Shown piece after piece: positions 1-36,758 of a DNA stretch of 36,758 nucleotides; the stretch's first letter is position 1; each line of letters opens with the position of its first letter. The DNA comes from Gloeocapsopsis crepidinum LEGE 06123. Lineage in GTDB: Bacteria > Cyanobacteriota > Cyanobacteriia > Cyanobacteriales > Chroococcidiopsidaceae. The notes under the pieces are model-generated. The model searched no databases. It was not told where the DNA came from and was given only the letters and a program-made list of their open reading frames with translations. Location of the stretch: the NCBI RefSeq assembly GCF_015207655.1, contig NZ_JADEWN010000065.1, forward strand, positions 1-36,758, read 5' to 3'. A program made the position numbers and the translations under genes.

Positions 1-114
1 CATCGTAGTCCCGTCAATTTTGGTGTTAATGTCCTCTGTGGTTTGATTGCTTATTGTCATCAGCCCAAAAAGCCCTCCCTTCACTTAGAATGGGCTTTAC
101 CTCCATCTGCTTAA
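1..114 (+). pseudogene. C-terminal tail of a probable transposase (cut by the window edge)
   Basis: An open frame enters from the left edge and ends at the TAA at 112-114, giving 37 residues that include [20 protein letters not shown]. This tail resembles the C-termini of cyanobacterial DDE transposases (IS701/IS4-like) as I remember them, but that is recognition from memory. Only the 3' end is in view, so I cannot say whether the full gene is intact. No convincing terminal inverted repeat could be identified downstream because the left end of the element is outside the window. Confidence 0.35.
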
Positions 115-304
115 CCCGAACTCAGGTTATTTACATAACCTTGCTTATTTTCTACATTACAAGTCGTATCTAATTGCTGTATTAAATTTTTAAGCTACAT
201 TCATGCCTTAATACGGATAGACTTACTACTCAAATCTGTCAGCCACTTTGCTGAAAATGCCGTAAAATCACACAACAATGTCAATTGGCTGAATGCCATA
301 AAGA
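115..304. other. Intergenic, AT-rich, probable insertion-sequence margin
   Basis: No plausible ORF on either strand between the transposase-like tail and the terminator of the transporter operon. One margin of the insertion sequence presumably lies here, but its exact end cannot be fixed without the other terminus. Confidence 0.3.
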
Positions 305-337
305 TAAAAAAATCCTCATTCCCTTAGAGAAATGAGG
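305..337 (-). terminator. Rho-independent terminator of the guanidine operon
   Basis: Read on the minus strand, CCTCATT (complement of 331-337) and AATGAGG (complement of 314-320) form a 7-bp stem around a 10-nt loop, followed by a run of seven T (complement of 306-312). It starts 25 nt after the stop codon of the ATPase gene, the last gene of the operon. Confidence 0.7.
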
Positions 338-362
338 TAATATCAGTTCTCAAATTGTGTAA

Positions 363-1139
363 TTAGCAGGGCACTACTTCTGGCAATTCCTCATCGCGGA
401 GTAAATTAAGCACCATTTCTTTGTGATCCTGAAAGACAGAATGCTTTTTTGAGTGATAAGTGCGATCGCCTGGTAAATCCATGTTTACTTCAGTTTTAAT
501 TGTGCCTGGACGAGAAGTCATAACGTAGAGACGTTGCGAAAGAAAAAGTGCTTCTTCTACATCATGAGTAATCATTAAAATTGTTGTTCCCGTACGCTGC
601 CACAACTCAAGTAGGAATTGTTGCATTCTCTCTTTTGTTTGGGCATCTAAAGCACCAAACGGCTCATCCATAAGTAATATTCTTGGTTGAGATGCTAAAG
701 CCCGTGCGATCGCCACACGCTGCTGCATTCCTCCAGACAGTTCTTTGGGTAAAGCATGAGCAAATTGAGTTAATCCGACAATATCCAAATAGTACGCAAT
801 TTGTTCGCGTCGTTTAGCAGTAGGAACACCTTGCAACTTTAATCCAAAGCCAACATTTTGCGCTACACTCATCCACGGATAAAGCGTATACTTTTGAAAT
901 ACCATCCCTCGATCAGCTCCTGGTCCTGTCACAGAAACACCATTAACCTTGATTTCACCCGATGTCGGAGTATCCAACCCAGCAATCAATCGCAGTAGAG
1001 TGGATTTTCCTGAACCAGAAGCTCCTACAGCACAAACAAACTCACCTTGCTCAATTTTTAAATTAATATTTTGTAGCGCAACTAATGTCCCTTTTTTAGT
1101 CTTAAAATGTTTATGTAAGTTATGAACTGATAAATTCAT
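363..1139 (-). CDS. ABC transporter ATP-binding protein (probable guanidine importer)
   Basis: Cytoplasmic ATPase of a nitrate/sulfonate/taurine-type (SsuB/TauB/NrtD) importer, 258 aa. Visible motifs are Walker A GASGSGKST (about 39-47), a Q-loop (MVFQKY), the signature LSGGMQQR (about 134) and Walker B ILLMDEP followed by a switch His (ITHDVEEAL). I choose the ATG at 1139 over the TTG one codon upstream because AAGGA lies 6 nt before it. It is last in the operon, 25 nt after the permease stop, and is followed directly by a terminator. Family membership is clear. The substrate is inferred from the riboswitch and GdmH upstream; the equivalent Synechocystis genes (sll1080-sll1082) sit in the same order after sll1077-sll1079. 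Confidence 0.93.
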   Translation of the reverse strand: MNLSVHNLHKHFKTKKGTLVALQNINLKIEQGEFVCAVGASGSGKSTLLRLIAGLDTPTSGEIKVNGVSVTGPGADRGMVFQKYTLYPWMSVAQNVGFGLKLQGVPTAKRREQIAYYLDIVGLTQFAHALPKELSGGMQQRVAIARALASQPRILLMDEPFGALDAQTKERMQQFLLELWQRTGTTILMITHDVEEALFLSQRLYVMTSRPGTIKTEVNMDLPGDRTYHSKKHSVFQDHKEMVLNLLRDEELPEVVPC

Positions 1140-1164
1140 CAACTGTCCTTCATCTTATAGAAAA

Positions 1165-1983
1165 TTATTTATTTACCCAACGAGCAGAAACTCTTAAAAG
1201 TAAACGAAAAAATAAATCAATAGTTAAACCAATAATACCAATAACAATTATTCCAGCAAAGATTTCATCTGTTCTTAAATACCTTTGAGCTATACTGATT
1301 CTACGTCCTAAACCTGTTGTAGCAGCAATCAATTCAGCAACAATTACTAAATTCCATGAAGCAGCCATGTTGACGCGGCAAGAATCAATAATGCTTGGTA
1401 AAACATAGGGAGTAATAACTTGAAGTAAAACTTGTTTTCGTAATCCTCCTAATGTGTAAGTTGTCTCTACTAGTTCTTTAGGAACAAATTTCACTGCATC
1501 CATTATCATCAAGGTATTGAAAAACAAGGTTCCAATAAAAATTAAAAGAATTTTAGGTAATTCACCTAATCCAAAATAGAGAATGAGTAAAGGAATGAAC
1601 GCAGGTGCTGGCATATAGCGCACAATACCAATGACAGGTTCCATCAAAGCACGAATACTATTAAATGTACCCATCAAAATACCTAGTGGAATTGAAACTA
1701 TAGCTGCAAGCAAAAAACCACCCAAAACTCGAAAAATGCTAGCACCTATATCTTCGAGCAAAGTCCCATTTTGCCATAACCGTAAAAGTGCTTCGCCAAC
1801 AGCTAGAGGAGTAGGTAAAAATAAAGAATCTACCACCCCAGAATTAGAAACAATCCACCATAGCCCAAAAGGCACTGCGATCGACAAAAACATTAACGTC
1901 CAATTTAAGGACTGAGGAATATCTTCACCAATACGCCAAAAAATAGTTGGTGGCAGCGTTTTATGTGGAGGGGTAGAATTCAT
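1165..1983 (-). CDS. ABC transporter permease (probable guanidine importer)
   Basis: Integral membrane subunit of the importer, 272 aa, with about six hydrophobic segments. The cytoplasmic EAA-type loop that contacts the ATPase is visible around ELVETTYTLGGLRKQVLLQV. The frame stays open 44 codons further up, but those codons translate the heptameric repeat region (LITHNSTFITLITQHSTLHD), which is not protein-like. I therefore take the internal ATG at 1983, where the family-like sequence MNSTPPHKTLPP begins. No clear Shine-Dalgarno precedes it. It lies between the binding-protein and ATPase genes on the same strand. The substrate is inferred from context only. Confidence 0.9.
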   Translation of the reverse strand: MNSTPPHKTLPPTIFWRIGEDIPQSLNWTLMFLSIAVPFGLWWIVSNSGVVDSLFLPTPLAVGEALLRLWQNGTLLEDIGASIFRVLGGFLLAAIVSIPLGILMGTFNSIRALMEPVIGIVRYMPAPAFIPLLILYFGLGELPKILLIFIGTLFFNTLMIMDAVKFVPKELVETTYTLGGLRKQVLLQVITPYVLPSIIDSCRVNMAASWNLVIVAELIAATTGLGRRISIAQRYLRTDEIFAGIIVIGIIGLTIDLFFRLLLRVSARWVNK

Positions 1984-2003
1984 AAAGAGTGTTAAGTCGT
2001 GAA

Positions 2004-2168
2004 GTGTTGAGTGTTGAGTTATGAGAGTTATGAATGTTGAGTTATGAGTTATGAGTTTAAGAGAAGTTTTGAAATTTCTTTTAATTAATTCAAAACTCAC
2101 GCATTCACAACTCAAAACTTAAAATAAATGCTTCCGGCACCCTCCTTCGCGAACACAACTCAAAACTT
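2004..2168. repeat. Short tandem heptamer repeats plus a 15-nt direct repeat
   Basis: From 2004 to about 2056 the plus strand is a run of near-identical 7-mers (GTGTTGA, GTGTTGA, GTTATGA and variants). Complementary pieces (AACTC/CAAAACT) follow at 2089-2120, so the region can fold on itself. A 15-nt direct repeat CACAACTCAAAACTT occurs at 2106-2120 and 2154-2168. This matches the STRR class known from cyanobacterial intergenic DNA. It separates the binding-protein and permease genes within the operon. Confidence 0.75.
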
Positions 2169-2181
2169 TCTAAAGACATGA

Positions 2182-3213
2182 CTAACCTTTGTGGGAAGCA
2201 GCATAAGCTTTCACAAACCGATCGTCAAACATACGTGATAAATCTGGAGTACGCTTGATTAGGTCAGCTTCCAAAAGAAAGTTGTTAATTTCTTTAGCTG
2301 CATAGTGTAACGAATTCATATCATTTCCTGGTTGAAAAGCTTGTAAGTTTTGCTCTACAGTAAAAATTGTTGTACCCGCATCATAGGTTTTATAGTCTTC
2401 AACTGAAACACCAGCTCTTTGAGCCATAATTTCCAGAGATTTCTCTTGGTTTGCTTGCACAAAGTCTAAAGTATCAAACCACGTATTTACAAGTGCTTGG
2501 ACGTCTTGTGGACGCTCATTTATCATTTTGCGGCTAACAACTAAATGGTCTGGAATTGCACCAGGAAAGTCTTTGGAACTGAATAATTCTTTGCTACCAG
2601 GGCGTTCTAATGCTTTAGTTGTAAATGGAGCATAAACTGCTGCTGCATCAACTCTTCCTGCGGCAAATGCTGCGGCTGCTGCACCTGTTTCTAAAGGTAA
2701 GAATTCAACATCTGCTTGAGTCATACCAGCTTCTTTCATTCCTAAAAGTAGTAGGAAATGATCTACAGTTCCTTCTTCTGCGGCAACTTTTTTACCTCTC
2801 AAATCAGTAATACTATTAATTCCTTCACGAACAATAATTTTGTCATTACCAGTTGAGTTGTCATTGACTAAAACAACAACTTGATCAGAGGCATTCGATA
2901 CTGAACTAATTGTTTGATCTAAAGTTTGGCAGTTAGCATCTAATTGACCTGCATTCATGGCATTCATAGAATCTAAGTAACCATCAAACCATCTCAGATC
3001 TACTTGGACATTATTTGCAGCAAATAAATTTTGTTCATTGGCAACTGCCCAAGGAAACCAACCAGGCCAACCACTATAACCCATTTGAACTGGTGTACTT
3101 GTTGCAGTAGTATTAGTAGCTTGTTGTGAAGGGGTACAACTAACAGCAACAGTTAAACTTACTAGAAATATGCTTATAAGCGATAATAATTTATGTATTT
3201 TCATTGTTTTCAT
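2182..3213 (-). CDS. ABC transporter substrate-binding lipoprotein (probable guanidine binding)
   Basis: Extracytoplasmic binding protein of 343 aa in the NMT1/SsuA-like family (type II periplasmic fold). Residues 1-26 form a lipoprotein signal: basic start, hydrophobic core LLSLISIFLVSLTVAV and a cysteine at 26 in a relaxed lipobox (VAVSC). The body has the family pattern, including GYSGWPGWFPWAVANEQNLF and the DLRGKKVAAEEGTVDHFLL segment. It starts 75 nt after hypB and precedes the permease across the repeat tract. Tethered outside the membrane, it would deliver substrate to the permease. Guanidine as ligand is inferred from operon context; nitrate-, sulfonate- or thiamine-precursor-type ligands are the family alternatives. 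Confidence 0.9.
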   Translation of the reverse strand: MKTMKIHKLLSLISIFLVSLTVAVSCTPSQQATNTTATSTPVQMGYSGWPGWFPWAVANEQNLFAANNVQVDLRWFDGYLDSMNAMNAGQLDANCQTLDQTISSVSNASDQVVVLVNDNSTGNDKIIVREGINSITDLRGKKVAAEEGTVDHFLLLLGMKEAGMTQADVEFLPLETGAAAAAFAAGRVDAAAVYAPFTTKALERPGSKELFSSKDFPGAIPDHLVVSRKMINERPQDVQALVNTWFDTLDFVQANQEKSLEIMAQRAGVSVEDYKTYDAGTTIFTVEQNLQAFQPGNDMNSLHYAAKEINNFLLEADLIKRTPDLSRMFDDRFVKAYAASHKG

Positions 3214-3288
3214 CTATAAAATATGTAAAAAGTAATTTAAAATTATAGATGCTAGCAATCAAGAAGTTACTAGCAATCTATTTATGTT

Positions 3289-3990
3289 TTAGGTCAAGCT
3301 CATAACTGATTTTGCAGTATTTGACTGCACAGCATTTCGCAGCCAATTAAACCAGTTTTCTAGACCGTCATTAGTTTTGGCAGAAACCTGAATAATTGTG
3401 ACATGAGGATTCATTTGACGAACATTTGCCTCTATTTGACTTATGTCAATTTCCAAATAAGGAGCTAAGTCAGTTTTTGTAATTAGCAAACAGTCTGCTT
3501 CTTGAAACATGACAGGATATTTAAGTGGCTTATCTTCTCCTTCTGTAACGCTGAGTAGCGCTACTTTAGCGTGTTCTCCTACTTCAAATTCTGCGGGACA
3601 AACCAAGTTACCTACGTTTTCTACTAGTAATAAATCAAAGTCTGACGGGTTATATTCGTGTGCGAGGCAATGAATTCCTCCTGCAACCATTTTGGAATCA
3701 AGATGACAAGAACGCCCCGTGTTAATTGCAATAACAGGAACATTGTATTGCCGCAAGCGATTTGCATCTAACTCTGTGGTCATATCTCCTTCAATGACAG
3801 CAATTTTAAACTCGTTGGTCAAAGCTGCCAAAGTTCTCTCTAATAAAACAGTTTTCCCTGCACCAGGGCTACTCATAACATTTAGGCAAATAATTCCCCA
3901 CTGATCGAAATGAGCGCGATTGTGTTCTGCGCCTTGCTGATTAGCATGGAGTAAATTAATGCCCAATGCAGCGTCAAAAGTTTGGTGCAT
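3289..3990 (-). CDS. hypB: HypB-family GTPase, nickel insertion factor for the guanidine hydrolase
   Basis: SIMIBI-class GTPase of 233 aa. Motifs: P-loop SSPGAGKT (40-47), [11 protein letters not shown] switch region, TKTDL base-recognition motif. The G-domain metal site known from HypB is present as Cys95-His96 (NTGRSCHLD) and Cys131 (NLVCPAEF). It lacks the long His-rich stretch or CxxCGC start seen in some hydrogenase HypBs, so it looks like the compact version. Its start overlaps the hypA end by 17 nt, a sign of translational coupling. In Synechocystis the homologue beside the guanidine hydrolase is an activating factor (GhaB) for nickel loading. No hydrogenase gene is in the window, which fits a hydrolase-dedicated role. 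Confidence 0.92.
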
Positions 3991-4354
3991 AAGTATCCTC
4001 TATTGTGTTAGTTGAGTATTCAACGCGGTCAATTTTGAGTTCTCGTCCTGAACGAATGTCTTCCATTGGAGAATGACATTGAGGACAAGCATATTGAATA
4101 CCAATTTCAGGATGATATTCTTGTTGGCAGTGGTGACAAAAGGCAATTAAAGGTGTTTCTCTAATACTTAATTTGGTTCCTTCTAAAAATGTGTTTTGAC
4201 TTTGCACCTCAAAAGCAAACTGCAAACTCAGAGGTTCTACGCAAGTAAATTTGCCAACAACTAGATGAACACAGGATATTTTCGGTTCTGATTGAGCTTT
4301 CCACCAATCTTGCAGCGTTGCAATTAACGCCTTAGTCATATCAGTTTCATGCAT
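3974..4354 (-). CDS. hypA: HypA-like nickel metallochaperone for the guanidine hydrolase
   Basis: 126 aa protein of the HypA family. It begins MHE, where His2 is the conserved nickel ligand of HypA. It carries the structural zinc site as two CxxC pairs, Cys73/Cys76 and Cys90/Cys93, 14 residues apart. The start lies just 3 nt beyond the stop of the hydrolase gene, and the 3' end overlaps hypB. HypA passes nickel to a target enzyme together with HypB. Here the target is inferred to be the adjacent ureohydrolase, matching the GhaA role described for Synechocystis. Confidence 0.93.
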
Positions 4355-4357
4355 CTT

Positions 4358-5536
4358 CTACTGCCACTCACTGATAACTTCAGGTGTTGCTTCAGGATGG
4401 ATGTAAGCTGGTTTCTCTTTTCGGGGTAGTTGTCCTGAAATAACTAAATGCGCCATCGTGTCGCAAATTACGCGAGTTGCCATTAGTGCAGTCATGTCGC
4501 TGACATCGTAAGGTGGAGAAACTTCAACGACTTCTAAACCGCATACTGGGGCTTTTTGAACAATTTTACCGAGTAGATAAAGTGCTTCCCTAGGTAATAA
4601 ACCACCTGGTTCAGGCCAGCCTGTGCCAGGGACAAATCCGGCATCGATACAGTCAATGTCAAAACTAATATAAACGCAGTCAGTACCATCTAACGCTCGT
4701 TCTAGAGCAAATTCCACTGCTGTATCTAAGCCCATTTCGGTGATGTCAGTAACAGTGAGAATATTGGTAGCGCGATCGCGGCATACTTTAACACCTGCAC
4801 GTGGAACTTGCCAACCGCCGATTCCTAATTGCACTAAATTTTTTGCAGGGGCATTTTTAATATTTGTTGCGTGAAACCAAGGACAGGTGTGCATTCTTTC
4901 ATCTAAGTCCGTCTCTTGCGTATCTACGTGGCGATCAAAGTGAATAATTCCTACTTTTTTATCGCCTAAGTGACGGCAGACTCCACGTACTGTAGGAAAA
5001 CCAATTGAATGATCTCCTCCTAAAATAATGGGAAAAGCGCCCGAACCAAAAATATGGGCAATACCTTTAGAAATTTGATCGAAAGACTTCTCGTTGTTGC
5101 CAGGAATTGTGAAAACATCACCAACATCACACAAAGTTATTTGTTCGCGTAGATCAACACCGAGTTCAAAGTTATATGGTGTATATAAAGCAGAAATGCG
5201 ACGAATACCCTGCGGACCAAATCGCGTTCCTGGGCGGTAAGTCGTACCTGAATCATGTGGCACACCAACGATCGCTACGTCATATTCACCTACTTTACGA
5301 ACATCTTCGATGTAAGGTGCTTTCAGGAAAGTATTGATACCTGCGTAGTGAGGTAATTCACCGCGAGAGAATGTAGAAATTGTGCGATCGCGAATGCTTT
5401 CTGCAGCTTCTAACCCAAACTCTAAACCACGCGAAACTTCTTGTTGCCAGCCTGTAAAAGATAACTGAGTCTCTTTTTCTAAAGCTCTTTGTGCTTCAGT
5501 AGAATTCTGTTCGGAAGGGCGTTCGCCTTGTGTCAT
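4358..5536 (-). CDS. gdmH: Guanidine hydrolase (GdmH-type ureohydrolase, nickel-dependent)
   Basis: Cytoplasmic enzyme of the arginase/agmatinase fold, 392 aa, predicted to hydrolyse guanidine to urea and ammonia. All six metal ligands of the family are visible: His in GGDHS (173-177), Asp201/His203/Asp205 in HFDRHVD, and Asp293/Asp295 in SFDIDCIDAGFVPGTG. The usual DAHxD reads DRHVD, and the protein has an N-terminal extension of about 80 residues compared with agmatinases. As I recall, both features match Synechocystis Sll1077, the reported Ni-dependent guanidine hydrolase. I choose the ATG at 5536, which has AGGA 7 nt upstream, over the TTG at 5551. The guanidine riboswitch in its leader and hypA/hypB downstream support guanidine over agmatine as substrate. 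Confidence 0.92.
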   Translation of the reverse strand: MTQGERPSEQNSTEAQRALEKETQLSFTGWQQEVSRGLEFGLEAAESIRDRTISTFSRGELPHYAGINTFLKAPYIEDVRKVGEYDVAIVGVPHDSGTTYRPGTRFGPQGIRRISALYTPYNFELGVDLREQITLCDVGDVFTIPGNNEKSFDQISKGIAHIFGSGAFPIILGGDHSIGFPTVRGVCRHLGDKKVGIIHFDRHVDTQETDLDERMHTCPWFHATNIKNAPAKNLVQLGIGGWQVPRAGVKVCRDRATNILTVTDITEMGLDTAVEFALERALDGTDCVYISFDIDCIDAGFVPGTGWPEPGGLLPREALYLLGKIVQKAPVCGLEVVEVSPPYDVSDMTALMATRVICDTMAHLVISGQLPRKEKPAYIHPEATPEVISEWQ

Positions 5537-5589
5537 GTCTCTATCCTGCAAGTTTCAAGTTACAACCAGATTATTACTTCTAGCAATAC

Positions 5590-5649
5590 AAAAGCCCGGA
5601 CAGCCAGTCACAGTAGTTGTACTGTTTTGTGTCTCTCCCGGGCTTTTTT
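5590..5649 (-). terminator. Riboswitch-controlled intrinsic terminator
   Basis: In the minus-strand RNA, AAAAGCCCGG (complement of 5638-5647) pairs perfectly over 10 bp with CCGGGCUUUU (complement of 5590-5599). The closed loop holds a second hairpin, ACAGUA/UACUGU around CAAC. The stem ends in UUUUGU. Its 5' arm is the conserved 3' end of the guanidine-I aptamer, so aptamer folding and terminator folding exclude each other. Guanidine binding should therefore permit read-through into gdmH, the ON logic known for ykkC leaders. Confidence 0.8.
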
Positions 5650-5756
5650 CCCGCCGTGTACCGCCTAGTTCTTTCGACTTCCAGGCTGGCTGCTTCTCTT
5701 GGACCAGTCATTTAAATTTCCAATAATTCTGATAATTTAAACCGGAACCCTAGAAG
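5632..5756 (-). promoter_or_regulatory. Guanidine-I riboswitch (ykkC class)
   Basis: Reading the minus strand from 5756, the leader shows the three conserved ykkC blocks in order: CUAGGGUUCCGG, then GACUGGUCCAAGAG, then ACACGGCGGGA followed by AAAAAGCCCGGGAGAG. Spacing and order match the guanidine-I aptamer consensus. Between the last two blocks lies the variable stem region. It ends about 96 nt before the gdmH start and overlaps the 5' arm of the downstream terminator. This identifies free guanidine as the inducing ligand for the whole operon. Confidence 0.95.
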
Positions 5757-6140
5757 CTATTTGATTGTTTTTACTACATCTTTTGAAGTAGGTTATGGCT
5801 GTCTCAATGCTTAAATCAGAAATGCAAATTAGCAAGTAGTAAATCATAATTTTGTAGCTTTGTCTACATTACTTAGCTACAACACAAATTTAGAAATACT
5901 CTGACTTTTTGTCATGCGCAATTCCACTGAAAACTATCACAAAGCCATCACTTACTGTAAGTATGACTATTACAAATATAGTGATATTCTATGCAGTAAC
6001 CTAGATTATAGTTACTTATTTACTTCTACAACATATGGTTGGGGTTTCAGCACTGAGCAACAACTGTTTAAAATAGGTAGTTAGCACCAAAAGATATTGT
6101 TAACGGTATTTTTTGCAAGAAGTGTATTAATATATACAAA
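5757..6140. promoter_or_regulatory. Divergent intergenic region with three small dyads
   Basis: Non-coding space between the riboswitch (minus) and the next gene (plus); both promoters should lie here. Visible dyads: CTACaTC/GAaGTAG at 5774-5791, just upstream of the riboswitch; TTGTAGCT/AGCTACAA at 5852-5859 and 5875-5882 (8 bp perfect, 15-nt spacer); and ACTTAC-T-GTAAGT at 5950-5962 (6 bp perfect). No clear paired -35/-10 could be fixed, and no GTA-N8-TAC NtcA site was seen. The only short ORFs are 13-14 codons. Confidence 0.4.
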
Positions 6141-6533
6141 ATGTCAACTGCTGAACCCAAAACTCCTAAAAAAGTTCTTTATCCGAGCAAGACAATAAAA
6201 AGAGCAAAAGTGTCGCTTGTCTGTTCTCCCTTTCAAAGGCATTTATTTGAAACGATGCGCTATCAAAGTGTTCCAGTAAGTGCGATCGCTACGACAGGAG
6301 TGCAGCAAGGCTATATCGAACGTCCTTTATCCGAATTATCAGTAGAAAATGCGTTGCTGTGGTTAGTCAAAGTGGGAGTATTGCGACGGGAAGTCGATGG
6401 ACAGGGAATTACAGATAGTTTTCGCTTAACACCGCTAGGTCGTCAAGTGCTAGAAGAACAAGGAACGTGGGAATCGACACCTCGCGATCTCATAACTAAT
6501 ACGCTCAACCGCTGGTTGCGACTGCCATTTTAA
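6141..6533 (+). CDS. Conserved small cyanobacterial protein (Npun_F0494-like), function unknown
   Basis: 130 aa, soluble, basic N-terminus (KTPKKVLYPSKTIKRAK), no signal peptide or membrane segment. The middle and C-terminal parts (SVENALLWLVKVGVLRREVDGQGI, then FRLTPLGRQVLEEQG) look like a winged-helix arrangement with a wing hairpin, so DNA or protein binding is possible. I recall a cyanobacterial family named Npun_F0494 of similar length and sequence, but no function is known to me. It stands alone, divergent from the guanidine operon, and could in principle be a regulator; nothing in the sequence proves that. Confidence 0.8.
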   Translation: MSTAEPKTPKKVLYPSKTIKRAKVSLVCSPFQRHLFETMRYQSVPVSAIATTGVQQGYIERPLSELSVENALLWLVKVGVLRREVDGQGITDSFRLTPLGRQVLEEQGTWESTPRDLITNTLNRWLRLPF

Positions 6534-6772
6534 TTGAGATTACTTTACAAGTAGTTAAAAGTGAGCAGGAAAAGGGAAAAATATAAAATGAGACTTATGC
6601 TATGGCAACAGTCAATATGGTTAGGACATTATAGAGAAACCCAGAATCATTTCTCTAATTACGGGCAAAGCATTGCCTAGCCCCTGTTTTAACCCTGACC
6701 CTTGATCCCTGCTACATAACTATAGCCAACTTGATACCTCACTTTTTTAACTTCTTGAGCTAAACGCCCCTT

Positions 6773-8257
6773 ATGAAAGCAATCATGGTGGTAGGAACCA
6801 CATCTCACGCTGGAAAATCGCTCCTTAGTGCAGCTATTTGTCGCATTCTGGCGCGGCGTGGCTGGCGGGTTGCGCCCTTTAAAGGACAGAACATGGCTTT
6901 AAACTCCTATGTCACCACCAGTGGGGGCGAAATTGGTTATGCACAAGCAGTACAAGCTTGGGCTGCAGGAGTAACACCAACAGTAGATATGAATCCCATT
7001 CTCCTCAAGCCCCAAGGGAATATGACTTCTCAAGTGATTTTGAAGGGAAAAGCTGTAGGAAGAGTGAGTGCAACTGATTACTATGAGCAGTATTTTGAGG
7101 TAGGTTGGCAAGCAATTACAGAATCGTTACAACACTTAGCGGCAGATTTTGACTTACTTGTCTGTGAAGGCGCGGGAAGCCCTGCAGAAATTAATCTGAA
7201 GCATCGCGATTTAACAAATATGCGGGTAGCAAAACACTTAAATGCGTCCACTTTGCTGGTTGTTGACATTGATCGAGGTGGTGCTTTTGCCCATGTAGTA
7301 GGAACTTTAGAACTACTGGAACCAGAGGAAAGAGCGCTTATTCGCGGTATCGTTATTAATAAATTTCGCGGACAGCGATCGCTTTTAGACTCAGGTATTC
7401 AATGGTTGGAAGAACGCACAGGAATTCCTGTTTTAGGTGTTATTCCTTGGATTGAAGAAGTCTTTCCAGCAGAAGATTCTCTAGACTTACTCGAACGCAA
7501 GTCACACAAAGAGCAAGGTGAACTAGAAATTGCAGTTATCCGACTACCTCGAATTTCTAACTTTACAGATTTTGATCCTTTAGAAGCCGAACCCAGTGTA
7601 TTGCTCAAATATGTTAGTCCCAAGCAAGATCTAGGACATCCCGATGCTGTCATTATTCCAGGTTCAAAAACAACAATTGCTGATTTGTTAATTTTACAAA
7701 GAACGGGAATGGCAGAAGCAATTCAACAGTATGCAGCAGCAGGTGGTACTGTGTTGGGAATTTGTGGTGGTTTTCAAATGTTAGGTAAATTCCTCGCTGA
7801 TCCTGAAGGAGTCGAAGGGGAAGCAGGAAGATTTAAGGGATTAAGTTTATTACCAATTCAAACTGTTATTACTGGGCAAAAAATAGCGCGACAGCGACAA
7901 GTTGTCTCTAATTTTCCGCAAGTCGGATTACCTGTGGCAGGATATGAAATTCATCAAGGGCGATCGCGCTTAGTAGAATCTCCAGACACAGCACCTAATA
8001 CTTATCAAGCTTTATTTGATGACTCTAGCTTAGGCTTAGTCGATAATTATCAATCTGTATGGGGCACTTACTTGCATGGTATTTTCGATAACGGCGCTTG
8101 GCGGCGCGCTTGGTTAAATCGCCTGCGGCAACAACGTGGTTTAAAATCTTTACCTACAGGTGTGTCCAACTATCGCAAGCAGCGCGAAATGGTCTTAAAT
8201 ACACTTGCTGCTATTGTAGAAGCAAACTTAGACTTGACGAAGATTTTGCCGTCTTGA
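6773..8257 (+). CDS. cobQ: Adenosylcobyric acid synthase (cobyric acid synthase, glutamine-dependent)
   Basis: 494 aa, usual family length. It amidates the corrin ring side chains at b, d, e and g using glutamine and ATP, late in cobalamin (pseudocobalamin in many cyanobacteria) synthesis. The N-terminal nucleotide-binding domain opens with VVGTTSHAGKSLLSAA (6-21). The C-terminal class I glutamine amidotransferase domain has the nucleophile Cys331 in GICGGFQMLG and the catalytic His435 in GTYLHGIFDN. No cobalamin riboswitch was recognised in the 239 nt upstream. A [2Fe-2S] protein gene starts 4 nt after its stop. The window also encodes a probable B12-binding radical SAM enzyme (22788-24362), a potential user of the cofactor. 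Confidence 0.97.
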   Translation: MKAIMVVGTTSHAGKSLLSAAICRILARRGWRVAPFKGQNMALNSYVTTSGGEIGYAQAVQAWAAGVTPTVDMNPILLKPQGNMTSQVILKGKAVGRVSATDYYEQYFEVGWQAITESLQHLAADFDLLVCEGAGSPAEINLKHRDLTNMRVAKHLNASTLLVVDIDRGGAFAHVVGTLELLEPEERALIRGIVINKFRGQRSLLDSGIQWLEERTGIPVLGVIPWIEEVFPAEDSLDLLERKSHKEQGELEIAVIRLPRISNFTDFDPLEAEPSVLLKYVSPKQDLGHPDAVIIPGSKTTIADLLILQRTGMAEAIQQYAAAGGTVLGICGGFQMLGKFLADPEGVEGEAGRFKGLSLLPIQTVITGQKIARQRQVVSNFPQVGLPVAGYEIHQGRSRLVESPDTAPNTYQALFDDSSLGLVDNYQSVWGTYLHGIFDNGAWRRAWLNRLRQQRGLKSLPTGVSNYRKQREMVLNTLAAIVEANLDLTKILPS

Positions 8258-8261
8258 GATC

Positions 8262-8501
8262 ATGGCAGTTAAAATACATTTTTTGCCAGATGATGTAACG
8301 GTTACAGCTACAGTAGGCGAACTGCTATTAGATGTTGCTGATCGCGCTGGGGTAACAATTCCTACGGGGTGTTTGATGGGTTCGTGTCACGCTTGTGAAG
8401 TAGAACTAGAAGATGGCGACACAATCCGTGCTTGTATAACCACAGTACCACCTGGATATGATGAACTAGTTATTCATTTGTTTAGCGATCCAACTTGGTA
8501 G
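8262..8501 (+). CDS. [2Fe-2S] ferredoxin-like protein
   Basis: 79 aa, beta-grasp ferredoxin fold with cluster ligands Cys37, Cys42, Cys45 and Cys58 (CX4CX2CX12C). The last spacing is much shorter than the roughly 29 residues of plant-type photosynthetic ferredoxins, so this is a truncated or minimal ferredoxin, not PetF. The ATG lies 4 nt past the cobQ stop, so the two genes are very probably co-transcribed. It is likely a small electron carrier or iron-sulfur subunit; the partner is unknown. The sequence is complete and ends normally in FSDPTW. Confidence 0.88.
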   Translation: MAVKIHFLPDDVTVTATVGELLLDVADRAGVTIPTGCLMGSCHACEVELEDGDTIRACITTVPPGYDELVIHLFSDPTW

Positions 8502-8521
8502 ATTTAAAAGGGAACGGGATC

Positions 8522-8549
8522 AGGGAATCTCTGTAAAACCCAATTCCCT
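8522..8549. terminator. Weak hairpin between convergent genes
   Basis: AGGGAAT (8522-8528) and ATTCCCT (8543-8549) form a 7-bp stem with a 14-nt loop in the 69-nt gap between the ferredoxin gene (plus) and nrtS (minus). No strong T-run follows on the plus strand; on the minus strand TTTT appears some 15 nt later. A terminator role is only a suggestion from position. Confidence 0.3.
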
Positions 8550-8570
8550 CTTCAATGAGAGATATTTTAG

Positions 8571-8801
8571 TTAAAGTCTTCGCGAACTACTGATATATTG
8601 ACCGTGAATATTCACGAAATAGGGGACTAAGTAAGTAAGAATCGCTGAGATCCAGCGATCGCGCGTCATTTTTCCTTGGATAAAAGCTGCACCATGATTG
8701 ATGACAAACAGCAGTGAACCTATGGTAACTGCAACCTTGAAAGCAATTGGCATAAATTTAGGATTGACAAGGCTAACAAGATAACCTCGTAGGAATTTCA
8801 T
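8571..8801 (-). CDS. nrtS: NrtS-like small nitrate/nitrite transport protein
   Basis: 76 aa with two hydrophobic helices: AFKVAVTIGSLLFVINHGAAF (about 20-40) and WISAILTYLVPYFVNIHG (about 50-67). The pattern of a VINHG-type turn after helix one and LTYLVPYFV in helix two matches the NrtS family, first described in marine Synechococcus as a small nitrate/nitrite transporter that works in pairs. Here only one copy is present, so it would have to act as a homo-oligomer or with a partner elsewhere. The assignment rests on length, topology and these motifs from memory; the ion specificity is not shown by the sequence. Confidence 0.65.
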   Translation of the reverse strand: MKFLRGYLVSLVNPKFMPIAFKVAVTIGSLLFVINHGAAFIQGKMTRDRWISAILTYLVPYFVNIHGQYISSSRRL

Positions 8802-8868
8802 TCAGCAAGCTTAACTATTAATAGTCAAATATAGCTTATAGCTTGTTAATTTAGTTACCGCAGCTATA

Positions 8869-9318
8869 TTATTTCTGTGCAGCTTTTGCTTGGAGTGCAT
8901 AGTCGCGGAAGCGTTCTAAATCTGCTTTAATCGTTGATTCCACCGCACGACCAAGGAATAGATTATCCATAATTTTACCTAAAATACCAGGGATTGCGTA
9001 GGAGATAGAAAGTTTAACAATACTGGTGTTGTGGCGATCGTAAAAGCGAATTGCGCCGCGGTTGGGCAATCCATCAACTGATTCCCATTGAATAATTTGC
9101 TGGGGAACCATTTTGAGAATTCGCGATAGCCATGTGAACTCTAATCCCCCGGTATTGAGCTTCCAGCGAGAGAGTTCAGGATTATCTTCTAAAACCTTAA
9201 CTGATGAAATCCACTTCATCCACCGAGGCATCTGCTCAAGATCAGACCACAAACTCCACACGAGATCAATGGGTGCATCCACCTCAACCTGCACGCTATG
9301 TTCTAACCAATCTGGCAT
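8869..9318 (-). CDS. SRPBCC (START/cyclase-like) family protein linked to crtQ
   Basis: 149 aa, soluble, helix-grip fold. It opens with HSVQVEVDAPIDLVWSLWSDLEQMPRWMKWISSV, the typical start of polyketide cyclase/dehydrase-like SRPBCC proteins, and has IIQWESVDGLPNRGAIRFYD as the central beta sheet. These proteins bind hydrophobic ligands. It starts 29 nt after the crtQ stop and is surely in the same transcript. From memory this pairing with zeta-carotene desaturase recurs in cyanobacteria, suggesting help in carotenoid handling; no direct role is demonstrated by the sequence. Confidence 0.88.
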   Translation of the reverse strand: MPDWLEHSVQVEVDAPIDLVWSLWSDLEQMPRWMKWISSVKVLEDNPELSRWKLNTGGLEFTWLSRILKMVPQQIIQWESVDGLPNRGAIRFYDRHNTSIVKLSISYAIPGILGKIMDNLFLGRAVESTIKADLERFRDYALQAKAAQK

Positions 9319-9347
9319 TCGATATATTCCTTTGTGTTTGCTGTGGT

Positions 9348-10811
9348 TTAACTACCAACCGCTGAAGGTTGGGGACTAACGGCTACTGTGCTTTCCAAAA
9401 TTGCTTTAGCTGCAAGGCGTCCAGATAAAGTAGCGCCTTCCATACTATCGATATAGTCTTGCTGGGTGTAACTACCCGCGAGGAAAAAGTTTTCCACAGG
9501 TGTTTTTTGAGGTGGGCGATAGGGGTCCATCCCAGGGGCTTCGCGATAGAGTGATTGTGCTAGTTTGACAACGTTATACCACGTCATGTTTAGGTGACGA
9601 GAAGAAGGAAACAACTCATGGACTTGCTGCAAAACATGATGTGTGATCGCCTCGTTACTTTGTTTGATAAAAGGATCTCCAGGAGTCAGTACAAGTTGCA
9701 TCAATGAACCTTGTCCCTCACGATAATAATCGCTAGGGCTAGTCAATGCTAGGTCAGCGAAGCAAGAAAAATCAGCATCGGGAGTGTATAGCAAATTATC
9801 CATACCCGCAGCACGATCGAGTTGCTGGCGTTCGGTGGCATTGTGTAATTCTGTCACCCAACCATCAAATCGCAGTTGTACAGTAGCAACGGGAACTGTA
9901 TCTAATTTATAAATATTGTCAAATTCTGTCCACTTGCGCCATTGTTGTGGTAATAAACGCTGAACCCCTGGGACATCACACGCACACACGTAAGCATCCG
10001 CAGTCATTATTGCTTCAGTGTCCCCTTGCGCAATAACTAATCCTGTGACGCGAGTCGGTGCTTCAGCGAACTGAATTTCTCGGACACGGCGACGAGTATA
10101 AATTTTGGCTCCCCGTGCTTCTAAGTAATCAATAATTGGCTTGTGTAAGTATTCATAAGGCGAACCTTCAAGCATTCGCAATACTGATGCTTCAGTACGT
10201 GCAGCAAACATTTGAAAGATTGTCAGCATACACCGTGCTGAAATATTTTCGGTATCAATAAAGCCTAGCGCGTAAGCAATTGGATTCCACATTCTCTCTA
10301 AGCTACCTTGCGAACCTCCCTGGCGGCGAAACCAATCAGCAAAGCTGACATCATCCAAATTTCGGATTGTTGTCATTGCGCCGTCGAAGTCTACCAACCC
10401 GCGGACAATGGGACTTGTTCCAAGTGCGATTGCATTTTGGATTTTATCTTGTACGGATAATTGCGATGTAGTAAAAAAGGCTTTTAAGCCGTTGAAAGGT
10501 GCGCCGGTGAGAAAACGAAAATCTAAGGCTCCGGTTTTTCCTCCCTTGTTGATAAAGGTATGGATATGCTCTTTGAGGCGGAGATTTTGATCGGCTCCTA
10601 CTTTCTTCATTAATTCAAATAGTTGGTAGTAGTTACCGAAAAAGACGTGGAGTCCCATTTCAACATGATTGCCATCGGTATCTATCCAACTGCCGACCTT
10701 ACCACCAACAAACGGGCGAGATTCAAAAATTTCTACTTCCCACCCAGCATCTGCTAAATCTACGGCGGTTGCTAGCCCAGCCAACCCCGCTCCGACGATT
10801 GCAACGCGCAT
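9348..10811 (-). CDS. crtQ: Zeta-carotene desaturase
   Basis: 487 aa FAD enzyme of the plant/cyanobacterial CrtQ/ZDS type, which desaturates zeta-carotene via neurosporene to lycopene at the thylakoid or plasma membrane. The N-terminal dinucleotide-binding motif is [21 protein letters not shown] (3-23) with the acidic residue of [16 protein letters not shown] after it. The C-terminal FAD motif is visible as [20 protein letters not shown]. The sequence [20 protein letters not shown] is characteristic of ZDS rather than bacterial CrtI. First gene of a two-gene unit with the SRPBCC protein. Confidence 0.96.
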
Positions 10812-10952
10812 TCACTCTATCCTTCTCACATTTTCTTTACATATTTTAATCTGAAGGAGAGGAGATATTTTGTCTAATTTAGAGCGATCGCAATTTTCCA
10901 ATAGTGATGGTGGGTAATTGTAAGTTTCTTAAGTCAAGGCTGCTTATATACT

Positions 10953-12590
10953 TTATTCAAATTGTGGCATGAGTTGCAGCGTACCAATTCCTAAGTCTTG
11001 CGGAGAAAGCGATCGCGCTTCAAACAATGCCATCATGTCGCGTAATTGCGGCTGTCCCCGCGAAGCACCCATTAAGCCACGGGCAATGATTAAACCACAG
11101 TAGCCTTCGGTTTTTTTGCAGCGTTCGTCCCACTTTTTGCGTGCAGCGATATGAACGGAATCGTCTTCTAAAAATTCACCGAAGAGAAATAACTCGTCAT
11201 TTTCAGTTTGTAGAATACCCAAGTCATAGCGATCGCCACCGAAGACATCTGCCCCAGGATTGAACCCAATACCCTTAAGTCCTCCGGTTGCTTGAATTGC
11301 TTCAATTAAATTTTTGGCTTTGGGACGAGAGGTTTGAATCAAAATTACTGGTAAGCCATCTCCTCTAGAGGTCATTTCTCCAGGCTGTGCAAAGTGTGTC
11401 GCAGTTTCACGCAGATGCTCTACCATTTCCCACGAAATGACACCCAGACTAAGAAAAGAGTCTTCAGGAATCAAATCATCTCTAATTGCTCCTAAGCTTG
11501 GTACATCATCTACATCCACAAATTCATCTTCATGACCAAAACCCGCCATTGCTTCTAGCTCTGCTGCCAATTCTGGCATTGTGTTAACAGTGACATCAAC
11601 CTGCACACTTTTACGAGTTTTATTTTTTGGTAAAGCAATGCGATAGCGATCGCTTAAATCTGGAAACACTTCCGCATTCAATTGACGGCGTTTGCTGCTG
11701 ATAAATCTGGCAAGGGCTGCCAGCGCGAGAAATACTGCTGCTGCTTCTTCTTCATAAAGCACTGCACGCAATCCTTCAAGCGGGTGAATAATACCAAACG
11801 AAGGTTGAATTTGGGTTATTGGCAGATCTGCTAAATCGATAATATCGATTTCCTCATCTTCTTCCCCCCCTGTTCGTTCAAATGTTAAAAATAAACAATC
11901 CTGCTTCAAAAAAGCCTCTTCTAGCAATTCTGGAGATTCTTCCTCATCAGACAAAACCGAAGCTCGAAATCGTCGCAGTGAATCTTGAGAGCGATAGAAC
12001 AAAATTCCATACTCCATTCCCAACATTCCCATAACCGAAGCATAAAGTGTGCCAACATCGTTTTGATTTAGCTCAATTGCCAGAATTTGATGTTCTTCGA
12101 GCAACTCCCAAGGTGCAGCTTGCCATATTTCTAGGGCTTTCTTCTTGAGAGGTTCAGCAAACTGTGATGGTAAATCAGGCGTGTACTCGTTTCTAACTTC
12201 TTGGAATCCACGATACAGTTCGTTGATGAGTGGCAATTGTGGCACATAGTCAATGACGATTTCGAGTTCTTGAAGGACACCACGCAAGAAGAACTGTAAT
12301 TCGCGATCGCTGACGACAATTTTTTGAGGACGTGCGGGTTTGGCTGGAGAATTGGGATGTTCCATTGCCCGCAGTAAGGTACGCACCACAGCTTCTGGAC
12401 CACTTTCTGGGGCGACTACATCCATAGCTCTAACAACGCCTTGCGAACCGTCTACCCACAAGATGCATTCACCTTGTACTTCTGAGTCTTTGTGAGTTGA
12501 CAAAGGACGTCGATCTCCTTCCCAGACACTCGAGATCTGGTTTAATTTTTGTAATCGACGACGGGTAGAGCAATTTAAGGACATTGTCAT
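10953..12590 (-). CDS. Large acidic conserved cyanobacterial protein (possibly DUF6930), function unknown
   Basis: 545 aa, soluble, no signal peptide or clear membrane helix. The N-terminal quarter (ECILWVDGSQGVVRAMDVV, then PQKIVVSDRELQFFLRGVLQELEI) looks like a domain I associate with DUF6930 of cyanobacteria; that name is from memory and uncertain. The middle is very acidic (SDEEESPELLEEAF, GGEEDEEIDIIDLADLP). The C-terminal part ends with a compact globular stretch, KKTEGYCGLIIARGLMGASRG. It is a single gene divergent from the IscA/SufA-type gene across a 244-nt gap, and separated from crtQ by 141 nt. No catalytic motif was recognised. Confidence 0.85.
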   Translation of the reverse strand: MTMSLNCSTRRRLQKLNQISSVWEGDRRPLSTHKDSEVQGECILWVDGSQGVVRAMDVVAPESGPEAVVRTLLRAMEHPNSPAKPARPQKIVVSDRELQFFLRGVLQELEIVIDYVPQLPLINELYRGFQEVRNEYTPDLPSQFAEPLKKKALEIWQAAPWELLEEHQILAIELNQNDVGTLYASVMGMLGMEYGILFYRSQDSLRRFRASVLSDEEESPELLEEAFLKQDCLFLTFERTGGEEDEEIDIIDLADLPITQIQPSFGIIHPLEGLRAVLYEEEAAAVFLALAALARFISSKRRQLNAEVFPDLSDRYRIALPKNKTRKSVQVDVTVNTMPELAAELEAMAGFGHEDEFVDVDDVPSLGAIRDDLIPEDSFLSLGVISWEMVEHLRETATHFAQPGEMTSRGDGLPVILIQTSRPKAKNLIEAIQATGGLKGIGFNPGADVFGGDRYDLGILQTENDELFLFGEFLEDDSVHIAARKKWDERCKKTEGYCGLIIARGLMGASRGQPQLRDMMALFEARSLSPQDLGIGTLQLMPQFE

Positions 12591-12760
12591 ATAACCAAGC
12601 TAACCAGAACAATGCGATTGTGAAGCATTAGTTTGAGAGCCTTTTTGCAAGTCTCTGCTGTTTGAGGGTTACAATCTCTATATGTATTTAACCCTTTAAT
12701 ACTAGGATAGAAACCTTTGGAGTGCTTTTAAAGGAGCAAAGTAAATTCCTCAAACCTTTG

Positions 12761-12797
12761 TATCTCAGCCGTTAAAATAAACGAAAAAGCTGAGATA
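12761..12797. promoter_or_regulatory. Inverted repeat in the leader of the IscA/SufA-type gene
   Basis: TATCTCAGC (12761-12769) and GCTGAGATA (12789-12797) are perfectly complementary over 9 bp; inside them CGTT/AACG adds 4 bp around AAAATA, leaving an AAAAA bulge. It ends 37 nt before the start codon. It could be an operator or a leader hairpin. It does not match the CAAC-N6-GTTG site of SufR. Confidence 0.45.
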
Positions 12798-12834
12798 AGT
12801 TTACGTTAAAAGATATCAGGAGTTTGATCGGATT

Positions 12835-13188
12835 ATGGTACAAGCACCATCACAACAACGCGGTATTCTACTCAGTGAAGCAGCTTTACGCCAAGTAATG
12901 TTTTTGCGTGACCGACAAGGTAAAGATTTGTGTTTACGAGTTGGTGTTCGTCAAGGCGGCTGTTCGGGAATGTCTTACATGATGGATTTTGAAGATCCCA
13001 GCAAAATCCGTAGCGATGATGAAGTCTATGACTACAACGGCTTCAAAATCGTATGCGATCGCAAAAGTATGCTATACCTCTATGGTTTAATGCTTGACTA
13101 TAGCGATGCTATGATTGGTGGCGGTTTTCAGTTTACCAATCCCAATGCCAACCAAACTTGTGGGTGCGGTAAATCGTTCGGAGTTTAA
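12835..13188 (+). CDS. Iron-sulfur cluster assembly accessory protein (HesB/IscA/SufA family)
   Basis: 117 aa A-type carrier protein that binds iron or transient [2Fe-2S]/[4Fe-4S] clusters and hands them to apo-proteins. The three conserved cysteines are present: Cys43 in QGGCSGMSY, and Cys109 and Cys111 in CGCGKSFGV at the C-terminus. The sequence [16 protein letters not shown] is typical of cyanobacterial members. AGGAG lies 13 nt upstream of the ATG. A TPR protein and a small membrane protein follow on the same strand. Sequence alone does not separate IscA from SufA naming, so no symbol is given. Confidence 0.95.
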
Positions 13189-13338
13189 TTAAGTTGGTAT
13201 GTTGTCAGGCTTTAGAGCAAGTAATGGGTAATTGGAAAGCAGTTAGCATTTAGCCATGAGAAAATCAACAAAAGCTAATTGCTGATTGCTACTAATTCCC
13301 AGTTTTAGTTACATTTATTTTTACCCACTTACTTAGTA

Positions 13339-13761
13339 ATGACAGAAACGGTCGGCTCTCTATTTGAAACTGCTATAGAACGCTACAAAGCTGGTGAAGA
13401 CCCTGCAACTTTGATTCCAGTTTTTCAAGAACTTTGCGATCGCTCTCCTAAAAGTAGTGCAGCTTGGACTTGTTTGGCGTGGATTTATTTGCTGAATGAC
13501 AAACCAAACTCAGCGTACAAGGCAGCCCAAAAAGCAGTAAAGCTGCATCCTCACGATCCCCAAGCCCGCGTGAATCTTGCAGTTGCTATGTTAGAAACAG
13601 GTCAAAAAGGAGTACGAGAACACATCGATCATGCGATGCAATTGATTATGATTGACTCAGAAATGCGCGATGAAATTAAACAAAGTATTGAGGATGGTTT
13701 AACTCGCAAACCTGAATGGAAAAGCCTGCAAAGAGTTCAAAGCTGGTTGTTTGAAGCCTAG
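13339..13761 (+). CDS. Small tetratricopeptide-repeat protein
   Basis: 140 aa helical protein. Two to three TPR-like helix pairs are visible, e.g. FETAIERYKAGEDPATLIPVF, SSAAWTCLAWIYLLNDKPNSAYKAAQKA and HDPQARVNLAVAMLETGQ. The W-x2-LA-x2-Y and N-x2-A spacing is canonical. It lies 150 nt after the IscA/SufA-type gene on the same strand. TPR proteins are scaffolds for protein-protein contacts; the partner here is unknown, and linkage to the cluster carrier is suggestive only. Confidence 0.85.
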   Translation: MTETVGSLFETAIERYKAGEDPATLIPVFQELCDRSPKSSAAWTCLAWIYLLNDKPNSAYKAAQKAVKLHPHDPQARVNLAVAMLETGQKGVREHIDHAMQLIMIDSEMRDEIKQSIEDGLTRKPEWKSLQRVQSWLFEA

Positions 13762-13779
13762 GATATAGTGCGCTTGATC

Positions 13780-13799
13780 GTTAATGGTTAATTGTTAAT
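13780..13799. repeat. Heptamer repeat GTTAATN x3, also found at 22707-22726
   Basis: Three tandem heptamers GTTAATG, GTTAATT, GTTAAT lie 19 nt after the TPR gene stop. The identical 20 bases recur at 22707-22726, upstream of the FtsX-like gene, in the same orientation. STRR-type intergenic repeat. Confidence 0.7.
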
Positions 13800-13899
13800 G
13801 AAAAATATTTATAGTGACCATTGACTAGCACAAATTTTAAAGTTGTCTTTATTTTTACCCACTTAGTTTATTTGATTATTGCAATCCAGTTTAATTTAA

Positions 13900-14148
13900 A
13901 TGAAAGACAAATTATTAAATTGGTTGAATACTGCTTTAGTTGCCGACTTTTTCCTTGTTTTATTGAGTTTTTTTTGGCTGGCGATCGCAGTAATTGGTCA
14001 TACACTCCATATTCCCCTTGGGTTAGATCTGTGGTACAAGTTATGGCAACCAGTGTTTACGCCTGCAATCGGTATCTTGATGGCTGGGTCAATCGTGAGT
14101 GGGTTAATCAGTTGGATATTTAAGCGGTTAAACTCACAACAACAGTAA
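13900..14148 (+). CDS. Small two-helix membrane protein, function unknown
   Basis: 82 aa. Two hydrophobic helices: ALVADFFLVLLSFFWLAIAVIGH (about 12-34) and FTPAIGILMAGSIVSGLISWIF (about 52-73), with basic residues at both ends (KDKLLNW, KRLNSQQQ). The ATG at 13900 lacks a strong Shine-Dalgarno. An overlapping frame (13821-14123) is open but has cysteine-rich, unpatterned sequence and is rejected. Likely conserved in cyanobacteria, from its membrane-protein character and position after the TPR gene; no function recognised. Confidence 0.72.
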   Translation: MKDKLLNWLNTALVADFFLVLLSFFWLAIAVIGHTLHIPLGLDLWYKLWQPVFTPAIGILMAGSIVSGLISWIFKRLNSQQQ

Positions 14149-14691
14149 TGTTGAGCAGCGACCAATCGAAATAAAACGGACAAAAAACTTCATATGTCTG
14201 TTCGACTGCGATAACTGCTAATTTCGCACAGCGCGATCTGATCGGGGACAACTTAATCAACTACCATACCCCGTATTCGAGCGATCGTTCAGCAGGCAAT
14301 AGTTAAGTGCGATCGCCATTAACGTTGACAAGTAACTCTGCTCTAAAAAACGAACAAGTAGGGTAAAAATATAGCAGATATTCTCAGCAATCCTGATAAG
14401 TAAAGTTCTAGAGAAAATAGAACGACTGTGCCGCAACTTCTACAGATGAATCTTCTGAGTGTCTTTGACTTGTCTCACTTTCATCGAAAACTGCTATGCA
14501 TTTGCATCACGCAATTGGCAATTGTGTGAACGATAGCACGCACTGAGTCAGCTTTTCGGAGAAACTAAAATGACTATTTACTAAACCTATGGGTATGGAC
14601 ATTGGATTAGTCGGGGTCGAAAAAACTATCAGCATCTAAAGTTGAATCAACACTAAGCTACTGAAAAGGAGACATCTAGATTATCGATGAG
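14149..14691. other. 543-nt intergenic region with a pentapeptide-like fragment and a hairpin
   Basis: No convincing gene. A start-less open frame from 14175 to the stop at 14304-14306 includes ANFAQRDLIGDNL, which has the A(N/D)(L/F)xx rhythm of pentapeptide repeats and may be a gene relic. A hairpin of 9 bp (one G-U) is formed by CACGCAATT (14508-14516) and AATTGTGTG (14520-14528) around GGC. Two HIP1-type sites occur near 14281 and 14311. Confidence 0.35.
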
Positions 14692-15162
14692 GTGAACACA
14701 GTGAAAATACGGTTGTTTGAAAAACAGGATACTGAACAAGTAGCACGGTTATTTCACGAAACAGTACATGAAATCAACATCCGCAATTACTCAAGTGCTC
14801 AAATTGAAGCATGGGCACCTGATGATATTCACTTCATCGATTGGGAGAAGAGATGTTTCAGTCGATTTACCTATGTTGCTGACGATCAGGGTGTAATTGC
14901 TGGATTCGCAGAGCTAGAGCCTAATGGTCATATCGACTGCTTCTATTGTCACAAAAACTATCAACGTTGTGGAGTGGGCAGTCAAATTTATCAAGTAATT
15001 GAAGCGAAGGCACTTGACTTAGAGATAAATCATCTATTTGTTGAAGCAAGCATCACAGCAAAACCGTTTTTCCAACGCATGGGGTTTTCAACTGTTAAAC
15101 AGCAAGAGGTAACTTGTCGGGGTGAAATATTCATCAACTACGTCATGGAGAAATTGCTGTGA
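14692..15162 (+). CDS. GNAT-family N-acetyltransferase
   Basis: 156 aa, one GNAT domain. The acetyl-CoA pyrophosphate loop is visible as NYQRCGVGSQIYQVIEAKAL, where R-x2-GxGS is motif A. The C-terminal FFQRMGFSTVKQQEV is the usual motif B end. The substrate is unknown; the N-terminal half (ARLFHETVHEINIRNYSSAQIEAWAP) resembles the PhnO/ElaA-like GNATs of many bacteria. The start is unclear: GTG at 14692 or GTG at 14701. A good AAAAGGAG lies 20 nt before the first, which is farther than normal, and no in-frame ATG exists after the TAG at 14677. Single gene flanked by gene-poor stretches. Confidence 0.85.
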   Translation: MNTVKIRLFEKQDTEQVARLFHETVHEINIRNYSSAQIEAWAPDDIHFIDWEKRCFSRFTYVADDQGVIAGFAELEPNGHIDCFYCHKNYQRCGVGSQIYQVIEAKALDLEINHLFVEASITAKPFFQRMGFSTVKQQEVTCRGEIFINYVMEKLL

Positions 15163-15426
15163 ATAGGAATATAACAACTCATTCGAAACGGATTGCTTGA
15201 AAGTTACTGCCATAGCTGCAAACTTTGACAGACTTCACACAATTGCTTGATTCAGAGTACAAGCATCGTAATCTTAGTCATACAATACGTCTCAAATTCT
15301 GTGAGATTGATGAGCTAAGCAGATTTAGCACTAGTTTAGCGACAATTGTCTCACCAACTATCTTCAATTAAGCCGCCACTTGAACCGAAGTAGTTGAACT
15401 TAAAAGTTATCAAGACACGAGCTTAG

Positions 15427-16347
15427 TTATGACAAAATATCTGCTAGCGCTTGTTTCACATTCGGGTACTGAAACTCAAAATTATACGCTTGTGCTCGTT
15501 GCGGCAAAACTTTTTGTCCTTCTAAAACAACAATTGCACCATCTCCTAAAAGCGCTTCTATCGCAAAACCAGGAACTGGTAGCCAAGAAGGGCGATTCAT
15601 AACTTCTCCCATCATTTGACAAAATTCTGCCATTCGTACTGGATTGGGTGCAGTAGCGTTGAGCACACCTTGAATATCTTCGCGGTTGATTGCTTCAACA
15701 ATCAAACTGACTAAGTCATCGCGGTGAATCCAGGAAAACCACTGACGACCACTACCAATTGGACCACCGGCAAAGAGTTTAAAGGGAGTAACCATCCGTG
15801 CGATCGCACCGCCCATCCCTAAAACAATACCAAATCTTAAGATAACTAGGCGAACACCATAATCCAAGACTTTCTGTGCTTCAGCTTCCCAAGCGCGACA
15901 GACTTCCGCTAAAAAATCATTACCCGATGAACTTGACTCATCAAAAGTATCTGTTTCACTTGTGCCATAGTAACCAATGGCAGAAGCATTGACTAAAACT
16001 TTAGGCTTAGGATTTGCTTTGGCGATCGCTTCGACAATTTTTTGCGTACCAAGTTGGCGGCTTTGAAATATTTCCTGCTTGCGTTGGGTTGTCCAACGTC
16101 CTTCGGCGATCGATTCTCCAGCAAGATTGACAACTGCATCACAACCAGCAATTGCATTTTGCCAAAAGCCTGATTCTGTAGAACTATATGCCACAATTTC
16201 TACGTTAGGGTAAGCTTCCTTAGGAAAAACTCGTTGGGCACTTGTAGAATTGCGTGTAAAAACTACTACTTGGTCGCCTTGTGCGTGGAGGCGTTCTACC
16301 AAGCGACCACCGACAAATCCTGTTGCTCCTGTAATTGCTACTTTCAT
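15427..16347 (-). CDS. TIGR01777-family NAD-dependent epimerase-like protein (SDR39U1 type)
   Basis: 306 aa extended SDR. The N-terminal Rossmann motif is VAITGATGFVGGRLVERL (3-20). The family hallmarks VNLAGESIAEGRWTTQRKQEI and VNASAIGYYGT are present; the latter gives the YxxxK region in an altered form typical of this family. In bacteria these are often annotated as SulA-like cell-division inhibitors, a name without good support. In cyanobacteria and chloroplasts the family is linked to thylakoid proteins. The reaction is unknown. It is divergent from the haem-oxygenase-like gene. Confidence 0.9.
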   Translation of the reverse strand: MKVAITGATGFVGGRLVERLHAQGDQVVVFTRNSTSAQRVFPKEAYPNVEIVAYSSTESGFWQNAIAGCDAVVNLAGESIAEGRWTTQRKQEIFQSRQLGTQKIVEAIAKANPKPKVLVNASAIGYYGTSETDTFDESSSSGNDFLAEVCRAWEAEAQKVLDYGVRLVILRFGIVLGMGGAIARMVTPFKLFAGGPIGSGRQWFSWIHRDDLVSLIVEAINREDIQGVLNATAPNPVRMAEFCQMMGEVMNRPSWLPVPGFAIEALLGDGAIVVLEGQKVLPQRAQAYNFEFQYPNVKQALADILS

Positions 16348-16512
16348 TTAACTTGCACCAACTGGTGTCATCTTAACAATTGCTCCAAAGCGAATCTAGC
16401 ATTTTTCTTGTGTCTTCAATGATCTACCTCTAGAGTGGAGTATTGCGATGCGAGCATTACGGACAATTGTAATAACTTGTTCAATGTTATCCGAAGTATT
16501 ACCGCTGAGGCG

Positions 16513-17571
16513 ATGATTACACAAACCAACCAAACTGTATACAATGACGCCGAGCAGCAATTTGTAGAACTGCTCGATATGATAGATTTAGACGAAAAAT
16601 TAGCAGCACAACCGGAACTTGCCAGTCAATTTGAAGCATCAATTGATCGCGCTATTCAAGATGCCTATTACACCGGATCGGGTGATGAAGCAGCCCATCG
16701 TTTTTTACAGCGCGTATTGTATCGTATTAACCGCCTAAAGCTGTTTTGGTACGACGATTTGCGGCACTATACTAACGAACGTTCGGCTTATTTGCGTAGT
16801 GTACGCGATCGCATTGAACTACCTTGGCAAGCGTGGGAACTAGCACAACTTGATGTTGCTGCAATTCAACAAGAAGATGTTAAGCAAGGGTTAGCAGAAC
16901 GCGGTGCGCGAGATCTCGATCCGCCGTTGTCTGAGGATAGTCGTTATATCCGCGAACAAACAACAGAAGCCGGATATCGCCGGATACTTGCCATTGGTTC
17001 TTTTGATGGTTTAGTTGAAGGTAGCCGCCTTTCGCGAATTTTAGGTGGTGCAGCGAATGAAGTACAAGCAACACTAACTAAAGTGTTACTTGAAGAATAT
17101 GGTAATGGTCGCTTATCACGCAAGCACTCAACCTATTTTGCTCAAATGCTATCTGAGTTTGGCATGAATACTGAACCCGAAGCATACTTCGATCTGGTTC
17201 CTTGGGAAGTGCTAGCCTGCGCTAACCATAACTTTCTAGTCACAGAATGCAAGCGATACTTTTTGCGCTATAATGGTGGATTAACTTATTTTGAAGTAGC
17301 AGGTCCTGCGGCTTATCGCAATTATCTTGCAGCAGCCCAACGTTTGGAACTTTCACAAGCTGCAATGGGTTACTGGGAATTACATATTCGAGAAGACGAA
17401 CGTCATGGACAGTGGATGCTGGATGATGTTGCTTTGCCTTTAGCACAGAAGTACCCTGAACAAGCTTGGGAAATCTTGCTGGGATACGATCAGGAAAAAC
17501 TAATGGGCGATCGCGCAGGAGAAGCAATCGTGCGATCGGCAAAAGAAGCTGATTTAGCTGCAGTCAAATAA
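16513..17571 (+). CDS. Iron-containing redox enzyme, haem-oxygenase-like fold
   Basis: About 352 aa from the ATG at 16513. The frame is open up to a GTG at 16435, but the extra 26 residues (EYCDASITDNCNN...) look unlike a protein start, so I prefer the internal ATG. An all-helical fold with the C-terminal block YWELHIREDERHGQWMLDD gives the E-x2-H and H ligands typical of haem-oxygenase-like diiron or iron oxidases/oxygenases (PF14518 group). Upstream acidic and His residues such as AAHRFLQRVLYRINRLKLFWY complete the bundle. The substrate is not predictable; relatives include decarbonylating and N-oxygenating enzymes. A strong bidirectional terminator follows. Confidence 0.82.
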   Translation: MITQTNQTVYNDAEQQFVELLDMIDLDEKLAAQPELASQFEASIDRAIQDAYYTGSGDEAAHRFLQRVLYRINRLKLFWYDDLRHYTNERSAYLRSVRDRIELPWQAWELAQLDVAAIQQEDVKQGLAERGARDLDPPLSEDSRYIREQTTEAGYRRILAIGSFDGLVEGSRLSRILGGAANEVQATLTKVLLEEYGNGRLSRKHSTYFAQMLSEFGMNTEPEAYFDLVPWEVLACANHNFLVTECKRYFLRYNGGLTYFEVAGPAAYRNYLAAAQRLELSQAAMGYWELHIREDERHGQWMLDDVALPLAQKYPEQAWEILLGYDQEKLMGDRAGEAIVRSAKEADLAAVK

Positions 17572-17573
17572 GC

Positions 17574-17617
17574 AAAATTACGTTCCCTGTTGTCTCTTGA
17601 TAGGGAACGTAATTTTT
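17574..17617. terminator. Bidirectional intrinsic terminator
   Basis: AAATTACGTTCCCT (17575-17588) and AGGGAACGTAATTT (17602-17615) make a perfect 14-bp stem with a 13-nt loop. A T-run follows on the plus strand (17613-17617) and an A-run precedes it (17574-17577), so it works in both directions. It sits between convergent genes ending at 17571 (plus) and 17636 (minus). Confidence 0.9.
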
Positions 17618-17635
17618 AAAAAATAGTAGAAATGT

Positions 17636-18349
17636 TTATAGAGCAGTCATTATTTGAAGTAATTCTTCAGATAAATCTAACTTTAGCTTATGTTTTTTTG
17701 TAAATAGAACACCTGCTAGCATATAGATATTTTCTGAGTAAAAAGCCTGATTGTTTTTTCTTAATTCTGTGATTCTTTGTTGTACTTTAGGGTCAGAGCT
17801 ATAGTAGCCAAATTTTAATGGTGAAACTATAAAATCAGCAATACCGTATCCTGTTGTTATTGCATAATCTATTAGACTTTCTGGGTTAGAGTAACTAGAG
17901 ATCATTAATAATACATTCTCATAAGCCAAAGATAGAAGCTTTTTTGTAATAGTAATCCCATCTGTTCCTCCATGCAGCAATGGCTGATATATTTTATTGT
18001 CCTTCGCAGGCAAGTAAGGCGGATTTGAGATTAAATACTCAGCTTGATGTGCCGCGTCAAAAAATGACGTGTTGTGTATTATATAATTTCTCGCTAATCC
18101 AAAGGCTTCTATTTTAGATTGAGCAGCTTCGTACGCTAAGTGATTGATTTCAAAGCCGTGTACCACTCCAGGAAATCTTGTCCTCACTAATGATTTTATT
18201 ACTGGACTACCATCACCGGAGCCAAATTCAACGATCGCTTTTGAGGCAGGACAATTATTTAAAACTAATGATTCTATGCAAAATGCATAAAAATCTGATT
18301 CTTCTGGGCAAAAGAAAACGTCTTTTAATGGCTGCGGAGAAGTAAGCAT
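17636..18349 (-). CDS. Class I SAM-dependent methyltransferase (NPPY type)
   Basis: 237 aa. Motif I is VEFGSGDGSPVIKSL (about 40-54), the acidic ribose-binding residue lies in VHGFEINHLAYEAA, and the catalytic loop is ISNPPYLP. The NPPY tetrad is used by methylases acting on planar nitrogens (adenine, cytosine, or glutamine in PrmC/HemK), so the target is an amide or base nitrogen. It is shorter than PrmC and lacks its N-terminal helical domain, so it is not PrmC. A perfect 10-bp inverted repeat covers the region just upstream of the ATG. Confidence 0.83.
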   Translation of the reverse strand: MLTSPQPLKDVFFCPEESDFYAFCIESLVLNNCPASKAIVEFGSGDGSPVIKSLVRTRFPGVVHGFEINHLAYEAAQSKIEAFGLARNYIIHNTSFFDAAHQAEYLISNPPYLPAKDNKIYQPLLHGGTDGITITKKLLSLAYENVLLMISSYSNPESLIDYAITTGYGIADFIVSPLKFGYYSSDPKVQQRITELRKNNQAFYSENIYMLAGVLFTKKHKLKLDLSEELLQIMTAL

Positions 18350-18662
18350 AGAAATTTCAGTAAACTTATATACTGAAATTAATCTTTAAGCTTTTCTTTA
18401 TTCATCTATCGCTAGTTCTATACCTAAAAGCCTAAGTATTTAAACTAAAAATTACTAAATTACACAAAAAGGATTGATCGTCCAAATCTGATAATATGCA
18501 GTAACAGACTATAAGTTAGCTAGCTCTATCAACTTAATTCAACCTAGGATAACTATATAAGATGTTGAGTGTAGATAAGCAAAATGTCTACTTTACAACA
18601 ATATTAATTTGGTTAATTAGCCCACTTATCTTAAGTCATTGCTAGCAGCGAACTATCAAACA
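18350..18662. promoter_or_regulatory. 313-nt intergenic region; leader hairpin at 18353-18380
   Basis: AATTTCAGTA (18353-18362) and TACTGAAATT (18371-18380) form a perfect 10-bp stem around AACTTATA, 4 nt upstream of the methyltransferase ATG on the minus strand. Folded in the mRNA it would cover the ribosome-binding region; as DNA it could be an operator. The rest of the interval shows no ORF of note or clear promoter. Confidence 0.5.
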
Positions 18663-18992
18663 TTATTGTGCTACCACAGGACGTTTTACTGCAAAGCGTC
18701 TGGCAACAATAATTGACCCTAAATTAGTTAATAAACAGGTGCTTGCTAACCATAGCAAGATGTATGTTGGAGCCATCACAACTCCGATCGCGAACCAAGT
18801 CCAGATGTGCAACAACATCAACACTGCAAAGATACTAGCAATTCCTGCTGATTGGTAGACCTGAGATAAGGGACGCCGCAACGCTGTCAGCAGCATTGTC
18901 AGCGAGGTAGCGATTAAGTTAGCAGGAACTAATACTGCACACAAGGCAATACAGTGATTACGTGAAAGCTCTGCAAGAGTGTTGAAAAACAT
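18663..18992 (-). CDS. Small membrane protein, about three helices, function unknown
   Basis: 109 aa. Hydrophobic segments: CIALCAVLVPANLIATSLTMLL (about 14-35), AGIASIFAVLMLLHIWTWFAIGVVM (about 49-73) and PTYILLWLASTCLLTNLGSIIVA (about 75-97), followed by a basic tail (RRFAVKRP). It contains no recognised motif. Single gene, divergent from the rhodanese gene across a 123-nt gap. Probably a plasma or thylakoid membrane protein; I do not recognise a family. Confidence 0.72.
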   Translation of the reverse strand: MFFNTLAELSRNHCIALCAVLVPANLIATSLTMLLTALRRPLSQVYQSAGIASIFAVLMLLHIWTWFAIGVVMAPTYILLWLASTCLLTNLGSIIVARRFAVKRPVVAQ

Positions 18993-19115
18993 TCAGTTAC
19001 CTAGACGATCTAAGTTGCCAAATCCTAACACTAATTTTTAGTCAATGAACCATTGACTCGCATAATATTAAACTTTTCGTAATAATCGAGGTGAGGAGCG
19101 ATCGCCTATAACGTC

Positions 19116-19652
19116 ATGAAGAATGAAATTGATAGCAAGATAATTTGGAGTGCGATCGTATTAAGTATAAGTATTGTAGGGGTGCTTAGTTGGCGATCGC
19201 TTGCTTTTTGGATTTTGAAACCCCTCATTAGGCGTAAGTTTCCCACAGTTGAATGGTTAACGACACAAGAATTAGCACAATGGCAGAACTCTCAAAAGCC
19301 ACAGCCGATTTTACTTGACGCTCGCAATGCAGCAGAATATCAAGTGAGTCATCTGCAACAAGCACAGCATATCGATCCGAAGCAACCTGAGTTGTCAGCT
19401 TTACCGCCGCAGGAAACACCAATTGTTGTCTATTGCTCAGTAGGCTACCGTAGCGCGAAAATTGCAGCAAAATTAACTGAGGCTGGTTACAAGCGCGCAT
19501 ATAACCTTGAAGGTAGTATCTTTCAATGGGTCAATGAAGGGCGTCCTGTGTTTCAAGACAACAATCAGACAACGCAAGTGCATCCTTACAATCCCCTTTG
19601 GGGACAACTTCTCAAATCAAAGTACCGCGCGAAAATAAATGAGGGAGAGTGA
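19116..19652 (+). CDS. Membrane-anchored rhodanese-domain protein
   Basis: 178 aa. A single N-terminal hydrophobic helix (IIWSAIVLSISIVGVLSW, about 8-25) anchors one rhodanese domain. The domain has PILLDARNAAEYQVSHL and the active-site loop VVYCSVGYRSAKIA with the persulfide-forming cysteine. The loop CSVGYRS is six residues after Cys, the sulfurtransferase length rather than the phosphatase type. A sulfur-carrier or redox-sensing role is possible; the partner is unknown. HIP1 sites flank and lie within the start region. Confidence 0.88.
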   Translation: MKNEIDSKIIWSAIVLSISIVGVLSWRSLAFWILKPLIRRKFPTVEWLTTQELAQWQNSQKPQPILLDARNAAEYQVSHLQQAQHIDPKQPELSALPPQETPIVVYCSVGYRSAKIAAKLTEAGYKRAYNLEGSIFQWVNEGRPVFQDNNQTTQVHPYNPLWGQLLKSKYRAKINEGE

Positions 19653-19819
19653 CGGGATGACGGGGAGTTATAAGTATTGAGATAAAAAAATCTTTTCACT
19701 CAGACCTCAAATCGTTAAACTAAATCTCTCTTTGTCAACCTTACGGTTGATGTCTAACTCCTTAAAATTTTTCTAAGTTAATTAATAAAAGTTCACAAAG
19801 TTCTTTACCTAGGGAAGTA

Positions 19820-20869
19820 ATGAGGGTGCGGAAAAATTTAGGAGTAAAAGTGACTCAACTTAAACCCATCAATCAACAAGTCGTAGCAATTGTCGGTGCT
19901 TCTAGTGGAATTGGTAGAGAAACAGCATTGCAATTTGCCAAGCGTGGAGCAAAAGTTGTTGTAGCAGCAAGAAGTGAATCAGGATTGCGATCTCTTGTAG
20001 AAGAGATTCAACGCCTTGGTGGTGAGGCGATCTATGTACTAGCGGATGTGAGTGATTTTGAGCAGGTAAAAGCGATCGCAGACAAAACTGTACAAGCTTA
20101 CGGTAGAATAGACACCTGGGTTCATGCTGCTGCTACAGCCGTACTGTCTCCATTTGAGAAAATCACGCCAGAAGAATTTAAGCGCGTTATTGATGTCAAC
20201 CTGACAGGACAAGCATACGGTGCGATGGCTGCACTACCACACCTTAAACGTGAAGGACGTGGTGCATTCATCAGTATTTCCTCAGTAGAAGCAAGACGTG
20301 CAATTCCGCTACAAAGTCCTTATTCTGCCTCAAAACATGGTGTAGAAGGGCTTTTAGAAGCCTTGCGTGTCGAATTGATGCACGAAGGTATTCCTATCAG
20401 CGTGACAAACATTATGCCTGCGGTAATTAATACGCCGTTTTACAACAAAGCCCGCACCAAATTAGGTGTAAAACCAACAGGAGTACCACCATATTATCAA
20501 CCAAGCTTGGTTGCAGAGGCAATTTTGTATACTGCTGAGCATCCAACACGCGATTTTATTGTTGGAGATATTGGTAAGATTCTCGATCTTATGCAAAAAG
20601 TCTCGCCGCAACTCGTTGATGCATTGTTACTAGCGATCGGTTTTGTGGGGCAACGTACTGATGAACCGAAGTCAGAAGACGCACCAAACAATGTATTTGA
20701 ACCTATCGAAGGTTATGACACATCGGAAGGAGACTTCAGCAATTTAACGATACCCAGTTTCACTGATTGGCTAGATAAGAATCCACCAATAAAGTGGGGT
20801 GCTGTAGCCGCTGCAACGTTAGGAGTTGCCACAGTTCTAAAAGCCTTGTTACCTGGCAACGATGCTTAA
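19820..20869 (+). CDS. SDR-family oxidoreductase with C-terminal membrane tail
   Basis: 349 aa classical SDR. Cofactor motif GASSGIG (26-32), followed by AARSE, which suggests NADP preference. The catalytic set is visible: Ser154/155 in ISISSVEARR and Tyr168-x3-Lys172 in YSASK. After the SDR core come about 100 residues ending in a hydrophobic segment (WGAVAAATLGVATVLKALL), which may tether it to a membrane. The substrate is unknown. The start ATG at 19820 has AGGGAAG upstream; a GTG 30 nt downstream is an alternative. Confidence 0.88.
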   Translation: MRVRKNLGVKVTQLKPINQQVVAIVGASSGIGRETALQFAKRGAKVVVAARSESGLRSLVEEIQRLGGEAIYVLADVSDFEQVKAIADKTVQAYGRIDTWVHAAATAVLSPFEKITPEEFKRVIDVNLTGQAYGAMAALPHLKREGRGAFISISSVEARRAIPLQSPYSASKHGVEGLLEALRVELMHEGIPISVTNIMPAVINTPFYNKARTKLGVKPTGVPPYYQPSLVAEAILYTAEHPTRDFIVGDIGKILDLMQKVSPQLVDALLLAIGFVGQRTDEPKSEDAPNNVFEPIEGYDTSEGDFSNLTIPSFTDWLDKNPPIKWGAVAAATLGVATVLKALLPGNDA

Positions 20870-21019
20870 ATAACAAGGAAACAAGCCTCTCAATTAAATT
20901 TACCTGAATTTAATCCCTACGAAAGAGATAAGCCAAATACAGAATGAGATATTTTCAAATAAATTGAGGCAATTAGCTCAAATCAAGCCATTTAAGTTTG
21001 CAGCAGAGATCAAATTATT

Positions 21020-21319
21020 ATGAGTAACGAACCCGAACAAGTACTACCAGAAGATCCTCGCGAAGCTGAGCCAGGCAGAGGAGCGCCAGGAGATAATCAC
21101 TATGGCGTGCAAATGGCACAAACAACCGATGTCAATCCCCCAGATGCAGTTATACCTGCTAATACTGACACGGAAAGAAGTGTACGGCAGGTGGAAGCGT
21201 TAGAAGCGCAAGAAGAGGGAACAGGATTACCTAGCACGGATGGTTATGTGGTTGACGAGTCAGGTAGGTTAGATAACTTTGCTGTTGAGCCGCCTATATA
21301 TTACGAGGACGAGAAGTAG
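21020..21319 (+). CDS. Small acidic, probably disordered conserved protein
   Basis: 99 aa, rich in Glu, Asp and Pro with almost no hydrophobic core: EPEQVLPEDPREAEPGRGAPGD at the start and EPPIYYEDEK at the end. No cysteine, no signal peptide. It probably lacks a stable fold. Codon use and the clean stop suggest a real gene, and similar small acidic proteins occur in cyanobacteria, but I recognise no function. It lies 150 nt after the SDR gene on the same strand. Confidence 0.65.
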   Translation: MSNEPEQVLPEDPREAEPGRGAPGDNHYGVQMAQTTDVNPPDAVIPANTDTERSVRQVEALEAQEEGTGLPSTDGYVVDESGRLDNFAVEPPIYYEDEK

Positions 21320-21369
21320 TTTTTAGCGTTATATCATCTGCAGCTGAATAACTAAACTACCTTAGAGGT

Positions 21370-21417
21370 GCTAGTGGCTAGTCGTTAGTTATAATTTACT
21401 GGTCGCTAGTCACTAAT
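21370..21417. repeat. Heptamer-repeat hairpin between convergent genes
   Basis: Heptamers GCTAGTG, GCTAGTC, GTTAGTT and ACTGGTC, GCTAGTC, ACTAATC form two 20-nt arms (21370-21389 and 21398-21417). In plus-strand RNA 18 of 20 positions pair (Watson-Crick or G-U) around an 8-nt loop. TCATTTT follows. Its position between convergent genes fits a terminator-like use. Confidence 0.6.
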
Positions 21418-21425
21418 CATTTTGA

Positions 21426-22667
21426 TTATGCTTTGAAAACGATTGCTGGATCGACGCGAGTCACTTTTTGAATGGCAAATGCAGCAGAACCAACACACAT
21501 TAAAACTGTGACACCAAAAATTGCGATCGCACTTATAGGAGTAATCAAAATCATAATTCCCTGTGTTGCTATTGTCCAAGCCCCCACACCGTAGCACAAA
21601 ATCATACTTGGTAGATAGCCTAAGATTGCCATCCACAAGGATTGCTCGACAATAACACCATAAATTTTCCAGTCGGAAGCACCCATTGCCTTAAGCGTTC
21701 CAAATTCTTTTAAATGATCTGATACCGACGAATAAAGAATTTGCCCGACAACGACAACTCCAACTATGACACCAACAATTGTACTAAGACCCAAAAGAAA
21801 TCCAATTCCTGTACGCTGCTGCCAAAATTGTTGATTGTGTCTAATGAGTTCTGCTTGAGTAAAAGCGCGGGTGTTAGGTAGTGCAGTTTCTATTCTTTGC
21901 TTGAGTACTTGTAAATCTTCTCCTGAGTCTGCCTGAATTAGGACATGAGTAATTAAATCGGATGCTGCTAATGGTTTAGGTACAGGAGTTGTATCAGGCT
22001 CAGGCTGTGTATAAACGTTAGTACATTGAATATCTGACGAACCTGCTTGCACTTTGCACGATAAAGTTGCACTTTGACCGGAGTTAGCATAAGCGTTAGC
22101 ATTTGACAAGGAAGTAAATATAAAGGGGTTAGAGACAATCGAGCGATTTCCTTGTGTTAAGCCAATGACTCGTGCTGGCAAAGTCGCAATTTCCTCAACT
22201 TCCCCAACATTGTGTACATTAAGTGTTGTGAGATTTGTCCCATCCAGCATCACCGTGTAAGGCTCCGATAAAGCACTAATGCTGCCTTGAGTAACGTTTT
22301 TGGGTGCAAACAGTTGCCCATTGGGATCGAAGCCAATAATTCGCACCAAGACAATCTCTTGCAACGAGTTACGCCAAATTGCACCTTTGAGCGTTAAAGG
22401 TTCTGCGCTTGCAACACCATCTACTTTTTGGGCGTCATTAACTTTGCTTGCAGGGATAGGCAAAGATAGTTCCAGATGCACAATACTCTCAGAAGTCACC
22501 CAGATATCCGCTTGCGAGTGTTCAATAATCTGTGTCGTTGAGCGAGTAAAGCCATTAAAAATCCCTGTTTGAATCGTTACCAAGCTTACTGCAAACATGA
22601 TTCCCGCTTGGGCGACAAGAAAGCGTGGTAGATCTTCTAGGAGATTTTTTCGAGCAACTGAAACCAT
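21426..22667 (-). CDS. FtsX-type ABC transporter permease (MacB/DevC-like)
   Basis: 413 aa with one N-terminal helix (FLVAQAGIMFAVSLVTIQTGIF, about 16-37), a large extracytoplasmic domain (about 45-285) and three C-terminal helices (GFLLGLSTIVGVIVGVVVVG; SLWMAILGYLPSMILCYGVG; ISAIAIFGVTVLMCVGSAAF). FGTLKAMGAS before the second of these is the FtsX-family coupling segment. Such permeases work with a MacB/LolD-like ATPase and often an HlyD-type adaptor, moving lipids, peptides or acting as mechanotransmitters. Neither partner gene is in the window. Lies 120 nt after the radical SAM gene on the same strand. Confidence 0.88.
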   Translation of the reverse strand: MVSVARKNLLEDLPRFLVAQAGIMFAVSLVTIQTGIFNGFTRSTTQIIEHSQADIWVTSESIVHLELSLPIPASKVNDAQKVDGVASAEPLTLKGAIWRNSLQEIVLVRIIGFDPNGQLFAPKNVTQGSISALSEPYTVMLDGTNLTTLNVHNVGEVEEIATLPARVIGLTQGNRSIVSNPFIFTSLSNANAYANSGQSATLSCKVQAGSSDIQCTNVYTQPEPDTTPVPKPLAASDLITHVLIQADSGEDLQVLKQRIETALPNTRAFTQAELIRHNQQFWQQRTGIGFLLGLSTIVGVIVGVVVVGQILYSSVSDHLKEFGTLKAMGASDWKIYGVIVEQSLWMAILGYLPSMILCYGVGAWTIATQGIMILITPISAIAIFGVTVLMCVGSAAFAIQKVTRVDPAIVFKA

Positions 22668-22787
22668 ATTCAGTAAGTGAATGAAAACAAACGTAACTTA
22701 AGGGTTGTTAATGGTTAATTGTTAATAGTTGCCGAACCATCAACATCTTCACAGCAGGATGAGCTGATTAAGCCGCAACTTTAGTCG

Positions 22788-24362
22788 TTAGGCTGCATAT
22801 GTTTTCACTGCCATATCTTCCTTTGATTCTTCCAATAATGTAGCTAATTGTGCTTCAATTTCGTCACGGACAATTTGCCGATATTGAATAAAGTGTTCAA
22901 TTAATGCACAATTACTCAAATAAGGAACAAATACACCTGGATTATGGCGCATTATGCCAAATAGCTGTTTCCAGAATTGAAACCGAGTATTGCGTTTAAA
23001 GCCCTGTCGCCAGCAGATAATGAATACTGCTCGCATCTCGATAAGTTCCAACATCCGAAAGGGTGCTTTGTGTGGTGCTGGCTTCATTGCCATAAAGTGA
23101 CGGTATACTCTTGATAGATAGCGACGAGGTTCATACAGTTCCCAGAAGCAACTAACGTACTCGCGTGCTAACTCTGGCAAAGGGCGCGTAGGAACAAAGT
23201 TTGTTAAAGTCATCTGATGACCTTCAGTTTCTTGCTTCGCCTCTAAAAGACGCCCTTCTTTCTGTAGACGTTGCCATAAAGCAGTATTTGGCAGTGCTTG
23301 TAATAACCCAAACATCGCTTTGGGAATTGCTGTCGCTTCCACAAAATTGATAATGCGATCGCCTGCACCAGGTTGTTCATCATCAAATCCCAGAATAAAA
23401 CCTGCCATGACGCTCAAGCCAGCTTGATTAATTTTCCGTACCGATTCGATCAGCGAGTTACGTGTATTTTGGAATTTGTGAGTTAGCGCAAGGCTGTCGG
23501 TATCTGGCGTTTCAATTCCTAAAAATACCGAAGTAAAGTTCGCCGCAACCATCAATGCTAACAACTCATCATCTTGTGCCAAATCTACCGATGCTTCTGT
23601 AGCAAGACGAAAAGGATATTGGTGTTCTGCCATCCAAGGACCAAGTTCCCGTAGTAACAGTTTGACATTCCGCTTGTTACCAATAAAATTGTCATCGACC
23701 ATAAACACTGAACGCCGCCAGCCTAAATCGTAAAGTGTCTGTAACTCAGCAATTAGTTGTGCTGGTGTTTTGGTTCGAGGTTTACGCCCATACAGCACAA
23801 TAATGTCGCAGAACTCGCACTGAAAAGGACAACCCCGCGAAAATTGCACTGACATCTCGTTATAGGCATTGAGATCGAGGAGATCAAATCGTGGAATTGG
23901 CGTACTAGTAACATCAGGCTTTTCTCCTTTGGCAGTAAAAATTCCTGAAGTTTCGCCGCGTTCGAGCGCAGCAACAAGAAGTGGTAGAGTAATTTCGCCT
24001 TCATCTAAAACGAGAAAATCTGCTCCCGCTTCCTGCGCTGCATCAGGTACAGAAGTCACATAGGGACCACCCACTGCTACCAATTTATCCCGTCGCTTTG
24101 CCTCATGAATGAGATGCAGCATATCGGGTTTTTGGACAATCATGCCAGAAATAATGACTAAATCTGCCCAAGCCCAGTCTGCTTCAGTTTCCTCGCCTAC
24201 ATTGCGATCTACAAGGCGGAACTCCCAGTTTTGAGGCAAAATTGCTGCTACAGTAATCATCCCCAATGGGGGCAGAGAAACTTTACGGCCAATGAGTTCT
24301 AGTGCGCGATCAAAGGACCAGAAAGATTTGGGGAAAAGTGGATATAAAAGTAGTACACGCAT
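22788..24362 (-). CDS. B12-binding-domain radical SAM protein (hopanoid-methylase-like)
   Basis: 524 aa. The N-terminal half (MRVLLLYPLFPKSFWSFD to about 150) is a cobalamin-binding-type Rossmann domain. The radical SAM cluster is Cys178, Cys182 and Cys185 in GCPFQCEFC. Downstream, FMVDDNFIGN and VFLGIETPD are typical, and the C-terminal DUF4070-like region ends the protein. The overall pattern, including LPPLGMITVAAILP and DIIVLYGRKPRTKTP, strongly resembles HpnP (C-2 hopanoid methylase) and its paralogues as I remember them; telling HpnP from these needs a tree. It would need cobalamin, and cobQ is in the window. Confidence 0.87.
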   Translation of the reverse strand: MRVLLLYPLFPKSFWSFDRALELIGRKVSLPPLGMITVAAILPQNWEFRLVDRNVGEETEADWAWADLVIISGMIVQKPDMLHLIHEAKRRDKLVAVGGPYVTSVPDAAQEAGADFLVLDEGEITLPLLVAALERGETSGIFTAKGEKPDVTSTPIPRFDLLDLNAYNEMSVQFSRGCPFQCEFCDIIVLYGRKPRTKTPAQLIAELQTLYDLGWRRSVFMVDDNFIGNKRNVKLLLRELGPWMAEHQYPFRLATEASVDLAQDDELLALMVAANFTSVFLGIETPDTDSLALTHKFQNTRNSLIESVRKINQAGLSVMAGFILGFDDEQPGAGDRIINFVEATAIPKAMFGLLQALPNTALWQRLQKEGRLLEAKQETEGHQMTLTNFVPTRPLPELAREYVSCFWELYEPRRYLSRVYRHFMAMKPAPHKAPFRMLELIEMRAVFIICWRQGFKRNTRFQFWKQLFGIMRHNPGVFVPYLSNCALIEHFIQYRQIVRDEIEAQLATLLEESKEDMAVKTYAA

Positions 24363-24372
24363 TATATTTTAG

Positions 24373-24445
24373 GGCTAGTGGTTAGTGGTTAGTGGTTAGT
24401 GTCAAGAGTGCTTAACAACTAGTAACTAGCAACTAGTCACTAGTT
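24373..24445. repeat. Heptamer-repeat long hairpin (STRR)
   Basis: Left arm 24373-24400 is four heptamers of type GTTAGTG; right arm 24418-24445 is four of type ACTAGTN. They are near-complementary: in plus-strand RNA 26 of 28 positions pair (Watson-Crick or G-U) around a 17-nt loop. On the minus strand, the sense strand of the neighbours, the wobble pairs become A-C mismatches and only about 18 pair. It lies between the amidohydrolase and radical SAM genes. Confidence 0.65.
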
Positions 24446-24471
24446 CTTCCCCTGATCCCCGAACCTGACCT

Positions 24472-25872
24472 TTAATTAGTTAAGTTTGTTGTTTGTGCTA
24501 AGAGATGATTAGGTAGCGTTTGACGCAGGCGATCGCCATATAATGCTAAAGCATTACCACCTAGAAGTAACTCTAAGTGCTCGCGATCGTAATCTGCAAC
24601 TGTCGCAGCATCATGGACGCAATTTTGTAATACGCCATCCCAATGACCATAATCGCCGGAGAAGCAAGCGAGGTGTTTGCCAGTTTCACCCATAGCAATA
24701 TGTAGATAGGCAGGACCTGGATCGTCAGATTCAAACGAAGTGAAAATTTGTCCGCGCTCAAAGTATTCTAAGGGATCGCGGTGACGTAAGTCGTAGTGTT
24801 CGTATAAACTTACATCATCAATCTTTGTGGGATCGTGCTGTGTATTCCACAACAAATCGAATAAGTTTTTTGCTTGGCTAATCAAATTAACATTATTATG
24901 TGTCCCACGTTCTTGAATCATTAATTTAGTAAATTCCATCAACGACGGGCGATAAGGATGTTTCGGATCAAAATCACGAATGCGCTTTTCCCAATGTTCG
25001 TGGAAAGCATGAGCTAAATCAGGAACCCAACCGCAACCTCCTTCTAAAAACCCGACGCGCAAAGTGGGAAATTGCTCAAATGCGCCATCAAATACCATCC
25101 GTGCCAAAGCTAGCTGTTGTTGATTGCGCTGCACGAAAATATGGGTGAGGACAAAAGTCTCGGTGTAGTCAGAAATTCCGCCTACCATGTAAGAACCAGG
25201 TCCTCCATGTATTCCCAAGCCAATATTTAAATCGACTGCCGCTTGGAGAATGGGGCGAAAGTCAGGATGACTAATTGTTTTGCAACTGCGGATTTCGGGA
25301 AACGCTTCAGGTGCTTTCGGGTGCGGAATTGGCATATTTGGGGCAACAGCAACGCTGATCATCCCTAGTTCATTAACACAACGATGTATCTCGGCAACTG
25401 CTGCATCAACGTCTTGTAGCGGAATCACGCCAATGGGTTTCAATCGATTATCATAACCCCGACAGTCATCTGCCATGTAACTGTTGTAAGCACGGCAAAG
25501 CGCGATCGCCAAGTCTTTATCCAGAATGCTGGAAAAGATTAAGTTTAACGTGCCGTAAATCACATGAACGTCAATGCCTTCGCGATCCATATGTTCGATG
25601 CGGATGCGATTGAACATTGCGCCTAATGTCGTATCCGGATGCAAATTGCGGAAACCACCTTTACCCATGCCCTGGGGTTGCGGAAACATCCGCATCAAGT
25701 CGTTTTTTCCGGTTGCGGGGTTAAAGTCAATAATTCTTGCCCTTTGATCGCCTAAGCTATCAATCACCAAACCAATGCGATCGCGATACTCTGGCTCAAT
25801 ATAATCTCGCATGACTAATGGATTTTCGAGCTTATGCGCATCTGCATCAATAACTGGTAAACCTTGATACAT
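24472..25872 (-). CDS. Amidohydrolase-family protein (Amidohydro_2 type)
   Basis: 466 aa TIM-barrel metal-dependent hydrolase. The N-terminal metal motif is VIDADAHKLENP (7-18); the middle HGGPGSYM holds a metal-binding His; the C-terminal SGDYGHWDG corresponds to the family SDYPHxD motif; it is followed by LLLGGNALALYG, the standard end of the barrel. Related enzymes decarboxylate or hydrolyse aromatic or lactone substrates, but the substrate here is unknown. It lies 38 nt after the Mpo1-like gene, so the two are likely co-transcribed. Confidence 0.88.
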   Translation of the reverse strand: MYQGLPVIDADAHKLENPLVMRDYIEPEYRDRIGLVIDSLGDQRARIIDFNPATGKNDLMRMFPQPQGMGKGGFRNLHPDTTLGAMFNRIRIEHMDREGIDVHVIYGTLNLIFSSILDKDLAIALCRAYNSYMADDCRGYDNRLKPIGVIPLQDVDAAVAEIHRCVNELGMISVAVAPNMPIPHPKAPEAFPEIRSCKTISHPDFRPILQAAVDLNIGLGIHGGPGSYMVGGISDYTETFVLTHIFVQRNQQQLALARMVFDGAFEQFPTLRVGFLEGGCGWVPDLAHAFHEHWEKRIRDFDPKHPYRPSLMEFTKLMIQERGTHNNVNLISQAKNLFDLLWNTQHDPTKIDDVSLYEHYDLRHRDPLEYFERGQIFTSFESDDPGPAYLHIAMGETGKHLACFSGDYGHWDGVLQNCVHDAATVADYDREHLELLLGGNALALYGDRLRQTLPNHLLAQTTNLTN

Positions 25873-25910
25873 GAGTTATCCTTAAAATCAATAAATATTG
25901 TTGCTTGAAA

Positions 25911-26288
25911 CTAGTCGCTGAGAGCTTTATGCTGGAAATACTGCAAGACTTGGCGTACACCAAACCAATTCTCAAATGACCACTGCATTGATGCTAAAAT
26001 TGTTATCCCTGGATACTTGACAAATGCAGGTTCATTCTTTTCAAAAAAAGCATGACCACCTAGAGCAAAAATTTGGGTTAACACTAAGCAGACAATTGTG
26101 AGTCGCCAATCGTAGAACAAAAAGATAACAGCGGCGATCGCTACAATATTTGTTAAGTGATGTAGAAATTGATTAATCGGGTGCTGGTGGCTTGCAACAA
26201 AGTGGGCTTTTGCCTCTTGGAAGTATTTCACAGCGTATGCCCCTATCTCAAAGAAAATTGCCAATGTTGTTAGGAACAATAGCACCAC
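25911..26288 (-). CDS. Mpo1-like (DUF962/YGL010w) membrane protein
   Basis: 125 aa with two to three hydrophobic segments (LLFLTTLAIFFEIGAYAV; NIVAIAAVIFLFYDWRLTIVCLVLTQIFALG). Family marks: SHQHPINQFLHHLTN and GGHAFFEKNEPA, which hold the conserved histidines proposed as metal ligands. Yeast Mpo1 is an Fe(II)-dependent dioxygenase that alpha-oxidises 2-hydroxy fatty acids, shortening them by one carbon. The start here is a GTG at 26288 and is uncertain. A fatty-acid-hydroxylase-like gene lies 207 nt upstream on the same strand. Function in bacteria is not established. Confidence 0.8.
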   Translation of the reverse strand: MVLLFLTTLAIFFEIGAYAVKYFQEAKAHFVASHQHPINQFLHHLTNIVAIAAVIFLFYDWRLTIVCLVLTQIFALGGHAFFEKNEPAFVKYPGITILASMQWSFENWFGVRQVLQYFQHKALSD

Positions 26289-26495
26289 AAGTCTCTATGA
26301 CCAACAAAAATAATAAATTCTTTATTGATCTTGAGAATTCAATGAGATTTACAAACTCAAAATGAGGAGTAGCATACAGAAATTGTTAATATAATTAGGA
26401 CATTTTGCTTAACGGCAAAAATCTCCGCACGCAAATTTCTGCTGCTTCAAATAACTTTTACTTTGAACTGCAATGCGCAGTGTCCTTTGCTATCC

Positions 26496-26999
26496 TTACC
26501 ACCATCGCAACTGTAGATAACCGCGTTCAGGTTGAGTCAGCTCCTCTTCAGTGAGCCATTCTACAGGTTTGTAAGTCCCAAAAACGCGATCCCACCAATC
26601 TACAGCTAAACCAAAGTTGTGATGCCACATACCGTATTTATGATGGACATAGTGAACAGGCATTTTCATCCAAAAGCACTTTGTAGGGTTCTCATGCTGC
26701 AGTTGATGTGCATAAGCTGAGAAAGCAGCGTAAATTAATCCTCCTAGAAACCAACCGATTCCGGCTTCTAAAGAAAGGAAAAATACAACAATCATGACAA
26801 CAAAGCTACCGCGCACATAATCGCGAAATTCCCAGATGACGCCTTGTCCTTCATTACGGCGGTGATGATCGCGGTGACGTTCGCCAATTTGATGGGAAAC
26901 GTGCATTAATCGATGCAGCCAGTACTCTACCAAACTCGCTAAGACAAACGCGAGTGTAAAACAGATAACTCCAATCAATATGCTGTGCAAAGTAAACAT
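26496..26999 (-). CDS. Fatty acid hydroxylase / sterol desaturase family membrane protein
   Basis: 167 aa. Three to four hydrophobic segments and the family's clustered histidines: HRLMH (about 28-32), HRDHH, HQLQH and HYVHHKYGMWHHN. Together they would hold a non-haem diiron centre at the membrane surface, hydroxylating or desaturating an acyl or isoprenoid chain. I chose the ATG at 26999 over a GTG 15 nt upstream because AGGAGG lies 4 nt before the ATG. It precedes the Mpo1-like gene. The actual substrate (fatty acid, carotenoid, hopanoid) is unknown. Confidence 0.9.
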   Translation of the reverse strand: MFTLHSILIGVICFTLAFVLASLVEYWLHRLMHVSHQIGERHRDHHRRNEGQGVIWEFRDYVRGSFVVMIVVFFLSLEAGIGWFLGGLIYAAFSAYAHQLQHENPTKCFWMKMPVHYVHHKYGMWHHNFGLAVDWWDRVFGTYKPVEWLTEEELTQPERGYLQLRWW

Positions 27000-27075
27000 A
27001 ACGCCTCCTAACACCGCTAATTCTACTTAAATTTAAGTTATCGTTAAATCTTTAGACTATTTCACTTAATTTCTG

Positions 27076-27222
27076 CTACAAAAAAATATCCTTCACTTCT
27101 ACATCTGTACTCTTGCCACTCTCAAGCACAACAGTATAGGGTAACACTTCAAATGACAACCTTAGCTTTACTGTTTGACTATCTTTGCTTGACATATCAA
27201 GGGAAGCGTAGGTATCGTTCAT
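27076..27222 (-). CDS. Possible small protein, 48 aa
   Basis: An ATG at 27222 opens a 48-codon frame ending at TAG (27076-27078). The product is MNDTYASLDMSSKDSQTVKL followed by RLSFEVLPYTVVLESGKS and an acidic end VEVKDIFL. Alternating hydrophobic residues suggest beta strands rather than random sequence. No Shine-Dalgarno is seen. It fills most of an otherwise empty 307-nt gap between the hydroxylase and the histidine kinase, on their strand. The call rests only on composition. Confidence 0.35.
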   Translation of the reverse strand: MNDTYASLDMSSKDSQTVKLRLSFEVLPYTVVLESGKSTDVEVKDIFL

Positions 27223-27321
27223 ACACTTAAATTCTTGAGTGTAAGCAAACTGTCATTGAGGTAAATTCTAGGGCGTTCTTGGGGTCTAGACGGTAATGAT
27301 TAATGCAAAAGCGATCGCATG

Positions 27322-29505
27322 TTAAGCTTTAATAAAAGTTTGCAATGTATGTTGTAAAGTAATAAAGTTCAAAGGTTTACTAAGATAAGCATCTGCACCA
27401 GATGCAAGACAGCGATCGCGATCTCCTGTCATAGCCATAGCTGTCAACGCAATTACCGGAACTGATTGCCAGTAAGGACTATTTTTGAGTTGTCGGATGA
27501 GTTTGAATCCGTCAACTTTGGGCAATTGAATATCCATCAAAACCAAGTCAGGTAAAGCTTTTGCAGAGCTAACATATGAATCAATTGCTTTCATCATCGT
27601 TTGACCATCTGCAATTAACTCTACCTTGTAACCCTGTAGCTCCAGCATTTCTGTAATTAAAGCTTGGTTATAGGGCTGATCTTCTACAACCCAAACCCAT
27701 TTACTTTTACCAACACTAACCATCTGTTCTTCAGCAGCATCAGCTTTAGAGGATACTAACTGTTGACGCATTTCTGTAAGCGGTAGCCATACGCGAAATG
27801 TACTGCCTTGATCTGCTACTGATTCGAGAGAAACAGTTCCTCCATGCAGTTCTGCTAATCGTTTTGTGAGTGCTAACCCTAAGCCCGTTCCTTCATGTTG
27901 TCGTGTTAAAGAAGCGTCTATCTGTTGAAAAGGACGAAAGAGTAAATGCCACTTTTCTGAAGGAATACCAATGCCTGTATCTTCAACTGCGATACACACA
28001 TAAGGCGTACTTAGATTAATTGGACTACAATCTGGTCGATACATCTCAGATTGCAATTGATTGCCATAAGCGATACGACAACTAAGTTTAATTTGACCTC
28101 CTTCAGGTGTAAATTTGACTGCATTAGAGAGTAAGTTAATTAAGATCTGGCGAACACGACGCTCATCAAGGTTTGCCTGTGTTAGGCGATTGTCCAGCTC
28201 AAGTGATAACATCAGTCGCTTCTTATTTATGCGAGGCTGAATCATCTCTTGACACTGCAGACAGAGATCAGGGATGGATACAGGTTCTAGTTCTAGTTCT
28301 ACTTTGCCAGATTCAATTTTAGATAAATCGAGAATATCGTTAATTAACTGCAATAGATGTTGACCACTTTCTTCAATTACTCGCAGATATTTAGTTTGGC
28401 GCGGAGTTAAAGAATCAAATTGGCGTAGTAGTAAATCTGAGAAACCTAAAATACTATTGAGGGGCGTACGCAATTCGTGCGACATGGAAGCGAGAAATTC
28501 TGACTTAAGTTGCGAAGCTTGCTCTAAATCTTCGTTAACTTGATGCAGGCGTTCTTGAGCTTGAGCACGTTCGATGGCAACTCCAAGCATTCGGCAAGCT
28601 GCTAATAGCATATCCTGCTGTGGGGCGTCTTGTAACTTGCGTAGACTGCGAGATTCTAGAGTCAAGACACCGATAATCGTACCATCAGCCGCAGGAATCG
28701 GGAAAATGCCCAACTGACCAATACCTGGATGCCGAAATGCAGGTACAGCCTGAGGGTGTTTACAATAGTCTTCAATAAATAGTGGTTTAGCCATATCAAC
28801 GACTTGCCACAAAAGTCCTTGTCCGTAGGGAATTCCTCGCTCGAGGAATTTTGCCATTTCTGCTGTCACTGCATCGCCGTAAGTCGCAACAAACTGCGCA
28901 GAGATTTCACTGGTGAGTACATAAGCCCAAGCTTCTTGTTTTTTCCCTGAGATCACTTTGACATCACCAAAAGCAGCTCCGATTGTTTGGACAAGATAAC
29001 TAAGAGCAAACTGTCCAATTTCTCGCAGTTCACTCGCAGGCTGGATGCGTTCCATTAATCCTAAAAGAAATGCTTGCCGTTTGAGTTCTGCGTTGAGATA
29101 TGCTTGAGAGCGCCGATGCTCAGTAATATCTAGAAAGGTTATAATTCTTCCAGCATCAGAAGTGTCACTAGAATAAACTTCCAGCGATTTTCCGTTTGTT
29201 TGTTCAATGTAAACGGGGAAAGTTGTATTGCCATTTAATAGAAGCAACAGTTGTTCGTACTTTGCTTGCGACCAGTAGCCTTGTTTGACAATTTCAGCAA
29301 AAACTTCTTTGTCATAAGGCTTTTGTTTCAGCCAATCAGAATGTAATCCCCAATTTCGACAAAATTGTTGGTTAAAGACAATGAGGCGATGTGCACAATT
29401 GAATAAAGCGATCGCTTCACCTACTCTTTCAATTAGTGTCCCCTGCTGATGAAGATTGATGTTGTGCTTTGATTCCAATGGCTGTATCAATTGATTCACC
29501 TGCAA
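27322..29505 (-). CDS. Hybrid sensor histidine kinase (PAS-GAF-HisKA-HATPase-REC)
   Basis: 727 aa, no membrane segment, so cytoplasmic. Order: PAS-like (about 20-130), GAF (about 160-315), coiled linker, HisKA with phospho-acceptor His343 in MSHELRTPLN, HATPase_c with NLLSNAVKFT, EDTGIGIP and GTGLGLAL, and a C-terminal receiver (about 607-725) with phospho-acceptor Asp in LVLMDIQLPKVDG and Lys in LSKPL. The GAF lacks a clear bilin-binding cysteine motif. The start is unusual: no ATG is available near the N-terminus, so TTG (29505) or GTG (29499) must serve. A perfect 18-bp dyad lies 13 nt upstream. Its target is unknown. Confidence 0.93.
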   Translation of the reverse strand: MQVNQLIQPLESKHNINLHQQGTLIERVGEAIALFNCAHRLIVFNQQFCRNWGLHSDWLKQKPYDKEVFAEIVKQGYWSQAKYEQLLLLLNGNTTFPVYIEQTNGKSLEVYSSDTSDAGRIITFLDITEHRRSQAYLNAELKRQAFLLGLMERIQPASELREIGQFALSYLVQTIGAAFGDVKVISGKKQEAWAYVLTSEISAQFVATYGDAVTAEMAKFLERGIPYGQGLLWQVVDMAKPLFIEDYCKHPQAVPAFRHPGIGQLGIFPIPAADGTIIGVLTLESRSLRKLQDAPQQDMLLAACRMLGVAIERAQAQERLHQVNEDLEQASQLKSEFLASMSHELRTPLNSILGFSDLLLRQFDSLTPRQTKYLRVIEESGQHLLQLINDILDLSKIESGKVELELEPVSIPDLCLQCQEMIQPRINKKRLMLSLELDNRLTQANLDERRVRQILINLLSNAVKFTPEGGQIKLSCRIAYGNQLQSEMYRPDCSPINLSTPYVCIAVEDTGIGIPSEKWHLLFRPFQQIDASLTRQHEGTGLGLALTKRLAELHGGTVSLESVADQGSTFRVWLPLTEMRQQLVSSKADAAEEQMVSVGKSKWVWVVEDQPYNQALITEMLELQGYKVELIADGQTMMKAIDSYVSSAKALPDLVLMDIQLPKVDGFKLIRQLKNSPYWQSVPVIALTAMAMTGDRDRCLASGADAYLSKPLNFITLQHTLQTFIKA

Positions 29506-29517
29506 TGGCAGTATTGT

Positions 29518-29535
29518 ACAAGACTAGAGTCTTGT
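29518..29535. promoter_or_regulatory. Perfect 18-bp dyad in front of the histidine kinase gene
   Basis: ACAAGACT-AG-AGTCTTGT is perfectly symmetric, centred about 21 bp upstream of the kinase start. It could be an operator for the output of this signalling protein, or in RNA a 7-bp hairpin with a TAGA-type tetraloop that masks the start region. Confidence 0.5.
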
Positions 29536-29697
29536 GTAGGCTCATTCAAAAATCTACTGAAAAAATAAATTACATCTAGTGATCCAAACAACTTACATTT
29601 GTGATGTAAAGCACATTGAGACAGTGTGAGAGGAAAAAAATTATAGGTTTCTATTCATCCCACCTACACAATTTCAGCTATAATCTCCTCTGCACTC

Positions 29698-32600
29698 CTA
29701 ATCCTCTGCTTCTATCTCTACCGCACCAAGTGCTTTGAGCATGGCAATTTGAGCATCAGTTAACCCTGTCACACCTGTAATATTCATTCCTTCATAAGGG
29801 CGATCGCTGCGGATTGTTGTAATACACTCGCCAGTATCAAGATCCCAAAGTTTAATTTTTTCTTCTTGTTCGCCACTTGCAAGAATTTTACCTTGAGGGT
29901 GAAAGCTCACTGATGTGACGCGATCGCTGTGCCCTTCTAATGTTTGTAAACATTTACCAGTACGAACATCCCAAAGTTTCAATGTTTTGTCATCACTGGC
30001 ACTGGCTAAAAGTTGCCCATCTGGACTAAACGCAACAGACCAAACACCATTAGTATGCCCTTGTAATGTTTGTAAACATTTGCCTGTGTCAACATCCCAC
30101 ACTTTGACTGTGTAGTCATCGCTAGCACTTGCTAAGATTTGACCTTGCGGATGAAAGGCAACAGACCAGACACCATTAGAATGTCCTTGCAAAACTTTAA
30201 GACATTCTCCGGTTTGGATATCCCATAATCGTACTGTCACATCACCACTGCTTGCTAAGATTTTGCCTTGAGGACTAAAAGCAACAGACCACACCCAATT
30301 AGTATGTCCGATGAGGGTTTGTAAACAACGCCCTGTATTCACATTCCACAACTTTACAGTATGGTCGCCACTTGCACTCGCCAAAGTATCATCTTGAGGA
30401 TTGAAAGCAACTGACCATACCCAGTTTGTATGTCCTTGTAGTGTTTGAATGAGTTTACCTGTATTGACATTCCATAAATTAATCTTTTCACTAGCACTTG
30501 CAAGAATTTGTCCATTGTGACTAAAAGTGGTTGAAAGAATACCACGGGCATGTCCTTGAAAGGATTTTATGACTTTACTCGTGGAAATATCCCACAATCG
30601 CACAGTGCGATCGCTACTTCCAGTTGCCAACATTGTGCCATCTGGACTAAAAACAACAACTCGTACCAGATTTGTATAACCCCAAAGAGTCTTTAATGCG
30701 TTACCTGTATCAACATCCCACAGTTTTAACAAGCGATCGTCGCTTCCGCTAACTAATGTTTGACCATCCGGACTAAAAGCAACAGCCCAAACTCGACTCG
30801 CGTGTCCCTGTAGTGTTTTTGCACATTGTCTTGTGGTGAGATTCCACAACTTAATTGTTTTGTCGTGACTTCCACTAGCTAATGTTTGATCGTCAGGGCT
30901 GAAGGCAAGGCTTTGAACTAAATAGGAGTGTCCTTGTAATCGCCAACAATTCCCACTCTTGATATTACATACTGTGATGTTGCCATCATCGCTACCACTT
31001 GCAAGCAGTGTACCATCTGTACTAAAAGCGATCGCTCTAATTGGCTGTGCAGATTCAGTTAATTTGATAACCTGAGTGCTACTGATATCCCACAGCATGA
31101 TGCTACCATCGTTGCTTCCACTCGCCAACAAATTACCTTGAGGATTAAAGCTTACCGACTCGACCCGATTTGTATGTCCTTGTAAAGATTGCAAGATTTT
31201 ACCTGTTGCGATGTCCCAAATTTTTACAGTGCGATCGTCACTACCTGTTGCTAAAGTTTTACTATCAGGACTAAAAGCGAGTGACCAAACCCAACTCAGA
31301 TGTCCGTGCAATGTTTGCAGTAGTTCACCTGTATGCGCGTCCCACAGTTTTACAGTGCGATCGTCACTACCCGTTGCTAAAATCGCTCCATCAGGACTAA
31401 ACGAAACTGCTAAAATCCAACGAATATGACCTTTCCACGTTAAAATGGGCTTCATGTCTGCAACGCGCCATAACCGGATTTGACCTGCTTCACCTGCAGT
31501 CACGATGGTTTGACTATCTGGACTATAAGCCAATGCTAAAATGCAGCCGAAGTTTTCGGTAAATGCTGAGTTTGTTAAATCTGCATGTTGTAAATTGACG
31601 TGTTGCAAGTTAACGTCTTTAAGATAGGCTTGCCAAACAGTAATCTCTGAAAAGTCGTAGTAATTTAAATCAGCTTGTAACTGCACGAGTAGGTTAAGAA
31701 CATTACCTCCTGCATATCCTGGTGCAATTGATGTAGGCAACCGCAGTTCGAGAAGAATGCGATTGAGCTGTTCTTTAATTCTTTGTCTGTTGCCAAAGCT
31801 AGCTAAAAGTGTGTTGATTAATGGTTGAAAGATCAACCGTTGCGCATCTCGAATATAGTCTTTAGTTTGTGCTTTGATCAAAGCATGACTATTGAAAAGA
31901 TTAATATCTTTTGTCGTAATTTCGTTACAAATTTGAGAAAGAAACTGAGCAGTAACATACTCCATCACCGCAGGCTGCTGCGTAAAACTGGCAACACTTT
32001 TGCTAACAATCGGTACAGCTTTTTCAATTAAAGAGCGCTGTTGTAAAGATTCTAGTGCTTCTAGAACTTCGCGTGGCGATATGATAGGGAGAATATCTTG
32101 CTTTAGCTCTGATAATGTCACAGGTTCGTGATTGATTGCTAACCAATACATAACTTGCTGTTCAGCTATCGACAGACGCCTAAATTGCTGACCTAAAAGA
32201 TCCCAAATATCTCCAAAAACTGCGGTACCTTGCTCAAGAAATTGCGTCACATCGCCATCAAACAACTCTTGAATATTTGTCGCAACTATCTTTAATGCTA
32301 GTGGATTACCACGATAGTGTTCAAATAACAGTTGCTGTTGTACATCTGAGCAAAAAAGTCCTTTAGTCTCAAAAATGTCTTTACCTTCAGATTGAGTTAA
32401 GCCATCTAAATGAAGCGATCTTACAGGTAAAGTAATTCCCTCAGAGGATGCTAAGCCCCTTGGTTTCTCACGGCTTGTAATAACTAAGCAACTTTGATGA
32501 TGTGTTTGTGCAACACAGCGTAAGAGTTGTCCATATTCTTCGTATTCTTCAATATAATGTCCAGCACGTTCCCCTTGACGTAAAATTGTTTCTACATTGT

Positions 32601-33348
32601 CAAGCACAACTAAACATCGAGACGAACGTAAGTAATCCACAAGATGTAATATTTTATCTTCTACACTTTCAGGTAAATCGTTGATGGTTATTTGTTGATT
32701 TGAGAGAAATGAAATCAAGTTAGTGAGTAAATCTTGTATAGCTGGAGCATTCCGCAGCGATCGCCAAATGACATAATCAAAATTTGTGTGGATTTCTTGC
32801 GCTAACTTAACTGACAAACTGGTTTTTCCAATTCCTCCCATTCCAAGCAATGTCACTAATCGGCAGCGATCTTGCACAATCCATTGTTGTAGTGTTGCTA
32901 ATTCTTTCGTTCTACCATAAAAGATTGATATATCAGGCGCACTTCCCCAATCGTGTTGAGTTTTAACTTCTCCTAAATTCGGAGTTATGTGTGCGTTCAA
33001 TCCATAAGTTTGTGGAGTTTGTTCGGGTAAAGTCTCCTTGGTAAAACTTGCTTTTTGCCATCTTAATGTAGCCAGATTATTAAAGTCTTTGTGTGTAACC
33101 CGTGCATACCGTAAGACAACAGACTGAAAGTTATTTTTAGTAACTTTTTTACCAAAAACTTTGGTCAGCAACTGCCACAGATGAGAGCCAGTGTCTTTAA
33201 TATAACCCGTATCATAACCAGAGGCTCTAGCAATCTCCATGTAAGATTTCCCCTCCCAAGATTGCCGAAATACAATTTCTTGAGCTTTGTTCAAGCGTCC
33301 TTGTTCGAGGAGTTTTTCTATAATATCTATTGCTTCTTCAACGTTCAT
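29698..33348 (-). CDS. STAND NTPase with 14 WD40 repeats (NB-ARC/WD40)
   Basis: 1216 aa. N-terminal helical effector-like domain (1-90; [24 protein letters not shown] looks helix-turn-helix), as found in cyanobacterial vWA-MoxR-associated STAND proteins. The NB-ARC NTPase follows: Walker [10 protein letters not shown] (169-177), Walker [10 protein letters not shown] (about 245), GNPLAL motif. A winged-helix/arm region comes next, then a short pentapeptide-like linker ([21 protein letters not shown]). The C-terminal half has fourteen WD40 units of about 42 residues (about 600-1180), enough for two seven-bladed propellers. Repeats 9 and 11 lack one or two residues and repeat 5 has CN instead of WD. 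Likely a sensor switch that oligomerises on ligand binding; trigger and effect are unknown. Confidence 0.93.
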
Positions 33349-33814
33349 CTACCAGCACCTCTAGTGTTTATTGTCGTGCTGAATCAAAGGAGAGATAATA
33401 AATCTATCACCTCTTGGAATAGGTATTATATCCGTACAATAAAAACTAAAGTTGTAATTTAAATTACTCATCATCTAGCATACAACTGTTAGTAGAAAAA
33501 CGTGACCGTCATCTATTTTGCTCGTTTAGCAGCATTATTCTACTATTCCTCCTGACAAGTTACGTTTGACTTTAATACATTTTTATTACTTTTAGCTGAC
33601 CTTGTGGTGTCTTTTCCCGACTGACAGGGAAAAGACAATAACGATAAAGTATGTCTCAAGCAAGCTACTTGAACTACTTTAGAGTTCTTAGCTTTGAGGA
33701 AAACCTTAATAAAAAATAAAAATAGCAAGTTAACAAACTATAACACCTAAAACAAATTCTAGATTCTTAAATTTCTCTTTCTAGACCATACTGATAAAGC
33801 ACAAAGGTAGTTAA
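33349..33814. promoter_or_regulatory. Upstream region of the STAND gene; -10 box and a perfect hairpin
   Basis: A perfect TATAAT reads on the minus strand at 33425-33430, 77 nt upstream of the STAND gene; no good -35 is seen. A 10-bp perfect hairpin GTCTTTTCCC/GGGAAAAGAC lies at 33609-33636 with an 8-nt loop but no T-tail. A 61-codon minus frame here (33543-33728) runs through the hairpin and looks spurious. Confidence 0.45.
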
Positions 33815-33982
33815 ATGTATATAGAAGATAATTTTAGGCAATTTGTGTATGTTTTTCTCACAGTTTCAAAAGTAAAGATTTTAGAGATTTTAGTCTCTGA
33901 AAGACAAGTTGCTAGAAGTTTACTTAGCTCTAAATCAATCTTAATGTATCGCTCTGATATTGACGGATTAAATAAAAGTTAG
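33815..33982 (+). CDS. Possible small protein, 55 aa
   Basis: ATG at 33815 with AAAGGTAG about 7 nt upstream as a ribosome site; stop TAG at 33980-33982. The product begins MYIEDNFRQFVYVFLTVSKV and continues with ILEILVSERQVARSLLSS, which alternates like an amphipathic helix, ending YRSDIDGLNKS. Its length, the upstream AGG and protein-like composition support it, but there is no homologue I recognise. A 9-bp hairpin (33879-33902, loop TTTTAG) lies inside the frame. Confidence 0.35.
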   Translation: MYIEDNFRQFVYVFLTVSKVKILEILVSERQVARSLLSSKSILMYRSDIDGLNKS

Positions 33983-34270
33983 GAGAACTGATTTGTAAAA
34001 TTTAGTAAACAATGCATTGCTTTTGGCTTTGATACTGAGAAATCAATAGATGTTAAACAAAATTTGTGAATAGATTTTTAAGTTAGAACGAGCAACATAA
34101 AGGTTAAAAACTTTTAAAAAAAGAACTGAGTTTTGAAGTAATGCAAAATTTCTAATAAATATTGCAAAACATCACAAAAAGGCAACTGAAAGAATTTGCA
34201 CAAGTTAACACAATCAGAAGCATCTGCTACATAAATTAATTGAGTGCGACATATAGAAGTGCAGGTTGTC
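33983..34270. other. AT-rich leader region of hetZ
   Basis: No ORF of note. No HetR-type inverted repeat (the GGGG-TCTA-CCCC-like site known before Anabaena hetZ/hetP) was found in this stretch. The GTG at 34244 is in frame with hetZ but probably not used. Confidence 0.4.
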
Positions 34271-35440
34271 ATGCAAACTTTACAGGTATTCGAGGAAGAC
34301 AATCTCATGATTAAATGGACAGAAACTTTGACACAAAGTTGGCGATCGCGGCTTTGTCGCGAACTACAACAATATTCTGAACTCACCCAAGAAAGTATTT
34401 TGCGTTGGCTGATTGGCAATGATATTGAAAGAATCGAGACAATGCTTCCTCATGAGCTAGATCTTGTACAGCAAGGCATGGAATACCGTTATTGCATTTT
34501 ACTGCAACGCTATTTAGGGCAAATGCCAGAACAAGCTTACCGCAACTTGACAACTCGATTGAGTAGCTTGGTGATTCTCCGTAACAAAATTCGGACTTGG
34601 GTATCTCTGAGTCGCGATCGCACGACAACAGTGTTGGCTGTTTTACAAGAAGTTATTCAAGAGTTGTTGCAAAGCGATCGCTATATGCAGCAACAAATGA
34701 ACTGGATCGCCCAATGTACTAGCGACGTGAAACTACGAAACGCATTACTATTTACTAGTTTAGAAGAATATAGCTTGCGCCGGATTAGGAATCAGCCTTT
34801 GATTGCCTATCGATTTGTTAACTATTTACGCCGTGCCTCACGTGGAGGATTAACGCAAGTTCCCGCCCAAGATCTCGTTAAGCTTGTCTCAGAGGATCTC
34901 CTCACCGAGGACAATGACGATCCAATTAGTCTATTTGATACACCAGCGATCGCCGAATATCAAGATCGACAAGCTTTCATTGAACAACAAAGTTTAAGAA
35001 TCAAAGTTCAAAAGGAATTTGAAGCTTATTTATCCCAGAAATTAGGAGCAACAGCAGTTAAATGGTTACAGCTATATCTGCAAGGAAAATCACAAGAAGC
35101 GATCGCCCATCATTTAAACTTACAAGTCAAAGAAGTGTATCGGCTACGTGAGAAAATTAGCTACCATGCAGTGCGCGTATTTGCTGCAAAAGAGCAAACT
35201 GAACTTGTCGGAAACTGGCTAGAAAATTCTTTACAAGAACATAGCTTCGGTTTAACACCGCAGCAATGGCAAAGCTATTGGGCTAAATTAACTCCCAAAC
35301 AGTGTCAGCTTGTTAAGTTGCTAAAAGATGGTAAAGATACGGCAGCAATCGCCCAAACAATGCGTTTGCAAACACATCAGGTACTTAGCGAGTGGACTAA
35401 ACTGTACTTAGTAGCTCAAACGATTAGAAGTCAAGATTGA
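34271..35440 (+). CDS. hetZ: HetZ-family protein
   Basis: About 389 aa from the ATG at 34271 (a GTG 27 nt upstream is less likely). In Anabaena HetZ (about 401 aa) is a DNA-binding regulator of early heterocyst differentiation. Matching blocks: ILRWLIGNDIERIETM, MEYRYCILLQRYLG, LRNKIRTWVSLSRDR and FVNYLRRASRGGLTQVP. The C-terminal half has two helix-turn-helix-like stretches, KSQEAIAHHLNLQVKEVYRLR and DTAAIAQTMRLQTHQVLSEW, consistent with DNA binding. It is followed by patU, as in other cyanobacteria. In a non-heterocystous host its role must be something other than heterocysts, perhaps cell differentiation or division control. Confidence 0.87.
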   Translation: MQTLQVFEEDNLMIKWTETLTQSWRSRLCRELQQYSELTQESILRWLIGNDIERIETMLPHELDLVQQGMEYRYCILLQRYLGQMPEQAYRNLTTRLSSLVILRNKIRTWVSLSRDRTTTVLAVLQEVIQELLQSDRYMQQQMNWIAQCTSDVKLRNALLFTSLEEYSLRRIRNQPLIAYRFVNYLRRASRGGLTQVPAQDLVKLVSEDLLTEDNDDPISLFDTPAIAEYQDRQAFIEQQSLRIKVQKEFEAYLSQKLGATAVKWLQLYLQGKSQEAIAHHLNLQVKEVYRLREKISYHAVRVFAAKEQTELVGNWLENSLQEHSFGLTPQQWQSYWAKLTPKQCQLVKLLKDGKDTAAIAQTMRLQTHQVLSEWTKLYLVAQTIRSQD

Positions 35441-35669
35441 GACGATCTACTTTCTCTTGAATGCTTTTAACGTAGCTGTCATCCGCAGATTTTAGATCTC
35501 TTTATGTATCTTTTTTCTTCAGTAATCTAGAGAAATTTACGACAACAATCGCCATAATATTCCACTATACTAGAACAAGAAGAGAATTAATTAACACATA
35601 AAGTTAAGTAATTTTACGGTTACTCGACCAAGTAATTGATTAGTATAGCGATCGCACGTTTATAACGGG

Positions 35670-36629
35670 GTGCTACAGGTGGATATTCAGCAAATGTTCT
35701 GGCTTATCGACAACATCATATCTCTTGAAGCCTGTCTGTATCATCAAGTACTGCCTTTGACTTTATCAGAAAATGTCTTGCGGCTAGGAATGGTAAATCC
35801 AGAAGACACTCTAGCTAAAGATTACGTCAGTTGCATTGTTTCCCACCTGAGTTACGCATTGGTTCCACAATCAATAGGCTTAAACACACATCGGGCAATG
35901 CTATCAGCATATTTAAAACACAAAGAAACTTCCCAACAAGCTAGACAGCCCCCGATTCCTCCTTTAGCTATAGAAAAGACATCATCTACAAGTGAAACAG
36001 AATCAGAAGAAAATTCACTAGCATTGCCAACGTTAGAAGTTAATCCACTTCATCTTTCTAGTTCTATAGAATTACTGTCAACCTTACCTGCAAAAGATCT
36101 GCTGCAAGAGTTACTCGGACGAATACTCACCGAAGGAATTGGTAGACTTTATTTTGAGCGGCAATATCCTCAGTTTGGTCGCATTCTCTGGAGTCTTAAC
36201 GGTGTTGTGCAATCGATACTAGAAAAACTCCCTGCGCAACGATTTCAAGAAGTTATTGACGAACTTAAGCATTTAATGCATTTAGCGATCGCTCCTGTAG
36301 AAGAACAAACACAAGTAGAAATTGAACGCTTGTACCAAAATAGTCGCATATTGTTACGTTTACAAATTATGCCTGGTGCTTTTGGTGAAGAAGCAACCCT
36401 TCAAATCTTACGTGGCGCAGCGCTAGAGTTTTATCAACAGCAACAATCAACACACCTTGGTCAAGATGCATTATCCATTGCTCAACAACTACAGCACAAG
36501 TTGCGGGAAATGCACAAACGAGCTAGAACGCATCCTAACTTAAGTCGCGAACAATTAGAAGCGTTACCAGTGCTTAATCAACTGCTGGTAAACGTCAACA
36601 GTCAATTAGAAAAGCTCAAAGAAATTTAA
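35670..36629 (+). CDS. patU: PatU family protein (unsplit form)
   Basis: 319 aa. The N-terminal part (ILSLEACLYHQVLPLTLSEN-like, then LRLGMVNPEDTLAKDYV) corresponds to PatU5, and the C-terminal part (KDLLQELLGRILTEGIGRLYFERQ...GRILWSLNGVVQSIL) to PatU3. The two parts are joined by a Ser/Thr/Glu/Pro-rich linker (about 88-135). In Anabaena they are separate genes patU5 and patU3 beside hetZ that affect heterocyst pattern; a single patU occurs in other cyanobacteria. The start is a GTG (35670); a second GTG (35679) and an ATG (35694) are alternatives. Gap to hetZ is 229 nt. The N-terminal motif also resembles type II/IV secretion ATPase N-domains. Confidence 0.8.
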   Translation: MLQVDIQQMFWLIDNIISLEACLYHQVLPLTLSENVLRLGMVNPEDTLAKDYVSCIVSHLSYALVPQSIGLNTHRAMLSAYLKHKETSQQARQPPIPPLAIEKTSSTSETESEENSLALPTLEVNPLHLSSSIELLSTLPAKDLLQELLGRILTEGIGRLYFERQYPQFGRILWSLNGVVQSILEKLPAQRFQEVIDELKHLMHLAIAPVEEQTQVEIERLYQNSRILLRLQIMPGAFGEEATLQILRGAALEFYQQQQSTHLGQDALSIAQQLQHKLREMHKRARTHPNLSREQLEALPVLNQLLVNVNSQLEKLKEI

Positions 36630-36696
36630 TGATACGAACTTGCGTTCTAAAGAACAATTAGGGTAGGGTGCAGTTAACCGAGAAACGAGCACTGTT

Positions 36697-36758
36697 ATGG
36701 CAAGAGTCAGTCGAGTTGTAGCCCACCAGAGCGTTGAAGAAGTTAAGCAGAAGCTGGC
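36697..36758 (+). CDS. Transposase N-terminus (IS630-like), cut by the window edge
   Basis: ATG at 36697 starts MARVSRVVAHQSVEEVKQKL and runs off the window end. This beginning resembles the helix-turn-helix start of IS630-family transposases in cyanobacteria, from memory. Upstream, GTTCT-AA-AGAAC and GGGTAGGGTGCAG could belong to the element's terminal repeat. Only about 20 residues are visible, so intactness cannot be judged. Confidence 0.5.
   Translation, partial: MARVSRVVAHQSVEEVKQKL

Follow-up and report, generated by a model that had tools for sequence, protein, structure and literature searches.

The window, that is, the whole stretch of 36,758 nucleotides analysed from contig NZ_JADEWN010000065.1 of Gloeocapsopsis crepidinum LEGE 06123, carries near its start a guanidine-I (ykkC) riboswitch followed by gdmH, hypA, hypB and the genes of a lipoprotein, a permease and an ATPase, and profile searches place all of these on one strand, the minus strand, as a preliminary description had read them. 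Specifically, gdmH (4358-5551, starting at TTG 5551 or ATG 5536) codes for a predicted Ni-dependent guanidine hydrolase (PF00491, 260.7 bits) and precedes the genes of a hypA-type nickel chaperone (3974-4354; PF01155; TIGR00100, 121.2 bits, cut-off 88.1) and a hypB-type nickel GTPase (3289-3990; TIGR00073, 313.4 bits, cut-off 121.2), the latter overlapping hypA by 17 bases. Downstream lie the genes of a lipoprotein substrate-binding protein of the SsuA/NMT1 type with its lipobox cysteine at Cys26 (2182-3213; TIGR01728, 232.1 bits, cut-off 163.5), an ABC permease (1165-1983; ATG 1983; PF00528, 87.8 bits), for which a longer TTG frame to 2115 enters a dispersed repeat, and an ABC ATPase (363-1142; PF00005, 120.2 bits). 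The operon ends in a terminator-like hairpin (337-314, minus strand; 10-pair stem, -12.5 kcal/mol) with the tail ATTTTTTTAT, in agreement with the closing terminator proposed earlier, though the total of the terminator scan is at chance level (5 found, 4.1 expected).

The aptamer (5633-5764, minus strand) is recognized by cmscan as RF00442 with 74.9 bits against a gathering threshold of 63 (E 1e-11), the full model (1-107) is covered, and it is the sole hit at the gathering threshold within the window. The covariance-model search hence bears out the ykkC riboswitch, while the upper end formerly assigned to the operon, 5756, falls 8 bases short of the aptamer end. The adjoining expression platform contains a terminator (5590-5647, minus strand) that takes its 5' arm (5647-5637) from the aptamer, where the same bases form the 3' arm of helix P3, and has a 3' arm (5600-5590) ending in TTTT. 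In minimum-energy folds the isolated aptamer retains the P3 hairpin and the full leader adopts the terminator; these folds and the shuffle test couple the platform to the aptamer through the competition of P3 and terminator, and the paired arm and T tract of the window leader, in which the T tract is short (TTTTGTATT), are equalled by 0 of 200 shuffles. Among 40 riboswitch places, which are the best matches of relatives and, with several from one genus, are not independent, 33 have a paired arm and T tract equalled by at most 2 of 200 shuffles, and 7 failed the terminator test. The leader probably functions in the cell as a transcriptional ON switch: in the absence of guanidine, the leader terminator would take the 3' arm of P3 and transcription would halt ahead of gdmH; with guanidine bound, P3 would be kept within the aptamer, the terminator blocked and the operon transcribed.

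The GdmH protein is far closer to the solved guanidinases than to other proteins of known structure, as phmmer gives 774 bits to 7esr/7oi1 (the Synechocystis enzyme), 591 bits to 9fek and at most 166 bits to the remaining PDB entries among the matches listed. Moreover, alignment to the solved enzyme finds 10 of 10 published metal-site and guanidinase residues kept, by the residue list in the available text of PMC11410670: H181, D206, H208, D210, D298 and D300 take the places of the metal ligands H182, D207, H209, D211, D299 and D301, and T104, W312, H221 and E343 those of T105, W313, H222 and E344, of which T105 and W313 form, in the same text, the classifying pair for guanidinases. The protein also passes the agmatinase model TIGR01230, by 2.3 bits only (176.6, cut-off 174.3), and this pass is outweighed by the 774 bits to a solved guanidinase; Sll1077 itself was formerly annotated as an agmatinase (PMC8390497, in the part available). 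Agmatine and arginine are rejected as the likely GdmH substrates on the PDB scores and the residue check, which together with the guanidine-I aptamer uphold the earlier choice of guanidine over these two compounds; in the available sections of PMC11410670, guanidine itself is the compound on which guanidinases act. At a limit of E 1e-100, the genome has a single gdmH. Elsewhere it also carries a second arginase-family gene, which could have an agmatinase role. The [NiFe]-hydrogenase of this genome looks deleted, so the hypA and hypB of the operon most likely serve GdmH.

The operon had been called complete, which is true of uptake and of the first hydrolytic step only; urease is encoded elsewhere, with its alpha subunit gene on contig C72, and a second guanidine-I riboswitch lies on contig C12, upstream of a stand-alone paralogous importer. 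Such a second riboswitch is no rarity, since at least two matches are present in 67 of the 155 class members that have any, as counted by hand from a listing that covers the 289 genomes examined. With a probability of roughly 0.93, the locus serves nitrogen assimilation as a guanidine-induced operon of the Synechocystis sll1077-sll1082 kind, combining an ON switch, import and GdmH, with urease supplied from elsewhere in the genome. By analogy with published work on relatives, from which the chemistry of GdmH, the role of the chaperones and ABC import in Synechocystis are taken, guanidinium would be imported by the lipoprotein, permease and ATPase, HypA and HypB would load nickel into GdmH, GdmH would split guanidine into urea and ammonium, and urease would free the remaining nitrogen. 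It is unlikely that the operon detoxifies internally made guanidine and does not scavenge the external compound: Sll1077 mitigates guanidine toxicity (Wang et al. 2021, PMC8390497, in its available text) and a search of the genome for an SMR-type exporter found none, but two importers under the same switch class fit uptake and hardly detoxification alone.

The nitrogen-assimilation reading treats the genes as one transcription unit, which contains two internal elements. A terminator-like hairpin (3250-3275, minus strand) lies in the gap after hypB, ahead of the binding-protein gene; it has similar sequence in both other genomes of the genus when the three are compared by eye, and may be a processing site or a weak terminator inside the operon. 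The intergenic stretch between the binding-protein and permease genes (1984-2181) contains a dispersed repeat with 49 matches in the genome, itself included, and has a shorter counterpart in genome G002. Repeat and hairpin make cotranscription of the last genes tentative, and could mean that the operon is broken there, with separate transcription of the genes for binding protein, permease and ATPase; this is doubtful, as promoter-like matches are at chance level (17 found, 15.0 expected) and the order gdmH-hypA-hypB, binding protein, permease, ATPase is kept in 48 of 80 named gdmH loci (over 5 kb of room in 45, and a contig end closer by in 3). A further 12 of the 80 have gdmH-hypA-hypB and more than 5 kb of room, but their loci contain no ABC genes that match. 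The riboswitch is found upstream of gdmH in 64 of the 78 loci with room and missed in 14, by a short self-made motif and not by the covariance model. The links of riboswitch and ABC importer to gdmH are therefore frequent and not universal.

As to the importer, the full set of binding protein, permease and ATPase sits behind the guanidine riboswitch, and the profile class of the binding protein is that of sulfonate-binding proteins (TIGR01728), so the family name cannot tell the ligand. Cys26 is present in 47 of 47 rows of the binding-protein family, and many residues are near-invariant across the 47 proteins of both importer types, in a count made without the binding protein of locus L101 (28 percent); this conservation alone does not name a ligand. 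Under guanidine-I riboswitches, related importers occur with gdmH and also beside genes of a route unrelated to it, those of carboxyguanidine deiminase and guanidine carboxylase; specifically, in genomes G050, G155, G205 and G278 they stand under guanidine-I riboswitches beside UAAP1, UAAP2 and the TIGR02712 carboxylase. Those beside the carboxylase route belong to clade B, the type of the second importer and not that of the window importer, and clade B importers accompany both degrading routes; the occurrence of second-type importers with two unrelated routes indicates guanidine as their substrate. Guanidine carboxylase operons share the guanidine-I riboswitch with the window operon, have an ABC importer related to its own and differ by carboxylation through other enzymes; a search for UAAP1 in the present genome found none, and the second importer is possibly the remnant of a lost carboxylase module. 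The operon importer was described as a guanidine transporter, a reading that the company of its relatives supports better than the sequence by itself did, and from this setting we infer that the binding protein binds guanidinium. It is very improbable that the importer mainly carries something else (taurine or some other sulfonate, or a substituted guanidine) and simply shares its induction with GdmH, given that guanidine-I aptamers precede both importers, that the routes accompanying the second type share guanidine as substrate, that near-invariant residues span both types and that guanidine itself is what guanidinases act on, even though the best curated family is SsuA_fam, the urea-carboxylase-linked model TIGR03427 (cut-off 333.9) is missed by the window binding protein (144.4 bits) and by that of the second importer (168.9 bits), and the second riboswitch-driven importer could be the guanidine one.

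The likeness to Synechocystis sp. PCC 6803 sll1077-sll1082, asserted beforehand for the gene order, extends to the kinds of genes under a guanidine-I riboswitch (PMC8390497 and PMC12186494, in their available parts), and the order itself comes from the gdmH loci counted above. Wang et al. (2021; PMC8390497, available text) name hypA, hypB, sll1080 (SsuA family), sll1081 and sll1082 as operon partners of sll1077-type genes, and the accessible part of the review PMC12186494 covers operons of this type as well as import by an ABC transporter in Synechocystis, whose GdmH, the solved enzyme, is close in sequence to that of the window. Against the Synechocystis operon, which is known here from papers alone, the repeat before the permease gene and the second riboswitch-driven importer are features of this genome. 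The marine Synechococcus/Prochlorococcus cluster (Pro-eCAG_004, Syn-eCAG_001; PMC10119275, available text) also has a ykkC riboswitch ahead of speB2/gdmH, hypA, hypB and the genes of a TauABC-like transporter; a Rieske protein gene follows in most Synechococcus/Cyanobium genomes of that text, a comparison that stops short here as the window contig ends 362 bases past the ATPase gene. The guanidinase locus of Nitrospira inopinata likewise combines a guanidine-I riboswitch with a GdmH-type guanidinase, but, as far as the available text of PMC11410670 goes, has an APC-type permease in place of the ABC importer and lacks nickel chaperones nearby.

In many cyanobacteria, Npun_F0494 and cobQ genes adjoin the locus, the former at 24 of 112 loci searched, a count in which two pairs are the same genome twice. 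In a close genus, g3, nothing remains at the same locus beyond riboswitch-like relics and one lone binding protein, which is under strong purifying selection, and the genomes carry carboxylase-route genes instead. The genomes of the family do not form one group in the gdmH tree, where branches close to the window have modest support (82). Both trees were built by a quick method, carry SH-aLRT values alone and leave out matches below 80 percent of the query, ATPases below 50 percent identity and four genome-repeating loci. Gain of the whole operon in this genus by horizontal transfer is not supported. In two cyanobacterial families, related lone binding proteins adjoin chemotaxis-receptor genes. 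It is conceivable, if speculative, that a guanidine-binding lipoprotein may persist after its transporter is lost, in that the hydrolase operon of genus g3 would have decayed and its lone protein might feed the paralogous importer of a carboxylase-route genome or act as a sensor, that the chemotaxis neighbours might point to chemotaxis toward guanidine or some compound related to it, and that close genera might have kept different routes behind a shared importer.

Operons of this kind are already described, and the present one is an added case, a clear instance of guanidine scavenging by hydrolysis in another cyanobacterial genus. More is gained from the comparison than from the operon itself, as the presence of importers with two chemically unrelated routes supports guanidine as the transported compound, and the lone binding proteins offer a tangible way to test whether a single importer may work with two binding proteins or whether cyanobacteria may steer toward guanidine.

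The operon on the minus strand opens with a guanidine-I riboswitch (RF00442, 5764-5633; scoring 74.9 bits, above the gathering score of 63), the sole Rfam family in the window at the gathering threshold, followed by an arginase-family gene identified as gdmH by its PDB matches (4358-5551), hypA (3974-4354), hypB (3289-3990) and the genes of a lipoprotein binding protein (2182-3213), a permease (1165-1983) and an ATPase (363-1142), and is closed by a hairpin of 10 pairs with a T-rich tail (337-314). The covariance-model search of the leader, the gene families and the closing stem confirm the preliminary description of a ykkC riboswitch, six genes on a single strand and a terminator; the riboswitch lies where it had been placed, with the aptamer reaching 8 bases beyond the claimed end at 5756. 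The window is the entire contig C103, and sequence past the downstream side of the operon ends at base 1. The 198 bases separating the binding-protein and permease genes (1984-2181) hold a dispersed repeat that matches the own genome at 49 places, this copy among them, and this interval is shorter in genome G002; a hairpin at 3275-3250 has similar sequence in both other genomes of the genus. Neither element demonstrates a stop of transcription.

The arginase-family protein has its highest PDB scores with 7esr/7oi1 (774 bits) and 9fek (591 bits), and no other entry exceeds 166; 7OI1 is Synechocystis GdmH and 9FEK the guanidinase of N. inopinata (PMC11410670). The metal ligands (H182, D207, H209, D211, D299, D301) and proposed guanidinase residues (T105, H222, W313, E344) given by the same source correspond, in the alignments of the PDB matches, to H181, D206, H208, D210, D298 and D300 and to T104, H221, W312 and E343 of the window protein, which keeps 10 of 10; the offset of two between published and chain numbering was derived by hand and is consistent with all ten.

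Folded alone, the aptamer forms its 3' hairpin P3; in the entire leader a terminator forms instead, in which the 3' arm of P3 (5647-5637) pairs with 5600-5590 ahead of a short T tract. In 33 of the 40 riboswitch places tested, no more than 2 of 200 shuffles reach this combination of arm and T tract; the count is 0 of 200 in the window and 0 and 1 of 200 in the other two genomes of the genus. Because of these alternative folds and their recurrence, the window leader is likely a transcriptional ON switch. The test failed at loci L004, L008, L015, L020 and L028 and at the carboxylase loci of genomes G004 and G014 (7 of 40), with near misses at L015, L020 and L028 (5 or 6 of 200).

The operon type is already known and widespread (PMC8390497, PMC12186494, PMC10119275), as are two routes of cyanobacterial guanidine breakdown, since PMC12930504 states both, via urea and via carboxyguanidine. 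Among the 80 named gdmH loci, 48 repeat the full gene order on a single strand, 45 of them with over 5 kb of room and the other 3 closer to a contig end; another 12, all with room, have gdmH-hypA-hypB without matching ABC genes, and in Picosynechococcus PCC 7117 gdmH comes last. With the own genome included, gdmH is found at E 1e-100 or better in 35 of 60 genomes and a guanidine-I match in 38; across the class, 155 of 289 genomes have a match, and at least two riboswitches in one genome are common (67 of the 155, counted by hand from the listing). The window operon is a well-supported example of this type. Elsewhere, genome G015 carries a gdmH fragment adjoining a split permease and ATPase (L042:6514-8641), apparently a decayed second copy. 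At the window's address, G008 has the riboswitch and importer alone (L180:7247-10327); neither gdmH nor UAAP1, of the carboxylase route, was found in this genome (97 percent complete, 330 contigs).

The own genome has a further guanidine-I riboswitch (contig C12, 77.3 bits) ahead of a stand-alone importer whose binding protein, permease and ATPase share 60, 65 and 67 percent identity with their window counterparts, and the same two loci are present in the other two genomes of the genus. In the binding-protein tree, the C12 protein falls in a supported clade B (26 rows, SH-aLRT 99) and that of the window outside it, with Aliterella, Nostocales and others (support 82-86). Of the 13 named gdmH loci that clade B takes in, 11 keep the common gene order; at the remaining two, L092 and L093, the importer flanks gdmH on the opposite side. 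A clade-B-like importer also follows a single riboswitch in G050, in the order SBP-permease-ATPase-UAAP1-UAAP2-carboxylase, and in G155, G205 and G278 the importer, whose binding protein best matches clade B (placed by match, outside the tree rows), diverges from UAAP1-UAAP2-carboxylase, each unit with its own riboswitch. The names UAAP1, UAAP2 and carboxylase come from NCBIfam for the G004 genes and, elsewhere, from similarity to those. The best argument from sequence that clade-B-type importers would move guanidine is that one importer type is found beside both of these unrelated degradation routes; kinship with clade B suggests the same function for the importer of the window.

Non-ABC importers also occur: in G244, G291, G303 and G306, guanidine-I riboswitches (L208, L211, L214, L218) precede SSS-like sodium/solute symporter genes, of which the two run against NCBIfam match its sodium/solute symporter model under the cut-off; at L218 the symporter unit diverges from gdmH-hypA-hypB. 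G306 further holds a guanidine-I riboswitch followed by a type III glutamine synthetase gene (TIGR03105, 593.6 bits) and a related ABC importer with a 51 percent identical binding protein (L213:6624-11036). In G002, genes for the urate hydroxylase HpxO, a xanthine permease and hydroxyisourate hydrolase adjoin the stand-alone importer on the opposite strand (L035:8774-12574). A weak RF00442 match (41 bits) ahead of an EamA-like transporter frame in G008 (L193:8516-8621) could be a ykkC relative that binds a different ligand.

The own genome has one gdmH, a second arginase-family gene (C63) and urease alpha (C72); neither an SMR-type exporter nor UAAP1 was found in it. Contig C150 carries another hypA/hypB pair, together with HoxU and a hydrogenase maturation protease (L195:3425-6714) and, by eye, hypF. 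On the same contig, a 159-residue frame fuses small-subunit-like and large-subunit-like ends of hydrogenase, and the PF00374 profile has zero matches over the own genome, with no hydrogenase large subunit found. The large subunit thus seems deleted, which may instead be an assembly error; because of this apparent deletion, the hypA and hypB of the operon most likely serve GdmH.

In the binding-protein tree, the three genomes of a close genus (G004, G010, G014) adjoin that of the window; gdmH was found in none of them and UAAP1 in all three, with UAAP1-UAAP2-carboxylase behind a riboswitch in G004 and G014. At the window's address, recognized by Npun_F0494 and cobQ, they hold a lone binding-protein gene, 87 percent identical in product to that of the window, and nothing else of the operon within 15 kb. 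Upstream sequence aligns to the window leader with scores of 109, 93 and 56 against shuffled maxima of 39, 37 and 46 (weak at L178), and cmscan of L176 (7700-9000) returned no guanidine riboswitch even at E 10. The lone gene is an open frame in all three, with dN/dS of 0.07-0.10 among them (0.09 for the window against G002), and the clade-B importer locus is syntenic in G001, G002 and this genus, here represented by G004 and G014; in the own genome the contig is too short to show the flanks. Most likely, then, the hydrolase locus decayed in this genus and its binding protein was retained.

Lone binding proteins occur elsewhere too. In G008, a relative of the window protein (9242-10267, 65 percent) is flanked, across short gaps, by methyl-accepting chemotaxis genes whose products contain GAF and HAMP domains (L181:5823-17277) and is a possible taxis partner. 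In G037, two genes that look like chemotaxis genes come after a lone relative (L186:2641-7497, 49 percent), which may bind another ligand since several conserved residues, judged by eye, are changed. The operon is of low novelty in itself; the shared importers and lone binding proteins are comparative leads worth following.
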